Part shown: one piece after another, positions 1 through 64,000 of the stretch
Numbering within the stretch: position 1 is the first letter of the stretch
Layout of the letters: each line of letters begins with the position of its first letter
From: Candidatus Nanopelagicaceae bacterium
GTDB lineage: Bacteria > Actinomycetota > Actinomycetes > Nanopelagicales > Nanopelagicaceae
Direction: 5' to 3'
NCBI GenBank assembly: GCA_947454735.1
Contig: CANGLK010000004.1
Location: 1-64,000, forward strand
Length of the DNA stretch: 64,000 nt
Translations under genes and position numbers: made by a program
Notes under the pieces: generated by a model
Database searches by the model: none
Told to the model about the DNA's origin: nothing
Seen by the model: only the letters and a program-made list of their open reading frames with translations

Positions 1-19
1 AATCTTAACGATAGAAAGG

Positions 20-57
20 CCGAAACCCGGCTCCTCGTGAGAGGAACCGGGTTTCGG
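20..57. terminator. Strong hairpin (CCGAAACCCGG-CTCCTC-GTGA-GAGGAA-CCGGGTTTCGG), terminator downstream of the S-layer-like gene
   Basis: Near-perfect inverted repeat with GTGA loop, T-rich flanks, 30 nt after the stop of the minus-strand CDS. Confidence 0.85.
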
Positions 58-86
58 TTCTTAATCTAGTTAAAGATTAAAGGCGA

Positions 87-1925
87 TTATGCCTTTACCT
101 TCTTCTGGATCTTGATAACAAGGTTTGTAAGTGTTGTGATCTGAGCCTTGAGAGCTGTGATCAACTTGCTTACCTGTGCAGAAAGTGTTGCAACTGCGTC
201 AACAGCTTCCTGTGCCTTTGTTGTAGCTGCATCAGCTGCATCAGCTGCAGCAAGTGCTGCGTCTGTTGCGTCTGAAGCTGCCTGAGCTGCTTCGTTAGCT
301 GCATCGATAGCAGCTGAAGTTGAAGCTGAACCAACAGATACTGTTACTGAACCAGCAACACCCTGGTTTGCAACTGTTGCAAGGCCAGTTCCTGTTGTCC
401 ATGAGAACTTAACGTCACCCTCAGTTACAGGCATGTAGATGTCGTATGTCTTACCACCATCTGCATAGCTAACTGTTCCTGTGACAGTGATGTCAGCACC
501 AGTTGTTGTGTATGAACCAGTGATTCCGCCTGTTGCGAAGATCGCTGTGTATGTATCTGAACCAGCTACTTCAAGACCTGTTGCATCAAGAAGCTTAACT
601 GTGATTGTTGCCTTCTCGCCTGGAGCGTATGAAGACTTATCTGTTGTTACAGATACTGATGCAGGTGTTGATGAACCAACACGTACTGATACTGCTGCTG
701 CGTCAACGCCAGTTGTAGCTGTTGCTGATGCCTTAGTTGTAACAGTGATGTTAGCTGTACCTGCAGCAACTGGTGTCAACGGAACGAGGTATGCACCTGT
801 TGTTGTTGAGTATGTTGCTGAAGCTGATGTGTATGCACCAGCGATCTTTGTAATATCAGATGAAACGATGTTTACTGTTGTGAGGTTTGAAACGCTCACG
901 CCAGCTGCATCTGTGACAACGATTGAAAGAACATCAGCTACTGCTGAAGTCTTGCCAATTACTGCCTTCTTAACTGTTGTTACGATCTTTGCTGCATCAC
1001 CGAAGAATGTAAGAGTCTCTGTTGCGAGAACCTTTCCAGCTGCAGATGAGATTGTTACTGTTGAAACGCCTGAAGTTCCATCAGGGAATACCTGAAGAAC
1101 GTGGCCATTCTGGATTGTGATTGCGCGACCAACAGCATCAGGACCTGTGATTGTAGTTCCTGAGTTTGCACCTGAACCAAGAAGACCTGGGCCAGAGATT
1201 GTTGCTGTAAGTGATTCTGATGAAATTGCAACACCAGCTGCGTTTGAAGTAGCGATCTTGATTGTTGCTGCTGCAACAGTCGTAGATGCTGACTTTGAAG
1301 CTGTGACTGTTACATCAGCTGTTGCTGAAGCTGTTTCACCAGCGTTGATAATTGAAGTTGCTGAAGATACAACTGTATCTGTAGCAGCGTTCTGTGTAAC
1401 TGTGATTGTAAGTGTCTGAGCTGCTGCGTTGAGTGATCCAACGCCAGAAACGGCAGGTGTCAACTTAACAACGTATGTACCAACAACTGTTGGAGCGTTG
1501 ATGAATACCTTGAACTTAGCAACTGCGTTAACAGGTGGTGTTCCTGATGGAACAACGAATACAGGAGTGTTAGCTGCTGTACCTGTTGTGCTGCCTAGTG
1601 CAATGTTTGCTCCGCCAGCTGTAAGGCGAGCCTGTGCTGAAGTAGTTTCAGACAAGAGGATGTACGGTAGTGCAACGTTTCCTGCTGGTGCAGAAACCAA
1701 CGATGCTGTTACTGTCATTGAGTCAGCTGCTGAATCAGCGAGGTATGTAAGTGTTGCAACTGCTGAAGTAGCTGTAGCTGTTTCAGAAGTTAGCTGTGTT
1801 GCAGTAGCTGCTGAGAGTGTGAGTGAGTCTGACTGTGAGTACGCCTGTGAAGGAGCAACAGAAAGAACACCAAGACCCAAAGCTGCAACTGCAACAAGCG
1901 CAACGCGCTTAATTGTTGTAGACAT
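87..1925 (-). CDS. Large secreted cell-surface/S-layer-like protein, Thr/Ala/Ser-rich with Ala-rich C-terminal coiled coil
   Basis: Signal peptide MSTTIKRVALVAVAALGLGVLSVAPSQA; GAAAGGAAAC RBS just upstream of ATG at 1925, so the ORF-track start at 2081 looks too long. Confidence 0.75.
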   Translation of the reverse strand: MSTTIKRVALVAVAALGLGVLSVAPSQAYSQSDSLTLSAATATQLTSETATATSAVATLTYLADSAADSMTVTASLVSAPAGNVALPYILLSETTSAQARLTAGGANIALGSTTGTAANTPVFVVPSGTPPVNAVAKFKVFINAPTVVGTYVVKLTPAVSGVGSLNAAAQTLTITVTQNAATDTVVSSATSIINAGETASATADVTVTASKSASTTVAAATIKIATSNAAGVAISSESLTATISGPGLLGSGANSGTTITGPDAVGRAITIQNGHVLQVFPDGTSGVSTVTISSAAGKVLATETLTFFGDAAKIVTTVKKAVIGKTSAVADVLSIVVTDAAGVSVSNLTTVNIVSSDITKIAGAYTSASATYSTTTGAYLVPLTPVAAGTANITVTTKASATATTGVDAAAVSVRVGSSTPASVSVTTDKSSYAPGEKATITVKLLDATGLEVAGSDTYTAIFATGGITGSYTTTGADITVTGTVSYADGGKTYDIYMPVTEGDVKFSWTTGTGLATVANQGVAGSVTVSVGSASTSAAIDAANEAAQAASDATDAALAAADAADAATTKAQEAVDAVATLSAQVSKLITALKAQITTLTNLVIKIQKKVKA

Positions 1926-1962
1926 TTGTTTCCTTTCGAATGTCGACCCCTGGAATTTCCAA

Positions 1963-1996
1963 GAGCCGGCTTTGAAGAGATTGCTCTCTTCGGCTC
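1963..1996 (-). promoter_or_regulatory. 5' leader hairpin of the S-layer-like gene with GCAA (GNRA) tetraloop and 6-nt bulge
   Basis: Minus strand GAGCCGAAGAGA-GCAA-TCTCTT-caaagc-CGGCTC. Confidence 0.5.
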
Positions 1997-2085
1997 GATT
2001 CATCGCACGTGCTGATGAATCAAATTCTCCACCGTGTATCCGGACGCGGTGAAGAAACTTATTTGTTAGCTGACGTAACACGTGA

Positions 2086-3459
2086 TCAGCCCTTTGCCTT
2101 TACTGCAGACCCATTCAAATAAATTGCCTGAGCCAAAATTTGGGTCTTGCTCGCATTGAGCAAGAGACGAGTTGTGATCGTCTTAGGTGCGCCTGCCACA
2201 TCGTAGCCACGGTCTCCGACCGGGTTGGCCAACTCTGAAGTAGGAGTTGAGGTTAGGGAAATTGTAACGGTCATAAGGTACTGGCCATTGGACATTCGCT
2301 CAAAATCCACGCCTGTGGCGTCGGCATTTGCTACCGCCCACTGCTTGTTGATTCCGAGGGCGACATAGCCGACCTCATACTTTGTGCCGTTGCCGTCGAC
2401 TGTGATGCTCTGGTCGATCATCACATTTGGTCCACCCTTAGAAGTGACGGCCTGGGTAGCCAAAATTGTGCCTTGCTCGGTCGCGACTGGTCGGTTATTG
2501 CTAACGAAGACCTTTCCGAGACCGTTCTCACCTGCGACGGTGAAACCTGTTGGATTGCCTTCAGCGTCTAGGCCAGGGAAGGAAACCTTGCTTCCCTTGA
2601 TATAGACGCCTGAAGTCATCTGATCTGACTTCTTGGCAGCTGATGAGACGGAAACTGAGGGAGCTGGGGTGGCAGACTCTGATGCCTCAGCGGTAGCTGA
2701 AGCAGAAGGAGCTGCCTGGCCTTCCTGCTGGACCGCTGGAAGGACAGATCCTTCATTTCCGGTCATGGAGTTAAAACCAAGGAAGGCTGTTACGACCAAT
2801 AGTAAGGATAAAGCGACCTTCGAGGACTTTGCAGCTAGGTCAGCTGCCTTCTTATATGTAGTTGAAAGCATGTCGAGAGCGGTAAGGCCACGCTCTTCAT
2901 CGATAACGAGCTCTGAAAGGACTCGTCGAAGGCTGGTGCGAGCGCGAGAGACAGTGTGGCGAACCGCAGTCTCCTTGATACCAAGCTCAGCTGCGATTTC
3001 CTCTGTTGAGCGGCCTTCCATCTCCCACATAACAAGCGCTGCGCGCTCTGCGGGTGAAAGCATTGCCAAAGCCTGACGAATGATTGCTGCATCTTCAGCT
3101 GCAGAAAGCGCTGCTGAGTGATCGCCTGAAACCTGCCATGCAGCTTCAACTTCAGCCTGGGCATCATCGATCACGACGAGGTTAGGGCGACGGCCTTCCA
3201 TGCGGAAGAAGTCGATGCAGAGGTTTTCAATGGTGCGGTGGAGGTAAGAGAGAGCATGATCTGTTGACTCAAGCTCGGGAGCTGCCAACATAAACTTAAT
3301 AAGAGAGTCTTGGGTAATCTCTTCTGCCTTAGCTGAATCCTTGAGAACTCGGTTTGCATGGGCAAGAAGCTCTGAGCGGTGCTCTGTGTAGAAAGCACCG
3401 AGCTCTGCAACAGTCCACACGCGGGGACCTGCAGGAGCTGCAGACTTCTTAAATGCCAC
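2086..3459 (-). CDS. Sigma-70 (ECF/SigE-like) RNA polymerase sigma factor fused to a C-terminal TM segment and outer domain
   Basis: Region 2-like (AEEITQDSLIKFM..LSYLHRTIENLCIDFFR) and region 4-like (LSPAERAALVMWEMEGRSTEEIAAELGIKETAVRHTVSRARTSLRR), then hydrophobic VALSLLLVVTAFLGF and ~200 aa. Confidence 0.8.
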   Translation of the reverse strand: MAFKKSAAPAGPRVWTVAELGAFYTEHRSELLAHANRVLKDSAKAEEITQDSLIKFMLAAPELESTDHALSYLHRTIENLCIDFFRMEGRRPNLVVIDDAQAEVEAAWQVSGDHSAALSAAEDAAIIRQALAMLSPAERAALVMWEMEGRSTEEIAAELGIKETAVRHTVSRARTSLRRVLSELVIDEERGLTALDMLSTTYKKAADLAAKSSKVALSLLLVVTAFLGFNSMTGNEGSVLPAVQQEGQAAPSASATAEASESATPAPSVSVSSAAKKSDQMTSGVYIKGSKVSFPGLDAEGNPTGFTVAGENGLGKVFVSNNRPVATEQGTILATQAVTSKGGPNVMIDQSITVDGNGTKYEVGYVALGINKQWAVANADATGVDFERMSNGQYLMTVTISLTSTPTSELANPVGDRGYDVAGAPKTITTRLLLNASKTQILAQAIYLNGSAVKAKG

Positions 3460-3578
3460 TTTATTGGATCCTTCTTCGACCGGTTTTGTGAAGCGGATAG
3501 AACCGTCGCCCTATCTATAGCCTTCTACGAATCCAACCATATATTGTCGCGGAGAAGGGACAAAACGGACAATACGGA

Positions 3579-4436
3579 CTAGCCAAGATGTAATCGCTTT
3601 AATTTGGTGGTCAGCACTCTGGCGTTGTGGCTGATGATTCGGCGCAAGTCCGTGATGTTGAGCGGTTTTTCAACCCGCTCCAATTTCGGACGAGCAATTG
3701 CGCCTCTTCCATCTAGGTACAGAATGTCAATTGAACTCCGTAATGGTGCCAACTTCTTTCGAATTACATTCTCTGCAAGAACTACTGGGTGTGTCGATTT
3801 CCAAGCATTATCGGTCGTTATGAGCCTTAGTTGATCGAGAGTCTTGAGGATGAACTCAGATTCTTCAATTCTGCCTCCATAACATTGGTCACCGATAGGG
3901 CCTTCTGGTGTAGGAAGTAACTGTCCATAGAATACTAAATCGTGTTTTAACAACTGTGAAAGGGAATCAGGATCCAGAAGAAAGTCAGTTCTGAGTCTTA
4001 AGAAATTAGTATAAATTTTATTAATTTTAATTTGTTGATATACGGCATCTATACCGAGATACATTCCGCAAGAATTCAGTTGAGACTTATAAAGAATGTT
4101 GTCTTTTGGATTTGCTAAACTAAATTCTTGTGAGATTTTATTTTCATCAAATTTCTCTACTTGTATGAAATGAAATCCATATTCACGCGCTATATATTGA
4201 TGGCTAAGTACTTCAATAAACGGCCTAAATTTCTTCATTCGAAGTGAGAAAAAGAATCTATTGTTAAAGATATTATCTAAGACATCAATATCTAAACTCG
4301 GATTATCTTCCCAAGTATGAAAAAAAACATCATACTCAATTCCTAATTTTTTCAAGTATGCACTATTGATAGGCCACGTTTCGTTAAAATTACGAAAACT
4401 TCCCGATATCAAAACCGCAAGGCGAGGTTTAGCCAT
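3579..4436 (-). CDS. Putative polysaccharide biosynthesis / glycosyltransferase-like protein
   Basis: LAVLISGSFRNFNETWP..YDVFFHTWED pattern seen in capsule/LPS-associated proteins; in glycan locus. Confidence 0.45.
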   Translation of the reverse strand: MAKPRLAVLISGSFRNFNETWPINSAYLKKLGIEYDVFFHTWEDNPSLDIDVLDNIFNNRFFFSLRMKKFRPFIEVLSHQYIAREYGFHFIQVEKFDENKISQEFSLANPKDNILYKSQLNSCGMYLGIDAVYQQIKINKIYTNFLRLRTDFLLDPDSLSQLLKHDLVFYGQLLPTPEGPIGDQCYGGRIEESEFILKTLDQLRLITTDNAWKSTHPVVLAENVIRKKLAPLRSSIDILYLDGRGAIARPKLERVEKPLNITDLRRIISHNARVLTTKLKRLHLG

Positions 4437-5601
4437 TTAGGAAGAAATCCTCGGATTCAAGTAATGAATCAAAATCAATCCATTGATTGAATGAGTTGCA
4501 CATTCCAACCCAATCTAGATGTGAAAATTCATAATACTTGTTTGGGAATAATCCGGATTCCCATCGATTTGAGAGATTCGTATTCTTCGCCCAAATTTGC
4601 CCTAGTGCCTGTTGATCAATAACTACAAAGTAATCGCGAATAAATTCGAGGTTTTCAATCCAAGAAAATGTAGGTTCTGCGCCTTTGATTTTCTTGAAGT
4701 AATTACTATTTAAATACACCTCTGCAACTCTTTTCTTGCCTTCAGTTCTCATGGAAGTAGAGTGCTGAGTGAGTTCAGATGCCGGGCGATAATCCAGGGG
4801 TTGTTCCCAATAATGTAACAGCGTTTTCGTCTTGCTGAATTGAAACATATCGGATGCACCATAAAATCTAAAGCCAAAAGTATTGAGACTTGATACTACA
4901 ATTTTTGACTCGCCTTCTCCGACTCCGAATGTGAGCCAAAGTGAATAAAGATTTCTTAGTAATGCCGGGGATGAGAGCAACTGATCGGTACGAGTTTTTA
5001 TGGCATAAGTAGCGTCCTCTACTGCGCGTTCAAGTCCTCGCTTAGTGGAAACAATTTGATTGTTGATGTTGAAAACTCCAGGAGCCTGAGGTGGTGTACT
5101 TAAGACTATTTCAAAACGTGGATTTCTTAGCAAAGCATCGAATTCTGATAGCACGTCCTTTGGCGTGTCTTCCCAAGTGGAAAGTATTATTTTAATTTGA
5201 TTAAAGTTCTCAAGATAATATTGAACTATTTTCCTTGTTAAGTTGTTGCGTTCAATTATTTGACCTTGAATCACTATGGCTAAATCATCCCCGAAAGGAT
5301 TCAAAAAGGGAATCGAATCATTTGCGGATAGTTTTCGATTTAAGTAAATATTGTCTTTTGTCTTTGAATTAAAATCTCTAACTCCTCTAAGTGGAGTTAT
5401 ATCCCAGCTAATGAAGTTGGATGTTTTTTCATAATATCTTGCCAAAGTCGAGTCCAACAGAAGGGTCAAGTTAAGGTTCGCAAGCAACTTTGAAGTCATA
5501 TCGACTCTTATTGCATTCGCTCGCCGTACGAGTGATTTCAAAATTCTTCTCAAAAGCCTGATGGACATGAAAGTATTGTAAATCCTCATGTTGTTATTCA
5601 A
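4429..5601 (-). CDS. WavE-like polysaccharide biosynthesis protein
   Basis: LAIVIQGQIIERNNLTRKIVQYYLENF..IILSTWEDTP and KTRTDQLLSSPALL motifs. Confidence 0.55.
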   Translation of the reverse strand: MNNNMRIYNTFMSIRLLRRILKSLVRRANAIRVDMTSKLLANLNLTLLLDSTLARYYEKTSNFISWDITPLRGVRDFNSKTKDNIYLNRKLSANDSIPFLNPFGDDLAIVIQGQIIERNNLTRKIVQYYLENFNQIKIILSTWEDTPKDVLSEFDALLRNPRFEIVLSTPPQAPGVFNINNQIVSTKRGLERAVEDATYAIKTRTDQLLSSPALLRNLYSLWLTFGVGEGESKIVVSSLNTFGFRFYGASDMFQFSKTKTLLHYWEQPLDYRPASELTQHSTSMRTEGKKRVAEVYLNSNYFKKIKGAEPTFSWIENLEFIRDYFVVIDQQALGQIWAKNTNLSNRWESGLFPNKYYEFSHLDWVGMCNSFNQWIDFDSLLESEDFFLNG

Positions 5602-5632
5602 TCAGCACTCATGATTGGGATACTCTGTAGCA

Positions 5633-6265
5633 ATGGGATTCGATGAAGAGACTCTCCGAAAGAGGATCTACTGCCATCGTGGCCTTTGGGGAAGTACCGA
5701 AGCCCAGAATTCTCTCTATTCTCTCGGAGCGGCTGCCTCTAGTGGTTTCGGAATTGAAACTGATATTAGAGACTCTGGGTCTAATCTGATTGTTGCACAT
5801 GACGCATTTTCTGAATCCAAAGTTGAACTCTCAGCGCTTTATGGACTAAATGCACCTATAGCATTGAATATAAAGAGTGACGGACTATTGCGAAGAGATT
5901 TAGGTAGTATCTCGGAGTCTTTAAGTGCCCCTGGTTCATTCGCCTTCGATGGTTCAATTCCTGAAATGCTCCAGTACAAAAAGGCTGGCTTACCTCTCGC
6001 TTTACGAGTCAGCGAATACGAACCTGAACTTTCTTGGAAATGTAAATATATCTGGTTAGATGCTTTTGAATCGGACTGGTGGCTTGAGAAGGAAATTTTA
6101 CCTAGATTATCAGAGAGTCATTTTGTAATAATCGTCTCGCCAGAATTGCACTCGAGAAACCATGAGAATGTATGGAACATCGCTGCAAAAGAAATATCTG
6201 GAATGAACCCAAATGTTGCAATCTGCACAGATAAACCTATTGAGTTCCTCGGGATACTTCAGTGA
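5633..6265 (+). CDS. Glycerophosphodiester phosphodiesterase-like protein
   Basis: HRGLWGSTEAQNSLYSLGAAASSGFGIETDIRDS..LIVAHD pattern of the GDPD family; alternative start 5615. Confidence 0.6.
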   Translation: MGFDEETLRKRIYCHRGLWGSTEAQNSLYSLGAAASSGFGIETDIRDSGSNLIVAHDAFSESKVELSALYGLNAPIALNIKSDGLLRRDLGSISESLSAPGSFAFDGSIPEMLQYKKAGLPLALRVSEYEPELSWKCKYIWLDAFESDWWLEKEILPRLSESHFVIIVSPELHSRNHENVWNIAAKEISGMNPNVAICTDKPIEFLGILQ

Positions 6266-6885
6266 AGATTAAAGCTGTCGTTTTTGACATGGATGGCGTT
6301 CTTATTGATGCTCGCGATTGGCACTTCGAAGCACTAAATAAGGCTCTGCGTACATTTGGTTTGCATTTCAGTTATGAAGAACATCTAGAGAAGTTCAATG
6401 GATTATCGACAAGGCAAAAACTTAATTATCTGACTGAGAATCAAAGTCTACCTGCGGAATTGCATCAGACGATTTCAGATACTAAGCAAGATCGAACATT
6501 GAGAATCGCAGCAGAGAAGTGTTTTCCGAATACTCAACATTTAATTTTGCTTGATCGGCTTCGACATAAAAATTTTAAAGTTGGCGTATATACAAATAGC
6601 ATCAGAGATACTGCTGAAGCGATGCTCAAATATGCTGGATTGCTTGCGAAAATTGACACACTAATTACAAATCAAGATGTTGCAAATCCAAAACCAAATC
6701 CTGAAGGCTATCTCCTCGTTTGCAAGGAACTTGGCGTAGATCCTGAGGAAGTGTTAGTCATCGAGGATGGCGAATATGGAATCCAAGCGGCAACAAGCGC
6801 AGGTTGCCACGTTGTTAGGGTCGCGAATCCATCTGATGTATCTATGCAACTTCTTTCTACCTACCTCCCGGAATTACTGAGTTGA
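6262..6885 (+). CDS. HAD-superfamily phosphatase (beta-phosphoglucomutase-like)
   Basis: VVFDMDGVLIDARDWH, YTNS, NPKPNPEGY, VIEDGEYGIQAA motifs; GTG start overlapping upstream stop. Confidence 0.8.
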   Translation: MKIKAVVFDMDGVLIDARDWHFEALNKALRTFGLHFSYEEHLEKFNGLSTRQKLNYLTENQSLPAELHQTISDTKQDRTLRIAAEKCFPNTQHLILLDRLRHKNFKVGVYTNSIRDTAEAMLKYAGLLAKIDTLITNQDVANPKPNPEGYLLVCKELGVDPEEVLVIEDGEYGIQAATSAGCHVVRVANPSDVSMQLLSTYLPELLS

Positions 6886-6897
6886 ATTGAGTTTCTC

Positions 6898-7557
6898 ATG
6901 ACTTCAACCTCAATTGTCCTTGCAAATACTTCAAATATGCACCTGGGGCTGTCGGACGGAAAATCCTTATTCTCAAATGTACGAATCAAAGCGGCTCTAG
7001 ATTTTTGCGGCTCAATCGGTAATGTCGTCATCGCATTGAATCATGAAGCGCGGATTGCAGAATTCGCCTACGGCAAACCTTCAAATTGTCATTTGAAGTT
7101 TCTTCCAGGAACCGAAGGTGCTTTAGCCACATTAGGTATGGTCATGGATCTGATCCCGGACACAGGAAATATCATTGTGGTCCCGACAAACGCCTCGATA
7201 TCTGAGGGGGTTGAGGAATTCATCGAGTTCATGACCGAAGCCAGAGCAGATGTTGGCATGGCTGTTATTGAATCCAATTCAGAAGAACTTTCGTATATTC
7301 GTGAGGTAGATGGAAAGGTTCTAGAAATTCACGAGAAAGAAGTTGTTGGAAACTTAGCTTGCGCAGGGGTCTACTTTTTTAGTTCTAAGCAACTCTTATT
7401 GGAGTGTATCCACTGGACTTTATTAAATGACGTAAGAAAGAATGGTTTGCTCTACATTGCCCCAGCAATGAATTACTGCATCACTAGGGGCATGAGAGTA
7501 ATACCCTTTCCTATTAAGCCAGAGGGGTATTCACGCTCCTTCGAGCAGAATGGATAA
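6898..7557 (+). CDS. Nucleotidyltransferase-fold protein (sugar-nucleotide related)
   Basis: Similar layout to NTP-transferase proteins (GTEGALATLGMVMDLIP..IIVVPTNA); in cassette with 7886..8674. Confidence 0.45.
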   Translation: MTSTSIVLANTSNMHLGLSDGKSLFSNVRIKAALDFCGSIGNVVIALNHEARIAEFAYGKPSNCHLKFLPGTEGALATLGMVMDLIPDTGNIIVVPTNASISEGVEEFIEFMTEARADVGMAVIESNSEELSYIREVDGKVLEIHEKEVVGNLACAGVYFFSSKQLLLECIHWTLLNDVRKNGLLYIAPAMNYCITRGMRVIPFPIKPEGYSRSFEQNG

Positions 7558-7559
7558 CT

Positions 7560-7889
7560 ATGCCGGGTATAGAGAAATTCCTGTTGAGTGATTTCAAATT
7601 GGGCTGGGTTGTAGGTAATTTCTCACCTTCTCTAATGAAATCAGATCAAGTTGAAGTTGCAGTTAAGTACTTCAAGTCAGGTGAAGTTGAACCTTCACAC
7701 AAGCAATTAGTTGCAACAGAATTAACAATTGTCGTATCGGGCACTATCAGGTTAGCTGAAAATACCTACTCTGAAGGCGAAATTATTAAAATTGACCCAG
7801 AGATCTTTGCCGACTTTGAAGCAATTACAGATGCCTCACTTGTTTGCATTAAGTATCCTAGTTTACCGAACGATAAGGTTTTAGAATGA
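7560..7889 (+). CDS. Small cupin-like protein
   Basis: 109 aa; EPSHKQLVATELTIVVSGTIRLAENTYSEGEIIKIDP resembles the cupin barrel. Confidence 0.5.
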   Translation: MPGIEKFLLSDFKLGWVVGNFSPSLMKSDQVEVAVKYFKSGEVEPSHKQLVATELTIVVSGTIRLAENTYSEGEIIKIDPEIFADFEAITDASLVCIKYPSLPNDKVLE

Positions 7890-8674
7890 AGAATATTCAA
7901 CTCGTAATTCCTGCTGCGGGGCTGGGTTCTAGATTTGCTGATCACGGATATACGGCGCCCAAGCCTCTTATAGATGTGGCCGGTTTACCCATGATTGAGT
8001 GGGTAATTGGAAATTTTCAACTTATCCCGGGCGATACTTTGATTGTTGTATCTAGAGTTGGCTTAAACATCCAAGAAGAAATAGCACCAATAGTTGAGAA
8101 GCTAGGTGTTTCAATTAACTTTATTGACGTACCAGCTCTGACTGAAGGGCCAGCGATGACCGTTGCTGCCGCAGCAAGGAAAATCAATATGGATATGGCC
8201 CTTGTCGTTGCAAACTCCGATCAGTATGTGTCAAATTCTCTAAATCCATTTCTTAATCGTCTTCGGAATAGTTCAAGGGAACATGGTCTTATTCTCACAA
8301 TGAAAGCTAGCTCTAATAAGTGGTCCTATGTCGGCCGCACTGACAACGGCACTGTTACAGAAGTAATCGAGAAAGTTGAAATTTCAGACGAAGCGACAGT
8401 CGGTATTTATGGTTGGAGTTCTGCCAAACTCTTCTTTGATTCTCTTGAAGTTATGATTTCAAATAACGATAGAACGAACGGTGAATTTTACGTCGCCCCC
8501 ACTTATAACTACCTGATTCAAAAGGGTATAACTGTGGAGACAGAACATGTTGGCAATGTTGAAGATAGCGTGCATGGCCTTGGGACTGTCGACGATTTAC
8601 TTATTTTTCTTAAAAATCCTCAATTAACAAACTATTTAACGAATGTTCAATCCTCACTCGGCATATTGTCATGA
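7886..8674 (+). CDS. Sugar-phosphate nucleotidyltransferase
   Basis: IPAAGLGSRFADHGYTAPKPLIDVAGLPMIEWVI signature of the NTP_transferase family. Confidence 0.8.
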   Translation: MKNIQLVIPAAGLGSRFADHGYTAPKPLIDVAGLPMIEWVIGNFQLIPGDTLIVVSRVGLNIQEEIAPIVEKLGVSINFIDVPALTEGPAMTVAAAARKINMDMALVVANSDQYVSNSLNPFLNRLRNSSREHGLILTMKASSNKWSYVGRTDNGTVTEVIEKVEISDEATVGIYGWSSAKLFFDSLEVMISNNDRTNGEFYVAPTYNYLIQKGITVETEHVGNVEDSVHGLGTVDDLLIFLKNPQLTNYLTNVQSSLGILS

Positions 8675-9564
8675 ATTTAAATATGCGTTCCTTAAAAGGA
8701 AAAGTTAGGCAAGGGCGAAAATTACTTTTTAGTGACATAAATAGTCAGGTAAATCTTGCGTCAGAAAACCTACTTCGACATGGCACCTCTACTGAAGGAG
8801 CCTGTCAAGGTAAAAGTGAAAAATTTGAAATTCTCCTATTAGCTTCCGCTCACGATCTTCCGCTTGCGATTGCCAATGCCAAGCACATGTTGGCCCTTCA
8901 TGGGGACGAAATATTGAAAGTATCAGTTATTTCTCAAAGTTCGGTCATGAATGGTTCCGAGGGCTTGACATTCTTGACTGACGATCAGTTTGGTATGGGT
9001 GACGAAGTCCAAAGAATATTAAAAAGGTTTGGTGCTCGTACATCCTGGATGAAGCAGCAATATTTAAAGTCAAAGTTCGTACATTCAGCTCATAATCCAG
9101 TATTGATACTTGATTCCGACACATTCTTGAATATTCCATTTTCCTGGTTGAAGAACAATACTCAAATTCTTCTTGTAAATACTGAGGATTTTCATGTTCC
9201 TTATAATGTGCATATTTCAAAATTCTTGGGTATCACGCCACCAGCCCTGAACTTCGTGAGTCACGTTCAATTACAGCAACCATCAATTGTCCGAGAAATC
9301 TACTCCAAAGACTTTGATGCTGGCTGGTCTGAGTGGGCTAATTCTGCCTGGAAGTTTGGTGAAGATTCTCCTGCATCCGAGTTTCAAACCTATGCCTCTT
9401 ACTTGCTTTCCACTCAAGCCAATTGCAGAATCGTAATTCCGCGTCACAAAGTTCTAAGCGGAAAGGGAAAGAGTCTTGCTGAGGTTTTGAGCCAAGATTC
9501 GGCCAAGAGCTCAGAGATAGTAACTATCGGCGAGAAAACGCTATTAGTGTCTGAAATGAATTGA
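8671..9564 (+). CDS. DUF6492-like putative glycosyltransferase
   Basis: LILDSDTFLN nucleotide-sugar-binding-like motif. Confidence 0.5.
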   Translation: MNLNMRSLKGKVRQGRKLLFSDINSQVNLASENLLRHGTSTEGACQGKSEKFEILLLASAHDLPLAIANAKHMLALHGDEILKVSVISQSSVMNGSEGLTFLTDDQFGMGDEVQRILKRFGARTSWMKQQYLKSKFVHSAHNPVLILDSDTFLNIPFSWLKNNTQILLVNTEDFHVPYNVHISKFLGITPPALNFVSHVQLQQPSIVREIYSKDFDAGWSEWANSAWKFGEDSPASEFQTYASYLLSTQANCRIVIPRHKVLSGKGKSLAEVLSQDSAKSSEIVTIGEKTLLVSEMN

Positions 9565-10422
9565 ACGCATTCTCCATAGTAACCAAGTGACTGCCCACTG
9601 AAATTTGTTCTTAAAGCGGTTAAGGTAAACAACATTGGAAAATTTTGCATCCTTGTCGAAGTTCCACTCCTGCAAATAGAACGGCTTGGGACAGACGATT
9701 TCCTCAGCTTTTGAAAAGTAAATTCCCCACCAAGAAAGCGTCGAGTTTGAGGCGACAATATATGTCGAACGAGCGATTTGAGAAAGGATGCTTAATGGGC
9801 CAGTTTCATTACTAATTTCTGCATTCTTTAAATTAAGTTTTTTTACAAGCAGATCCGCTGCAAAATTATCATCTGAAAAGACTGTTGTTGATTTTTCTTT
9901 CCCAATGATCTCCATCGCCTTATCAAAATATTCGAAATCCAATACGCCGATACCCTTAGAGGTTACATAATCACCTACTCTGAGGTGCAACGCGGTCCGA
10001 TGTTTTTCCGTCAAATCGCCACCAAAGGGAAATTGACCTTCTTTAAACAAACCAGACTTCCTTACTCGAGCCGTCGAAAATCGCCAGCCGGTAAAAAGAC
10101 TTTGGGTGCTAAAGTCTATTTGGCCGTCAGTTGATCCTATGTTTACAAGTTGCAGGTTGGAGCTAATTTCGAGGGGGACCTGAATTAGTTTCATCCACTT
10201 TTGCGTTCTAGCCCAGTTCATCCAATCAGGCCTCTTATTGTGAGTGTGCTCTATGGCGCCCAAATCTATCAAAATCCGTTTATTGGTGCTTTGGTGAATC
10301 TGGTGAGCTTCGCTTAAGCCAAAAAGTTGATTGCCGAGTCCTCCGGTAAGTCTAAAATAAACGGCATTTTCGGCATTTATTAGTTGTTGGAGTTGTTCTA
10401 GGGAATCAATTGAAACGATCAA
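9544..10422 (-). CDS. Alpha-1,2-fucosyltransferase-like (GT11) protein
   Basis: [41 protein letters not shown] motifs. Confidence 0.8.
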   Translation of the reverse strand: MIVSIDSLEQLQQLINAENAVYFRLTGGLGNQLFGLSEAHQIHQSTNKRILIDLGAIEHTHNKRPDWMNWARTQKWMKLIQVPLEISSNLQLVNIGSTDGQIDFSTQSLFTGWRFSTARVRKSGLFKEGQFPFGGDLTEKHRTALHLRVGDYVTSKGIGVLDFEYFDKAMEIIGKEKSTTVFSDDNFAADLLVKKLNLKNAEISNETGPLSILSQIARSTYIVASNSTLSWWGIYFSKAEEIVCPKPFYLQEWNFDKDAKFSNVVYLNRFKNKFQWAVTWLLWRMRSIHFRH

Positions 10423-12255
10423 TTACAGCCCCATCAATTTTGCTTGTTCTGCGAAATCTGGAACAGAAGATTTGATTTCTTCAAATGAACCCTTGGCCAA
10501 AATTTTTCCGTTGGACATGTAAATAACAGAATCTGCGTCGCGAACTGACGCAAGTCTATGAGCAATAAGAATCACTGTCGTCTGACCTTTGAGTTTACTA
10601 ATTGCCGTAGAGATTTCATCTTCCGTCTTACCGTCTAGTGCGGATGTCGCTTCGTCTAAGACAATAAGTTTTGGAGAAGTAAACATAGCTCTAGCAATTC
10701 CAAGTCTCTGTCTTTGACCACCACTAAGTCTGAATCCTTTATCTCCAAGTTCCGTTTCTAAGCCCTCAGGCAGACCTGAAATAACCTCGGTTAATTGCGC
10801 AATACTTAGAGCCCTGTTTATTTCTGGCAGAGTGGATAAATCCTTTTCATAACCGAATGCGATGTTTGAAATAACGTCACCCTTAAATATCTGAATATCT
10901 TGTGGGACGTAAGCAATTGCGCCTGGATTATCGTAAATACAAGAAGAAGGTTCGCTTCCAGAAATTGAAATTTGACCTTTTGTTGGCTTAATCGCACCAA
11001 GAATCAAGTCAGCAAGCGTTGTTTTGCCTGATCCAGAAGCGCCAACTATTGCGATTACTTCTCCTGCATTTATCGACAGGTCTATTGGTCCGATTTGGAA
11101 AGTATCCCCTGAGTGATATTGAAACTCCACACCTTTTAGAGACACGTCAGGCTCGAAATTCGGATGGTTGAACACGGGCTTTGACCCAATATTTGGTAAA
11201 TCTCCAGATTTTAAATTTCGAATGAGCTTAAGTGTGGTCTGAGCTCCGCCCAAATTGTTCTTGATGCTGATTAATCCTTGTTGCACACGCAAAACCGCAG
11301 GCGAAATTCGACTTCCCGCTGCCAGAAATACAGTCAAAGTCGCTATGGAATGCTTTGCGTCATATTGCATAAATTGAAAAGTCGAAACAAGTAATGCTCC
11401 AACAATGATAGAGCTTTCAATTACATACTTGCTTACACTCGGTAGGAAGCTCATTTTTGCAAGAATGGTGGATAGCTCAAACTTATTCTCAGATATCCGA
11501 TCGGCATAACTTTTTCTTAGCCCTTTTACATAGATTTCACGGTAAGAATTGAGAGATTCAAACAAGAGCTGATTTGTGTTTATGCTTATTTCTGCTTCTT
11601 TTTGCCCTAACACGCGAGCCTGTGTTTGCATTACTTTATAAAGTACGGCGGCAATGCTTCCGAAGAAGATCAAACTGAAAATTGCTATTTGAACGTCGAA
11701 AACAAAAAGCCCGGTACTCATGATTGCGAGTAAGGCGGTGTCTGCGATTAGATTTACGGTATTACCGACCACACCTAATGTAATAGCCGTTATTCCATTC
11801 GATATTGAATACATAGTCTGCTGAACTGGAAACCTCTGCAATGACGGCATATCTTGGGCGAAAAGATTCCTTACAATTTCTTGAGAGATAACAGCGGACC
11901 TTCTTGATATGAACAGCAAAGATTTTCTTGTGAGTGTCACCGAAATAATAGTTCGCGCAACAAGAATTAATGTTGCCGAAATTCCCAAGATGACGGTCTG
12001 TGTTTGAAAAGTAAATGATTGAAGATGTAAAATTCTCAGGAGAGAAGAAACTCGATTTCCAGGAGAACTAGATTGGATTCCCGTTATTGCAAGTGCGCCG
12101 ATAACGCCAATAAGTGCAACGCCAACCAAATCCAGCAATCCCACAATAACCTGAATCGCAACTACCAATCGAATTTTTCTTCGATCTTGCTTTGAAAAAA
12201 TGCGGAAGCTTTCGCCGAAGGTACTGCTTAACATCTTTTTCCACGCACTTTGCAT
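10423..12255 (-). CDS. ABC transporter, fused permease/ATPase (glycan/lipid exporter type)
   Basis: Walker A GASGSGKTT, signature LSGGQRQRLGIARA, Walker B LIVLDEATSAL; N-terminal TMs. Confidence 0.9.
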   Translation of the reverse strand: MQSAWKKMLSSTFGESFRIFSKQDRRKIRLVVAIQVIVGLLDLVGVALIGVIGALAITGIQSSSPGNRVSSLLRILHLQSFTFQTQTVILGISATLILVARTIISVTLTRKSLLFISRRSAVISQEIVRNLFAQDMPSLQRFPVQQTMYSISNGITAITLGVVGNTVNLIADTALLAIMSTGLFVFDVQIAIFSLIFFGSIAAVLYKVMQTQARVLGQKEAEISINTNQLLFESLNSYREIYVKGLRKSYADRISENKFELSTILAKMSFLPSVSKYVIESSIIVGALLVSTFQFMQYDAKHSIATLTVFLAAGSRISPAVLRVQQGLISIKNNLGGAQTTLKLIRNLKSGDLPNIGSKPVFNHPNFEPDVSLKGVEFQYHSGDTFQIGPIDLSINAGEVIAIVGASGSGKTTLADLILGAIKPTKGQISISGSEPSSCIYDNPGAIAYVPQDIQIFKGDVISNIAFGYEKDLSTLPEINRALSIAQLTEVISGLPEGLETELGDKGFRLSGGQRQRLGIARAMFTSPKLIVLDEATSALDGKTEDEISTAISKLKGQTTVILIAHRLASVRDADSVIYMSNGKILAKGSFEEIKSSVPDFAEQAKLMGL

Positions 12256-12279
12256 TGAATGATTCTAGGCTATTTGTAT

Positions 12280-13230
12280 CTATTCCCAGATACTTTGGTG
12301 GCAAGTCCAGGATGGTGGAAGTAAATCACGTGGTTCTTCCATGCCTTTAAACCAAGGTTTCGGGGCATGTATTTCGGTGCCTTCTTGGATACTTAAGAAA
12401 GCTCCCCACCAACTAAATGATGAATTGGCGATTACGTAGCCATATCCCAGGCGCATTGCTTGGAGCGTAGCGGCAGGGGATTTATCAATTTCCTCAATCG
12501 GGCGAACCTTGTCTACTAATTCGCTTGGAATGCATTTAACTGCACTTTCTAAATCATCGCTAAATAACCAAATTTTGCCGTATTTGCCACTGGCGAAAAG
12601 AGTAGGAATAACTTGGCTGTAGTAGTCGGCCGAAAGTAATCCGAAATTGTCCTCAAGACGATAATCACCTCGTCTTATGTGCACCACTAGGGGTTTTTCA
12701 ATACTCGCAAGGGACCGTAAGTCACGAAGTTCGACTGGGTCACCGCCTGCTAATTCCAGATTTCTTAGTACTTCAACACATTCAGGCCGGTGATTGAAAA
12801 ATCTATACGACTGAAAGTAACCAATTACTAGAGCCCCTTTCTTGGCAATATTAAAACTTGAATCAAATCCTAAATTTGAAGGTGAAATTACTCTTACCAA
12901 GTTGTGAATAAGAAGAGAAGATAACGCCGAGATGGCCAATTTCTTGCACATCTTAAGAATTTTGATTTGAAATGAATTGCTGGTTTTTAAAGAAATTCTT
13001 AGCGAGTAACCGAGTGCTCTATTGATTACTGATGACCAGGAATTATGCAACGTAGCATTTGGAATACGAAATTCTAAGAGATCTGGGACTCCTTCCGTAG
13101 TTCTTGGTTTTCCCAGTCGAGTCTCAAGTTCCACTTTTGTAACGTTTGCTTCACTGTGGCTCAAAGCAGCTGCAAATTGAAATAGTTGATTTCCAAGACC
13201 ACCAGTGAGTACGAATCGGGAATTTTTCAA
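12280..13230 (-). CDS. Alpha-1,2-fucosyltransferase-like (GT11) protein
   Basis: FVLTGGLGNQLFQFAAALS, VVHIRRGDYR, IANSSFSWWGAFLS. Confidence 0.85.
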   Translation of the reverse strand: MKNSRFVLTGGLGNQLFQFAAALSHSEANVTKVELETRLGKPRTTEGVPDLLEFRIPNATLHNSWSSVINRALGYSLRISLKTSNSFQIKILKMCKKLAISALSSLLIHNLVRVISPSNLGFDSSFNIAKKGALVIGYFQSYRFFNHRPECVEVLRNLELAGGDPVELRDLRSLASIEKPLVVHIRRGDYRLEDNFGLLSADYYSQVIPTLFASGKYGKIWLFSDDLESAVKCIPSELVDKVRPIEEIDKSPAATLQAMRLGYGYVIANSSFSWWGAFLSIQEGTEIHAPKPWFKGMEEPRDLLPPSWTCHQSIWE

Positions 13231-14132
13231 GGTTTAACCACCTGCCATTTAATTTTGTTCAAAATTCTTTTGGCAATTCTCTTTTTAGTACTTAATGTGA
13301 TCTTCTTTGTAAAGAAGAATTTCATTATGTTCTTCATTAACGTAGGCAGATATAAACGGCTAGTTACTAAGATTCTGGCAGCTACGGTTTCGAAGGCGTC
13401 AGATGTTTCACTACTTTCCGACCTAAATTCATCCAAAACAAAATCAAATGCGTTATCTAAACTCATAATCTTCTTCTTGTTATTTGTAAGTTGGTTTACA
13501 TTGTTTGTTAAATATGTATATAGATTCTGCGATACAAATTCGATTGTTCTCGTAGAAGATAATGCCCGAAGCAGGAAGATTTGATCTTCAGCCATAGATA
13601 TTTCCGGAAATTTCACGTCGGTTATGGAGTCAGTCTTGAATATATATCGCCACAAACCTGGGCCAGCGGTGAATAATTCAGACAATTGAATCTGTTGTGT
13701 TCGGTCGGTAAATTCTTGTGTAGCTCCAGTAATAATGTTTCTGGTTCCGTAACCACCCCTAATGATGGTCTTCCCATTTGCATGTGAAGCTACTATTTCA
13801 AGTGCTCTTCTTGCATTTGGGATGTCGTCTGAATCCCAAAACGCTACCCACTCTGTAGTGACTTTCTCAATTCCAACATTGCGCGCACCACCAGGGTTTT
13901 TAGATGATGATTCGAGAATTTCAAGATTTGACGATTCCAGCTTTCTTAGAGTTTGACGGAATTCTTGTGAAGTCTCCGGTTTTAGACAGTCAAAAACTAT
14001 AATCACTTTCAGGGTGCTTAGTATTTCAGCAGAGAGCCACAACATTAAAACGTGCAAAGAAGGTGCTTTACCGCCGAGAGGAATAATCGCGGTGAGCATA
14101 GGTCTAGAACTAGTTGTGCTTACACCTGGCAT
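13227..14132 (-). CDS. Glycosyltransferase family 2
   Basis: SKNPGGARNVGIEKVTTEWVAFWDSDDIPN. Confidence 0.8.
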   Translation of the reverse strand: MPGVSTTSSRPMLTAIIPLGGKAPSLHVLMLWLSAEILSTLKVIIVFDCLKPETSQEFRQTLRKLESSNLEILESSSKNPGGARNVGIEKVTTEWVAFWDSDDIPNARRALEIVASHANGKTIIRGGYGTRNIITGATQEFTDRTQQIQLSELFTAGPGLWRYIFKTDSITDVKFPEISMAEDQIFLLRALSSTRTIEFVSQNLYTYLTNNVNQLTNNKKKIMSLDNAFDFVLDEFRSESSETSDAFETVAARILVTSRLYLPTLMKNIMKFFFTKKITLSTKKRIAKRILNKIKWQVVKP

Positions 14133-14154
14133 GGTTCAACGATACAGTAGTGCC

Positions 14155-15030
14155 ATGTCTTTAAAGGGTGCCATCTGTTTTTTAGCAATTAACGAAATCG
14201 AGGAATTGCCTCTCTTAGCGGTGAAATCGGCACTTTCTGAGTCCTCCTTAGACATATATATAGGCTATACACGCATATCTGATATTCAAGATTTGTTAAT
14301 CAATGATCGCGTACATGCGGTTGATTTATCTAATAATTTCACGTCTAAGGAAGTTCCTGTTCAGTACATGGATTTCTCGACTTCCGAGTTCTATCGAATA
14401 GTGCAACTCAAATGGGCGCTTTTCGAATTATTACTCCCCCAGTTTGATTTCCTTATTTATTCAGACATTGATGTCATTTGGCTTAGGGATGCCGGCACAT
14501 ATGTGCTTGACGCGTTCCAAGAATGTCCTGAGTTAAATTTCTTAGTGCAGGGTTTCACTGAAAAAGTTGGACAAGAATTGCTATGTATGGGATTCGCAGC
14601 AATGCGAAATAATCTAGAAACAGTCAATTTCATTCATAGTTGCCGAAAATTGCACACCGATGAATATCTTTCTAACAAGTTCGTAGGTGATGATGAAATA
14701 GTTACTAGTCAATACCACAACTTATCGAGGCCGAATTCGATAAGAGAACTGCCTCATATGTATTTCCCTGTAGGTCGAATGTTGAACCTTTATTCAACGA
14801 AGCCCGTTTTTCCGGGACTAGCAGCGCCGGAACCATATATTTTTCACTTAAATTATGTTGTTGGTTTATCAAACAAGCGGTTAATGTTGAGATTATTGAG
14901 AAATCTTAAACCCGTCAAATCCACGTTAAGAAACTCTTCATTTTCAAATTGGTATCTTTTACTTATCTTGAAGAGGGCTCGCTTTTTGCTCGGTTCTTTG
15001 AAAAAGAAACTTTCTTTGGATCGCCCGTAG
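14155..15030 (+). CDS. Nucleotide-diphospho-sugar transferase-like protein
   Basis: LLLPQFDFLIYSDIDVIWLRDA motif; start trimmed from 14014 to avoid overlap with the divergent gene. Confidence 0.6.
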   Translation: MSLKGAICFLAINEIEELPLLAVKSALSESSLDIYIGYTRISDIQDLLINDRVHAVDLSNNFTSKEVPVQYMDFSTSEFYRIVQLKWALFELLLPQFDFLIYSDIDVIWLRDAGTYVLDAFQECPELNFLVQGFTEKVGQELLCMGFAAMRNNLETVNFIHSCRKLHTDEYLSNKFVGDDEIVTSQYHNLSRPNSIRELPHMYFPVGRMLNLYSTKPVFPGLAAPEPYIFHLNYVVGLSNKRLMLRLLRNLKPVKSTLRNSSFSNWYLLLILKRARFLLGSLKKKLSLDRP

Positions 15031-15729
15031 GTAACTTTTCACCTGAAGCCACACGTAAGATATGTAGAAGCCTGGAAGCTTAAATGTTGCCTGGACTCCC
15101 AAGTGCGGAATGTGGCTGCGTCTAATGTACAAAGCATCGCCCCAGCCAAATGGCGTTAACCTGGTAACTTTTCTTGTGAATCCATATTCATCCAGGAATC
15201 GATCCATTTCATCCATCAATGCGCAGCCTTTGTAAACTTCCTTCTTGTTGATTTCTGTGCATATCCAATTTATATTCTGTAGCCCGTTTTTAAATCCTTT
15301 TAGCGCTCTAAGTTCAACACCTTGAATGTCTAATGCTAAGTAGTCATGATTTTCGGGTAGATTCAAATCATCTAATGTCACTGTTTTTACAGGTATTTCT
15401 GCCGAAAAATGAATTTCGGGATGAACTTTTGAGTGTGTACCGAATTCAAGAAGTGATGTTGATTCCGAATTTGATGAAACGTGAAGGGTTAATTCTTCGC
15501 CCGAAGAATCCCATATGGCCGCTTGAATGACCCGATCGCCAAGCTCTGATGTTACTCCTTTTAAGCGAGCTGCTAAAGCTGGTTGAGCTTCTATCCAGAT
15601 AACTTGACCCCAACTGTTCGACTTGTATTCTGAATTCTCTTCCCCTAAATGGCCACCTACATGGATGATTCCTTTGGGACGAACACCCCACACGAGTGAC
15701 TGTTCTCTTATGGAAATAAGCATGAGCAA
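14959..15729 (-). CDS. FkbM family methyltransferase
   Basis: GIIHVGGHLGEENSEYKS..VIWIEAQPALAARLK..VKTVTLDDL..YLALDIQGVELRALKGF. Confidence 0.8.
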   Translation of the reverse strand: MLMLISIREQSLVWGVRPKGIIHVGGHLGEENSEYKSNSWGQVIWIEAQPALAARLKGVTSELGDRVIQAAIWDSSGEELTLHVSSNSESTSLLEFGTHSKVHPEIHFSAEIPVKTVTLDDLNLPENHDYLALDIQGVELRALKGFKNGLQNINWICTEINKKEVYKGCALMDEMDRFLDEYGFTRKVTRLTPFGWGDALYIRRSHIPHLGVQATFKLPGFYISYVWLQVKSYLRAIQRKFLFQRTEQKASPLQDK

Positions 15730-15744
15730 TAGTATCCTTGCGAA

Positions 15745-16626
15745 GTGGAAGCTGAGAGACCTTCAAGATTTTATGTGGCAAAAGTATACTTGCGTCGAAT
15801 AATTAGATGGAGACGCAATTCTTTTCCATATATATCTGGTGATGCCTTCGCCGATTTGGCGGATTTTGTCTATAAACCACCCAAATTCCGATCTTTTAGA
15901 CGTCAACGGATTCCAATCGAGAATGCAGCGACTATTTTCTGTAGAAGTGAAGATTTGTCGGAGATGCTCTCCTTGCATGGAAGATCTATGACTGCTTCAG
16001 TGATCATTTGCGGAAATAGTGACTATGAGTTCCACAAATTGCCAGAGAATATGCCTTCGTCGGTTACTTCTCTATTTCTACAAAATTCATTCATTTCAGA
16101 TGGAACATTCATTAATTCCATTCCCATCGGTCTTGAAAATTTGAGGTGGGGAGTTAATGGAAATCCGCGACTTTTGTGGCGAATGAGTCGCAAGGCAGGC
16201 AATAGAGTGTTGTTCGGACCTTTTGGGAAGACTCACCACACTCGTTTAGAAGTCGCGAATATGTTTTCAAAATCTGGCCAAGTTTGGAATTTTCTTGAAT
16301 CTCGTCGGATTTCTCCTATTAAATACGCTTGGATAGCGCGCCAATATAGGTTCATAGCTGCAGTACGCGGAAATGGAGTAGACACTCACAGACACTGGGA
16401 GTCGCTCTATCGAGGAATTACTCCAATTGTTTACAGTGATTCATGGAGCACGTCGATGGTCTCGCAAGGGATACCTTTCCAACTTGTGACATCTTGGGAT
16501 CCTTCTGAAATCAATCTGATAGTACAGAAAGAACCATTGAAGATTAAACCAAAGGATTTGCCTGTTCTGTGGATGCCCTACTGGGCAGAAAAAATCAGAG
16601 CGGCGGTTAAGGTATCAAAAAGCTAG
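15745..16626 (+). CDS. Putative exostosin/glycosyltransferase-like protein
   Basis: FIAAVRGNGVDTHRHWESLYRGITPIVYSDSW resembles C-terminal exostosin-type motif. Confidence 0.5.
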   Translation: MEAERPSRFYVAKVYLRRIIRWRRNSFPYISGDAFADLADFVYKPPKFRSFRRQRIPIENAATIFCRSEDLSEMLSLHGRSMTASVIICGNSDYEFHKLPENMPSSVTSLFLQNSFISDGTFINSIPIGLENLRWGVNGNPRLLWRMSRKAGNRVLFGPFGKTHHTRLEVANMFSKSGQVWNFLESRRISPIKYAWIARQYRFIAAVRGNGVDTHRHWESLYRGITPIVYSDSWSTSMVSQGIPFQLVTSWDPSEINLIVQKEPLKIKPKDLPVLWMPYWAEKIRAAVKVSKS

Positions 16627-16636
16627 TTCCTATAAA

Positions 16637-17452
16637 TTAAAATGCAGATCCTGTTGCTCCAAAATAGCTGGATTCAACAAAGGAACCGTCGCGGAATCCG
16701 TCTTCAGCTTTCAAATAATTAATCTCAAGTTCAAGTTTGTCTGCTAGTACGCTTAATGCAATCTGCTCACTGATTCGCAGGAGTGAGTCTTTATACTCGG
16801 CGAAGTAAACTTCAAAGTTGCAAATTTGATTGATCGAATCCATGACATCACGAATTAATTCTGAATCAAGATTGGTTGTTTGATAACCCCCCCAATATAT
16901 GAATGATGTATTTTTCATTGAAATTTCATTGCCAAAATTCCAATGAGGGTTTCTAGATAAATCCCGATATGGCTCTCGATCTGAAAAATCAAATTCTTTA
17001 ACAAAATATGTGATGTCCTTAAGTGGCGGTATTTTTCCGTTCCAACGTAAATCTGCATCCATAAAGAACTCATTTTCCGCCTGCATGGAAAGCACAAGAT
17101 CTAGTTTTAGTTCCTGCCATGTTGACGAATCTGAATTCACGCGTTCGACTTTGACTACACCTTTTTTGATTAAACGCTTTAAAGACTTCTTGACTACAAT
17201 TTCTGTAAAATTGTCTACGTGTATCACGGCTTTACATTTCCGATTATGGAAAAAGAAGCTTTCCAAGCATATTTTTGCTATTTTGGCATAAATAGGTTTC
17301 TTGACGACTAGTAAGTTTGCAACAAGCTCAAAATCTGAACTATTTGAGTTTTTTAGCAATTGATACTTATATGACTGAAGTTGGGTTATCAGATTACGAG
17401 CAGTCCTACGAAGTAATCTAACAGGGAAGCGAACAAAACCTCGTAACGTCAT
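16637..17452 (-). CDS. Hypothetical glycosyltransferase-like protein
   Basis: ORF in glycan locus; NEFFMDADLRW DxD-like motif. Confidence 0.4.
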   Translation of the reverse strand: MTLRGFVRFPVRLLRRTARNLITQLQSYKYQLLKNSNSSDFELVANLLVVKKPIYAKIAKICLESFFFHNRKCKAVIHVDNFTEIVVKKSLKRLIKKGVVKVERVNSDSSTWQELKLDLVLSMQAENEFFMDADLRWNGKIPPLKDITYFVKEFDFSDREPYRDLSRNPHWNFGNEISMKNTSFIYWGGYQTTNLDSELIRDVMDSINQICNFEVYFAEYKDSLLRISEQIALSVLADKLELEINYLKAEDGFRDGSFVESSYFGATGSAF

Positions 17453-17463
17453 ATCTAATCTTA

Positions 17464-18171
17464 ATGCATAATTACTCCATGAAAGCTTATGTCATTAACT
17501 TGGATTCAAGGTCGGATCGATGGAATTCCGTCCTTGCACAGGAAAAGAACTTAGCTCTCCCTTTAGTCCGAGTTCCTGCTGTGTCCACTAATGAGGTCTC
17601 CTCATCGGAATTTACAACATTGGCTGTCAATGCCACTTGGGGATCGCATCAACGAGCAATGAGACTCTTCTTGGCTAGTAACGATGAATATGGACTCATT
17701 CTTGAAGATGATTTCATTTTAAGTCCGTCGTGGTCCAAAACCACTTTAGACAGATTCCAGACACTCGGATGCGATTTCCTACAAGTTGGTTACCTGATAA
17801 CTACTCCACTTGATTTGATAGAAATTAAACTCAAGTCAACGGTCGATCTTGCATTGAAATTACTAAATAAATTGACTTCAATGGGGTTAATTCCTAAGTC
17901 TTGGTTTGGAGATAGGCTACTTGTTATGGAGCAAGATAACGTTCCATTTAGTTTTGTTTGCAATGACATTCGGCCTGGAGCGCATGGATATATAGTGTCG
18001 AGAAGGTTTGCGATGGCATCTCAACAGTTCAATAATCCAGTTATTTTAAGTACAGATGCACTATTCATGGCATTGGGTTGGATGAGAACTTTTAAATTTA
18101 TGCGCATCAGAAAAAGTGTCATATCTCAAAGTGACTCAGCCACGTCAATCACAGAGAGATTTCTTTCTTAA
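17464..18171 (+). CDS. Glycosyltransferase family 25
   Basis: KAYVINLDSRSDRW..VPAV..GSHQRAMRLFL..YGLILEDDFI..GAHGYIVSR. Confidence 0.75.
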   Translation: MHNYSMKAYVINLDSRSDRWNSVLAQEKNLALPLVRVPAVSTNEVSSSEFTTLAVNATWGSHQRAMRLFLASNDEYGLILEDDFILSPSWSKTTLDRFQTLGCDFLQVGYLITTPLDLIEIKLKSTVDLALKLLNKLTSMGLIPKSWFGDRLLVMEQDNVPFSFVCNDIRPGAHGYIVSRRFAMASQQFNNPVILSTDALFMALGWMRTFKFMRIRKSVISQSDSATSITERFLS

Positions 18172-19019
18172 AGATTTTGTAAGAAGGCGTTTTCGTATGC
18201 ACTCACTCCATTTATGTTCAATTTATTGGCGAAATCACTCTGCATATTGAGGTTCCAATGCTGCGGTAAGTACGCTGGAAAACCTCTGCGTGAGACTAAA
18301 AAAGCGCCCCACCAAGATAGTGTTGAGTTCACGCCAATAAATCTTGTGGCATTTGTAAATATTACTAAGGTTTCCCAAGCTGTCGATTCTTCCGGTGATA
18401 TGACGTAATCTGCTTGAAAGCCTAAGAATTCACTTATCTCTGTCTTAGCGCCATTTGTACATATGACTATTGGTAATTCGGGATCAAGAAGTCGTTTATA
18501 GGATGCTGAATCGATAACTCCAAAACTTGACCCTACATAATCCCCAAGTCTCAGGTGTATGACTTGATATTCAGGAAATTTCGTTTTGAATTCTTTCAAG
18601 AAAAGACTCTTATTTTCAACTTTATCTAATGCATTTGATAGCATCATGTTTATTGAAGATTCATTAGCTAAGACAAATTTTGATTCCTGAAAGTACCCTC
18701 GGATAATGCTCCGTCGATGGAGTGTTCCTTCTCCTTCTGTACCTATGCGAAGTGCAAAACAAAAGCATGCGTACGGCCATCTAGCAAATCTTCTAATCCA
18801 ATCAAGGAACTTTAAAACTGCACCTAGGAGGTTGGATTGACTGAAGTGCACGTACTTGGATTCAAGAAAGTTTGCAGTTTCGAGTTCCTCTGCCCCAATT
18901 TCGCTGTGGTACTTGTCCCAAAAAATTGAAACTCTTTTATCCGATTTAATCGAGAATCCATACGCGTAGGCCCAAATAAACAGGTTATTGCCTAGTCGCC
19001 CCGCAGATTGAATTTTCAT
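18168..19019 (-). CDS. Alpha-1,2-fucosyltransferase-like (GT11) protein
   Basis: [40 protein letters not shown]. Confidence 0.75.
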
Positions 19020-19948
19020 TTTACGCGAGTTTTGAACTCCTCAATTGTCCGCTGCAATCCGTCTAGCAAATCAATTTTTGGTTCCCAATCGAGTACCGAT
19101 TTAGCCTTTGAAGTGTCTGGTTTGCGCTGTTTTGGGTCATCTTGAGGTAAGTCATGAAATGTAATCTTAGATTTTGACCCTGTAAGTTCTATTACATTCT
19201 GAGCAAGTTCCAACATCGTGAACTCAGTTGGGTTTCCTAAATTAATAGGTCCTGTAACTGAAGAATCAGAAAACATTAATTTGACGAATCCGTCAATCAG
19301 ATCTGAGACATAGCAAAACGATCTTGTTTGGCTTCCATCACCGTAAATAGTAATCGACTCATTCTTGAGTGCTTGAACTATAAAATTGCTGACTACGCGC
19401 CCATCGGTCAAACTCATACGTGGTCCGTAGGTGTTAAAAATTCTCGCTACTTTAATTTCAGTTCCATATTGACGGTGAAAATCGAAAAATAAAGTCTCTG
19501 CAGAACGCTTACCTTCGTCATAGCAGGCTCGTATTCCAATTGGATTCACATTTCCCCAGTATGACTCGACTTGTGGCGAAACAGATGGATCTCCATACAC
19601 TTCACTAGTAGAAGCTTGAAAAACCGGTACCTTAAGTCGATTTGCAAGATCTAAAACGTTGATCGCACCAAGAACACTAGTTTTAATTGTTTGAACAGGG
19701 AACTTTTGATAATGAACAGGCGAAGCCGGGCAGGCTAAGTTCATGATTGCATCAACTTCAAAATTGAGAGGAGAAGTTACATCCTGGCGAATGAATTCAA
19801 AATTGGGATGGGAAATGACATCGGTGAGCTTTTTCTTCTCCCCTGTGTACAAGTTATCCAAAGCAATAACTTCATGACCTAACAGAATGAGGCGCTCACA
19901 TAAATGCGAGCCAAGAAATCCAGCGCCACCTGTAACTAAAATTCTCAA
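19016..19948 (-). CDS. UDP-glucuronate decarboxylase-like NAD-dependent epimerase/dehydratase
   Basis: [45 protein letters not shown]. Confidence 0.85.
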
Positions 19949-20000
19949 AATTGCCCACTTCCCCTCGATTATTCAAAGTATATAGCACTCTATATTTCAA

Positions 20001-21978
20001 CTACTTAAGTGCATCTGATTGCAGATTAGAAATGACGCTCTTCAAACCTGAAGCCAGCATTTTTGAGGCAAAAACATCAATGTGGTCGTGGTTCCAATAG
20101 AGACGGTGACCTGAACTAAAGTATTTGCACATCGTATTAGGGCATAGAACCAAGTAAGGATCGTAAATCCGCACTTGGGCGTCAGTTGCGAAGCTCTGAT
20201 AGAACCTAATTAGCGTTTTTCTGCCCTTTTCAGCCTGGGACCTTTGAAAACCTTTGCTCAAATTAACCGTGAAATGGCGGAGTAAATTGGAGTCATAAAC
20301 ATCGGGAGTCCATGGTGACTCCGAAATCAGGATTATTGACGACCCAAAATCCTTAATCGTGTCTACTATTTTGGTCATGTTTTTTTATACTCTGCTAAGA
20401 GTAAATCTGAATCAATCACGATTCTTCCCTTTGAATCTATCGGCTCTCCAAATCCTGGTTTAATCCAGCCATCTCCTCTATTCGCGATAATTACTACGTC
20501 AGGTTTTGTTTCCTTTAGGTAATTTAGAACATCAACTTGCCATTTTGAGCATGTGGGTAACTTTGAATCAATTAGAAAACTATTTGGATTTCCAATAAAT
20601 AAGCAGTGATCCATACTTGAAATTGTCAGACCTAAATTTAGTTGCTTTGTTGCCGCCAATACGCCATCCGAGTAGCTCCACGCTTGAGAGTCACCGACCA
20701 GCAGTACTCTTCCTTGACCGCTCTGATGCCACGTACATTTATCAATAATTAGGCCAGAATTTATACAATCTTGCTTTTTTGCGGCGCTGTCTCCGCGTAT
20801 TCCCAGTAAATCTCTATTATTTCCATAGTCTGGAAGCAAAGTTGTAAATACAAGTACACAAATGAGGATTGAAACACCTGGAAAGAAACTGAGTATTGCG
20901 AGGATTTTGATCGGCGACTTTCTTTGAAATCTATTCCTGTATCGATTTTCAATCTTGTAATACATTAACAACCCGAACGCAAGGGTTCCCAGTAAATCGC
21001 AACATATTCTAAGATAATTCTTGAACGATCCTGGAACGGTATCGATAAAAAAATTTTGGTCAATCAAGTAAATCAAAGGCATATGCACGAGGTAGATTGA
21101 ATACGATTTGTCGCCTAGTGTTTCCATCCAATGTAGGTATCTATTATTGAATATCTTTTTTTGATGTGTAATCAATAATGCAACTATCAAGCAAATCCAT
21201 AAGTTTTGCGGTAGGTCAGCTCTGGCATACCAAGCAAGGGCTATCATGACTGCTAAGATATAGTGAATTCTCAGTCGCCTTATTTATTCAGAATAAGCAA
21301 AACAAGCACATCCAAGGCAAAACTGCCAGAGTCTCGTAAACGGTGAATAGAACACGACGCTTTCTGGCGCATTCACATGAAATTTCAAGAAATTTGTATG
21401 AATGAGCAAAAATTCGAACAGAAAACTAAAAATTGTTGAGAAGCCGATGACCCTTAATGCGAAGTTCTTTCTACAGACAAGAAAAATTGCGCTAATGAAA
21501 AATGGAATGAATATGTAGATCTGTTCCTCAGTAGCCAAACTCCAAGTGTGCACAAGTGGATTTGGATGAGGGATAAAATACGAGTTTCCTGAATATCTAT
21601 AGGCACCCAAATTTCCCGCGAATAGCGTGGTGAATATGCCTTGTTTTATTATTCGCCAAAAGTCACCAGGGGAGCCTAAAATCATTAGAATCGGAATAGC
21701 TATGGCGGTCGTGGCACTTGTAGTTGGAGAGAGTCTTGTAATCCTTCTCTTGTAGAAAGTTGAAAGATTCTTTCCTAATTGATCGCGTCCATTTTGAAAA
21801 ATGCTCACGATTCGAGGCATCATTACGAACCCGGAAATTACAAAAAAGTATCTACGCCGAGATAGCCCTTATCCATATGTGGCATTCCAACGTGAAAAAA
21901 TACGACAGCCAATACTGAAATTCCCCGCAAAATTTGAATATCGCGACGTTTCTTTAAATGAGGTCTTGTATTTTCCAC
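20001..21978 (-). pseudogene. OafA/YrhL-type acyltransferase 3 with SGNH-like C-terminus, interrupted by an in-frame TAA (21284-21286) and a -1 frame break at A7 (~20379-20385)
   Basis: Reading through gives RRDIQILRGISVLAVVFFHVGMPHMDKGYLGVDTFFVISGFVMMPRIV... from GTG at 21978; three consecutive ORFs match parts of one protein. Confidence 0.7.
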
Positions 21979-22092
21979 TCCTCAACTTTAGTGGTATCTG
22001 GGCTTAAGGCAGACTATTAAAGTTCTTGGCTTCGTACATTTAAACGCCAATTAAATGAAGTTAATTCACATTAAAATTTTCATACACTCGGT

Positions 22093-23025
22093 ATGCTTCC
22101 CTCTATGACCAGGAATCTAATCCGTCGGGCCAAGCTAGTTGTTAATTTCGGGCCAATTTTCCTCATTGACTCGGCAAGAAACCGACTGCGGCGATGGAGG
22201 TGGGCTTCGCAAAACACTTCCATGATCTCGGGAAGCACGAGCCTTAGTGACGGAACTAAATACGTGGAAGTGTGTAAAGCCGCAGTCGAAAATGACTCTG
22301 TATATTTGAAATATAAGAGTTGTGAAGATTACAGGCAAATCTTGGAGCATTGTGACTACCCGCTGGGATTGGCATATTTGTCGCAAATTCACACTAATAA
22401 ACTAATTATGAACTCTTTGCGGGAAATTTCAGATAAGGATGGCGGGCTTCCAGCTAAATTCTGGTATCCAAAATTGGGTCGAATTTCTCCAACCCACATT
22501 CGCTATGCAAAAGTATCTCAAGATCTCTTTACGCTTTTTGGCAGTTTAGACGGTTTGCGAATTTCAGAAATTGGAGTTGGGTTCGGAGGTCAAGCTCAGC
22601 ATGTATTAAATCTCTCTGATATAGCCAAGTACGAATTGATTGACCTGGAGTGGCCTGCAAAGTTGGCCATGAAAAATCTCGTCAAGTTTAATTCGGATGC
22701 GGCGAAAAAAGTTCAAATTGCGCCAATAGATATCAAGCTAGTTAGTGACTTAGTAATAAGTAACTACGCCTTCTCTGAATTGGCACGTAATATTCAAGAT
22801 ATTTATATGAAGGGCATTATTTCAAATGCCACCAAGGGTTATGTTATTTTCAACTATATTCATGAAGTAGGTTCAGATTCAATGAGTGCGGAAGAATTCC
22901 TTCGTGTGTTACCTCATGATGCAGAAGTCTTTAAGGAGAAACCTCTAACTCACCCCGAAAATGTGCTGATTGTGTGGGGTCACAGTCGAGAATTACCTGA
23001 AGATTTATTTGAGCGCATAATTTAA
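22093..23025 (+). CDS. Putative sugar O-methyltransferase
   Basis: ISEIGVGFGGQAQHVLNL..YELIDLEWPAKLAMKNL..SNYAFSELAR. Confidence 0.65.
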   Translation: MLPSMTRNLIRRAKLVVNFGPIFLIDSARNRLRRWRWASQNTSMISGSTSLSDGTKYVEVCKAAVENDSVYLKYKSCEDYRQILEHCDYPLGLAYLSQIHTNKLIMNSLREISDKDGGLPAKFWYPKLGRISPTHIRYAKVSQDLFTLFGSLDGLRISEIGVGFGGQAQHVLNLSDIAKYELIDLEWPAKLAMKNLVKFNSDAAKKVQIAPIDIKLVSDLVISNYAFSELARNIQDIYMKGIISNATKGYVIFNYIHEVGSDSMSAEEFLRVLPHDAEVFKEKPLTHPENVLIVWGHSRELPEDLFERII

Positions 23026-23307
23026 TTTGAAAATCTTTCATGCTTCCTTCTGAGATAACTGTCTCGCCTATATTTTTCATATCAAATTTCAGTCGTATGC
23101 TTTTTCGGAGATTTAAACTTGTTCGCCTGGAGCGAGACACCAAGTTCCACTCGCGCGATAGCTAACTGCGCTTACTCGCCATTGATCTGCTCCATGTGGA
23201 ACTCGATTGTCTGTGTGGCAAATTCTCTCAGAGGGGTGAAGGATTTATGGGGGCAGGTGGTCAGATCTTTGTGGGGTGGGGTATTGAGGTTGTCGGTAGG
23301 TGGTGGG

Positions 23308-23814
23308 ATGGTTGCCTCTATGAAACGCACACCGGACAGACCAAATGATGCTGATTTTGCCATGTGGATGGTTGAGCGTTGGGAAGTTATGAATCTCCAA
23401 CTTTCAGAGCTCGCTGTAACCTTCATTGGTTTTCTTGGGGTAGAACTTGCACTAATTTCACAGGCTAATCCCGAAGATTTTATTATGTTCAATGGGGCAC
23501 GATTGATTGGGATTGCCGCCATATCTTCACTTTTACTAGCAATCATGTTGTTTCTCTGGGTTATTGTTTCAGAGAAATTCAATATGCCTGGAAGCGCAAG
23601 CCTTCGTGATTTTCTTAAGAATGAACCACGAGGAAATGAAAATCCAGCAGAGTACTTCCTACTTACCACACAGATTCCTGAAGAAGATATCTTCTCGAGT
23701 CTTGAGAAGGAGAACGCCAATTTGAATCGCACTTATATGCCTGGTATTTACTTCAGTATTTTAGGTCAGTTCTTAATAGGCGTATTGCTGATTGCGCGTT
23801 GGATACAAGCCTAA
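23308..23814 (+). CDS. Hypothetical membrane protein
   Basis: ORF with three hydrophobic segments; internal ATG preferred over the 23119 start. Confidence 0.5.
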   Translation: MVASMKRTPDRPNDADFAMWMVERWEVMNLQLSELAVTFIGFLGVELALISQANPEDFIMFNGARLIGIAAISSLLLAIMLFLWVIVSEKFNMPGSASLRDFLKNEPRGNENPAEYFLLTTQIPEEDIFSSLEKENANLNRTYMPGIYFSILGQFLIGVLLIARWIQA

Positions 23815-24779
23815 AACAAACTCTCTGTACTTGCCTCAAGTGAATACTTCGAGCTAAATCCGATTGCGTGCTTGATTAACGAAACATCAGCACACAAGAA
23901 CGCCGGATCTCCTGCACGGCGATCTTTTTCCTCTGCAACAACCTCTGGTTTACCTGCTGCAGCACAAACAAGTTCGATCACTTCGCGAACAGATCCACCT
24001 CGCCCAGTGCCCACATTCATAGCTAGTGGCAGAGCTTCTGTTGAATCCGCCGCAGCAAGGTGAGCTCGAGCAATATCTCTGACATCGACATAGTCACGGA
24101 TGCAAGTTCCATCAGGTGTTGGGTAATCGGTGCCATAGATAACAGGCGCCTGCCCGTCTTTAAGCTTATTGATCACGATTGGAACAAGGTTCTCTACTGA
24201 GTTATCGAGTAGCTCTAGAGCTGCTGTTCCCACGACATTGAAGAAGCGCAGGGATGTTCCGTGATTACCTGGAAGGGCTAAGAACTTATTTACTTCACCT
24301 TCAGCGGCAAGCTTTGATGCGCCATAGGGAGAGATTGGGTTCTTCTCATCATCTTCCTTGATGGGGTTTGAATGATCTGGCGCTCCATAGACAGCTGCTG
24401 TGGAAGAGAAGATGAAGTTGTGGATGTTGTGGGATGCGATGATCTCTAGCATCTTTGTTGTGGCGTGGAAGTTGACCTCGAAATACTCATCAGGCTTCTC
24501 CATTGATTCACCGACTGCCTTAAGGGCTGCGGTGTGGACGATGCCATATGGCTTGTATTGCTCGAGGGTCTTGGTAAAGGTATCTGTATCGCGGATATCG
24601 GCGACAATAAGTGGGATTTCTTTCTTGTACTTCTTACGTAGGTATTCGATGCGTGACTCAAGACCTTGGTAGAGGGAGTCATAGATGACAACATCTTTGC
24701 CGCTTGCAAGGAACTCATCTGCGACATGGGATCCGATATAGCCGGCGCCGCCTGTGAGTAGCCATGTCTGAGGTGTCAT
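23811..24779 (-). CDS. galE: UDP-glucose 4-epimerase
   Basis: TGGAGYIGSHVADEF, FSSTAAVYGAPD, SPYGASKLAAE, RDYVDVRDIARAH. Confidence 0.9.
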   Translation of the reverse strand: MTPQTWLLTGGAGYIGSHVADEFLASGKDVVIYDSLYQGLESRIEYLRKKYKKEIPLIVADIRDTDTFTKTLEQYKPYGIVHTAALKAVGESMEKPDEYFEVNFHATTKMLEIIASHNIHNFIFSSTAAVYGAPDHSNPIKEDDEKNPISPYGASKLAAEGEVNKFLALPGNHGTSLRFFNVVGTAALELLDNSVENLVPIVINKLKDGQAPVIYGTDYPTPDGTCIRDYVDVRDIARAHLAAADSTEALPLAMNVGTGRGGSVREVIELVCAAAGKPEVVAEEKDRRAGDPAFLCADVSLIKHAIGFSSKYSLEASTESLF

Positions 24780-24867
24780 GGGGAGAGTCTATCGCGTGGC
24801 GTCTTTGTGTACAGAAAGTAGTTCCATAGATTCTCACAATTTCTTTCTCGGCTCAGTTATATTGTTC

Positions 24868-24930
24868 TCACCGAAGGCCAGCAATGGACACGGTATTGCC
24901 TTAAGCCTCCTGCATTGCAGGGGGCTTTCG
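24868..24930 (+). ncRNA. Candidate small structured RNA or leader ending in a terminator hairpin
   Basis: TATATT (24858-24863) then two hairpins: GCAAT..ATTGC (24881-24899) and AAGCCTCCTGCA/TGCAGGGGGCTT (24903-24927), in a divergent intergenic gap. Confidence 0.35.
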
Positions 24931-25015
24931 TGCTTCCGCTAATTTAGGTGCACCCCTATTTCTCTGCCAATTAAATTGTCACCGCCAACATATATCTTCC
25001 GGTAAAGGAGAAAAT

Positions 25016-25855
25016 ATGACGATTTCTATTGGTATAAAAGTTAACGATGGTCTGGTGATTGCTTCAGATAGCGCCCTCACTCTTGCTGGGGGTACAAGTG
25101 TTAGCAATGTCTATATGAATGGGACCAAAATTATGAACCTTCATAAAGATTTACCTATAGGTGTTGCATTCTGGGGTTTGGCATCGCTTGGAGGACATAA
25201 CTTTGCATTTTGGTTAAAAGAGTTACGACTACGTTTAGAAGGAAAATCCCTTTCTCACCAGTCCTGGGAAGTAGACAATTCGAATTATTCAATTCTTGAA
25301 ATCGCGAAAAAGGTGAGTGAGTACTTTCAAGAGGTAATTAACAGTCAGCGAAATCTGTATCCGGATCTCGTGTTACAAGACTTTGGTTTGCTTATAGCTG
25401 GATTTTCTACCGGCTCCCTTGTGCCAGAAACGTATGTAGTGCCACATAACTTAAATACCATCCATAATCCATACGATCCAATAAGTGGAGGCACTGGATG
25501 TTTTTGGCATGGTCATCCAGAGTTAATCAACAGAATTTTGAATGGCTACTCAGCAAACCTCGCTCAAGCTCTCATTAATTTGAAGGTGGACCCAGCAGAT
25601 GTCGCTGCCTACACTCATGCAATCGCAGCTCAGACTCAGGTACCGCTGATTCAACCTGATATGCCTATTCAGGATGCGATTGATTTGGCAACATTTCTAG
25701 CTGATGCGACAGTCAATTTTACGAAGTTTGCGCCAGGGGCCAACGTTGTAGATGGGCCAATAGATATAGCAACCATAACTCGCCATGAAGGCTTTAAATG
25801 GGTACGCAGGAAGCTTTACTACCCTCTAGAATTGAATCGTGGACATCATGAATAA
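25016..25855 (+). CDS. Proteasome/HslV-like Ntn-hydrolase family protein
   Basis: MTISIGIKVNDGLVIASDSALT...NGTKIMNLHKDLPIGVAFWGLASLG: Thr2, Asp at mature position 17, downstream Lys. Confidence 0.6.
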   Translation: MTISIGIKVNDGLVIASDSALTLAGGTSVSNVYMNGTKIMNLHKDLPIGVAFWGLASLGGHNFAFWLKELRLRLEGKSLSHQSWEVDNSNYSILEIAKKVSEYFQEVINSQRNLYPDLVLQDFGLLIAGFSTGSLVPETYVVPHNLNTIHNPYDPISGGTGCFWHGHPELINRILNGYSANLAQALINLKVDPADVAAYTHAIAAQTQVPLIQPDMPIQDAIDLATFLADATVNFTKFAPGANVVDGPIDIATITRHEGFKWVRRKLYYPLELNRGHHE

Positions 25856-25994
25856 CACAGAACTCCTAGTCGTATTGACTGGCCCAACAGGTCCTGCTGT
25901 CTCCCAGACTCAGAATGAAATTTTGATTTCAGCGAGCGCTGCCGAAGTAGAAATTCCCGCTGATTTAAAACCTCTTAAGCTGGTTATTTCTTAG
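25848..25994 (+). CDS. Small 48-aa protein overlapping the Ntn-hydrolase stop (absent from ORF track)
   Basis: MNNTELLVVLTGPTGPAVSQTQNEILISASAAEVEIPADLKPLKLVIS, 8-nt overlap ATGAATAA. Confidence 0.4.
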   Translation: MNNTELLVVLTGPTGPAVSQTQNEILISASAAEVEIPADLKPLKLVIS

Positions 25995-26653
25995 TCGAGA
26001 ACTACAACACCATTAGGTGTTGAAAGGTGCACTGCAACTATCCCTGAGCGGTCGTCGTTAGTTGATGGATCAACCCACTCGATTGCAATATCGCCAAGGG
26101 CTGCAAGGATCTCTTCCTTAAACCAAGAATCTGCAAGCTGATCCTTATCTGCAATAACAATCTTCTCGATCTCTGATTGTGGTGCGCCATCTTGTGATGG
26201 GTGATCAGATGTAAGCCACTGGATAAAGAATGGGAGCTCACGCTCTTCTGTAATCTCCTTAACGCCAATCTGCTTCCACTTTAAATCAGAACCAGCTGGA
26301 CGCGTGCGGTGACCTTCAACTGCATCGCGACCGAACTTCTCTGCAATCGGTGCAATGTCCTTAGTTGAGAAGACCCATGTAAACCATCCGCCGCCTTCGT
26401 TAGCCATTGTTGAAACAGCCTTACCCCACGGAGTTGACTCTGTTGATGGGTGATCGAGTGGGCAGACAACTTCGATGTATTGACCGTTCTTAAGCGAGGC
26501 GGTGAAGTTACGTGTGCCAAAGCGTGGGTGGATTCCGCCATCAACAAATGTAGAACCAAGGCGTGAACCAAGGCGCTGCACAGTATCTGCTAGTTGATCG
26601 TGGGAAGTCACATAAGAAACATGGTCTAAACGCATGGGGAAATTATTCACCAA
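25991..26653 (-). CDS. VOC/glyoxalase-like domain protein
   Basis: RLDHVSYVTSHDQLADTVQRLGSRLGSTFVDGGIHPRFGTRNFTASLKNGQYIEVV. Confidence 0.75.
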   Translation of the reverse strand: MVNNFPMRLDHVSYVTSHDQLADTVQRLGSRLGSTFVDGGIHPRFGTRNFTASLKNGQYIEVVCPLDHPSTESTPWGKAVSTMANEGGGWFTWVFSTKDIAPIAEKFGRDAVEGHRTRPAGSDLKWKQIGVKEITEERELPFFIQWLTSDHPSQDGAPQSEIEKIVIADKDQLADSWFKEEILAALGDIAIEWVDPSTNDDRSGIVAVHLSTPNGVVVLD

Positions 26654-26695
26654 TATCAGGGGTGGTCATTACCACCATCAACTAACCGTTGAAGG

Positions 26696-28195
26696 TTAGG
26701 CGGTGCAGCGCAGGTTTTCGGCCGGCAGGGTTCCGCGCAGGAAGTAGGCATCTACCGCCTCATCGATGCAGGCGTTTCCGCGCCCTTGGCCGGTGTGGCC
26801 ATCGCCGACGAAGGTGAGCAAATCAGAGTTAGGCAGCAGCTTTGAAAGGCCTTTAGCCCATTCATATGGCGTTGCTGGGTCACCAGTAGTGCCGATGATA
26901 ACTATCGGTGCGTTTGTCGTGGTTTTCTTCACCTCAACTGGCTTCGGTGTTGTGAAGTACTTACATGTCAGACCGCTATAGGCGATGTAGGGACCAAAGA
27001 CTGGCGCCACCTTTGCAACCGCTGCGGCATCCTTGCGAATCTCTTGCGGTGTGCGATTGTCTGCAAAATCAAGGCAAGAGATGATCGCACCAGAATCAAA
27101 TTCATTGTTGGGGTAGGTGCCATCTTTCTGGCGACCTGTATACATATCCGCCAATTGAATATAGGCATCACCATTTCCTGCAATTGCTTGACCAATCGCT
27201 TTGCGAAGATCTGGCCAACCTTCGCCGCTGTCATACAAGGCAGATGCTGTACCGATCACGAGAAGAGATTCAGTAACGGTGCGGCGATCCTTCTTATCTT
27301 TGAGTGGAAGCGGGTTTATTGCAGCGTGCTGCCAAATGTTGAGCAACTGATCTGTTGCTTGCTGCACGGTGCCATGAAGCGGACAATCTTTTCGAGATAC
27401 ACAGTTTGTAATAAATGCCTTCAGTGCATTATCAAAACCGAGCGCCTGTGTCTTTGTCTGCTCGAAGTTAGAGATTGTTGGATCTACTGCGCCGTCGAGA
27501 ACTACGCGACCAATCTTGTCAGGAAATAGCGTTGCATAAAGAGCGCCCATATAAGTTCCATAAGACTTACCCATGTAATTTAACTTCTTATCGCCTAACG
27601 CCTGACGCAAGATATCCATATCGCGGGCAGCATTGGCTGTACTGAATGCAGTCAGATGTTCATTCTTATTAAAACATTTCTGCAAGAAGACTTTAGTATC
27701 TGCAATTGTCTGCTTGAACTCTGCGGTGCTATCTGGCTTTGAATCCGATGAGTAATTGGCGTCGGTCTCTTGATCGTTGTAACAGGTAATGGGCGCTGAT
27801 CTCGCTACTCCGCGAGGGTCAAAGCCCACAATGTCATAGCGGTCGGTGATATCTGGGCTGAAGATATATTCGGCGTTATAGGCGTAATCCACCCCTGATG
27901 CCCCTGGCCCGCCAGGGTTAACGATCAAGCTGCCGATGCGTTTGGTTTGCTCTTGGGCTGCAAAACGAAGCACTGAGATCTTGAAGGTGCCGGTGCTGAT
28001 CTTCTCGTAATCGATTGGTACATCGAGGTCGGCGCATTCGAAATTGTCGTAACAGGTACTCCATGACAACTCTTGCTTGTAGTAATCGTTGAGATTGTTA
28101 TAGGTACCGTTATGGCTCTTTGTATAACCAAGAATTGAGATAACGAGGGCGCCGATAATTGCAAAGGTAGCGAGCGCCTTAAAACGATTACCCAT
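26696..28195 (-). CDS. Alpha/beta hydrolase, TAP-like (tripeptidyl aminopeptidase type)
   Basis: VNPGGPGASG, YMGKSYGTYMGALYATLFPDK, C-terminal TGDPATPYEWA; N-terminal TM. Confidence 0.85.
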   Translation of the reverse strand: MGNRFKALATFAIIGALVISILGYTKSHNGTYNNLNDYYKQELSWSTCYDNFECADLDVPIDYEKISTGTFKISVLRFAAQEQTKRIGSLIVNPGGPGASGVDYAYNAEYIFSPDITDRYDIVGFDPRGVARSAPITCYNDQETDANYSSDSKPDSTAEFKQTIADTKVFLQKCFNKNEHLTAFSTANAARDMDILRQALGDKKLNYMGKSYGTYMGALYATLFPDKIGRVVLDGAVDPTISNFEQTKTQALGFDNALKAFITNCVSRKDCPLHGTVQQATDQLLNIWQHAAINPLPLKDKKDRRTVTESLLVIGTASALYDSGEGWPDLRKAIGQAIAGNGDAYIQLADMYTGRQKDGTYPNNEFDSGAIISCLDFADNRTPQEIRKDAAAVAKVAPVFGPYIAYSGLTCKYFTTPKPVEVKKTTTNAPIVIIGTTGDPATPYEWAKGLSKLLPNSDLLTFVGDGHTGQGRGNACIDEAVDAYFLRGTLPAENLRCTA

Positions 28196-29353
28196 CTACG
28201 CCTTCGCCAATCGGCAGAACAAGGCTTCGCATGTCAGAAGTGGCGCAGCGTTATGCGCAAGGTTGGTACGCGCATCCATAATCGCACCCATCTTATTAAT
28301 AGTTGTGTGCTTGGGATGCTTTGCTGCATATGTGTTAATTGCATCGACCATATCTGTATTGATAATTGCATCAGAGCTTCCTGATTGCACCATCATCACA
28401 TCGCGATAGAACGTTGCGATATCTAAGAGCGCACCATCGATTGAATCACGAACCATACGAGTCGAACGTGACTTCTGTTCTTTCTCAAGTTCTTTCACAG
28501 CCTTTGCTGCTCCTGTTGCCATACCGCGACCAGTTGCACCTTTGCCATATGCTTTTTGCAGAGCTGCAATCTCTTTCTCATCGCGCACTTCGGCTGATGC
28601 ATTGGCAGAAGTAGTTGCAAGATCTACCAGAGTTTGCGCTGCCGTAAATGCTGCAGCAAGTGAATTCAGTTGAAGCGGCAGATGCATAATCGTTGAACGA
28701 TTGCTACGGACAGATTCGTTGAGCGCTAAATACTTGGCGCGGCCGATATGTCCCTGGCTTACACGAGCTGCAAAGGTTGCCATCTCAGGTGAGATGCCAT
28801 CGCGGTTAATCAATACTTGTGCAACGGCTTCATCGCTAGGTGTGTGCAGTTGAATATGGCGACAGCGAGAGCGAATTGTTGGCAGCACATCGTGCAGAGT
28901 TGGCGCACATAACAACCAGACGGTGCGATTGCCTGGCTCTTCAATCGCCTTCAGCAGAGCATTGGCGGCAGATTCAGTTAGGCGGTCGGCATCTTCCATC
29001 ACGACTACGCGCCAGCCACCCATCGATGGCGCCCATGCCACACGGGTCAGGAGCTCTCGCACCTCTTCGACCTTGATCGAAAGGCCCTCTGTGCGGATGA
29101 TTTCGACATCTGGATGGCTGCCCGCCATAGCGCTACGGCACTCATTGCAGCTTCCGCAGCCTGAATTTGAGCATACAAGGGCCTGTGCGAAGGCAACGGC
29201 AGCTGAAGATCGTCCGCTTCCGGGAGGGCCGGTAAATACCCAGGCGTGGGTCATCTCTTGGCTCTCGACCCCTGATCGCGATGCCTCGACGGCGCCCTTC
29301 AAGATTGCGGTGATGTGATCCTGCCCCACAAGGTTGTCATAGACCGTTGCCAT
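28196..29353 (-). CDS. holB: DNA polymerase III subunit delta'
   Basis: HAWVFTGPPGSGRSSAAVAFAQAL, CNECRSAMAGSHPDVEII, ANALLKAIEEP. Confidence 0.9.
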   Translation of the reverse strand: MATVYDNLVGQDHITAILKGAVEASRSGVESQEMTHAWVFTGPPGSGRSSAAVAFAQALVCSNSGCGSCNECRSAMAGSHPDVEIIRTEGLSIKVEEVRELLTRVAWAPSMGGWRVVVMEDADRLTESAANALLKAIEEPGNRTVWLLCAPTLHDVLPTIRSRCRHIQLHTPSDEAVAQVLINRDGISPEMATFAARVSQGHIGRAKYLALNESVRSNRSTIMHLPLQLNSLAAAFTAAQTLVDLATTSANASAEVRDEKEIAALQKAYGKGATGRGMATGAAKAVKELEKEQKSRSTRMVRDSIDGALLDIATFYRDVMMVQSGSSDAIINTDMVDAINTYAAKHPKHTTINKMGAIMDARTNLAHNAAPLLTCEALFCRLAKA

Positions 29354-29358
29354 GGGAG

Positions 29359-31530
29359 CTACTTAGTTTTTCCTGGCTTCTTAGCCTTTGAAACTTTTGA
29401 TGTCGCTTTTGTTGCAGTGCTCTTTGCGCTCTTCGTTGCAGACTTTGTTGCACGGCCTACTGCGTGCGATGCGGCGATGATTGGACGTAAAACATTTCGC
29501 GACTGAGGGTTCTGTGCATTGCGCTTTAACTGTGGAAGCTCGGCAACGCGAGCGATGATTGCTTCGTGAATCTCCTGCACAGATAGCGTGCCATCGACAA
29601 CGAGATAACGCTCTGGATCAAGAAGAGAAAGCTGCAAGAATTCTTGGCGCACACGCTCGTGGAATTCAACTGGCTCTGCCTCAAGGCGATCAAGTGACTT
29701 CAAACGTCCCAAACCAATTACTGCGGGAAGATCAATCAAGATTGTCAGCGTTGGGTACAAGGTCTCTGTCGCCCAACGATTGATTCGCGCAACCTCACTT
29801 GGAATGAGTACGCGACCTGCACCTTGATATGCAATGGATGAATCCATGTAGCGATCATTAATAACAACTTCGCCCTTAGCAAGTGCTGGACGGATAACAG
29901 TCTCAACGTGGTGTGCGCGATCTGCGGCATACAACAACGCTTCAGCGCGAGGATTAATTGCACCGGTCTCATGGCCTAGCAAAATCTTTCGAAGGCCTTT
30001 ACCGAGATCTGTTCCACCTGGTTCGAATGAGAGAACAACTTCTTCTCCCTCTTGGCGTAACCACTCTGCAAGTAACTTTGATTGTGTTGACTTACCGGTT
30101 CCTTCTCCACCTTCAAAGGAGATAAAGATTCCATCAGTTGATTGTCCGGTAATTGCACCGAGCTCACCTTGCATCGCAGCAAGTACATCTGACCAGAGTG
30201 AAACCTGCGGGCGATCTTTCATCTGACGATATGAGAGAACTCCGATGAAGAGGCCGATTGCACCAGCGATAAGAATTGTGATTTGTGCGCCGTTGTAATC
30301 AAGGCGAATGTTGTAGAACTCGTAATGAATCTTGCCGATTGTCGCTGCAGCGATTGGAGCAATCGCGAGAACTGCCACCAAAGTAATACGGATCAATGAT
30401 TGTACGAAGGCGAAGGTACGGCCGCGGACCTCGTTATTGACCTCCATGCCGAGCATGGTGAAGCCGGTAACCCAGCAAATACCGCTAAAAGCACCGAGAA
30501 TCACAACGATAACAATTGAGATTACAAGGTTTGCAATCAGTGCGAGCAAGATCAAGAAGAAGCCGGCAACTGCAAGTGATGCGCCAAATAAACGGCGGCG
30601 GCTAAATTGTGCAAAGACCTTTGGGCCAAAGGCGATACCGAGTGCAAGACCTGTAAAGACTGATGCGAAGAGAACACCATATGCAGCATCTCCACCGCCG
30701 AGATCTCCTACAAATGTTCGCGCCAATCCAATAACGGCACCGGCTGCAGAGAATGCACCGACCATTCCGATGATCAATCCGCGAATAATCTTGGAAGAGG
30801 CAACTGCCTTCCATCCCTGAATCAGTGACTTACCAATATTTTCATCCGCACCATTTGCAGATGCTGGTCCCTTAGGAATTTCATGGAGTCCGCGGATTGT
30901 CCACGCTGCAAAGAAGAAGCTCAGCGCATTGATGTAGAGAGCGATATCAACTGAGCGCGAAGGAAGAAGTGGACTGATTGCAGCGAGCGCTCCTGCAAAT
31001 AAGGAGAGGAGTGAGAAGAGAACTGCGGCAATTGGCGCTGTTCCATATGCTGCCAAGAGAGAGACTTGGTTTGCATTCTCAAGGCGTTCTTTAGGAACAA
31101 GATTGGGAACAGATGCTTCCTTCGCCGGTGACCAGAAGAGCGTCAGGCACTCAACAAGAATCATCGCCGCGTATAACCAGAAATATGTATGGACAATTGG
31201 AATCGAGATATAGAGCGCACCGCGTAAGAGATCGACGATGACCATCAATCTACGACGATCAAATCGATCTGCGATGACTCCAGCGAGTGGTCCTAAGAAA
31301 ACCGCCGGCAAGAGGCGTGCGATAAAGACACCTGCGATTGCAAAGTTAGCAGTTGCGTATGAGCCACCTGAAAGTTGCGCAGCAAGTGCAGTCGTTGCAA
31401 GAAGACCGAGCCAATCACCCAAAGAGGAGAAGACCATCGAGTTCCATAGCTTTCGAAAAGCTGGAATAGCTAAGACTCCGCGGGTTACCTCTTGAGCGGG
31501 TGCTTCAGGGGTAGGCAGGCCTTTAGACAT
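29359..31530 (-). CDS. tmk: MFS transporter-thymidylate kinase fusion with Lys-rich tail
   Basis: N-terminal MFS helices; C-terminal ISFEGGEGTGKSTQSKLLAEWL and NDRYMDSSIAYQGAGR. Confidence 0.9.
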   Translation of the reverse strand: MSKGLPTPEAPAQEVTRGVLAIPAFRKLWNSMVFSSLGDWLGLLATTALAAQLSGGSYATANFAIAGVFIARLLPAVFLGPLAGVIADRFDRRRLMVIVDLLRGALYISIPIVHTYFWLYAAMILVECLTLFWSPAKEASVPNLVPKERLENANQVSLLAAYGTAPIAAVLFSLLSLFAGALAAISPLLPSRSVDIALYINALSFFFAAWTIRGLHEIPKGPASANGADENIGKSLIQGWKAVASSKIIRGLIIGMVGAFSAAGAVIGLARTFVGDLGGGDAAYGVLFASVFTGLALGIAFGPKVFAQFSRRRLFGASLAVAGFFLILLALIANLVISIVIVVILGAFSGICWVTGFTMLGMEVNNEVRGRTFAFVQSLIRITLVAVLAIAPIAAATIGKIHYEFYNIRLDYNGAQITILIAGAIGLFIGVLSYRQMKDRPQVSLWSDVLAAMQGELGAITGQSTDGIFISFEGGEGTGKSTQSKLLAEWLRQEGEEVVLSFEPGGTDLGKGLRKILLGHETGAINPRAEALLYAADRAHHVETVIRPALAKGEVVINDRYMDSSIAYQGAGRVLIPSEVARINRWATETLYPTLTILIDLPAVIGLGRLKSLDRLEAEPVEFHERVRQEFLQLSLLDPERYLVVDGTLSVQEIHEAIIARVAELPQLKRNAQNPQSRNVLRPIIAASHAVGRATKSATKSAKSTATKATSKVSKAKKPGKTK

Positions 31531-31608
31531 AGTGGTGAGTCTATCGCCGAGCGCTTATGCCTCGATATTGCCTGACAGGTCAAGATATTTATGCACAGAT
31601 ATTACTAT

Positions 31609-31633
31609 GTAGCACATTTTGTGATTGTGCTAC
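31609..31633. promoter_or_regulatory. Putative TA operator: GTAGCACA-N9-TGTGCTAC
   Basis: Perfect 8-bp inverted repeat ending 9 nt before the antitoxin ATG. Confidence 0.65.
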
Positions 31634-31642
31634 TTTTACTCT

Positions 31643-31996
31643 ATGACTACCAAGCCAAAGGCGAGCAAGGCTAAGAAGGTTGCCGCAAAGAAGACAGAAT
31701 CAAATGTTGAAGCCGAACTTCACAAGGTCGTTGGGGTGCGTGAACTACGTCAACAAGCATCGCGTGTGCTTGATTTAGTAAAGAGAGGTGAGGTGATCGT
31801 TGTGACAGAACATGGAACTCCGATTGCAGAGATTGTTCCAATTAAGAAGACCAAGTTAGAACGTCTCATTGAGCAAGGGGCGGTTACACCGGCTCAGAGA
31901 CCTTTTAATGTAGATCGCTGGAGCAATACAGACGGACCCAGGTATCCCGAAGCACTTGAACTCTTTCTGAAAGAGCGTCGCGAGGCTCGCTATTGA
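31643..31996 (+). CDS. Type II antitoxin, Phd/YefM family
   Basis: VVGVRELRQQASRVLDLVKRGEVIVVTEHGTPIAEIVP. Confidence 0.85.
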   Translation: MTTKPKASKAKKVAAKKTESNVEAELHKVVGVRELRQQASRVLDLVKRGEVIVVTEHGTPIAEIVPIKKTKLERLIEQGAVTPAQRPFNVDRWSNTDGPRYPEALELFLKERREARY

Positions 31997-32379
31997 TTAA
32001 GTACTTCGATAGCTCTGTACTGCTTCAGATTATTCTTAATCTTGGTGATCGCACATTTCTAAATCAATTTTCTCAGCGGGAGAACTTCACCTCGCGCTTA
32101 AGCCAAGTTGAAGTTCTGCGTACAGTGATGAAGATAAAGCCTGAATTAATTGATGATGCAATAGATCTATTAATGGAACTTCAATTTATTGAAATTACAA
32201 ATCGTGTTATAGACAACGCATCTAGCTACCCGCAGGACATTTCTCTCAAGAGCTCTGACGCAATTCATATGGCTACCGCTGAGTCACTACTGGATGTCGA
32301 TGATGTCCTTGTTACCTTCGATAAGCAGATGGCTCTCAATGCCGAACGGTTGGGAATTAAAGTTCTTACTTCTTCTTAG
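31993..32379 (+). CDS. Type II toxin, PIN domain (VapC family)
   Basis: YFDSSVLLQIIL, LKSSDAIHMATAESL, LVTFDKQM; TTG start overlapping antitoxin stop. Confidence 0.85.
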   Translation: MIKYFDSSVLLQIILNLGDRTFLNQFSQRENFTSRLSQVEVLRTVMKIKPELIDDAIDLLMELQFIEITNRVIDNASSYPQDISLKSSDAIHMATAESLLDVDDVLVTFDKQMALNAERLGIKVLTSS

Positions 32380-35134
32380 CTGCTGATTTCTTTTTTGTTG
32401 CAGCTTTCTTTACAACGTTCTTCGTCAAAGTAGGTGGCTTATCGCCTGCCTTCTTTGGAGCCGCCTTCTTACGAGACTTCTTCGGTGTTGGGCCATTCTC
32501 AGCCTCCCACGCGCGTCGGCCGGCAAGAAGTTCAAGTCCGCGCTCAAGTGTCATCGCCTCAAGAGTGTCACCGCGGCGAAGAGTCGCATTGGTCTCGCCA
32601 TCGGTGACATACATACCGAAGCGACCATCTTTAATGATCACAGCCTTCTCAGAACCAGGATCGACGCCAAGCTCTTTCAGTGGAGGCTTTGCAACACCGC
32701 GGCGGCGCTCCTTTGGCTTTGAATAAATATCGAGCGCTTCATCTAATGTGATTGAGAAGAGCTGCTCTTCAGATGTAAGTGTTCGTGAGTCAACGCCTGC
32801 CTTGAGATATGGACCGTATCGACCATTCTGCACAGTGATCTCATCACCTGATGAGTTGGTACCAAGTACACGTGGAAGCGAGAGAAGTTGCAGCGCATCA
32901 TCCAAAGTGATGGTGTCGAGATTCATCGTCGAGAGAAGGGATGCCGTCTTTGGCTTTGGAGCATCAGCCTTCTTGCGCTTCTTCTTCGGTGTTCCATCTT
33001 CCTTTAACTCAACAGGCTCTTCAGGGAAGATCTCTGTGATGTAAGGACCGAAGCGTCCGCTCTTTGCAACAACTTCAAGCCCAGTCACTGGATCGATTCC
33101 AAGATCACGTTCACCAGATGGTGCAGCCAATAGTTCGATTGCCTTAGAAAGAGTCAACTCATCTGGCGCCATATTTTCAGGGATATTGGCTAGCTTTCGC
33201 TCGCCATCATCGTAATTCTCTTGCAGGTATGCGCCATAACGACCGACGCGAATCTCAATCGCATCGGAGAGATTCATTGTATTTGTAGCACGGGCATCGA
33301 TATTGCCGAGATCTTGTGACAGCTCATCAAGACCTGGTTCGCCATCATGGCCGTAATAGAAATCGCGTAACCAATCGATACGTGATGCCTCACCAGATGC
33401 AATCTTGTCGAGATCTTCCTCCATCGATGCGGTGAAGTCATAATCAACGAGCTTTGTAAAATGTGATTCAAGTAAGCCTGTTACAGAAAATGCCAAGAAT
33501 GTTGGAACTAGTGCGCGGCCACGCTTATTTACATATCCACGATCTTGAATAGTTTGAATGATCGATGCGAATGTTGAAGGGCGACCGATACCGAGTTCTT
33601 CCAACTTCTTTACAAGAGTTGGCTCTGTGTAACGCGCTGGTGGCTTTGTATCGTGGCCTTCACATGAGTACTCGTTGACCTTTACAGATTGACCAACTGA
33701 CATTGTAGGAAGCCTGCGATCTACGTTCTCTTCATCTTTACTATCTTCGGTGACAATCTCATCGTATGCAGCGAGGAATCCAGGAAATGTAATGACGCTT
33801 CCATTTGCGCGGAAGATTGCATCTTTTCCATCTGCTGTCTTTACATCAAAGTCAACGCGCATCTGCATCTTCTTAGCATCTGCCATCTGTGAGGCAACGG
33901 TGCGCTTCCAAATCAAGTCATAGAGTGCGAACTCATCACGAGTTAACTCTGGAGCTAACTCACCAGGTGTCTTAAATACATCTCCAGCAGGGCGAATCGC
34001 TTCGTGCGCCTCTTGTGCATTCTTTGTCTTACCTTGATAAACGCGCGCTGTCTCATATACATGATCTGCACCGTATAAAGATTTAGCGGCAGCGCGCGAC
34101 GCCTTAATTGCCTGCTCGCTCAAGTTAATGGAGTCGGTACGCATGTAGGTGATGTAACCGTTTTCATAGAGTCGTTGTGCAACGCGCATAGTGATCTGTG
34201 CGCCCCAACCGAGTCGGCTACCTGCATCTTGCTGCATCGTTGATGTTGTAAAAGGTGGCTTAGGACGCTCAGTTCGTGGAGATTCCTCCATCGATTTTAC
34301 GGTTAGAGGCGAGCCTTTGAGAGACTCAACCAGAGACTTTGCTGCGCTCTCATCGAGGAGCAAAATATCTTTCAGTGACTTCTCTTTAACTGCGCCATCT
34401 GCACCGAAGTCAGAAGTTGATGCAACCTTCTTATTATTGACTGATAATAAACGTGCAGAGAATCCTAAATTTGTTGCAGCATCGAGATCCCACCAAGATG
34501 ATGAGATGAAAGCCATGCGTTCGCGTTCCTTCTCAACAATCAGACGCGTTGCAACAGATTGCACGCGACCTGCTGAGATACGTGGCATAACTTTCTTCCA
34601 AAGAACCGGAGAGAGTCGGTATCCATAGAGACGATCGAGAACGCGACGAGTCTCTTGGGCATCAATGAGGTTGTAATCAAGGTCGCGAGTATTTTCTACA
34701 GCGGCTTGAATCGCCTCTTCAGTAATCTCATTGAAGACCATGCGCTTAATTGGAATCTTTGGTTGCAAGACCTCAATGAGGTGCCATGCAATCGCTTCAC
34801 CTTCGCGGTCTTCGTCAGTTGCGAGAAGGATCTCTTGAGCGCCCTTCATCAACTCCTTGAGCTCGGCAACTTTCGCCTTCTTATCGGGGTTGATGACATA
34901 TAAAGGTGCGAAATCATTTTCGATATCGACGCCCTCTTTAGACCAGGCTAGCTTCTTAACTTCCTTAGGGATATCGGCTGCGCGCTGCGGAAGGTCGCGG
35001 ATATGACCGACGCTAGCCTCGACGATGTAACCATCGCCGAGGTAGCCGCCAATCTTGCGAGCCTTTGCAGGGGACTCAACGATGACGAGCGTCTTGAGCT
35101 CGCCAGCGCTAGAGCCTGCTTTTTTCGAAGCCAT
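32366..35134 (-). CDS. topA: DNA topoisomerase I with Lys-rich tail
   Basis: LVIVESPAKARKIGGYLG, LATDEDREGEAIAWHL, YITYMRTDS; repeated C-terminal GRFGPYI-type modules. Confidence 0.95.
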   Translation of the reverse strand: MASKKAGSSAGELKTLVIVESPAKARKIGGYLGDGYIVEASVGHIRDLPQRAADIPKEVKKLAWSKEGVDIENDFAPLYVINPDKKAKVAELKELMKGAQEILLATDEDREGEAIAWHLIEVLQPKIPIKRMVFNEITEEAIQAAVENTRDLDYNLIDAQETRRVLDRLYGYRLSPVLWKKVMPRISAGRVQSVATRLIVEKERERMAFISSSWWDLDAATNLGFSARLLSVNNKKVASTSDFGADGAVKEKSLKDILLLDESAAKSLVESLKGSPLTVKSMEESPRTERPKPPFTTSTMQQDAGSRLGWGAQITMRVAQRLYENGYITYMRTDSINLSEQAIKASRAAAKSLYGADHVYETARVYQGKTKNAQEAHEAIRPAGDVFKTPGELAPELTRDEFALYDLIWKRTVASQMADAKKMQMRVDFDVKTADGKDAIFRANGSVITFPGFLAAYDEIVTEDSKDEENVDRRLPTMSVGQSVKVNEYSCEGHDTKPPARYTEPTLVKKLEELGIGRPSTFASIIQTIQDRGYVNKRGRALVPTFLAFSVTGLLESHFTKLVDYDFTASMEEDLDKIASGEASRIDWLRDFYYGHDGEPGLDELSQDLGNIDARATNTMNLSDAIEIRVGRYGAYLQENYDDGERKLANIPENMAPDELTLSKAIELLAAPSGERDLGIDPVTGLEVVAKSGRFGPYITEIFPEEPVELKEDGTPKKKRKKADAPKPKTASLLSTMNLDTITLDDALQLLSLPRVLGTNSSGDEITVQNGRYGPYLKAGVDSRTLTSEEQLFSITLDEALDIYSKPKERRRGVAKPPLKELGVDPGSEKAVIIKDGRFGMYVTDGETNATLRRGDTLEAMTLERGLELLAGRRAWEAENGPTPKKSRKKAAPKKAGDKPPTLTKNVVKKAATKKKSAAKKK

Positions 35135-35158
35135 AAAGGTGGGGAAGTACCTTTCTTC

Positions 35159-37441
35159 TTAGTACTGAATGCCGACAGCGTGGTGGCGACGGTTACGTAC
35201 CAATGCACCAACGATGATCAAGGTTGCAAGACCACATGTAAGTGCAATCTTCCAATCCTGGCCATTGAGTGAGAACTCAACGATTGCAGGAGTAACGAGG
35301 AGACCAACGAGGTTCATCACCTTGATAAGTGGGTTAATTGCAGGACCTGCTGTGTCCTTAAATGGATCTCCAACAGTGTCACCAACAACTGTTGCAGCGT
35401 GAGCTTCTGAGCCCTTGCCACCATAGTTGCCATCTTCAACCATCTTCTTCGCATTATCCCAAGCACCGCCTGAGTTAGAGAGGAAGACAGCCATCAAAGT
35501 ACCTGTACCGATTGCACCAGCAAGGAATGCACCGAGTGCGCCAACTCCGAGACCGAAGCCAACTGAGATTGGTGCCATCACTGCAAGGATTCCTGGAGTT
35601 GCAAGTTCACGGAGTGAGTCGCGTGTACAGATATCTACAACGCGGCCGTATTCAGGCTTCTCTGTTCCGTTCATGATTCCTGGGTGCTCATGGAACTGCT
35701 TACGTACTTCAACAACAACTGCGCCTGCTGCCTTAGATACTGCATTGACTGCAAGACCTGAGAAGAGGAATACAACTGATGCACCGATGATCAAACCAAC
35801 GAGGTTACGAGGAGATGCGATATCGAGAACGCCCTGATACTGAAGTTCAGATGTTGCACGACCGACCTTAACAACTGCCTCCTTGATTGCATCTGTAAAT
35901 GCACCGAACAAAGCTGTCGCTGCGAGAACTGCTGTTGCGATTGCAATTCCCTTTGTGATCGCCTTAGTTGTATTACCAACTGCGTCGAGTGATGTAAGGA
36001 TCTGTGCTGACTCGCCCTTTACATCGCCTGACATCTCAGCGATACCTTGTGCGTTATCTGAGATTGGACCGAATGTATCCATCGCAACGATGACGCCAAC
36101 AGTTGTAAGAAGTCCTGTTCCTGCCAATGAGATTGCAAAGAGTGATAGGACGATTGAACCGCCACCGAGCAAGAATGCTCCGAAGACAGCTGCTGCGATG
36201 AGAAGTGCTGAGTAAACAGCTGATTCAAAACCAACAGAGATACCAGCGAGAATTACTGTTGCTGCGCCAGTCTGTGAAGCTGATGAGACATCATTTACTG
36301 GACGCTTGCCAACCTCTGTAAAGAAGCCTGTAAGTACCTGAATTGCAGCGGCGAGAACGATTCCGATGATTACTGCACCTAGCGCGAATACGCGTGGGTT
36401 GAGATTGCCGGCTTCTGTAGCAACTTCAGTTGAGTAATTTGTAAGGAGATTGAACTTAGCTGGAAGGTAGGTAAATGTTGCAAGGCCTGTAAGTCCTGCG
36501 CTAATCAATGCAGAGATAAAGAATGAGCGGTTGATCGCTGTCATCGCTGACTTATCTGTTGAACGAAGCTTTGTAGCAAAGATTCCGATCACAGCTGTGA
36601 TGATTCCGATTGCCGGAACGATCAATGGATAGATAAGACCTTCGTTACCGAATGCTGCCTTACCAAGAATCAAAGCTGCAACGAGCGTTACTGCATATGA
36701 CTCGAACAAGTCTGCAGCCATACCAGCACAGTCACCGACGTTATCGCCGACGTTATCTGCAATTGTTGCAGCGTTACGTGGGTCATCTTCTGGAATGTTC
36801 TTCTCAACTTTACCGACGAGGTCTGCGCCTACGTCAGCTGCCTTTGTGAAGATACCGCCGCCGACGCGCATAAACATCGCGAGCATTGCAGCACCGAAAC
36901 CGAAACCTTCGAGAACAACTGGTGCATTCTCGCGGTAGAGAATTACAACAAGTGAAGCTCCAACGAGTCCGAGGCCGACAGTTGTCATACCGACAACGCC
37001 ACCTGTACGGAATGCGATTTGAACTGCCTTGGTGCCATCCTTCTGACGAGCAGCTTCTGCAACGCGAACATTTGCGCGTACAGCAAGCCACATACCGTTG
37101 TAACCGACGAGAGCTGAGAAGCCTGCGCCGAGAAGGAAGAAGATTGAACGGCCGATACGGATTGTTGTTGTATCAGCAGGGAGAGCGAAGAGTAGGAAGA
37201 AGACGATTCCTACGAAATATGAAAGTGTCCGGAACTGGCGGTGCAGGTATGCAGCTGCGCCTTCCTGGACTGCGCCCGCGATCTCGCGCATCTTCTCGGT
37301 TCCATCGCTTGCGGCGAGGACCTGTGCGCGTAGGGCTACGGCGATAGCGAGCGCGCCAAGGGCGACTGCTAGAACCACGAATGTGATATTTAGGTTAGAC
37401 CCGGTGACCTGCACCAGTGAATTAGCGGCAGAAGCGCGCAT
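35159..37441 (-). CDS. hppA: Membrane-bound proton-translocating pyrophosphatase
   Basis: GGIFTKAADVGADLVGKVEKNIPEDDPRNAATIADNVGDNVGDCAGMAADLFESY; RBS before ATG at 37441. Confidence 0.95.
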   Translation of the reverse strand: MRASAANSLVQVTGSNLNITFVVLAVALGALAIAVALRAQVLAASDGTEKMREIAGAVQEGAAAYLHRQFRTLSYFVGIVFFLLFALPADTTTIRIGRSIFFLLGAGFSALVGYNGMWLAVRANVRVAEAARQKDGTKAVQIAFRTGGVVGMTTVGLGLVGASLVVILYRENAPVVLEGFGFGAAMLAMFMRVGGGIFTKAADVGADLVGKVEKNIPEDDPRNAATIADNVGDNVGDCAGMAADLFESYAVTLVAALILGKAAFGNEGLIYPLIVPAIGIITAVIGIFATKLRSTDKSAMTAINRSFFISALISAGLTGLATFTYLPAKFNLLTNYSTEVATEAGNLNPRVFALGAVIIGIVLAAAIQVLTGFFTEVGKRPVNDVSSASQTGAATVILAGISVGFESAVYSALLIAAAVFGAFLLGGGSIVLSLFAISLAGTGLLTTVGVIVAMDTFGPISDNAQGIAEMSGDVKGESAQILTSLDAVGNTTKAITKGIAIATAVLAATALFGAFTDAIKEAVVKVGRATSELQYQGVLDIASPRNLVGLIIGASVVFLFSGLAVNAVSKAAGAVVVEVRKQFHEHPGIMNGTEKPEYGRVVDICTRDSLRELATPGILAVMAPISVGFGLGVGALGAFLAGAIGTGTLMAVFLSNSGGAWDNAKKMVEDGNYGGKGSEAHAATVVGDTVGDPFKDTAGPAINPLIKVMNLVGLLVTPAIVEFSLNGQDWKIALTCGLATLIIVGALVRNRRHHAVGIQY

Positions 37442-37549
37442 GTTTCTCCTCCGTTGGAGATTCAGTGCGGCCACATGAAGCGTGGCCACGGCTGAGGCGA
37501 GTCTACATATACATATCTATTACAGGTCAAAAATCGAGCGTGATTTTTC

Positions 37550-39244
37550 CTAAGCACGTACCCAGACTGTGGCAGCGGGCGGAAGGCTATTGGCGCGAGA
37601 GATTTGGCCATGGATGAGGTAGAGGCCGGCAGGGGTGAGAGGTTGTGAGGAGTGGAGGATCTGCGCCTTCTCGCCTAAGGCGCTCATAAAGTCGTAATAG
37701 CCATTGCCGAAGTTGGTGATGCAGTGCCATCCATTTGGGCGAGAGAAATGCAGGACGTGCTTCTCACCTGTCTCATGCCAGGTCAACTCTTCTGGTGCAA
37801 CTAGCTCCTTACGAAGTGCTAGCGCCTGTCTAAAAGTTGATAGTGGTGAGGTTGCATCCTTTGATTCAACTTCAACCGACTTCTCTGCAAACCACTGTGG
37901 TTGAGGCAGATGCGCCTTGCCATCTCCAAATCCGAAAGAGGAACCTGTAGATGTCCATGGCAGTGGAACGCGACAACCATCGCGACCTTTATCTGCTTTC
38001 AAGTTACGTAAATATTGTGGATCTTGAATTTCACTCTCTGGAATATCGATAACTTCAAAGAGTCCGAGCTCTTCACCTTGGTAGATATATGTACAACCAG
38101 GAAGAGCCATGATTAACATCGATGCAGCGATTGCAGAATTGAGCCCAGCAACTTCATCAAGGGGATGTGTCGTGCCGCCTGAGTTCTTCCATCGCAGGCG
38201 ATCTACAGTGGGATGAAGTCCATACTTTGTTGCAGGTCGCATCTGATCATGGTTGTTGATAGTCCATGTTGAGGATGACCCTTGTGATTTCGCAGCAGCT
38301 AATCCGCGTTCAATGACGGTGCGATATTCGGTGGCGTTAAAGTTTGCCTCAAGGAGTTCAAAGTTAAATGCTTGTCCTAACTCATCAGGGCTTGCATATC
38401 GAGCAAGGCGCTCTGCAGGTGCATATGCCTCAGCAACGGCAACTCGTGGCGGGTTATAGGTATCAAATAATCTGCGCCACTCTTTATAAATTTCATGTAC
38501 ATCATCGCGGTCAAAGAGAATATCTTGACCCGGTGCGCGATTGGTCAGCCCTGGAAATTTTTCCTGATCTTTCAATGGCTCTGATAAATCCTTCTTCAAC
38601 ATATGCGCCACATCGATTCGGAAACCATCGACGCCACGATCTGCCCAGAATTTAAGTGTGAGTAGAAATTCATCATGGACTTCGCGGTTATCCCAGTTAA
38701 AGTCAGGTTGTTCTGGTGCAAATAGGTGACAGAACCACTGGTTGTGCTTGCCACCGTGGATAGATTCGCGACTCCATGCGCTCGGTGCGAAGTGTGATGG
38801 CCAGTTAGTTGGTGGAAGTTCACCATTTTCACCCTTGCCATCGCGGAAGATGTAACGGTTACGCGCTGCCGAACCTGGCTCTGAATTAATCGCCTCTTGG
38901 AACCAGATGTGTCTATTTGATGAGTGGTTAGGGACGATATCTACAAATAATCTAATTCCAGCTTCGTGTAACTTACTGAGAAGTTCATCGAAGTCATCGA
39001 GTGTTCCAAGTTTTGGATCCACATCGCGATAATCATCGACATCGTAACCACCGTCGGCAAGTGCTGATGGATAGAAAGGAGATAGCCAGACTGCATCAAC
39101 GCTAAGGGAGGATAGGTAATCAATCTTTGTGGTGATGCCTTTGATATCACCGAGACCATCACCATTGGAATCTTTAAAACTACGGGGATAGATTTGATAG
39201 ATAACGGCTTGGCGCCACCAATCTCTCTCTGACGTTAGCCCCAT
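37550..39244 (-). CDS. Alpha-glucosidase (GH13)
   Basis: WWRQAVIYQIYPRSFKDSNGDGLGDIKGI, DGFRIDVAHM, NNHDQ. Confidence 0.9.
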   Translation of the reverse strand: MGLTSERDWWRQAVIYQIYPRSFKDSNGDGLGDIKGITTKIDYLSSLSVDAVWLSPFYPSALADGGYDVDDYRDVDPKLGTLDDFDELLSKLHEAGIRLFVDIVPNHSSNRHIWFQEAINSEPGSAARNRYIFRDGKGENGELPPTNWPSHFAPSAWSRESIHGGKHNQWFCHLFAPEQPDFNWDNREVHDEFLLTLKFWADRGVDGFRIDVAHMLKKDLSEPLKDQEKFPGLTNRAPGQDILFDRDDVHEIYKEWRRLFDTYNPPRVAVAEAYAPAERLARYASPDELGQAFNFELLEANFNATEYRTVIERGLAAAKSQGSSSTWTINNHDQMRPATKYGLHPTVDRLRWKNSGGTTHPLDEVAGLNSAIAASMLIMALPGCTYIYQGEELGLFEVIDIPESEIQDPQYLRNLKADKGRDGCRVPLPWTSTGSSFGFGDGKAHLPQPQWFAEKSVEVESKDATSPLSTFRQALALRKELVAPEELTWHETGEKHVLHFSRPNGWHCITNFGNGYYDFMSALGEKAQILHSSQPLTPAGLYLIHGQISRANSLPPAATVWVRA

Positions 39245-39267
39245 TGTTCTTCCCTCAACCCTTGTCT

Positions 39268-39283
39268 TTTGCAGTTTTTTGCA
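39268..39283. promoter_or_regulatory. Candidate LacI-family operator TTTGCAGTTTTTTGCA
   Basis: TGCA-N6-TGCA between divergent GH13 and lacI genes; 14/16 identical to 43586-43601. Confidence 0.45.
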
Positions 39284-39298
39284 TATTCTTTCCCTATT

Positions 39299-40303
39299 GT
39301 GTCAGGAATAGTTGAGATTGCGAAGAAAGCGGGAGTATCACCCGCGACGGTATCGCGCGCACTTCGCGGGTTGCACCATGTTAATGAACGCACTCGTAAG
39401 AAGATTATTGAGGCGGCTCAGCTACTTGATTATCCAATTCGCCCCGACATTCTTCCTGCAAATTCGAAGATGCGGACCAATACGATCGGTGTCATTGCAC
39501 CATTTATCTCTCGTTGGTATTTCTCTCAATCTCTCGCCGGGGTTGAACAGGCTTTACGAGAAGCTGGAATGGATTTGCTTCTCTATAACTTCGCACAAGT
39601 TGATGCGCGCCAACGCGTCTTTCAACAGAAGAAGTTGGTTGGAAAGGTAGATGGCTTAATTGTCATCTCACTACCACCTACTGAGAAAGAGTTCGATCAA
39701 ATCCTCGATCTCGGAATTCCAGTATCTCTAGTCGGCACACTTAATAATCGCTGCTCCTGTGTCTCTATCGATGATGTGACGGGTGCAGAAGTTGCTACAC
39801 AACATCTCATTGATATGGGCCATCGCGATATTGGCATCATGGTTGGACAGAATGCATTTGCCTATAACTTCGAGGTAGCAGATCAGCGACTCTCAGGATT
39901 TAAGAAGGTCCTTGCCGAAAATGGAGTTGAATTTAATTCCTCATGGCAGATTACTGCTGATTTTGATAGCCACACATCAGAGCTTGCGATGGATGAATTC
40001 CTACGTCAGAAGAAATTACCTACTGCCATCTTCTGTGAATCAGATGAGATGGCCTTTGGCGCAATGAGATCTCTTCAAAAGCGTGGATTACGTGTCCCTG
40101 AAGATATCTCCATCATCGGTTATGACGACCATGAATATGCAAAGCTTGTGGGCCTGACCACAGTTGCCCAGCCGGTGCAGTTCTTGGGTCAGCTTGCAGC
40201 ATCGCAGATTATGGCGCGCATTGAGAAACCAGAGAGCGCCATTGCACAGATAAAGGTACCAACATCGCTACTTATTCGAACTTCAGTTAAGGATATTAAC
40301 TAG
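39299..40303 (+). CDS. LacI family transcriptional regulator
   Basis: GIVEIAKKAGVSPATVSRALRGLHHVNERTRKKI HTH; GTG start at 39299. Confidence 0.9.
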   Translation: MSGIVEIAKKAGVSPATVSRALRGLHHVNERTRKKIIEAAQLLDYPIRPDILPANSKMRTNTIGVIAPFISRWYFSQSLAGVEQALREAGMDLLLYNFAQVDARQRVFQQKKLVGKVDGLIVISLPPTEKEFDQILDLGIPVSLVGTLNNRCSCVSIDDVTGAEVATQHLIDMGHRDIGIMVGQNAFAYNFEVADQRLSGFKKVLAENGVEFNSSWQITADFDSHTSELAMDEFLRQKKLPTAIFCESDEMAFGAMRSLQKRGLRVPEDISIIGYDDHEYAKLVGLTTVAQPVQFLGQLAASQIMARIEKPESAIAQIKVPTSLLIRTSVKDIN

Positions 40304-40320
40304 AAATTTGAATTGCAGTA

Positions 40321-41145
40321 TTACTTAACTGCTCCTTGTGAAATACCTGAAATGAACTGCTTCTGCAGGATCAAGTAGAAGACAATGATTGGCAGCACTG
40401 CAAGCAATAGACCTGCCATAGCCTGTCCATACTCTGTTGAGTACTGGCCATAGAACAAGTAAGTAGAGAGTGGAAGTGTCTGAGTCTCGCGTGTAAGTAC
40501 AAGGCGAGGCAACAAGAAGTCGTTCCAGATCCAGAGTGCATTAACAATCGCAACTGTTGCTGTAACAGGGCGCAACATAGGGAACATGATCTTCCAGAAG
40601 ATAGTCATATCTGATGCGCCATCCATTGCAGCTGCTTCATCGAGATCCATTGGAATCTTAGAGATAAAGCCGTGATACAAAAATGTTGATAGTGCAATAC
40701 CAAACCCTTGGTAGAAGAAGATCAGCGCTGCACGGTTATTGATTGCTACGAATTGAGCGAAGATCGACATAAACGGAATCATGAGCGCCTGGAATGGCAC
40801 GATCATCGATGCAACAAGAATTAAGAATGTTGTATGTGTGAACTTATTCTTATTACGTGCGAGGTAGTAAGCGAGCATAGAAGAGAAGATAATTAAGCCA
40901 GTAACGCTAAATACAGTGATGATCACTGAGTTGGTCAATGAGCGGTAGAAATCCATCTTCTGGAGCGCCTGAGTGAAGTTATCCATAGTGATCGTCTTTG
41001 GCCATGCCAAGGGGTTTTCAAGGATGTCGTACTTAGGCTTGAAAGCATTGAGGAATACGAGAACGAATGGCAATACATATGCCACTGAGAGAACAAGGCC
41101 TCCGATAAAAACGGTGCGCTTTGCGATACGTGATGCCTCTTTCAT
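40321..41145 (-). CDS. Carbohydrate ABC transporter permease (MalG type)
   Basis: MDLDEAAAMDGASDMTIFWKIMFPMLRP EAA loop. Confidence 0.9.
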   Translation of the reverse strand: MKEASRIAKRTVFIGGLVLSVAYVLPFVLVFLNAFKPKYDILENPLAWPKTITMDNFTQALQKMDFYRSLTNSVIITVFSVTGLIIFSSMLAYYLARNKNKFTHTTFLILVASMIVPFQALMIPFMSIFAQFVAINNRAALIFFYQGFGIALSTFLYHGFISKIPMDLDEAAAMDGASDMTIFWKIMFPMLRPVTATVAIVNALWIWNDFLLPRLVLTRETQTLPLSTYLFYGQYSTEYGQAMAGLLLAVLPIIVFYLILQKQFISGISQGAVK

Positions 41146-42011
41146 GCGCGCGCCTCCACTCTCTTTGAGACTGTAACTTGGATAAGAGCTGCTGTTGCGA
41201 CCATGATGAACATGAGAACAGCCTTTGATTGACCTGTACCGAAATTACCAAAGGCGAATGCATCCTGGAAGATATGCATCGAGATCAACTCTGTTGTGCG
41301 GAAAGGTCCTCCACCGGTAAGTGCGACGTTGACGTCATAGGCCATAAATCCACCGCGGAGTGTTAAGAAGAGCGAGATTGTGAAGGCCTGAGCCATCAAT
41401 GGCATCTTAATCGTCCATAGCGTGCGTGCCGCTGATGCGCCATCCACGCGCGCAGCCTCGAGGACATCCTGCTCAATCGAGATTAGACCAGTGATGTAGA
41501 TAATCATCATGTAGCCCGATGATTGCCATACCGTCACAATGATCAGTGCCCAGAAAGCTGTATTGGTATCTCCAAGCCAAGAGGATTCGAAGAGTGACCA
41601 TCCCATCTTGCCTGCGATAGAGACGAGAGCTGTGTTGAAGATAAATTGCCAGATCACTCCGAGCACAACGCCACCGATGAGGTTTGGTACAAAGAAGAAT
41701 GTGCGGAACAAGTTGGAGCTCTTCAACTTGGCTGTAACAAGGAGGGCAAGTCCAAATGCAACTGCATTAATTGCAACGAGTGATACAAGTACGTACTTCA
41801 ATGTAAATCGAAGAGTGGACCAGAACTCTGGATCTTTCAAAGATTTTGCATAATTTGCAAAGCCAACATACTTTGTATGGGCAAAGCCGTCCCAGTTGGT
41901 GAAGGTGAGATATAGACCTTGTATGAAGGGATAGATCAACACTGCAGCAAATATTGCCAGTGGAATGAGAGCGAAGAGTAAGAATCTCTTCAGTTGGCTA
42001 CCGTGATGCAT
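41142..42011 (-). CDS. Carbohydrate ABC transporter permease (MalF type)
   Basis: DVLEAARVDGASAARTLWTIKMPLM EAA loop. Confidence 0.9.
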   Translation of the reverse strand: MHHGSQLKRFLLFALIPLAIFAAVLIYPFIQGLYLTFTNWDGFAHTKYVGFANYAKSLKDPEFWSTLRFTLKYVLVSLVAINAVAFGLALLVTAKLKSSNLFRTFFFVPNLIGGVVLGVIWQFIFNTALVSIAGKMGWSLFESSWLGDTNTAFWALIIVTVWQSSGYMMIIYITGLISIEQDVLEAARVDGASAARTLWTIKMPLMAQAFTISLFLTLRGGFMAYDVNVALTGGGPFRTTELISMHIFQDAFAFGNFGTGQSKAVLMFIMVATAALIQVTVSKRVEARA

Positions 42012-42061
42012 ATCGACACCTTTTATTTCTTAAATTATTTACTGCGGTGGGGGAAATAGTA

Positions 42062-42101
42062 GCGAGGTCACCCCGGAGTGAAAACTCCGAGATGACCTCG
42101 C
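42062..42101 (-). terminator. Intra-operon hairpin between solute-binding protein and permease genes
   Basis: GCGAGGTCA...GGAGT-GAAA-ACTCC...TGACCTCGC. Confidence 0.7.
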
Positions 42102-42138
42102 CGTCATATCTATTTACTTGCCATGGATGAGGAAAGAA

Positions 42139-43470
42139 TTACTTCTTAACTCCGCGCCATGTCTTAACAGCGCCCTTCCATGCATTCTGAAGCTCTACTG
42201 CGTACTGAGCTCCTGTGATCTTTCCAGCCATAAGCTTCTGACCTGATGCTCCGTAGAGATCCTGTCCACCTGCTGGGTAATAAGTGTTGATCCACTCAAG
42301 TGTGTTACCAGCGTTGACGTACTTAGCGATCTGCTGTGCCATGTATGTCTTTGGTGAAACTGTGAAGCCCTTGTAGACAGGGATGAAGTTCATTCCACCA
42401 TCGTCTACTGAACCTGCAACGCGCTTCTGTCCAGCTGGAGTTGTGTACAACCACTCAAGGAAGTCCACTGCACCAGCACGCTCAGCAGCTGTTGACTGTG
42501 TGTTGTCAACCATGAAGTAACCTGGAACGCCAACAGAGATTGACTTGTTAGCTGGATCCTTTGGATCGTTGCTGATTGGAAGTGGCATCAAACCGAAGTC
42601 AACACCGTTAGATGCTGTCAACAAGTTTGGCTCTGCCCAGTTACCCATGAACCAGAATGCAGCCTTACCTGAAGCAAGATCCTTCACTGAAAGGTCATAC
42701 TCTGTATCAGTTGTGTTTGGCTTAGCCTGGTTGTACTTGTTAAGAAGTGCGAATGTCTGAAGGTAGTTCTGGAATACAGCATCCTTTGAGAGATCCTTCT
42801 TGCCATCTGCAAGTGCATCGAGAACAGCCAAACGACCTTCGTGTGTTGGTGCTGAGTTAGCGAAGTAGATGTTTGTGAAGTGTGCACCAAGTGACCACCA
42901 GATGCTTGAGAAGCGAACTCCACCAGAACCTGCAGCCTTAACCTTGCGAAGTGCAACTTCGAGTGACTGACGTGTTGTGATCTTTGAAGGATCTACGCCT
43001 GCCTTATCGAGAACTGTCTTGTTGTAGAGAAGACCAAATGCTTCTGCTGTTGATGGAATACCAACAAGCTTGCCGCCAACTGTTGCTGCTTCAAGAAGTG
43101 AAGGAGAAACGAGCTTTGCGAGCTTTGAGCCCTTCCAATCCATGACCTTGTCAGCCATGTCAGGAATCTCTTGGAGTGTGTACATGATTGTTGGAGCATT
43201 CTTCGCAGCGTACATAGGTGTTACGTTCTGGAGGAATGTGAGCTTGCGATCACCTGGGATTGACTCAAGTGTGTAGCAAGACTGGCTAGCGTTGTATTCC
43301 TTAACAGCTGCGAGGAACTGATCCTGAATTTCAGGCTTAATTGTTCCGAGCATTGTTACCTTAGTCTTTGTTGCACATGTTGCAGCAGATGCAGGCGTTG
43401 TAGCCGCTACTACTGAAACTGAAAGTGCAGCAGCCAGTGCGAGAGCACCGAACTTTGTGAACTTCTTCAT
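42139..43470 (-). CDS. Extracellular sugar-binding protein of ABC transporter
   Basis: Signal peptide; AKNAPTIMYTLQEIPDMAD, GKAAFWFMGNWAEPNLL. Confidence 0.9.
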   Translation of the reverse strand: MKKFTKFGALALAAALSVSVVAATTPASAATCATKTKVTMLGTIKPEIQDQFLAAVKEYNASQSCYTLESIPGDRKLTFLQNVTPMYAAKNAPTIMYTLQEIPDMADKVMDWKGSKLAKLVSPSLLEAATVGGKLVGIPSTAEAFGLLYNKTVLDKAGVDPSKITTRQSLEVALRKVKAAGSGGVRFSSIWWSLGAHFTNIYFANSAPTHEGRLAVLDALADGKKDLSKDAVFQNYLQTFALLNKYNQAKPNTTDTEYDLSVKDLASGKAAFWFMGNWAEPNLLTASNGVDFGLMPLPISNDPKDPANKSISVGVPGYFMVDNTQSTAAERAGAVDFLEWLYTTPAGQKRVAGSVDDGGMNFIPVYKGFTVSPKTYMAQQIAKYVNAGNTLEWINTYYPAGGQDLYGASGQKLMAGKITGAQYAVELQNAWKGAVKTWRGVKK

Positions 43471-43581
43471 GAAGTATTTCCTTTCACGGGTTTAACCGGC
43501 GCCTAGGAGTTGCCGGTAGTGGGTAAACGGTAAGCCCTCTGAAGGCTCGTAGGAAAGTTGGGGGCAGTAACTCTTAGGCAA

Positions 43582-44883
43582 CTAATTTGCAGGATTTTGC
43601 AGAACTGGGCGTGTGGCAGCGAGAGTGTGGAGGGTAGTCAGGGCGAAGCCCGCCTCGGGAATGAAGAGCTCAAGGCTGCCATGGTCAATGACCATCCGGA
43701 TCGTAAATTTTTCCAACTCGATAACGGGGCTCGCCTGGACTCCTTCTTCGACCTCAGCAAACCAGGCCTTACTGCGATCCACAACGAGCTTCTTAGTTGC
43801 GGGGTTAAATGAGATAACAACTTCTTGATTCTCACCCAGTGTGATGGCGATCTTCTGATCTGCGCTAATTTCAAAACTGTAATCGTGTGGTGTCACAAGT
43901 TCTGCGATGGGATGAGATGTCAACATCAATCGATTATTCACAGATGTAATCTGTAATTCGCGAGGGGCTGTCATAGAGCCGCGCCAGATTGGTGATGGAA
44001 GTTTTGACGCGTAATCCCAATTACTCATCCAGGCAAGGAAGATTCTTCTTCCATCTGCAACGTTATTAAAAGTCACTCCTGCATAATTGTCGCGACCATA
44101 ATCAATCCATAAAGTTTCACTCTGTGACGTTGTAAATATTCTTCCGTCCCAGTCGCCGATGAAGTACTGGGTTCCTGATCCACCAGCAACTCCGCCGGGG
44201 TTGAGTGAAACAATCAATACCCATTTCGTTTCACCACTTGGTGTTGGAAGCTCAAAGAGATCAGGGCATTCCCAGATGCCACCGATTGCGGCAAGGGGTC
44301 CAAAGTCAGAGAGGTGTGTCCAACTCTTTAAATCTGTTGATCTAAAGAATGCAATTTTAAATTCTTGTGGCTTTGCAACTGTCATCAACCAGGTTTGTGT
44401 TTCTGGCTCCCATGAAACCTTTGGATCACGGAAATCTTTCATTTCTAAATCAAGAACTGGATTATCTGCATACTTCATCCATGTCATGCCTTCATCGAGG
44501 CTAAAAGCAATATGTTGGGCTTGGTGGGTTTCATCATTTTGATGCACTGTATAAATCGCAACCATTGGTGGATTTTCAAGTGATCCAAAGCCACTGCTAT
44601 TTGTCAGATCGATTACTGCGCTTCCACTGAAAATGCCAGCTGTATCTGTGCAAGGAATAGCAACAGGTAGGTGCTGCCATGTATGTAAATCGGTACTTAC
44701 GGAGTGGCCCCATGACATATTGCCCCACAAGATCCCAGAAGGGTTGTGTTGATAGAAGAGGTGATATTTGCCTTTGTAAAAAAGTAAACCGTTGGGATCA
44801 TTGATCCAATTCTTTTCTGGTGTGAAGTGAAAAGTGGGGCGGAATTCTTCCGTGAAAACACTCGGGGTCGGGTGCGTTTGCAT
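43582..44883 (-). CDS. Glycoside hydrolase family 32 (beta-fructofuranosidase/sucrose hydrolase)
   Basis: FHFTPEKNWINDPNGLLFYKGKYHLFYQHNP, FRDPKV, WECPDLF; start trimmed to 44883. Confidence 0.9.
   Translation of the reverse strand: MQTHPTPSVFTEEFRPTFHFTPEKNWINDPNGLLFYKGKYHLFYQHNPSGILWGNMSWGHSVSTDLHTWQHLPVAIPCTDTAGIFSGSAVIDLTNSSGFGSLENPPMVAIYTVHQNDETHQAQHIAFSLDEGMTWMKYADNPVLDLEMKDFRDPKVSWEPETQTWLMTVAKPQEFKIAFFRSTDLKSWTHLSDFGPLAAIGGIWECPDLFELPTPSGETKWVLIVSLNPGGVAGGSGTQYFIGDWDGRIFTTSQSETLWIDYGRDNYAGVTFNNVADGRRIFLAWMSNWDYASKLPSPIWRGSMTAPRELQITSVNNRLMLTSHPIAELVTPHDYSFEISADQKIAITLGENQEVVISFNPATKKLVVDRSKAWFAEVEEGVQASPVIELEKFTIRMVIDHGSLELFIPEAGFALTTLHTLAATRPVLQNPAN
43586..43601. promoter_or_regulatory. 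Candidate LacI-family operator TTTGCAGGATTTTGCA
   Basis: 14/16 identity with the site at 39268; ~116 bp upstream of the solute-binding protein start. Confidence 0.4.
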
Positions 44884-44906
44884 GGCGCGTACCTTATCCT
44901 CTACAT

Positions 44907-45557
44907 ATGAATATCGCTGCAAATATCTTTGATGCACATTCAATTGTTGGGGATTTAGGTCTTGCTGGAGTTCTAGCAATTATCTTCGCTGAGACTGGTC
45001 TTCTTCTTGGCCTCGCTTTTCCAGGAGATTCACTTCTCTTTATCGCGGGAATTGCAGCTTCATCTGCAGGAGCTCAGATTCTTGGTGGGGCATCCCTTCA
45101 CGCAATCTCTATCTTTATTGGTGCGCCACTTGTTGCAATTATCGGTTCGCAATTCGGCCACTTTTTAGGAAATCGTTACGGTCGCAAACTCTTTGATCGC
45201 CCTAACGGTCGCTTCTTTACGCAAGAACGTGTTTCGCAGACAGAGCGATGGCTCTCAAAATATGGCGTTGGTAAGGCGTTGATCCTCGCGCGCTTTATTC
45301 CTTTTGTCCGCACACTGATCAATCCAATGGTGGGAATCATTGGTTACCCTGCACGTAAATTCCTTCTCTGGAATGTTATTGGTGCACTCCTGTGGACAGA
45401 ATTAGTTCTCGGTGCAGGTTATGTGCTCGGAAATAAAATCAGTGGATCTATCGATAAGTATTTGCTTCCCATTGTTGCGCTGATTGTCCTTGTGAGTGTG
45501 TTGCCGGTTGCGATTGAGGTATTGAAAGAGTGGCGTACGAAGAAGGATCTCTCTTAA
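44907..45557 (+). CDS. DedA family membrane protein
   Basis: ETGLLLGLAFPGDSLLFIAG, ILARFIPFVRTLINPMVGI. Confidence 0.9.
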   Translation: MNIAANIFDAHSIVGDLGLAGVLAIIFAETGLLLGLAFPGDSLLFIAGIAASSAGAQILGGASLHAISIFIGAPLVAIIGSQFGHFLGNRYGRKLFDRPNGRFFTQERVSQTERWLSKYGVGKALILARFIPFVRTLINPMVGIIGYPARKFLLWNVIGALLWTELVLGAGYVLGNKISGSIDKYLLPIVALIVLVSVLPVAIEVLKEWRTKKDLS

Positions 45558-46087
45558 AGACCAAGGTCTGCTAATTGATAGGCGGCGTAATACTTGTAAC
45601 CAGCTGCCTCAATTGCATCCTTCGCGCCACGCTCAACGATGACTGCAACTCCAACAACAATTGCACCAGCTTCAATGAGAGCTTCAACTGCTGTTAATAC
45701 AGAGCCACCGGTAGTTGAGGTATCTTCAACTGCTAATACGCGCTTACCTTTTACATCTGGTCCTTCGATGCGACGTTGAAGACCGTGAGCTTTTCCTTCT
45801 TTACGCACTACAAAAGAATCAAGTGCGCGACCATTGCGTGATGCAATGTGCATCATCGCCGTTGCAACAGGATCCGCACCAAGTGTTAGACCACCCACTG
45901 CATCGAATTCAAGATCCTTGGTGAGATCGAGCATGACCTCTCCCACTAGTGGAGCTGCGACATGATCCAAAGTGATTCGGCGAAGATCTACGTAGTAATC
46001 AGCTTCCTTGCCTGAAGATAAGATCACTTTTCCGTGAACTACAGCTTTGCTGATGATTTCATTCTTAAGGGATTCGCGTGCGCTCAT
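45554..46087 (-). CDS. pyrE: Orotate phosphoribosyltransferase
   Basis: VLSSGKEADYYVDLRRITLD, KRVLAVEDTSTTGGS. Confidence 0.9.
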   Translation of the reverse strand: MSARESLKNEIISKAVVHGKVILSSGKEADYYVDLRRITLDHVAAPLVGEVMLDLTKDLEFDAVGGLTLGADPVATAMMHIASRNGRALDSFVVRKEGKAHGLQRRIEGPDVKGKRVLAVEDTSTTGGSVLTAVEALIEAGAIVVGVAVIVERGAKDAIEAAGYKYYAAYQLADLGL

Positions 46088-46103
46088 GAGGTGACCTTAT
46101 CTT

Positions 46104-46496
46104 CTACTTGTTGTCGTCATAGAGAATGACTTCAGGAGATTTCTTCTTACTTTTTAAACTCTTCGGTGGATTCTCTTCTAGAAGCGCATCCATCTCGATG
46201 CGAAGCTGTGCGACTTCAATCGCCATATTTGCCATCGCAGTTTCGAGCTCGATAATCCGCTTAACCCCTGCATGATTGATTCCCTCGCCCACCAGGCGTT
46301 GAACCATACGAAGAGATGCAATATCGCGTAGCGAATAGCGGCGGTTACGTCCTTCAGTGCGATCTGGTGAGACTAAACCGAGGCGATCATATTGGCGCAG
46401 CGTTTGTGGGTGAAGGCCAGAGAGCTCTGCTGCAACTGAGATGACATAGAGACCTTTCTCATCATCAATCTCATGTGGTTCGCGGTTCTCGCTCAT
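46104..46496 (-). CDS. hspR: MerR-family heat shock repressor
   Basis: LYVISVAAELSGLHPQTLRQYDRLGLVSPDRTEGRNRRYS; downstream of dnaK-grpE-dnaJ. Confidence 0.9.
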   Translation of the reverse strand: MSENREPHEIDDEKGLYVISVAAELSGLHPQTLRQYDRLGLVSPDRTEGRNRRYSLRDIASLRMVQRLVGEGINHAGVKRIIELETAMANMAIEVAQLRIEMDALLEENPPKSLKSKKKSPEVILYDDNK

Positions 46497-47416
46497 ACCT
46501 TTGCCTTTGTATTAAATTCAGAACGAACATCGTGATCCTTTGTTAATTCCTCAAATTTCTTTAGCGCCTCTAACGCTTCACCTTCAACACGACGTGGTAC
46601 TTGAACATCGATAGTGACAAGTAAGTCGCCGACTGTATGGCCCTTTGTGATTCCTCGACCTTTAACGCGAAGTACCCGTCCTGTAGGTGTTCCAGGGGCT
46701 AGGCGGACAGTGACATCCTCGCCACCAAGTGTGGGAACTTTGATATCGGCGCCGAGTGTTGCCTCAGTAAAAGTAACCGGGAGGGTGAGTAACAAGTTCT
46801 CACCTTTACGCGAAAAGATTGGGTGTGTTTTAACTGTAAGCAAGATAAAGAGATCGCCTGGGCCAGCTTCTCCTGGTGCTCCTTTTCCTTTAACGCGAAT
46901 CTTTGCACCATCATTGACTCCTGCTGGAACTCGCGCAGTGATGTTCTGCGCCTTTCCATCTGCAGATAATTTCAAATCAAGAGTCGTTCCAAAGATTGAC
47001 TCTTTAAATGTAATAGTTGATTCTGTTTGAAGATCCTGTCCTTTACGCGGGCCGCGACGCATACCTGCGCCACCAAATAGATTTGCGAATATATCTTGTG
47101 GGTTGCCTCCACCGAAGATGTCAGAGAAATCTCCACCTTGGTAATTTCCGCCACCGGTAGGTGCGCGGAATCCGCCACGTTCAAAGAGTGAACGCGCTTC
47201 GTCATACTCTGCGCGCTTCTTCGGATCAGACAAGATGTCATACGCTTCAGAGACAGCTTTAAATTTCTCTTCCAACGCGGAATCACCCTGATTCTTATCT
47301 GGGTGTAGATCGCGCGCTAATGAGCGGTACTTCTTCTTAATTTCCTCAGGGGTCGCTTTCTTATCAACTCCGAGGACTTTATAGAAGTCCTTCTCATAGA
47401 GATCTTTTGCTGCCAT
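46493..47416 (-). CDS. dnaJ: Chaperone DnaJ (CbpA-like, zinc-finger-less)
   Basis: J domain DFYKVLGVDKKATPEEIKKKYRSLARDLHPDKN; G/F-rich region; no CxxCxGxG repeats. Confidence 0.9.
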   Translation of the reverse strand: MAAKDLYEKDFYKVLGVDKKATPEEIKKKYRSLARDLHPDKNQGDSALEEKFKAVSEAYDILSDPKKRAEYDEARSLFERGGFRAPTGGGNYQGGDFSDIFGGGNPQDIFANLFGGAGMRRGPRKGQDLQTESTITFKESIFGTTLDLKLSADGKAQNITARVPAGVNDGAKIRVKGKGAPGEAGPGDLFILLTVKTHPIFSRKGENLLLTLPVTFTEATLGADIKVPTLGGEDVTVRLAPGTPTGRVLRVKGRGITKGHTVGDLLVTIDVQVPRRVEGEALEALKKFEELTKDHDVRSEFNTKAKV

Positions 47417-47422
47417 CGTTTA

Positions 47423-47917
47423 TTACGCCTCTGGCTCGGTTACAGATACACGTGCAGGGCGCAAGATGCGCTCCTTGTACTTATAACCAGGTTGCAAAAT
47501 CTTCGATGCGGTAGCAACTGCAACATCTGCAGAGGTGTCGTGCATCAACGCCTCGTGGATCTGTGGATCAAATAGATCGCCATCGGTTCCGTACTTTTCA
47601 AGACCGAATCGATTTGTCAGTGATGACAATTGATCGGCAACAGCTTTAAATCCACCGGTGAGTTCGCCATGTTGTGATGCGCGATCAATATCGTCCAAAG
47701 TAGCTAATAGCTCTGTTAATACAGAGCCGATAGCGTTCTCATGAGCAACAGAGCGATCACGCTCTACACGCTTGCGGTAGTTGGCATATTCAGCCTGAAG
47801 ACGTTGAAGGTCTGCAGTAAGAGATGCAACCGGGTCAGTCTCCTGACCCGGTGCAGCAGCTTCTACAACTTCTTCAGCGTTTTCTGTAACAACTTCTTGA
47901 GTTGTTTCATCAGTCAT
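47423..47917 (-). CDS. grpE: Nucleotide exchange factor GrpE
   Basis: LQRLQAEYANYRKRVERDR, position after dnaK. Confidence 0.9.
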   Translation of the reverse strand: MTDETTQEVVTENAEEVVEAAAPGQETDPVASLTADLQRLQAEYANYRKRVERDRSVAHENAIGSVLTELLATLDDIDRASQHGELTGGFKAVADQLSSLTNRFGLEKYGTDGDLFDPQIHEALMHDTSADVAVATASKILQPGYKYKERILRPARVSVTEPEA

Positions 47918-47921
47918 TGAA

Positions 47922-49745
47922 TTATGCCTGCTCTTCTTCGACTACTTCAGCGTCTTCGACGCCATCATCTGCAGGTGCGCCTTCAGCCTGTGCAGCGTTA
48001 GCTGCATAGAGTGCGCCACCGACTGCCTGTGAAAGTGTTGAAACTTTCTCAGTTGATGATTTGATCATCTCGAAGTTGGCACCACCGAGAGCTGTCTTCA
48101 ACTCTTCAAGTGCTGCATCAAGCTCTGACTTCTGTGTAGCAAGTTCACCTTCGAACTTACCTTCGTTATCTTTAAGGAATTTCTCTGTCTGATAGAGAAG
48201 TGAATCGCCAGTGTTGCGAATCTCTGCCTCTTCACGACGCTGCTTATCTTCATTTGCGTGTGCTTCAGCATCTTGCATCATACGATCGATCTCATCCTTT
48301 GAAAGAGCAGATCCACCTGTGATGGTCATACCTTGCTCTTTACCTGTTGCGAGATCCTTCGCTGATACGTGAACGATTCCGTTAGCATCGATATCGAAGG
48401 TTACTTCGATCTGTGGAACTCCGCGTGGAGCTGGTGCAATTCCAGTGAGCTCAAACATTCCAAGCTTTTTGTTATATGCAGCCATCTCGCGCTCACCTTG
48501 GTAAGCCTGAATCTGTACAGCTGGCTGGCTATCGTCAGCAGTTGTAAAGATCTCTGAACGCTTTGTTGGGATAGTTGTGTTGCGCTCAATGAGCTTTGTC
48601 ATTACTCCACCCTTGGTTTCAATACCAAGTGAGAGAGGTGTGACATCGAGAAGAAGTACATCCTTCACTTCACCCTTAAGAACACCAGCCTGAAGTGATG
48701 CACCAACTGCAACTACTTCATCAGGGTTAACGCCCTTATTTGGCTCTTTTCCGCCTGTGAGTTCGCGTACCAAATCAACAACAGCTGGCATACGCGTAGA
48801 TCCGCCAACGAGAACGACTGATTCAATCTTGTTGATTGCAATTCCTGCATCTTTAAGAACTGCCTGGAATGGCTTCTTGCAACGATCGAGAAGATCAGCT
48901 GTGAGTGCTTGGAACTGTGCACGTGTGATTGTCTCGTCGAGAAAGAGTGGATTCTTCTCTGCATCAACTGTGATGTATGGAAGGTTGATAGTTGCAGATT
49001 GTGAAGATGAGAGTTCAATCTTCGCCTTCTCTGCAGCTTCGCGAATTCGCTGCATCGCCATCTTATCTTTTGTAAGGTCGATGCCATTTGCAGATCCAAA
49101 TGTCTTTACGAGGTGATCAACAAGTGCCTGATCCCAGTCATCTCCACCAAGGTGGTTATCACCTGATGTTGCTTTAACTTCAACTACACCATCGCCGATT
49201 TCAAGAAGTGAAACGTCAAATGTTCCACCGCCAAGGTCGAAGACGAGAATTGTCTGCTCTTTATCTGCCTTATCAAGACCGTATGCAAGCGCGGCAGCTG
49301 TTGGCTCGTTGATGATACGAAGAACATTAAGTCCTGCGATTTCGCCAGCTTCCTTAGTTGCTTGACGCTCTGCATCAGAGAAATATGCAGGGACTGTGAT
49401 TACTGCATCTGTTACTGACTCACCGAGGTAAGCCTCTGCATCGCGCTTCAACTTCTGAAGAACGCGCGCTGAAATTTCTTGTGGTGTGTACTTCTTGCCA
49501 TCAATCTCTTGTGTCCAAGATGTACCCATGTGACGCTTAACGGAACGAATTGTTCGCTCAACATTTGTCACTGATTGACGCTTTGCAACTTCACCGACGA
49601 GAACTTCGCCATTCTTTGCGAATGCAACGATCGATGGGGTTGTGCGAGCGCCTTCTGCGTTTGCAATAACTGTTGGCTCTCCACCTTCGAGAACTGATAC
49701 GCAGCTATTTGTTGTTCCTAAGTCGATTCCGACTGCTCTAGCCAT
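47922..49745 (-). CDS. dnaK: Chaperone DnaK
   Basis: [38 protein letters not shown]. Confidence 0.98.
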
Positions 49746-49814
49746 TTATTGCTCCTTCTCACTATCTCTTGTCTCCCGAGCCAATTTGGGTCAGGGCTTG
49801 CACTTTTCGAGAGA

Positions 49815-49858
49815 CCTGAGTTGATAGTACCCAAAGAGTTGAGTCGCTGCGACTCAGG
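49815..49858 (-). promoter_or_regulatory. Tandem HAIR-like (HspR-binding) elements upstream of dnaK
   Basis: GTTGAGT-CGCTGCG-ACTCAGG (49838-49858) and CCTGAGT-TGATAGT-ACCCAAA (49815-49835) against CTTGAGT-N7-ACTCAAG. Confidence 0.7.
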
Positions 49859-49897
49859 TTTCTTGATAGGTAGAACAGGGGGCGGTACGGCTTTATT

Positions 49898-49995
49898 CCC
49901 AACCTGATTTCAGTTGGAAGGCGATGTTAAGAATCGGTGCACTGCTGGCATGGGGCAATCTGACCGCACGTCGCCGTAACTGAAATCAGGTTGGG
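49898..49995 (-). repeat. 98-nt element with perfect 18-bp terminal inverted repeats (CCCAACCTGATTTCAGTT)
   Basis: CCCAACCTGATTTCAGTT at 49898-49915 and its exact reverse complement at 49978-49995. Confidence 0.85.
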
Positions 49996-49996
49996 G

Positions 49997-50449
49997 TTAG
50001 CCGTAGGTGTCGCGGGGGCCGCGGCCGTTGGAGACCGAGCGGATCCCCTTCTTCCATGAGGGAGCTTGAGGACCGATAAATCGAAGTGCTTCGACGAGAG
50101 CGCCGGGAGCGCTAGCTCGGATTGTGGCGAGGATGTCGTTCTGAGCCAGGGTCAATTGGGTCGCCCAAGCGGTTGATGAGCATTGAACGAGTAACTTTCC
50201 CTCGAGCAGTGAAATTGGTTCGGTGTGCTGGGCGACATCTGCCCCAACAATCTTGGCCCAGGTGGCGAAGAGGTTCCCTTCAGCCAACCCTGAATCCCAT
50301 TCGCGATCCTTCACAAGGTCTTCGAGGATGTTGGAGACAAGGGTTGGATCTCCCGGGCCTTTGCCGCGCTCGGGGCGCGGGCGAGACTTCTTAATAAAAC
50401 CAGTCTTATAACTGCGGAAGAGGTCGAGGGCGAGATCGCGCTTTGCCAT
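49997..50449 (-). CDS. DUF721 (DciA-like) protein
   Basis: FATWAKIVGADVAQHTEPISLLEGKLLVQCSSTAWATQLTLAQNDIL; position after recF. Confidence 0.85.
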   Translation of the reverse strand: MAKRDLALDLFRSYKTGFIKKSRPRPERGKGPGDPTLVSNILEDLVKDREWDSGLAEGNLFATWAKIVGADVAQHTEPISLLEGKLLVQCSSTAWATQLTLAQNDILATIRASAPGALVEALRFIGPQAPSWKKGIRSVSNGRGPRDTYG

Positions 50450-50451
50450 CG

Positions 50452-51540
50452 TTACCTCTTCTCTACCTGTCCGGGAGTTACATAGAACTTTGCAGACAAT
50501 AGCTCTGGAGGGAGATCACTTTCAACAGCTGTTGTAATAATTGTTTGTTCAGCTAACTGTGTCACAGCGGTTAATTGTTGGCGGCGTTGATTATCAAGCT
50601 CAGCGAAGATATCGTCGAGAATTAATACTGGATCTGCTCCCTCTGATTTAAGAAGTGTGTAACTGCCGATACGAAGCGCGATAGCCATCGACCATGACTC
50701 ACCATGGCTTGCATATCCTTTCGCCGGAAAGTCACCGAGTTGAAGATGGAGATCATCTCGGTGTGGACCGATCAGCGATGCCCCGCGATCCATCTCTTGT
50801 TTGATTACTTCGGCTGCACGAAGCTTTAAAACCTCTATATTTTCATTGACATCTGCAGTGAGACCCTCGGTTGATGATTTATATGAAATTGATGCTGGTT
50901 TTACCTCGTTGAGGTTTCGATAATGCTCTGCAACATATGGATTGAGATCATCAACTAACTTCACACGTTCTGCTGATAACTCTGCACCGAATCTGATCAA
51001 CTGCTCTGTCCAGGGTTCTAGTGCGTTCTGCGGTGCACGTGTTTTAAGAAGTGTGTTTCTTTGTCGTACAACTCGGTCATAATCACTAATAACGCCTGCT
51101 AAACGTGGTGATTGGGTGATTAGTAATTTATCGAGGAAGTTGCGGCGATCTGTTGGTTCACCACGAACAAGATCGAGATCTTCTGGAGAGAAGTAAACAA
51201 TCTGAAGCGCTCCAAGTATTTCGCGTTGTGATTTAACAGCGTTGCCATTAAGACGTGCGCGGTTTGCTTTACTTGCATTGATTTCTAAATCTACTTGTAG
51301 TGTTCGATTATCGCGTTCAATCTCGGCGCGGATGATTGCTTGATCACTTCCTAAAGCAAGGAGTGGTTGATTGGTCGAGACACGGTGTGATGAAAGGTAT
51401 GCGAGGTAAATCAAACTCTCTGCGATATTAGTTTTACCCGAACCGTTATTACCAATAAAGGTTGTGGGGCCAGGTTCGAACTCCACATCGAGCTCTTTAT
51501 AAGAGCGGAAGTTGGTCAGCGCTAACCGTTTAACGCGCAT
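50452..51540 (-). CDS. recF: DNA replication/repair protein RecF
   Basis: LALTNFRSYKELDVEFEPGPTTFIGNNGSGKTNIAESLIYLA, DPVLILDDIFAELD. Confidence 0.97.
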   Translation of the reverse strand: MRVKRLALTNFRSYKELDVEFEPGPTTFIGNNGSGKTNIAESLIYLAYLSSHRVSTNQPLLALGSDQAIIRAEIERDNRTLQVDLEINASKANRARLNGNAVKSQREILGALQIVYFSPEDLDLVRGEPTDRRNFLDKLLITQSPRLAGVISDYDRVVRQRNTLLKTRAPQNALEPWTEQLIRFGAELSAERVKLVDDLNPYVAEHYRNLNEVKPASISYKSSTEGLTADVNENIEVLKLRAAEVIKQEMDRGASLIGPHRDDLHLQLGDFPAKGYASHGESWSMAIALRIGSYTLLKSEGADPVLILDDIFAELDNQRRQQLTAVTQLAEQTIITTAVESDLPPELLSAKFYVTPGQVEKR

Positions 51541-51565
51541 TGTTAACTATCTACCGAAAGGGTTC

Positions 51566-52696
51566 TTAAGATGCGTAACGCATTGGCATCAACAAGTACT
51601 TATACGTATCGATAGAGGCACCATTAGGTTCGGTGCGCCCAGTCAAGATAGCTGGCTTGTTTGATCCGGTAAATGAAATCTGAACAAATGGAGTTCCCAC
51701 AGCTTGGAGACCATCTGCGAGAAATACTGGGTTAAATGCGATTGAGATTGGATCGCCATTAAGAAGTACATCGATTGTCTCTGTCGCTTGTGCCTCTTCA
51801 CCTGTTCCTGCTTCAAGTGAGACTCCACCATCAGCAAATTCAAGACGGAGTGGAATTGTCTTATCTGCAACGAGCGCAACACGGCGAACAGAATCTAAGA
51901 ATGGTGCAACTTCTACAACTGCAGTTGTTGATGCTTCAGTTGGGAGTAAGTGGCGGTATGGAGGGAATGTTCCATCCAACATACGTGATGTCATTGTTTT
52001 ACCAGCACCTGAGAAACCTGCGAGGCGATCAGATGATGTTGCTGGTGCGAAAGAGAGGTTTACCTCTTTAGAACCGGTAAGTGATTTAGCTGCATCTGCA
52101 AGTGTGCGAGCGCGCATCAGCGCTGATGTTGAAAGTCCTGGTGTTGATGGGTTCCAGTTAAATTCACGAACGGCTAAACGATAACGATCTGTTGCTGCGA
52201 GAGTTACCTTATCTTCTTCAATCTCAACATGAACACCTGTCAGTGTTGGTAGTGAATCATCACGTCCTGCTGCAATTGCAACTTGTGCAACTGCTGTTGC
52301 GAAGGTGTCACTTGCAACTACTCCTGTGCGCTCTGGAAGCTCTGGAAGATTTGGATATTCTGTAAGTGAGAGTGTTGGAAGTGTGAACTTTGCAGAACCA
52401 GAAGTTACCAATACGCGTGAACCATCTAGAGTGATAGTGATTGGTTTATTAGGGAGTGAGCGAGAGATTTCAGCAAGTAACTTTCCAGGGACGAGCACTT
52501 CACCCTTTTCAAAGATATCTGCGGTGAAGTGAGATTTTGAGGATGTCTCTAGATCTGAGGCAGAGAGAATCACTTGATCACCAGTTGCGTCGATTTTGAT
52601 ACCGAGGAGCTCGGTCTTGATTGGGCGAGTTGAGAGGGAGCGAGATACCCAATTAACGCCATCAGTTAACGCCTGCTGATCTACTGTGAATTTCAT
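51566..52696 (-). CDS. dnaN: DNA polymerase III beta sliding clamp
   Basis: MKFTVDQQALTDGVNWVSRSLSTRP..; C-terminal YKYLLMPMR. Confidence 0.97.
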   Translation of the reverse strand: MKFTVDQQALTDGVNWVSRSLSTRPIKTELLGIKIDATGDQVILSASDLETSSKSHFTADIFEKGEVLVPGKLLAEISRSLPNKPITITLDGSRVLVTSGSAKFTLPTLSLTEYPNLPELPERTGVVASDTFATAVAQVAIAAGRDDSLPTLTGVHVEIEEDKVTLAATDRYRLAVREFNWNPSTPGLSTSALMRARTLADAAKSLTGSKEVNLSFAPATSSDRLAGFSGAGKTMTSRMLDGTFPPYRHLLPTEASTTAVVEVAPFLDSVRRVALVADKTIPLRLEFADGGVSLEAGTGEEAQATETIDVLLNGDPISIAFNPVFLADGLQAVGTPFVQISFTGSNKPAILTGRTEPNGASIDTYKYLLMPMRYAS

Positions 52697-52813
52697 GCCG
52701 AAGCCCTCATCTCATTCGTCGGTGTATTAACCACTCCAAGGTTGGAAAGTTTGGCATAGATGCCTTCAATAAAGGAATGGGTGGTGCGACCCCACAGGTT
52801 CGCTTGGGGAGAG

Positions 52814-53063
52814 AGATATTTATATATAAAAGTAGTAGTAATAGGTGTAAGGGTTTTCTGTGGGTAAAAGGTAAAAAGGCAGGTCAAAAGGGAGAAGTTA
52901 TCCTTTATTTCTGTGGATAAACCTGTAGAAAGTGTGGATAACCTATAGGTAGATCTACTCATCTTCCTACCTTCCCTTCCCTATTGAGCTAAATTCTCTT
53001 GAAATACCTCTCACTACCCACATAAATCCCGCTTTATCCACAGTTATCCACATCTTTTCCACA
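52814..53063. other. Origin-like region in the dnaA-dnaN intergenic gap: AT-rich tract plus DnaA boxes
   Basis: TGTGGATAA at 52912 and 52933; TTATCCACA at 53034 and 53044; TTTTCCACA at 53055; AT-rich 52814-52850. Confidence 0.85.
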
Positions 53064-53127
53064 TCTGGGGGTAAAGGTGTTAAAGCGGACATCTCTCAAC
53101 TGGTCATTAACGATGAGAGGTCGAGAG

Positions 53128-54543
53128 TTAGTAGGAGCTCTGCTGCTTAATCTTGGTGGTGATCTCATTGACGTGGTTATAGAGAGCTCGTCGCTCAGCC
53201 ATAAGCTCACGAATCTTCCGATCAGCATGCATCACAGTCGTATGGTCGCGGCCGCCGAATGTCTGGCCAATCTTCGGAAGGGAGAGATCGGTCAACTCGC
53301 GGCAGAGGTACATGGCAATCTGGCGAGCCTCAACAAGTGCGCGAGAGCGAGAGGTTCCACAGAGATCTTCTAGTGTGAGTTTAAAGAAGGCAGCGGTCTG
53401 AGCCATGATCGTTGCAGCTGTGATCTCTGGGTTTGATTCAGAGGGCATTAAATCTTTAAGAACGATTTCAGCAAGACCCATATCGACGCTCTGACGGTTC
53501 AAGCTAGCAAATGCAGTGACACGGATAAGTGCACCTTCGAGCTCACGAATATTTGTAGAGATTTTACTTGCGATAAATTCGAGAACATCATCCGGCGCAT
53601 TGAGACGATCTTGTGCTGCTTTCTTTCTCAAGATGGCAATACGTGTCTCAAGCTCTGGTGGTTGAACATCGATTGTAAAACCCCACGCAAAGCGTGAACG
53701 TAGTCGATCTTCGAGAGTTGTTAATTGTTTTGGTGAGCGATCAGATGAGATAACAATCTGCTTCTTTGCATTATGCAAAGTGTTAAATGTATGGAAGAAC
53801 TCTTCCTGTGTACGCTCTTTATTTTCAAGAAATTGAATATCGTCAATAAGCAGCACATCTAAATCACGATAGCGACGTTGGAAAGATGTTGCTTTATCAT
53901 CGCGAATCGAGTTAATAAAGTCGTTGGTAAATTCTTCTGATGAAACATAACGCACTCGAATATTTGGAAAGAGCTCGCGTGAATATGCACCAATTGCGTG
54001 TAAAAGGTGTGTCTTTCCAAGACCTGAGTCACCATAGATAAAGAGCGGGTTGTAAGCTTTCGCTGGCGCTTCAGCTACTGCAATCGCAGCAGCGCGTGCA
54101 AAACGATTTGATTCTCCGGTAACGAAAGTTTCAAATGTGTACCGTTCATTTAATTGTGAACCAAGTGCATCGCTAGAAGAGGTTGATGAAATCGATGGCG
54201 CAGCTTCGCGACCTGTTCCTGGTCGTGGAACTTCAACAGTGACAGTTGGCTCTGGTAGATCTGCGAGTTCGATACTCTCATCGACCATCACTGCGATATT
54301 TGCAGGACCTCCGAGTTCACGAGAGAGGACTTCATTAACAACTGGGCGAAGTCGAGACTCGAGAACATCTTTCGCGAAGGCGTTTGGAGCTGCTACCAAG
54401 AGGCTTGCCGGCCCATCCTCATTAGGGACGAGTCCGAGCGGTTTGGTCATCGCTAAGAAGGCTCGGTGTTGTGGTTCGCCGGTCGAAACATGATCAACCA
54501 CGCGCTCCCACAACTGGGTCAACTCAAGGGCGGTTAACGCCAT
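53128..54543 (-). CDS. dnaA: Chromosomal replication initiator protein DnaA
   Basis: [63 protein letters not shown]. Confidence 0.99.
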
Positions 54544-54569
54544 TAGGACCCTCCAGACGTGGATTTAAG

Positions 54570-54755
54570 ATATCCACAAAGTTATCCACAGGGTGTGGTC
54601 TAAAGTGCGCCTTGAGGCTTCACTTCCGACCCATTTCGACGGATACCTGTGGAGAACCCGCAAAGTAGACCCTTTTCTGAGAATTAGCAAGTAGTTATCC
54701 ACACCTTGGACCGGTCCATGCAGCCGGGAGTGAGTTTGACCATCACCTATCCACA
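54570..54755. other. DnaA box cluster between dnaA and rpmH
   Basis: ATATCCACA 54570, TTATCCACA 54582, TTATCCACA 54695, CTATCCACA 54747. Confidence 0.8.
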
Positions 54756-54849
54756 CCCGTACCGTTGCACCCTCGCTTCCCCCGTATTTCTGACCTGATC
54801 GACTACGAGGCCTATCTGCAGATAAGCCTCTCTATATTTTGGAGTTCTC

Positions 54850-54987
54850 ATGACAAAGCGCACCTACCAGCCAAATACACGCCGCCGCGCCAAGAAGCAT
54901 GGCTTCCGTGCACGTATGGCTACACGCGCAGGACGCGCAGTTCTCTCAGCTCGTCGCGCTAAGGGTCGCTCACGCCTTTCAGCGTAA
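54850..54987 (+). CDS. rpmH: 50S ribosomal protein L34 (absent from ORF track)
   Basis: [45 protein letters not shown]. Confidence 0.98.
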
Positions 54988-55042
54988 GCGAACCTTCTAA
55001 AGACATCCACAACTAGGTAGAGCTGAACCGGATCTAGTACTC

Positions 55043-55402
55043 GTGCTGCCAGTTTCTGCACGTTTAACTTCACCGCAAGATTTCGCTCGCACAACAAAGA
55101 GCGGTCTTCGAGTTACCACCGAACATTTCGTTGGATATTTATACGTTAACCCTGCCTCAACCGATCAGCCACGCGCCGGTCTAATTATCGGCAAAGGAGT
55201 CGGCAACTCAGTTCGACGCCACCGCGTATCTCGTCAGATTCGCCATGCAATCTCTCTAACACTTTCAGAATTCCCAGAAGGCTCACTCATTGTTATCCGT
55301 GGGTTGAAGCAAGATGGAACGACAGATGTTGCTCGCGAGGTAAGAGATATTTCTACACGACTTATTAATAAGGCGGCGAAGCGAATGGCGGATTCCCAAT
55401 GA
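55043..55402 (+). CDS. rnpA: Ribonuclease P protein component
   Basis: RAGLIIGKGVGNSVRRHRVSRQIRHAI; position after rpmH. Confidence 0.95.
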   Translation: MLPVSARLTSPQDFARTTKSGLRVTTEHFVGYLYVNPASTDQPRAGLIIGKGVGNSVRRHRVSRQIRHAISLTLSEFPEGSLIVIRGLKQDGTTDVAREVRDISTRLINKAAKRMADSQ

Positions 55403-55680
55403 AGCGCATCGCAGAATTCCTAATCAAGGTATACCAAGCTTTCTCATCAATGCGCGAGCCGCGTTGTAAGTACTACCCATCTTGTTCAAATTATGCAGCG
55501 ACAGCAATCCGGCGATATGGATTGAAAGGTCTCCTCATGGCGAGCTGGCGTTTAGTGCGTTGTAACCCTTGGTCAGATGGCGGCCTTGATTATGTTGATT
55601 ATGAACTCGATAGCGCAGATGCTCTTGCAAATATGCGCACCACAATGGTTTCAAGCAATACAACAGAAGGGGTCCTCTAA
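55399..55680 (+). CDS. yidD: Membrane protein insertion efficiency factor YidD
   Basis: REPRCKYYPSCSNYAATAIRRYGLKGLLMASWRLVRCNPWSDGGLDYV. Confidence 0.95.
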   Translation: MKRIAEFLIKVYQAFSSMREPRCKYYPSCSNYAATAIRRYGLKGLLMASWRLVRCNPWSDGGLDYVDYELDSADALANMRTTMVSSNTTEGVL

Positions 55681-56588
55681 TGGGCTTTATCTTAAATCCG
55701 CTCTATAACATCGTCTCCGGAATCATGATCGGTTTCCATAAATTACTTTCACCAATTTTTGGTTTCAACTCTGGTGTGACATGGTCTCTCTCAATCATGG
55801 GACTTGTGATGCTTATCCGTACAATTTTGATTCCACTCTTTGTTAAGCAGATTAAGAGTCAGCGCGCAATGACAGCGCTACAACCTCAGATCAAAGCTAT
55901 CCAGGCGAAATATAAAGATGATCGCCAGAAGCAATCTGAAGAGATGATGAAGATTTACAAGGAACATAAGACAAATCCACTTGCATCATGTTTCCCAATT
56001 CTTGCCCAGGCTCCTGTGATGTTCTCACTCTTTACAGTTCTTAATGGGATTGCAAAGAACAAACCACATGGATTTATGAAGGGCGAATACTTAACTTCTG
56101 CGGCACAGGCGAAGTTCTTCGGTTCACCAATCTCAGAGACTTTCCTCGGTTCAGATAAGTTAACTGTAAAGATTGTTACAGTCATTCTTATTCTTCTTAT
56201 GTCAGCAACAACATTTACAACTCAGAAGCAGTTGATGACAAAGGGTATGCCGAAGATGGATTCAAGCAACAATATGATGTTGCAGCAACAGAAGATCATG
56301 CTTTATGTATTCCCACTTATCTTTGCAATCTCAGGTGTGAACTTCCCGGTCGGTGTTTTGATTTACTGGTCGACAACAAACCTCTGGACATGGGGTCAGC
56401 AGTTCTATGTCATTAAACGTAACCCAACTCCAGGTTCACCTGCCTACGAAGAGCTCCAGCGAAAGCGCGCTCACAAGGCGAAGCTTGAAGGTAGAGAGAT
56501 TGCTCCAGAGGGCACAGCTCCAATCGAGGCTCCTAAGGTCGAAGGCCAGCGCCAACAGCCAAAGAAGGCTAAAAAGAAGAAGAAGTAA
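55680..56588 (+). CDS. yidC: Membrane protein insertase YidC
   Basis: SIMGLVMLIRTILIPLFVKQIKSQRAMTALQPQIKAIQAKYKDD. Confidence 0.95.
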   Translation: MGFILNPLYNIVSGIMIGFHKLLSPIFGFNSGVTWSLSIMGLVMLIRTILIPLFVKQIKSQRAMTALQPQIKAIQAKYKDDRQKQSEEMMKIYKEHKTNPLASCFPILAQAPVMFSLFTVLNGIAKNKPHGFMKGEYLTSAAQAKFFGSPISETFLGSDKLTVKIVTVILILLMSATTFTTQKQLMTKGMPKMDSSNNMMLQQQKIMLYVFPLIFAISGVNFPVGVLIYWSTTNLWTWGQQFYVIKRNPTPGSPAYEELQRKRAHKAKLEGREIAPEGTAPIEAPKVEGQRQQPKKAKKKKK

Positions 56589-56641
56589 CAAATCAGACAT
56601 TTACTATCAATAACGCATAAAACATATAATTCACCCAACAA

Positions 56642-57172
56642 ATGGAGAACGAAATGCCAGAGTCAACAGAAGTTGTAGCAGAGACAGTAGAAGCGGCGAA
56701 GAAGGCCCCTAAGACAGCGGCAAAGCTTGAGGAAGAGGGCGATATCGCAGCCGATTACCTCGAGGCGCTCCTCGATATCGCAGATCTCGATGGAGATATC
56801 GATATCGATGTTGAAAATGGTCGCGCATCGCTAGCTATCGTTGGTGGCAAGCTCAACCACCTCGTAGGTAAGGATGGTGAGGTCCTCGATGCTCTACAGG
56901 AGCTCACACGCCTCGCAGTTCAGACATCTTCAGGTGACCGCAGCCGCCTTATGCTCGATATTGAGAACTTCCGCGCCAACCGCCGCAAGGAGCTTACAGC
57001 TCTTGCAAAGAAGCTCGGCGAAGAGGCTAAGACAACAGGTAAAGAGATCAAACTTGACCCAATGAACGCCTTTGAGCGCAAAATCATCCACGACACAATC
57101 CAGGATATGGGCCTCACCTCAGAGTCTGAGGGCGAAGACCCACGCCGTTTCGTCGTTATCTTCCCTTCCTAA
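56642..57172 (+). CDS. Jag/KhpB-like R3H RNA-binding protein
   Basis: LVGKDGEVLDALQELTRLAVQ (KH), DPMNAFERKIIHDTIQDMGLTSESEGEDPRRFVVI (R3H). Confidence 0.9.
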   Translation: MENEMPESTEVVAETVEAAKKAPKTAAKLEEEGDIAADYLEALLDIADLDGDIDIDVENGRASLAIVGGKLNHLVGKDGEVLDALQELTRLAVQTSSGDRSRLMLDIENFRANRRKELTALAKKLGEEAKTTGKEIKLDPMNAFERKIIHDTIQDMGLTSESEGEDPRRFVVIFPS

Positions 57173-57180
57173 TAGGTCTG

Positions 57181-57194
57181 GTTTCACGTGGAAC
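57181..57194. promoter_or_regulatory. parS-like site GTTTCACGTGGAAC overlapping the rsmG start
   Basis: Reverse complement GTTCCACGTGAAAC matches the canonical parS core. Confidence 0.85.
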
Positions 57195-57784
57195 CAACGC
57201 TCGATGAGCTGATCGCCCGCCACTTTCCGCAAGAAGAGGGGGCTATCCGCGCCTATGCCGATTTCCTTAAAGGTCCCGGTATTGAGCGTGGCCTCATTGG
57301 CCCCCGTGAAGGCGATCGAATCTGGGAGCGCCATATCCTCAACTCCCTCTTTGTCTGCCAATTACTCCCTCAAGGAGCATCGCTCTTCGATATCGGTTCA
57401 GGGGCAGGTCTACCTGGAATTGTTATCGCTCTAGCCCGCCCAGATCTCAAGGTGACGCTTATTGAGCCCCTTGAACGCCGTGTGGAGTTCCTCAAGGAGG
57501 CGACAGAGGGCACTGAGATCCAGGTAATTCGTGGCCGCGCCCAAGATGTGAAGAAGAGCGCTGATTACGTCACTGCTCGCGCGGTAGCCGCCCTTGATAA
57601 GCTGAAGAAGATGAGCTGGCATATGCTTAAGATGAATGGATCCCTCTTAGCGATGAAGGGGGAGTCAGCCGCTAAGGAGATGGAGGCGGTTCCAGGCTCA
57701 ATCTTGCATGAAATTACCCTTGAAGGTATCGGCCTCGGCCGCGTAGTTGAGTTAAAGAAGCTCCCAAAGGTCCAACCGCAGTAA
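57188..57784 (+). CDS. rsmG: 16S rRNA (guanine527-N7)-methyltransferase
   Basis: SLFDIGSGAGLPGIVIALARPDLKVTLIEPLERRVEFL; GTG start. Confidence 0.92.
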   Translation: MEPTLDELIARHFPQEEGAIRAYADFLKGPGIERGLIGPREGDRIWERHILNSLFVCQLLPQGASLFDIGSGAGLPGIVIALARPDLKVTLIEPLERRVEFLKEATEGTEIQVIRGRAQDVKKSADYVTARAVAALDKLKKMSWHMLKMNGSLLAMKGESAAKEMEAVPGSILHEITLEGIGLGRVVELKKLPKVQPQ

Positions 57785-57804
57785 AGACCCTCCCGTAATG
57801 GTGG

Positions 57805-58728
57805 TTGAATACCCCTGTGGATGATTCACGTGAAACAAATGGAAAAGTGATAGGCGTCCGTCGCCTCAAAGAGGCGATGGCTAAACCTGCCTCTACCCGT
57901 ATCTTCACAGTGGCCAACCAGAAGGGTGGGGTTGGAAAGACAACCTCTACCGTCAATATCGCTGCAGCTTTAGCTATGGGAGGACTTCGAGTCCTCGTGA
58001 TCGACCTCGATCCCCAAGGAAATGCCTCTACCGCCCTCGGTGTTGAACACCGGGAGAGCGCAGGCGTCTATGAGGTCTTGATGGGTACATCTCCCATCGC
58101 AACAGTTATTCAGAAGGTGGCGGGCTTTCCTGAGCTCGACTGCATCCCATCCAATACATCTCTGGCAAATGCTGAGATCAATTTAGTTTCAATGGTTGCA
58201 CGTGAGCTTCAATTAAAGGAAGCGATCGATGAGATCAGCGTTAACTATGACTACATCTTTATCGATTGCCCACCATCACTAGGACTGCTGACAATCAATG
58301 CATTTGCCGCATCACGCGAGCTAATGATTCCAATTCAAACTGAGTATTACGCACTCGAAGGTCTATCTCAATTATTAGAGACATACACACTTGTAAAGAA
58401 GCGACTTAATCCGGCGCTTAATCTCTCAACAATTATTTTAACGATGTTCGATTCACGTACACGTCTTTCAAATGATGTTGCAGCAAATGTGCGTGCACAC
58501 TTTCCAAATGAATTAATCGATGTGCCAATTCCACGTGCTGTACGTGTATCTGAAGCACCTTCTTACAATCAAACTGTGATGACATACGATCCACTATCAC
58601 CTGGTGCAATTGCTTATATGCAGGTTGCTCGTGAGATTGCAGAACGCGGAAAAGCGAAAGAGTTAGATCTATCAACTGAATTTAATTCAAATGTAGTTTC
58701 AATCAATTACAAGGATGGCATTGCATAA
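57805..58728 (+). CDS. parA: Chromosome partitioning protein ParA
   Basis: [27 protein letters not shown] (57805) or GTG (57817) start. Confidence 0.96.
57823..57836. promoter_or_regulatory. parS-like site GATTCACGTGAAAC inside the parA N-terminal codons
   Basis: 13/14 match to GTTTCACGTGAAAC. Confidence 0.75.
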
Positions 58729-59594
58729 TGGCAACAAAGCGCGGTGGTCTCGGCATTAATTTAGATTCACTTATTCCAACATCGCTAACTGTTGATGATG
58801 TTGTTGTTGCAACACAGAATGAAATCCCACTAGAACAGATCTCACCTAACCCACGTCAACCACGTACTGTCTTTGATGAAGATGCACTCAACGAGTTAAT
58901 TTCATCGATTAAGTTATTTGGAATATTGCAACCACCTGTTGTCCGAAAAGTTGCGACAGATAAATATGAATTGATTATGGGAGAGCGACGCTTTCGTGCG
59001 GCGAAGGCTGCAGGGTTAAAATCAATTCCTGTCATTATTCGTCAGACTCCAGATAATGAATTACTTCGCGAAGCTCTCATTGAAAATATTCACCGCAGCC
59101 AACTCAATCCACTCGAAGAGGGCGCTGCATATCTTCAACTTCTCACCGACTTTGGCTGCACACATGATGAGTTAGCGCTCAAATTAGGACGATCACGACC
59201 ACAGATTTCAAACACAATGCGACTTCTTAATTTGCCTGAATCTGTACAACGTAAAGTTGCTGCAGGAATTTTATCTGCAGGACATGCACGTGCACTTCTT
59301 GGATTGACCGATGCAAACGATATTGAGAAGCTCGCATCTCGCATCGTTGGTGAGGGACTCAGTGTTCGCGCAACGGAAGAGATCATCGCAACTCATAAGC
59401 CATCAACAGCTAAGGGTAAGAAGGCAACGCCAAAGGGCGTATCAGGAGCCGGACTTGCTGCAGCTGAGTTGCTCAGTGATTACCTCGATACCCGCGTCAA
59501 CGTTGAACTCGGCAAGGGCAAAGGCAAGATTGTTATTGAATTTGCAGGGACAGAAGATCTTCAACGTATCGTTGATTTGATCGAGAAGAATTAA
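58728..59594 (+). CDS. parB: Chromosome partitioning protein ParB
   Basis: [54 protein letters not shown]. Confidence 0.96.
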
Positions 59595-59630
59595 CTCAAT
59601 CCTTAATTTCAGATAGCTAAAGCTATTGAA

Positions 59631-60890
59631 TCAGTTGAGCGCTGTTCCGCGGCGCTTCATCTCTCCCTTAATTACTCCACCAAGAGCCTTCACACCTTCA
59701 CGGATGCGCTCTGGAGTTGGGTGACAGTATGAAAGACGCATCGACCATGAACCGAGGCCATCTGCATAGAAGGCATTTCCCGGAACATAGGCAACCTTGG
59801 CAACAATCGCCTTCGGCATAAGAGCCTTAGTATCAATCTCAGCTGGCAAATTAACCCAGACATAGAATCCGCCGCCAGGCTTGGTCCATGTAGCCTCTTC
59901 AGGAAAATATTGTTCTAGTGATTCAAGCATCGCATCACGACGAACTTTGTAGAGTTCACAGAAGCTTGCAATCTGATCACGCCATGGCTGATCAGCAAGA
60001 TAACTTGAGATTGTCAGCTGAGTAAAGTTCGAAGGACATAAAATTGAAGACTCGGATGCAATCACCAACTTATCTTTTAGTGATTGTGGAACAAGAGCCC
60101 AACCCACACGAAGACCAGATGCAATTGTCTTAGAGAAAGATCCGAGATAGATAACGTTCTCAGAATCTTCTGCACGCATCGCATTAGGCGATGGCTTATC
60201 AAAGCCAAGGAGGCCGTAAGGGTTATCTTCAACTACGAAGATCTCTGCTTCACGGCAGATATTTAAAATTTCGGTGCGGCGATCTGCAGGAAGACAGACA
60301 CCTGTTGGATTCTGATAATTAGGAATCAGATAGAGGAATTTAATTTTGCGACCTGCTGCACGAACGCTCTTAATCGCATTACGAAGCGATTCAGGAACCA
60401 TTCCATCGTGATCCATCTCGACGTGGACAACTGATGCCTCATATTGGCGGAATGTGCCAAGAGCTCCAACATAAGAAGGAGCTTCAACGAGAACAACATC
60501 GCCTGGATCGATAAAGATTCGAGAGATAAGGTCTAAAGCCTGCTGTGAACCGGTTGTTACAACAATATCGTCGGGATTTGCGCGGATACCTTCAAGGGCC
60601 ATCACATCGCAGATCTGTTCGCGGAGTTTTGGGTGTCCCTGACCGCTTCCATATTGGAGCGCTTCTACGCCATTGGTGAGGATCAAATCATTTACTACGC
60701 CAGCCATCATCTCCATAGGCAAAGCCGAGAGATTTGGCATTCCACCAGCGAGTGAGACGATCTCGGGGCGTGAAGCTACAGCGAAGAGGGAGCGAATTTC
60801 AGAGGGCAACATTCCGGCGGCTCGCGCAGCAAATCTCTCTTCGAGATTCTGTGGAGCACCTGTTTGATAGCGAATATTTACCTCTGACAT
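59631..60890 (-). CDS. PLP-dependent aminotransferase (2-aminoadipate transaminase-like)
   Basis: YLIPNYQNPTGVCLPADRR, VIYLGSFSKTIASGLRVGW. Confidence 0.88.
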   Translation of the reverse strand: MSEVNIRYQTGAPQNLEERFAARAAGMLPSEIRSLFAVASRPEIVSLAGGMPNLSALPMEMMAGVVNDLILTNGVEALQYGSGQGHPKLREQICDVMALEGIRANPDDIVVTTGSQQALDLISRIFIDPGDVVLVEAPSYVGALGTFRQYEASVVHVEMDHDGMVPESLRNAIKSVRAAGRKIKFLYLIPNYQNPTGVCLPADRRTEILNICREAEIFVVEDNPYGLLGFDKPSPNAMRAEDSENVIYLGSFSKTIASGLRVGWALVPQSLKDKLVIASESSILCPSNFTQLTISSYLADQPWRDQIASFCELYKVRRDAMLESLEQYFPEEATWTKPGGGFYVWVNLPAEIDTKALMPKAIVAKVAYVPGNAFYADGLGSWSMRLSYCHPTPERIREGVKALGGVIKGEMKRRGTALN

Positions 60891-60945
60891 GGGATGAATC
60901 TTCCCATACCGCCCTACAAAGTCGGTACTTAATTAGAGATGAAAG

Positions 60946-61950
60946 TTAATTACGTCGAATACCGGCGCTACGAAGGTCTGAGATTCGCAAAGTACCTGTC
61001 TTGGCATCATCTTCTGCTGAAAGATAGAGGCGTTGAATCGCAATAATGAAACTTTCAGCGAGGGTATCTCGAAATTCAGGGCGAGCTAAACGCTGTGAAT
61101 CACCAGTATTGGTGAGATAGCCGCAGTCGACGCGAATTGCAGGACATTCGGTCAGGCGCAAGATATCCCATGTCTTTGCATGTGTTCGACAGTTGAGAAG
61201 ATCGGTACGCGCAGATATTTCACGTTGTACAAGGGATGCGAAACGTTCACCAACAATCGAGTGAATTCCATGGGCATCACTTCCATAGAAGAAAGTTGCC
61301 ACACCCTCTGCACGTGGATTTAAATCTCGATCAGTATGTAATGAGATTAAGAGATCTGCGTTGTTCTTATTTGTAAATTCAATACGTTCATGTTCTGTCG
61401 GATTATTTGTCGCTCCGCGAACAAGAAATACAGTTGCACCAAGTGCAAGTAAACGACCTTCAATTCGTTGTGCAATATCGAGAGTGATCTCTTCTTCACC
61501 AGGTGTTGAACCTGGATCAAGAACAATTACCTTATTAGCAAGGGCAGGTCCGCGATTTTTATGTTGTGCACTCTCGCGAAGCGCTGTTGGTGCACCTCCG
61601 GAGATTGTCTTCGTTAGACGTAGGAGAGCGATAATCGTTGCCGGTCCGCACTTTCCATCAACCTTTGCACCAACAGATTTTTGAAACTCTTTTACGGCGC
61701 TCTCTGTAGACGGTCCATAGATTCCATCTACACGACCGCAGTTAAATCCCATCTCTGTAAGGCGAGCTTGAAGAGTCGCCACATCATCGCCACGCATCAT
61801 TGGAGATGGTTGGAGATTAAGTGAGCGATCACCGAGCTTCCAGCGCGCCTCTTCTAAGGCGCGCTTGGTCGCATCGTTTAATTCACCGGTGACATGGAGT
61901 CCACGCTCTTGTTGAAAAGAGCGAATCTCGTCGGGAGATAACTCCTTCAT
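60946..61950 (-). CDS. N-acetylmuramoyl-L-alanine amidase-like protein with peptidoglycan-binding domain (CwlM-like)
   Basis: MMRGDDVATLQARLTEMGFNCGRVDGIYGPSTESAVKEFQ; amidase_3-like C-terminus; locus next to trxA. Confidence 0.85.
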   Translation of the reverse strand: MKELSPDEIRSFQQERGLHVTGELNDATKRALEEARWKLGDRSLNLQPSPMMRGDDVATLQARLTEMGFNCGRVDGIYGPSTESAVKEFQKSVGAKVDGKCGPATIIALLRLTKTISGGAPTALRESAQHKNRGPALANKVIVLDPGSTPGEEEITLDIAQRIEGRLLALGATVFLVRGATNNPTEHERIEFTNKNNADLLISLHTDRDLNPRAEGVATFFYGSDAHGIHSIVGERFASLVQREISARTDLLNCRTHAKTWDILRLTECPAIRVDCGYLTNTGDSQRLARPEFRDTLAESFIIAIQRLYLSAEDDAKTGTLRISDLRSAGIRRN

Positions 61951-61957
61951 AAGAGAT

Positions 61958-62281
61958 TTAGATGAAGCCTTCGAGTTCCTTCAAAAGTGCTGGCTTTGGC
62001 TTTGCACCGATGATTGTCTTAACAACTTCACCGTTGACATAGACATTGAGCATAGGAATTGAAGTCACACCGTACTTGATAGCGATAGCTGACTCTTCAT
62101 CTGTGTTGAGCTTTGCAATTGTGAGCTTATCGCCATGCTCTGCAGCGATATCGTCCAAAATTGGAGCGATTGCGCGGCAAGGACCACACCACTCTGCCCA
62201 GAAATCAACAAGAACAGGCTTACTGCTCTTCAATACAACCTGGTCGAAATCAGCTGTTGTTACCTTGATTGGTGCGCTCAT
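61958..62281 (-). CDS. trxA: Thioredoxin
   Basis: VDFWAEWCGPCRAIAPILDDIA. Confidence 0.97.
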   Translation of the reverse strand: MSAPIKVTTADFDQVVLKSSKPVLVDFWAEWCGPCRAIAPILDDIAAEHGDKLTIAKLNTDEESAIAIKYGVTSIPMLNVYVNGEVVKTIIGAKPKPALLKELEGFI

Positions 62282-62319
62282 TACTTGCTCCTATATACCT
62301 AGTTATTTGTGTATGAGAT

Positions 62320-63249
62320 TTAGTGGGCTAAGAACTTCTCAGCATCGATTGCCGCTTGGCAACCAGAACCCGCAGCGGTGATTGCCTGTTGGTATGTGTG
62401 ATCGACGAGATCGCCACATGCGAAGACACCGGCAATATTGGTGCGAGTTGAACGATCTTCAACCTTTACATATCCCTCGCCATCGAGTGCAACCTGAGTT
62501 GCAACGAGTTCAGAACGCGGAATATGTCCGATAGCAACGAAGAGACCAGTAAATGCCTCAGTTGATTCTTCACCTGTCTTGGTGTTCTTCAACTTAAGAC
62601 CTTCAACTTTATTCTCACCGATAACGTCAATGACTTCTGTATCCCACATCATCTCAAGCTTAGGATTGTTAAAGGCGCGCTCCTGCATAATCTTTGATGC
62701 GCGCAATGAATCACGACGGTGAATCAATACAACCTTTGATGCAAACTTTGTGAGGAATGTCGCCTCTTCAACCGCAGAGTCACCACCGCCTACAACTGCA
62801 ATTGTTTGATCGCGGAAGAAGAATCCATCGCATGTTGCACACCATGAGACACCGCGACCTGAGAGACGCTTCTCATTCTCAAGTCCAATCTCGCGATATG
62901 CAGATCCCATTGCAAGAATGACAGACTTTGCCTTAACGACATTGCCTGAACCATCTTTAATTACCTTGATCTCTGATGTCAGATCCATCTCAACAACATC
63001 ATCTGTAATGAGCTCTGCACCAAAGCGCTTAGCTTGCTTGCGCATATTGTCCATAAGGTCAGGACCCATAATTCCATCGATAAATCCAGGGAAGTTCTCG
63101 ACCTCGGTCGTATTCATAAGTGCGCCACCTGCAGTTACTGAACCTTCATAGATGACAGGTTTGAGATCCGCACGAGCTGCATAGATAGCAGCGGTATAAC
63201 CGGCCGGGCCAGATCCAACAATGACGACTTCGCGAACTTCGGTGCTCAT
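62320..63249 (-). CDS. trxB: Thioredoxin-disulfide reductase
   Basis: VVIVGSGPAGYTAAIYAARADLKPVIYEG, SWCATCDGFFFRDQTIAVVGGGDSAVEEA. Confidence 0.97.
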   Translation of the reverse strand: MSTEVREVVIVGSGPAGYTAAIYAARADLKPVIYEGSVTAGGALMNTTEVENFPGFIDGIMGPDLMDNMRKQAKRFGAELITDDVVEMDLTSEIKVIKDGSGNVVKAKSVILAMGSAYREIGLENEKRLSGRGVSWCATCDGFFFRDQTIAVVGGGDSAVEEATFLTKFASKVVLIHRRDSLRASKIMQERAFNNPKLEMMWDTEVIDVIGENKVEGLKLKNTKTGEESTEAFTGLFVAIGHIPRSELVATQVALDGEGYVKVEDRSTRTNIAGVFACGDLVDHTYQQAITAAGSGCQAAIDAEKFLAH

Positions 63250-63269
63250 AAGCTCACCTTACCGCGCCT

Positions 63270-64000
63270 TTATCGCTTGAGCTTGGCCGAAACAGTTGTG
63301 GCGAAGCTTCGAAGACCTGCGATTTCAGCCACTTTGAAGCGATGGGCAAAGAAGAGATAGCCAAGGCCAGAGAGGGTCAAAACACCAGCCAATCGAAGTG
63401 CGCGAGTGATCAGTGGCGCTGAATCATCTGCCCATCCAAGGTAGGTAGAGAGTGCAAAGAGGGGCGCCATTGCAATCAATGATGCTGCAAAGAGTGTGAG
63501 GTGTTGGCCGGCAAAATCCCGGAGTTGAAGGCTGCCTACATGCTTCTTAATCAACTTCAAAGTAATTGAGAGACCAACGATGTAACTAATTGAGAAAGCT
63601 ATTCCGAGGCCGACGGTGACTACATCGCTAGCAAGTTTCCATAAGAAAATATAGGAGAGCAGAACAGAGATAACGTTAATAATCAAAATCGAAGTCACTT
63701 GAGTCTTTGTATCTTCAAATGCATTAAAACCGCGGACGAGGATCAAGTTGATACTAAATGGAACAAGGCCAAGACCAAGTGCGGCAAGTACATACCCGAT
63801 ATAACGTGAATCATCGAGTGAGATACCCATATAGAGAACCTCTGTCATCAGTGGACCGAAGAAGATAAGTGCTACAGCGCTTGGAACAGTGACAACTCCG
63901 ACCATCTTGATTGCACGAATTAGCTGAAGGCGAACATCCTCAACCTTCTTCTCAATTGCCAGCTTTGAAAGATGTGGCAATAACGCTGTCACGATAGAGA
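63270..64000 (-). CDS. murJ: Lipid II flippase MurJ/MviN, C-terminal part (continues beyond window)
   Basis: Multi-TM ORF upstream of trxB; LLPHLSKLAIEKKVEDVRLQLIRAIKMVGVVTVPSAVALIFFGPLMTEVLY. Confidence 0.85.
   Translation of the reverse strand, partial: SIVTALLPHLSKLAIEKKVEDVRLQLIRAIKMVGVVTVPSAVALIFFGPLMTEVLYMGISLDDSRYIGYVLAALGLGLVPFSINLILVRGFNAFEDTKTQVTSILIINVISVLLSYIFLWKLASDVVTVGLGIAFSISYIVGLSITLKLIKKHVGSLQLRDFAGQHLTLFAASLIAMAPLFALSTYLGWADDSAPLITRALRLAGVLTLSGLGYLFFAHRFKVAEIAGLRSFATTVSAKLKR

Follow-up and report, generated by a model that had tools for sequence, protein, structure and literature searches.

A predicted proteasome-type hydrolase gene and a small overlapping gene form a sporadic, mobile two-gene unit that in some relatives is followed by a toxin gene

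Introduction

What kind of function is served by a proteasome-like gene that stands apart from any AAA+ unfoldase gene and whose 3' end overlaps a reading frame of only 48 codons? This question is raised by a locus in the window, the whole stretch of 64,000 nucleotides of DNA from a freshwater bacterium that was analysed here. Its enzyme gene (P0001) and small gene (P0002) had been described in an initial annotation as a proteasome/HslV-like N-terminal-nucleophile (Ntn) hydrolase and a possible substrate, tag or regulator. Proteasome homologs of this general kind were classified by Fuchs, Alva and Lupas (2021), who defined the groups PMI-1 to PMI-6 (Proteasome homolog with Multiple Insertions), PMI-2 to -6 being marked by insertions between H3 and H4, and PMI-3 and -4 by pore-loop insertions as well; the PMI group is found in bacteria and archaea, with PMI-4 in phages (PMC8665760). 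Genomic context and co-occurrence gave these authors no hint of function for the PMI groups, and one proteasome homolog, connectase, acts as a protein ligase (PMC8665760). Here we show that the enzyme family to which P0001 belongs, which is of a known but uncharacterised kind, is accompanied by a small downstream gene under purifying selection, that the pair is a sporadic and mobile accessory unit, and that in a minority of relatives the pair is directly followed by a toxin gene.

Results

P0001 has a predicted proteasome-type fold and a conserved active site

Both reading frames and their 8-nt overlap were found exactly where the initial annotation had placed them (Table 1), and a direct count confirms that removal of Met1 would leave Thr at position 1, Asp at 17 and Lys at 37. 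P0001 does not reach the cut-off of PF00227 (Pfam; 11.8 versus 22.4 bits, E 0.19) or of TIGR03634 (NCBIfam; 14.4 versus 224 bits, E 0.021), and comparison of its profile with that of actinobacterial PrcB by hhalign gave a marginal match (P 0.013) in which the N-terminal register is kept. An AlphaFold2 model computed from an alignment of 39 relatives (pLDDT 88.1, pTM 0.86) has the four-layer alpha-beta-beta-alpha fold, and a Foldseek search with this model gave 893 matches in the PDB at E<=1e-3, with 20S beta subunits on top (yeast 1ryp_K, 1.6e-9, TM 0.70 on target) and Anbu ranked after them (5lox, 2.5e-8; 5nyw, about 2e-8). Among 100 aligned family members, Asp18 is present in all 100 and Lys38 in 99 of 99, and of the 97 members with a residue at position 2, 93 have Thr and 3 have Ser, so that the proposed catalytic Thr, Asp and Lys are nearly invariant. 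An N-terminal propeptide is absent in family members, the Thr being residue 2. On the strength of structure prediction and residue conservation, not of sequence score, P0001 is predicted to be a hydrolase with the proteasome-type N-terminal-nucleophile fold, and the proposal that it lies outside the classical 20S and HslV families is borne out.

Table 1. Positions of the features discussed; coordinates are those of the window unless a locus is named.
Feature	Position	Strand	Basis
AAAGGAG ribosome-binding site of the Ntn gene	25004..25010	+	sequence
P0001, proteasome-like Ntn-hydrolase gene, 279 aa, short type, PMI-2-like architecture	25016..25855	+	
Thr2 codon (Thr1 once Met is removed), predicted nucleophile	25019..25021	+	residue conservation
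Asp18 codon (mature Asp17)	25067..25069	+	residue conservation
Lys38 codon (mature Lys37; proteasome Lys33 equivalent)	25127..25129	+	residue conservation
PMI-type insertion: two extra helices, residues 182-188 and 193-207, between H3 and H4	25559..25636	+	predicted model compared with PMC8665760
C-terminal signature, GPxDxAxITxxEGFxWxxRKxYY region, common to phrog_5990	25754..25819	+	
P0002, small partner gene, 48 aa, ATG start, 8-nt overlap with the Ntn stop	25848..25994	+	
Ubiquitin-like operon beside long-type pair	L011 4984-8156; L012 4984-8121; L007 4983-8156		

The architecture fits the PMI group

The initial annotation had suggested a diverged Anbu- or BPH-like class, which is close but wrong. 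In the P0001 model, H3 and H4 are separated by two additional helices, and neither the pore loop nor S3/S4 carries an insertion; P0001 thus fits the PMI group best, as a PMI-2-like protein placed by predicted architecture against the published group definitions. Membership of the BPH proteins, which are compact, HslV-like and lack an H3/H4 insertion (group I, PMC8665760), was rejected on account of that insertion. Connectases, in which H1 and H2 are absent and S3/S4 carries a two-helix insertion, were likewise rejected, since the model has H1 (63-74) and H2 (93-114) and no S3/S4 helices. The family falls into two size classes, a short type of about 270-310 aa and a long type of about 400-450 aa, the latter resembling PMI-3/4 as described in the published groups. 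The uncharacterised PHROG phrog_5990 represents these long cousins; it matches P0001 with an E of 7.9e-17, the best stretch covering residues 223-276 only. The short type is found in Actinobacteria, Chloroflexi, Alphaproteobacteria, Firmicutes, Bacteroidetes, Planctomycetes, Acidobacteria and archaea.

A small overlapping gene accompanies the enzyme gene

The initial annotation had made its reading depend on conservation of the 48-aa reading frame, and this expectation was upheld. A small frame (44-140 codons, ATG start, beginning -31 to +30 from the enzyme stop) lies downstream of the enzyme gene in 97 of 108 family loci, compared with 47 of 291 when the other genes of these loci served as controls (Fisher p about 2e-43); the loci counted are related, a few of them are duplicates, and the gene calls are simple. 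It also accompanies the enzyme copies of E. coli prophages and satellite phages. In four close pairs the small frame is under purifying selection, with dN/dS of about 0.04 to 0.23 (L079/L090, dN 0.088 and dS 2.36; L103/L109, 0.077 and 1.37; L011/L012, 0.135 and 1.83; L066/L072, 0.140 and 0.62), and in most close pairs compared the partner evolves faster than the enzyme. On the locus count and this selection, a chance frame was rejected at the level of the family.

For the window itself, we consider it improbable that the 48-aa frame is a chance one and that the enzyme acts alone. A comparable frame follows about 16% of control genes, so that a lone one could arise by chance, and no sequence homolog of P0002 was detected. 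Against this, about 90% of relatives have the frame, and the start offset of the window, -7, is the commonest among short-type members (17 of 57). MPxYxY[QR] recurs near residue 22-25 in many short-type partners (24/47 versus 1.6 in shuffles), as does a C-terminal LxxLxF (12/47 versus 0.4); both patterns were picked after viewing, so that the shuffle tests are descriptive. P0002 is without the central motif; its tail, ADLKPLKLVIS, fits the C-terminal one in that it weakly resembles it (shuffle P about 0.06). The family-level evidence makes a chance frame very unlikely, and the 48-aa frame is very probably a genuine gene, the translation of which would be coupled to the end of the Ntn gene. A programmed frameshift joining the two frames is disfavoured, because the offsets, between about -28 and +24, fall in every reading frame and the partner starts at an ATG of its own.

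Between clades, homology of the small partners is not demonstrable, the sequences being too diverged. No globular fold was predicted when the L045 partner was folded with P0002 in the alignment (pLDDT 68, pTM 0.19). In alphaproteobacterial enzymes, a conserved C-terminal LETDHA (seen at the Ntn gene ends of L025, L027, L030, L037, L040, L044, L045 and L049) coincides in the DNA with the partner's GGAG ribosome-binding site and overlapping start codon, and its conservation is therefore probably regulatory.

The pair is sporadic and mobile

The pair occurs in the window's own genome only among 201 genomes sampled from the same family, and the enzyme family in 6 of 395 genomes of the class; weak matches at L002 and L003 within the same family were rejected as chance, lying in unrelated genes. 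In the window the pair sits between a genus-conserved VOC-family gene and a hypervariable island for sugar biosynthesis. Where relatives share this VOC gene, the island genes at the site differ, and the Ntn gene has a lower GC content (0.42) than the window on average (0.455). The enzyme family is also plasmid-borne, and is found in 31 viral contigs, in 13 phage records, nine of them Streptococcus phages or satellites, and in 22 of 5426 E. coli genomes. Family genes are mostly last in the phage or satellite elements, and the three E. coli copies that were examined are in prophages, beside the repressor or on the strand opposite to the late genes. Such sites, at element ends, adjacent to repressors or opposite late genes, are classical for lysogenic-conversion and anti-phage genes.

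No AAA+ gene lies next to the pair in the window, as had been noted from the outset, and the family loci scanned have neither a constant AAA+ neighbour nor a conserved third partner gene. Their neighbours are diverse and include integrases, transposases, holins and some defence-like ATPases; we claim no enrichment, because PADLOC matches such as mad3, AriA and AbiLi are promiscuous. PADLOC gave no credible match for short or long members themselves, the one weak match being to BrxL (E 0.006).

Several features of the surroundings deserve record. On Rhizobium plasmids a long-type Ntn pair adjoins a multiubiquitin / ThiF E1 / DUF6527 ubiquitin-like operon (Table 1), and a functional or island link between the two is possible. 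A PF00227 proteasome gene is absent from the window's genome and from two complete genomes of the same genus and present in 51 of 60 sampled genomes of the class; this streamlined genus appears to have lost its 20S proteasome. A Phd-like antitoxin frame and a PIN/VapC-like one that follows it (31625-32379, + strand) lie at a distance of about 5.6 kb from the Ntn pair and, by eye from the translation, look like an ordinary VapBC-type module. Also by eye, a single frame at 29359-31530 (- strand) encodes a major-facilitator transporter joined with a thymidylate kinase domain (EGGEGTGKSTQ...), and a DNA polymerase III delta'-like gene adjoins it.

Toxin genes follow the pair in nine relatives

At nine short-type loci the partner slot holds a protein of 72-131 aa and the next co-directional gene encodes a type II toxin. 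This is a PIN toxin in L046 (3.5e-8), L051 (8.4e-8), L052, L055 and L165, a second locus in the L055 genome (the last three called by sequence likeness to Pfam-scored PIN copies), MazF in L013 (1e-19), a ParE-like toxin in L018 (5.7e-12) and Fic/Doc in L110 (5.3e-9) and L111 (8.4e-13). With the toxin gene directly after the longer partner, the partner slot resembles that of an antitoxin. Five of the nine loci are from one acidobacterial lineage, and a search of 297 genomes of that phylum with the acidobacterial 131-aa partner found only the partner itself. The acidobacterial genomes concerned have 23-37 PIN genes each (for example, 33 in 3.7 Mb), and PIN genes make up about 1% of all genes in some hosts, so some adjacency is to be expected. 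However, four unrelated toxin families in the same position argue against coincidence; at an assumed base rate of 1%, the probability of four independent toxin cases in 50 is about 0.002. The evidence is thus suggestive of a linkage that is not coincidental. No toxin gene lies beside the pair in the window, or in most family loci. The long-type locus L069 has, immediately downstream of its small partner, a frame resembling Phd/YefM antitoxins (886-1140, + strand), whose Pfam match (1.1e-6) falls slightly short of the cut-off.

Discussion

The initial annotation was right about the type of enzyme and about the conserved small frame, and its idea withstood all three of the refuting checks that it had set, on the fold, on Thr2 and Asp18 and on the small frame; it erred in pointing to Anbu or BPH and overlooked the mobile distribution and the toxin-linked variants. 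From these features we infer a model that gives the first gene an enzymatic activity, its partner the part of substrate or inhibitor, the pair an anti-phage or addiction role, and control a direction. According to the model, the first gene would encode a free-standing proteasome-type Ntn amidohydrolase, made without propeptide and needing no dedicated AAA+ unfoldase, which would become active once methionine aminopeptidase exposes Thr1. The second, translated by coupling from within the end of the first, would yield a short protein, for the most part unstructured, as a specific ligand of the enzyme, either its dedicated substrate or an inhibitor acting in trans. In resting cells the two would be balanced; a challenge to the carrier or host, most plausibly by another phage, would shift the balance, and proteolysis would hit its target. 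At the minority of loci with a longer, antitoxin-like partner, proteolysis would be aimed at a toxin-antitoxin complex, and cutting of the partner would free the PIN, MazF, ParE-like or Fic toxin. That the pair is a horizontally carried two-gene module of host-phage conflict, with the small protein as the dedicated substrate or inhibitor of the enzyme, has in our judgement about an even chance of being correct. More tentatively, and with some doubt, we raise the possibility of a class of protease-gated conflict systems in which sensing of a phage would lead to cleavage of an antitoxin or bait partner and release of the toxin or the protease, used by prophages and satellites against competitors.

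A less probable reading, which would fit a part of the data, leaves conflict aside: the enzyme would form a proteasome-like oligomer that serves housekeeping or phage physiology, and the small protein would help it to assemble or mature, as a propeptide supplied in trans or as a gate. Family members lack an N-terminal propeptide and have their Thr at residue 2, and the partner is short, predicted to be unstructured, and produced in step with the enzyme. However, a patchy mobile distribution and toxin-linked variants are unexpected for a housekeeping function, and in most pairs the partner outpaces the enzyme in evolution. This fast evolution, together with the overlap of the two genes and their carriage on mobile elements, satellites and plasmids among them, would equally suit an addiction module in toxin-first order with the enzyme as toxin and the small protein as antidote. 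We consider this quite unlikely: nine loci have a bona fide toxin next, and because the slot there looks like the antitoxin of the toxin that follows, the partner at these loci would have more than the enzyme to serve. Least probable, in our view, is a connectase-like peptide ligase that attaches the small protein, or the motif conserved in it, to target proteins as a tag. The ligase activity of connectase, itself a proteasome homolog (PMC8665760), and the conservation of the partner's central motif and C terminus speak for it, but the P0001 model, with its H1 and H2 and without a helical S3/S4 insertion, is unlike connectase.

Should the idea of protease gating prove true, enzymes of the proteasome type would become part of the immune repertoire of bacteria. 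Fuchs et al. (2021) left many proteasome homologs without a functional clue, and the coupled partner is a first lead on function. The partner gene, the siting in satellites and in prophages at positions of lysogenic conversion, and the four toxin families provide a testable handle on a large part of these homologs, and the E. coli prophage version makes it experimentally accessible. The coupling of enzyme and small partner appears to be new, since Fuchs et al. found no informative gene context. In the open-licence literature we found nothing on the enzyme/partner pairing, or on Ntn or proteasome-like proteins together with toxin-antitoxin or defence systems, and the coupled small gene, mobile siting and toxin-linked variants appear undescribed there.

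Comparison with known systems

The 20S proteasome beta subunits and HslV share the predicted fold and catalytic triad of P0001, which differs from them in its extra helices and absent propeptide; its sub-threshold profile scores, and the lack of an adjacent AAA+ unfoldase (HslU) or alpha subunit, led us to reject membership of these families. Anbu likewise has the fold and stands alone without an AAA+ unfoldase. However, after residue 264 the P0001 model has no helix of more than 3 residues, and so lacks the long C-terminal H5 helix of Anbu, and the gene pairing differs; membership was rejected. Proteins of phrog_5990 have the same C-terminal signature and N-terminal triad as P0001 but are about 415-430 aa long, P0001 being shorter by some 140 residues of insertions. 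Type II toxin-antitoxin modules resemble the pair in being small, overlapping genes on mobile elements, and a toxin is the third gene in nine relatives, but the pair in the window is unlike them in having no toxin gene and an Ntn hydrolase as its first gene. The PMI group shares with the family the proteasome beta-like core, Thr1/Asp17/Lys33, the absence of a propeptide and the H3/H4 insertion, whereas its published description (PMC8665760) is without the coupled small partner, the lysogenic-conversion siting and the toxin-linked variants; it is to this group, as far as predicted architecture places the family in it, that we would add a two-gene unit that recurs in bacteria, archaea, prophages and phage satellites, sometimes with a toxin gene next.
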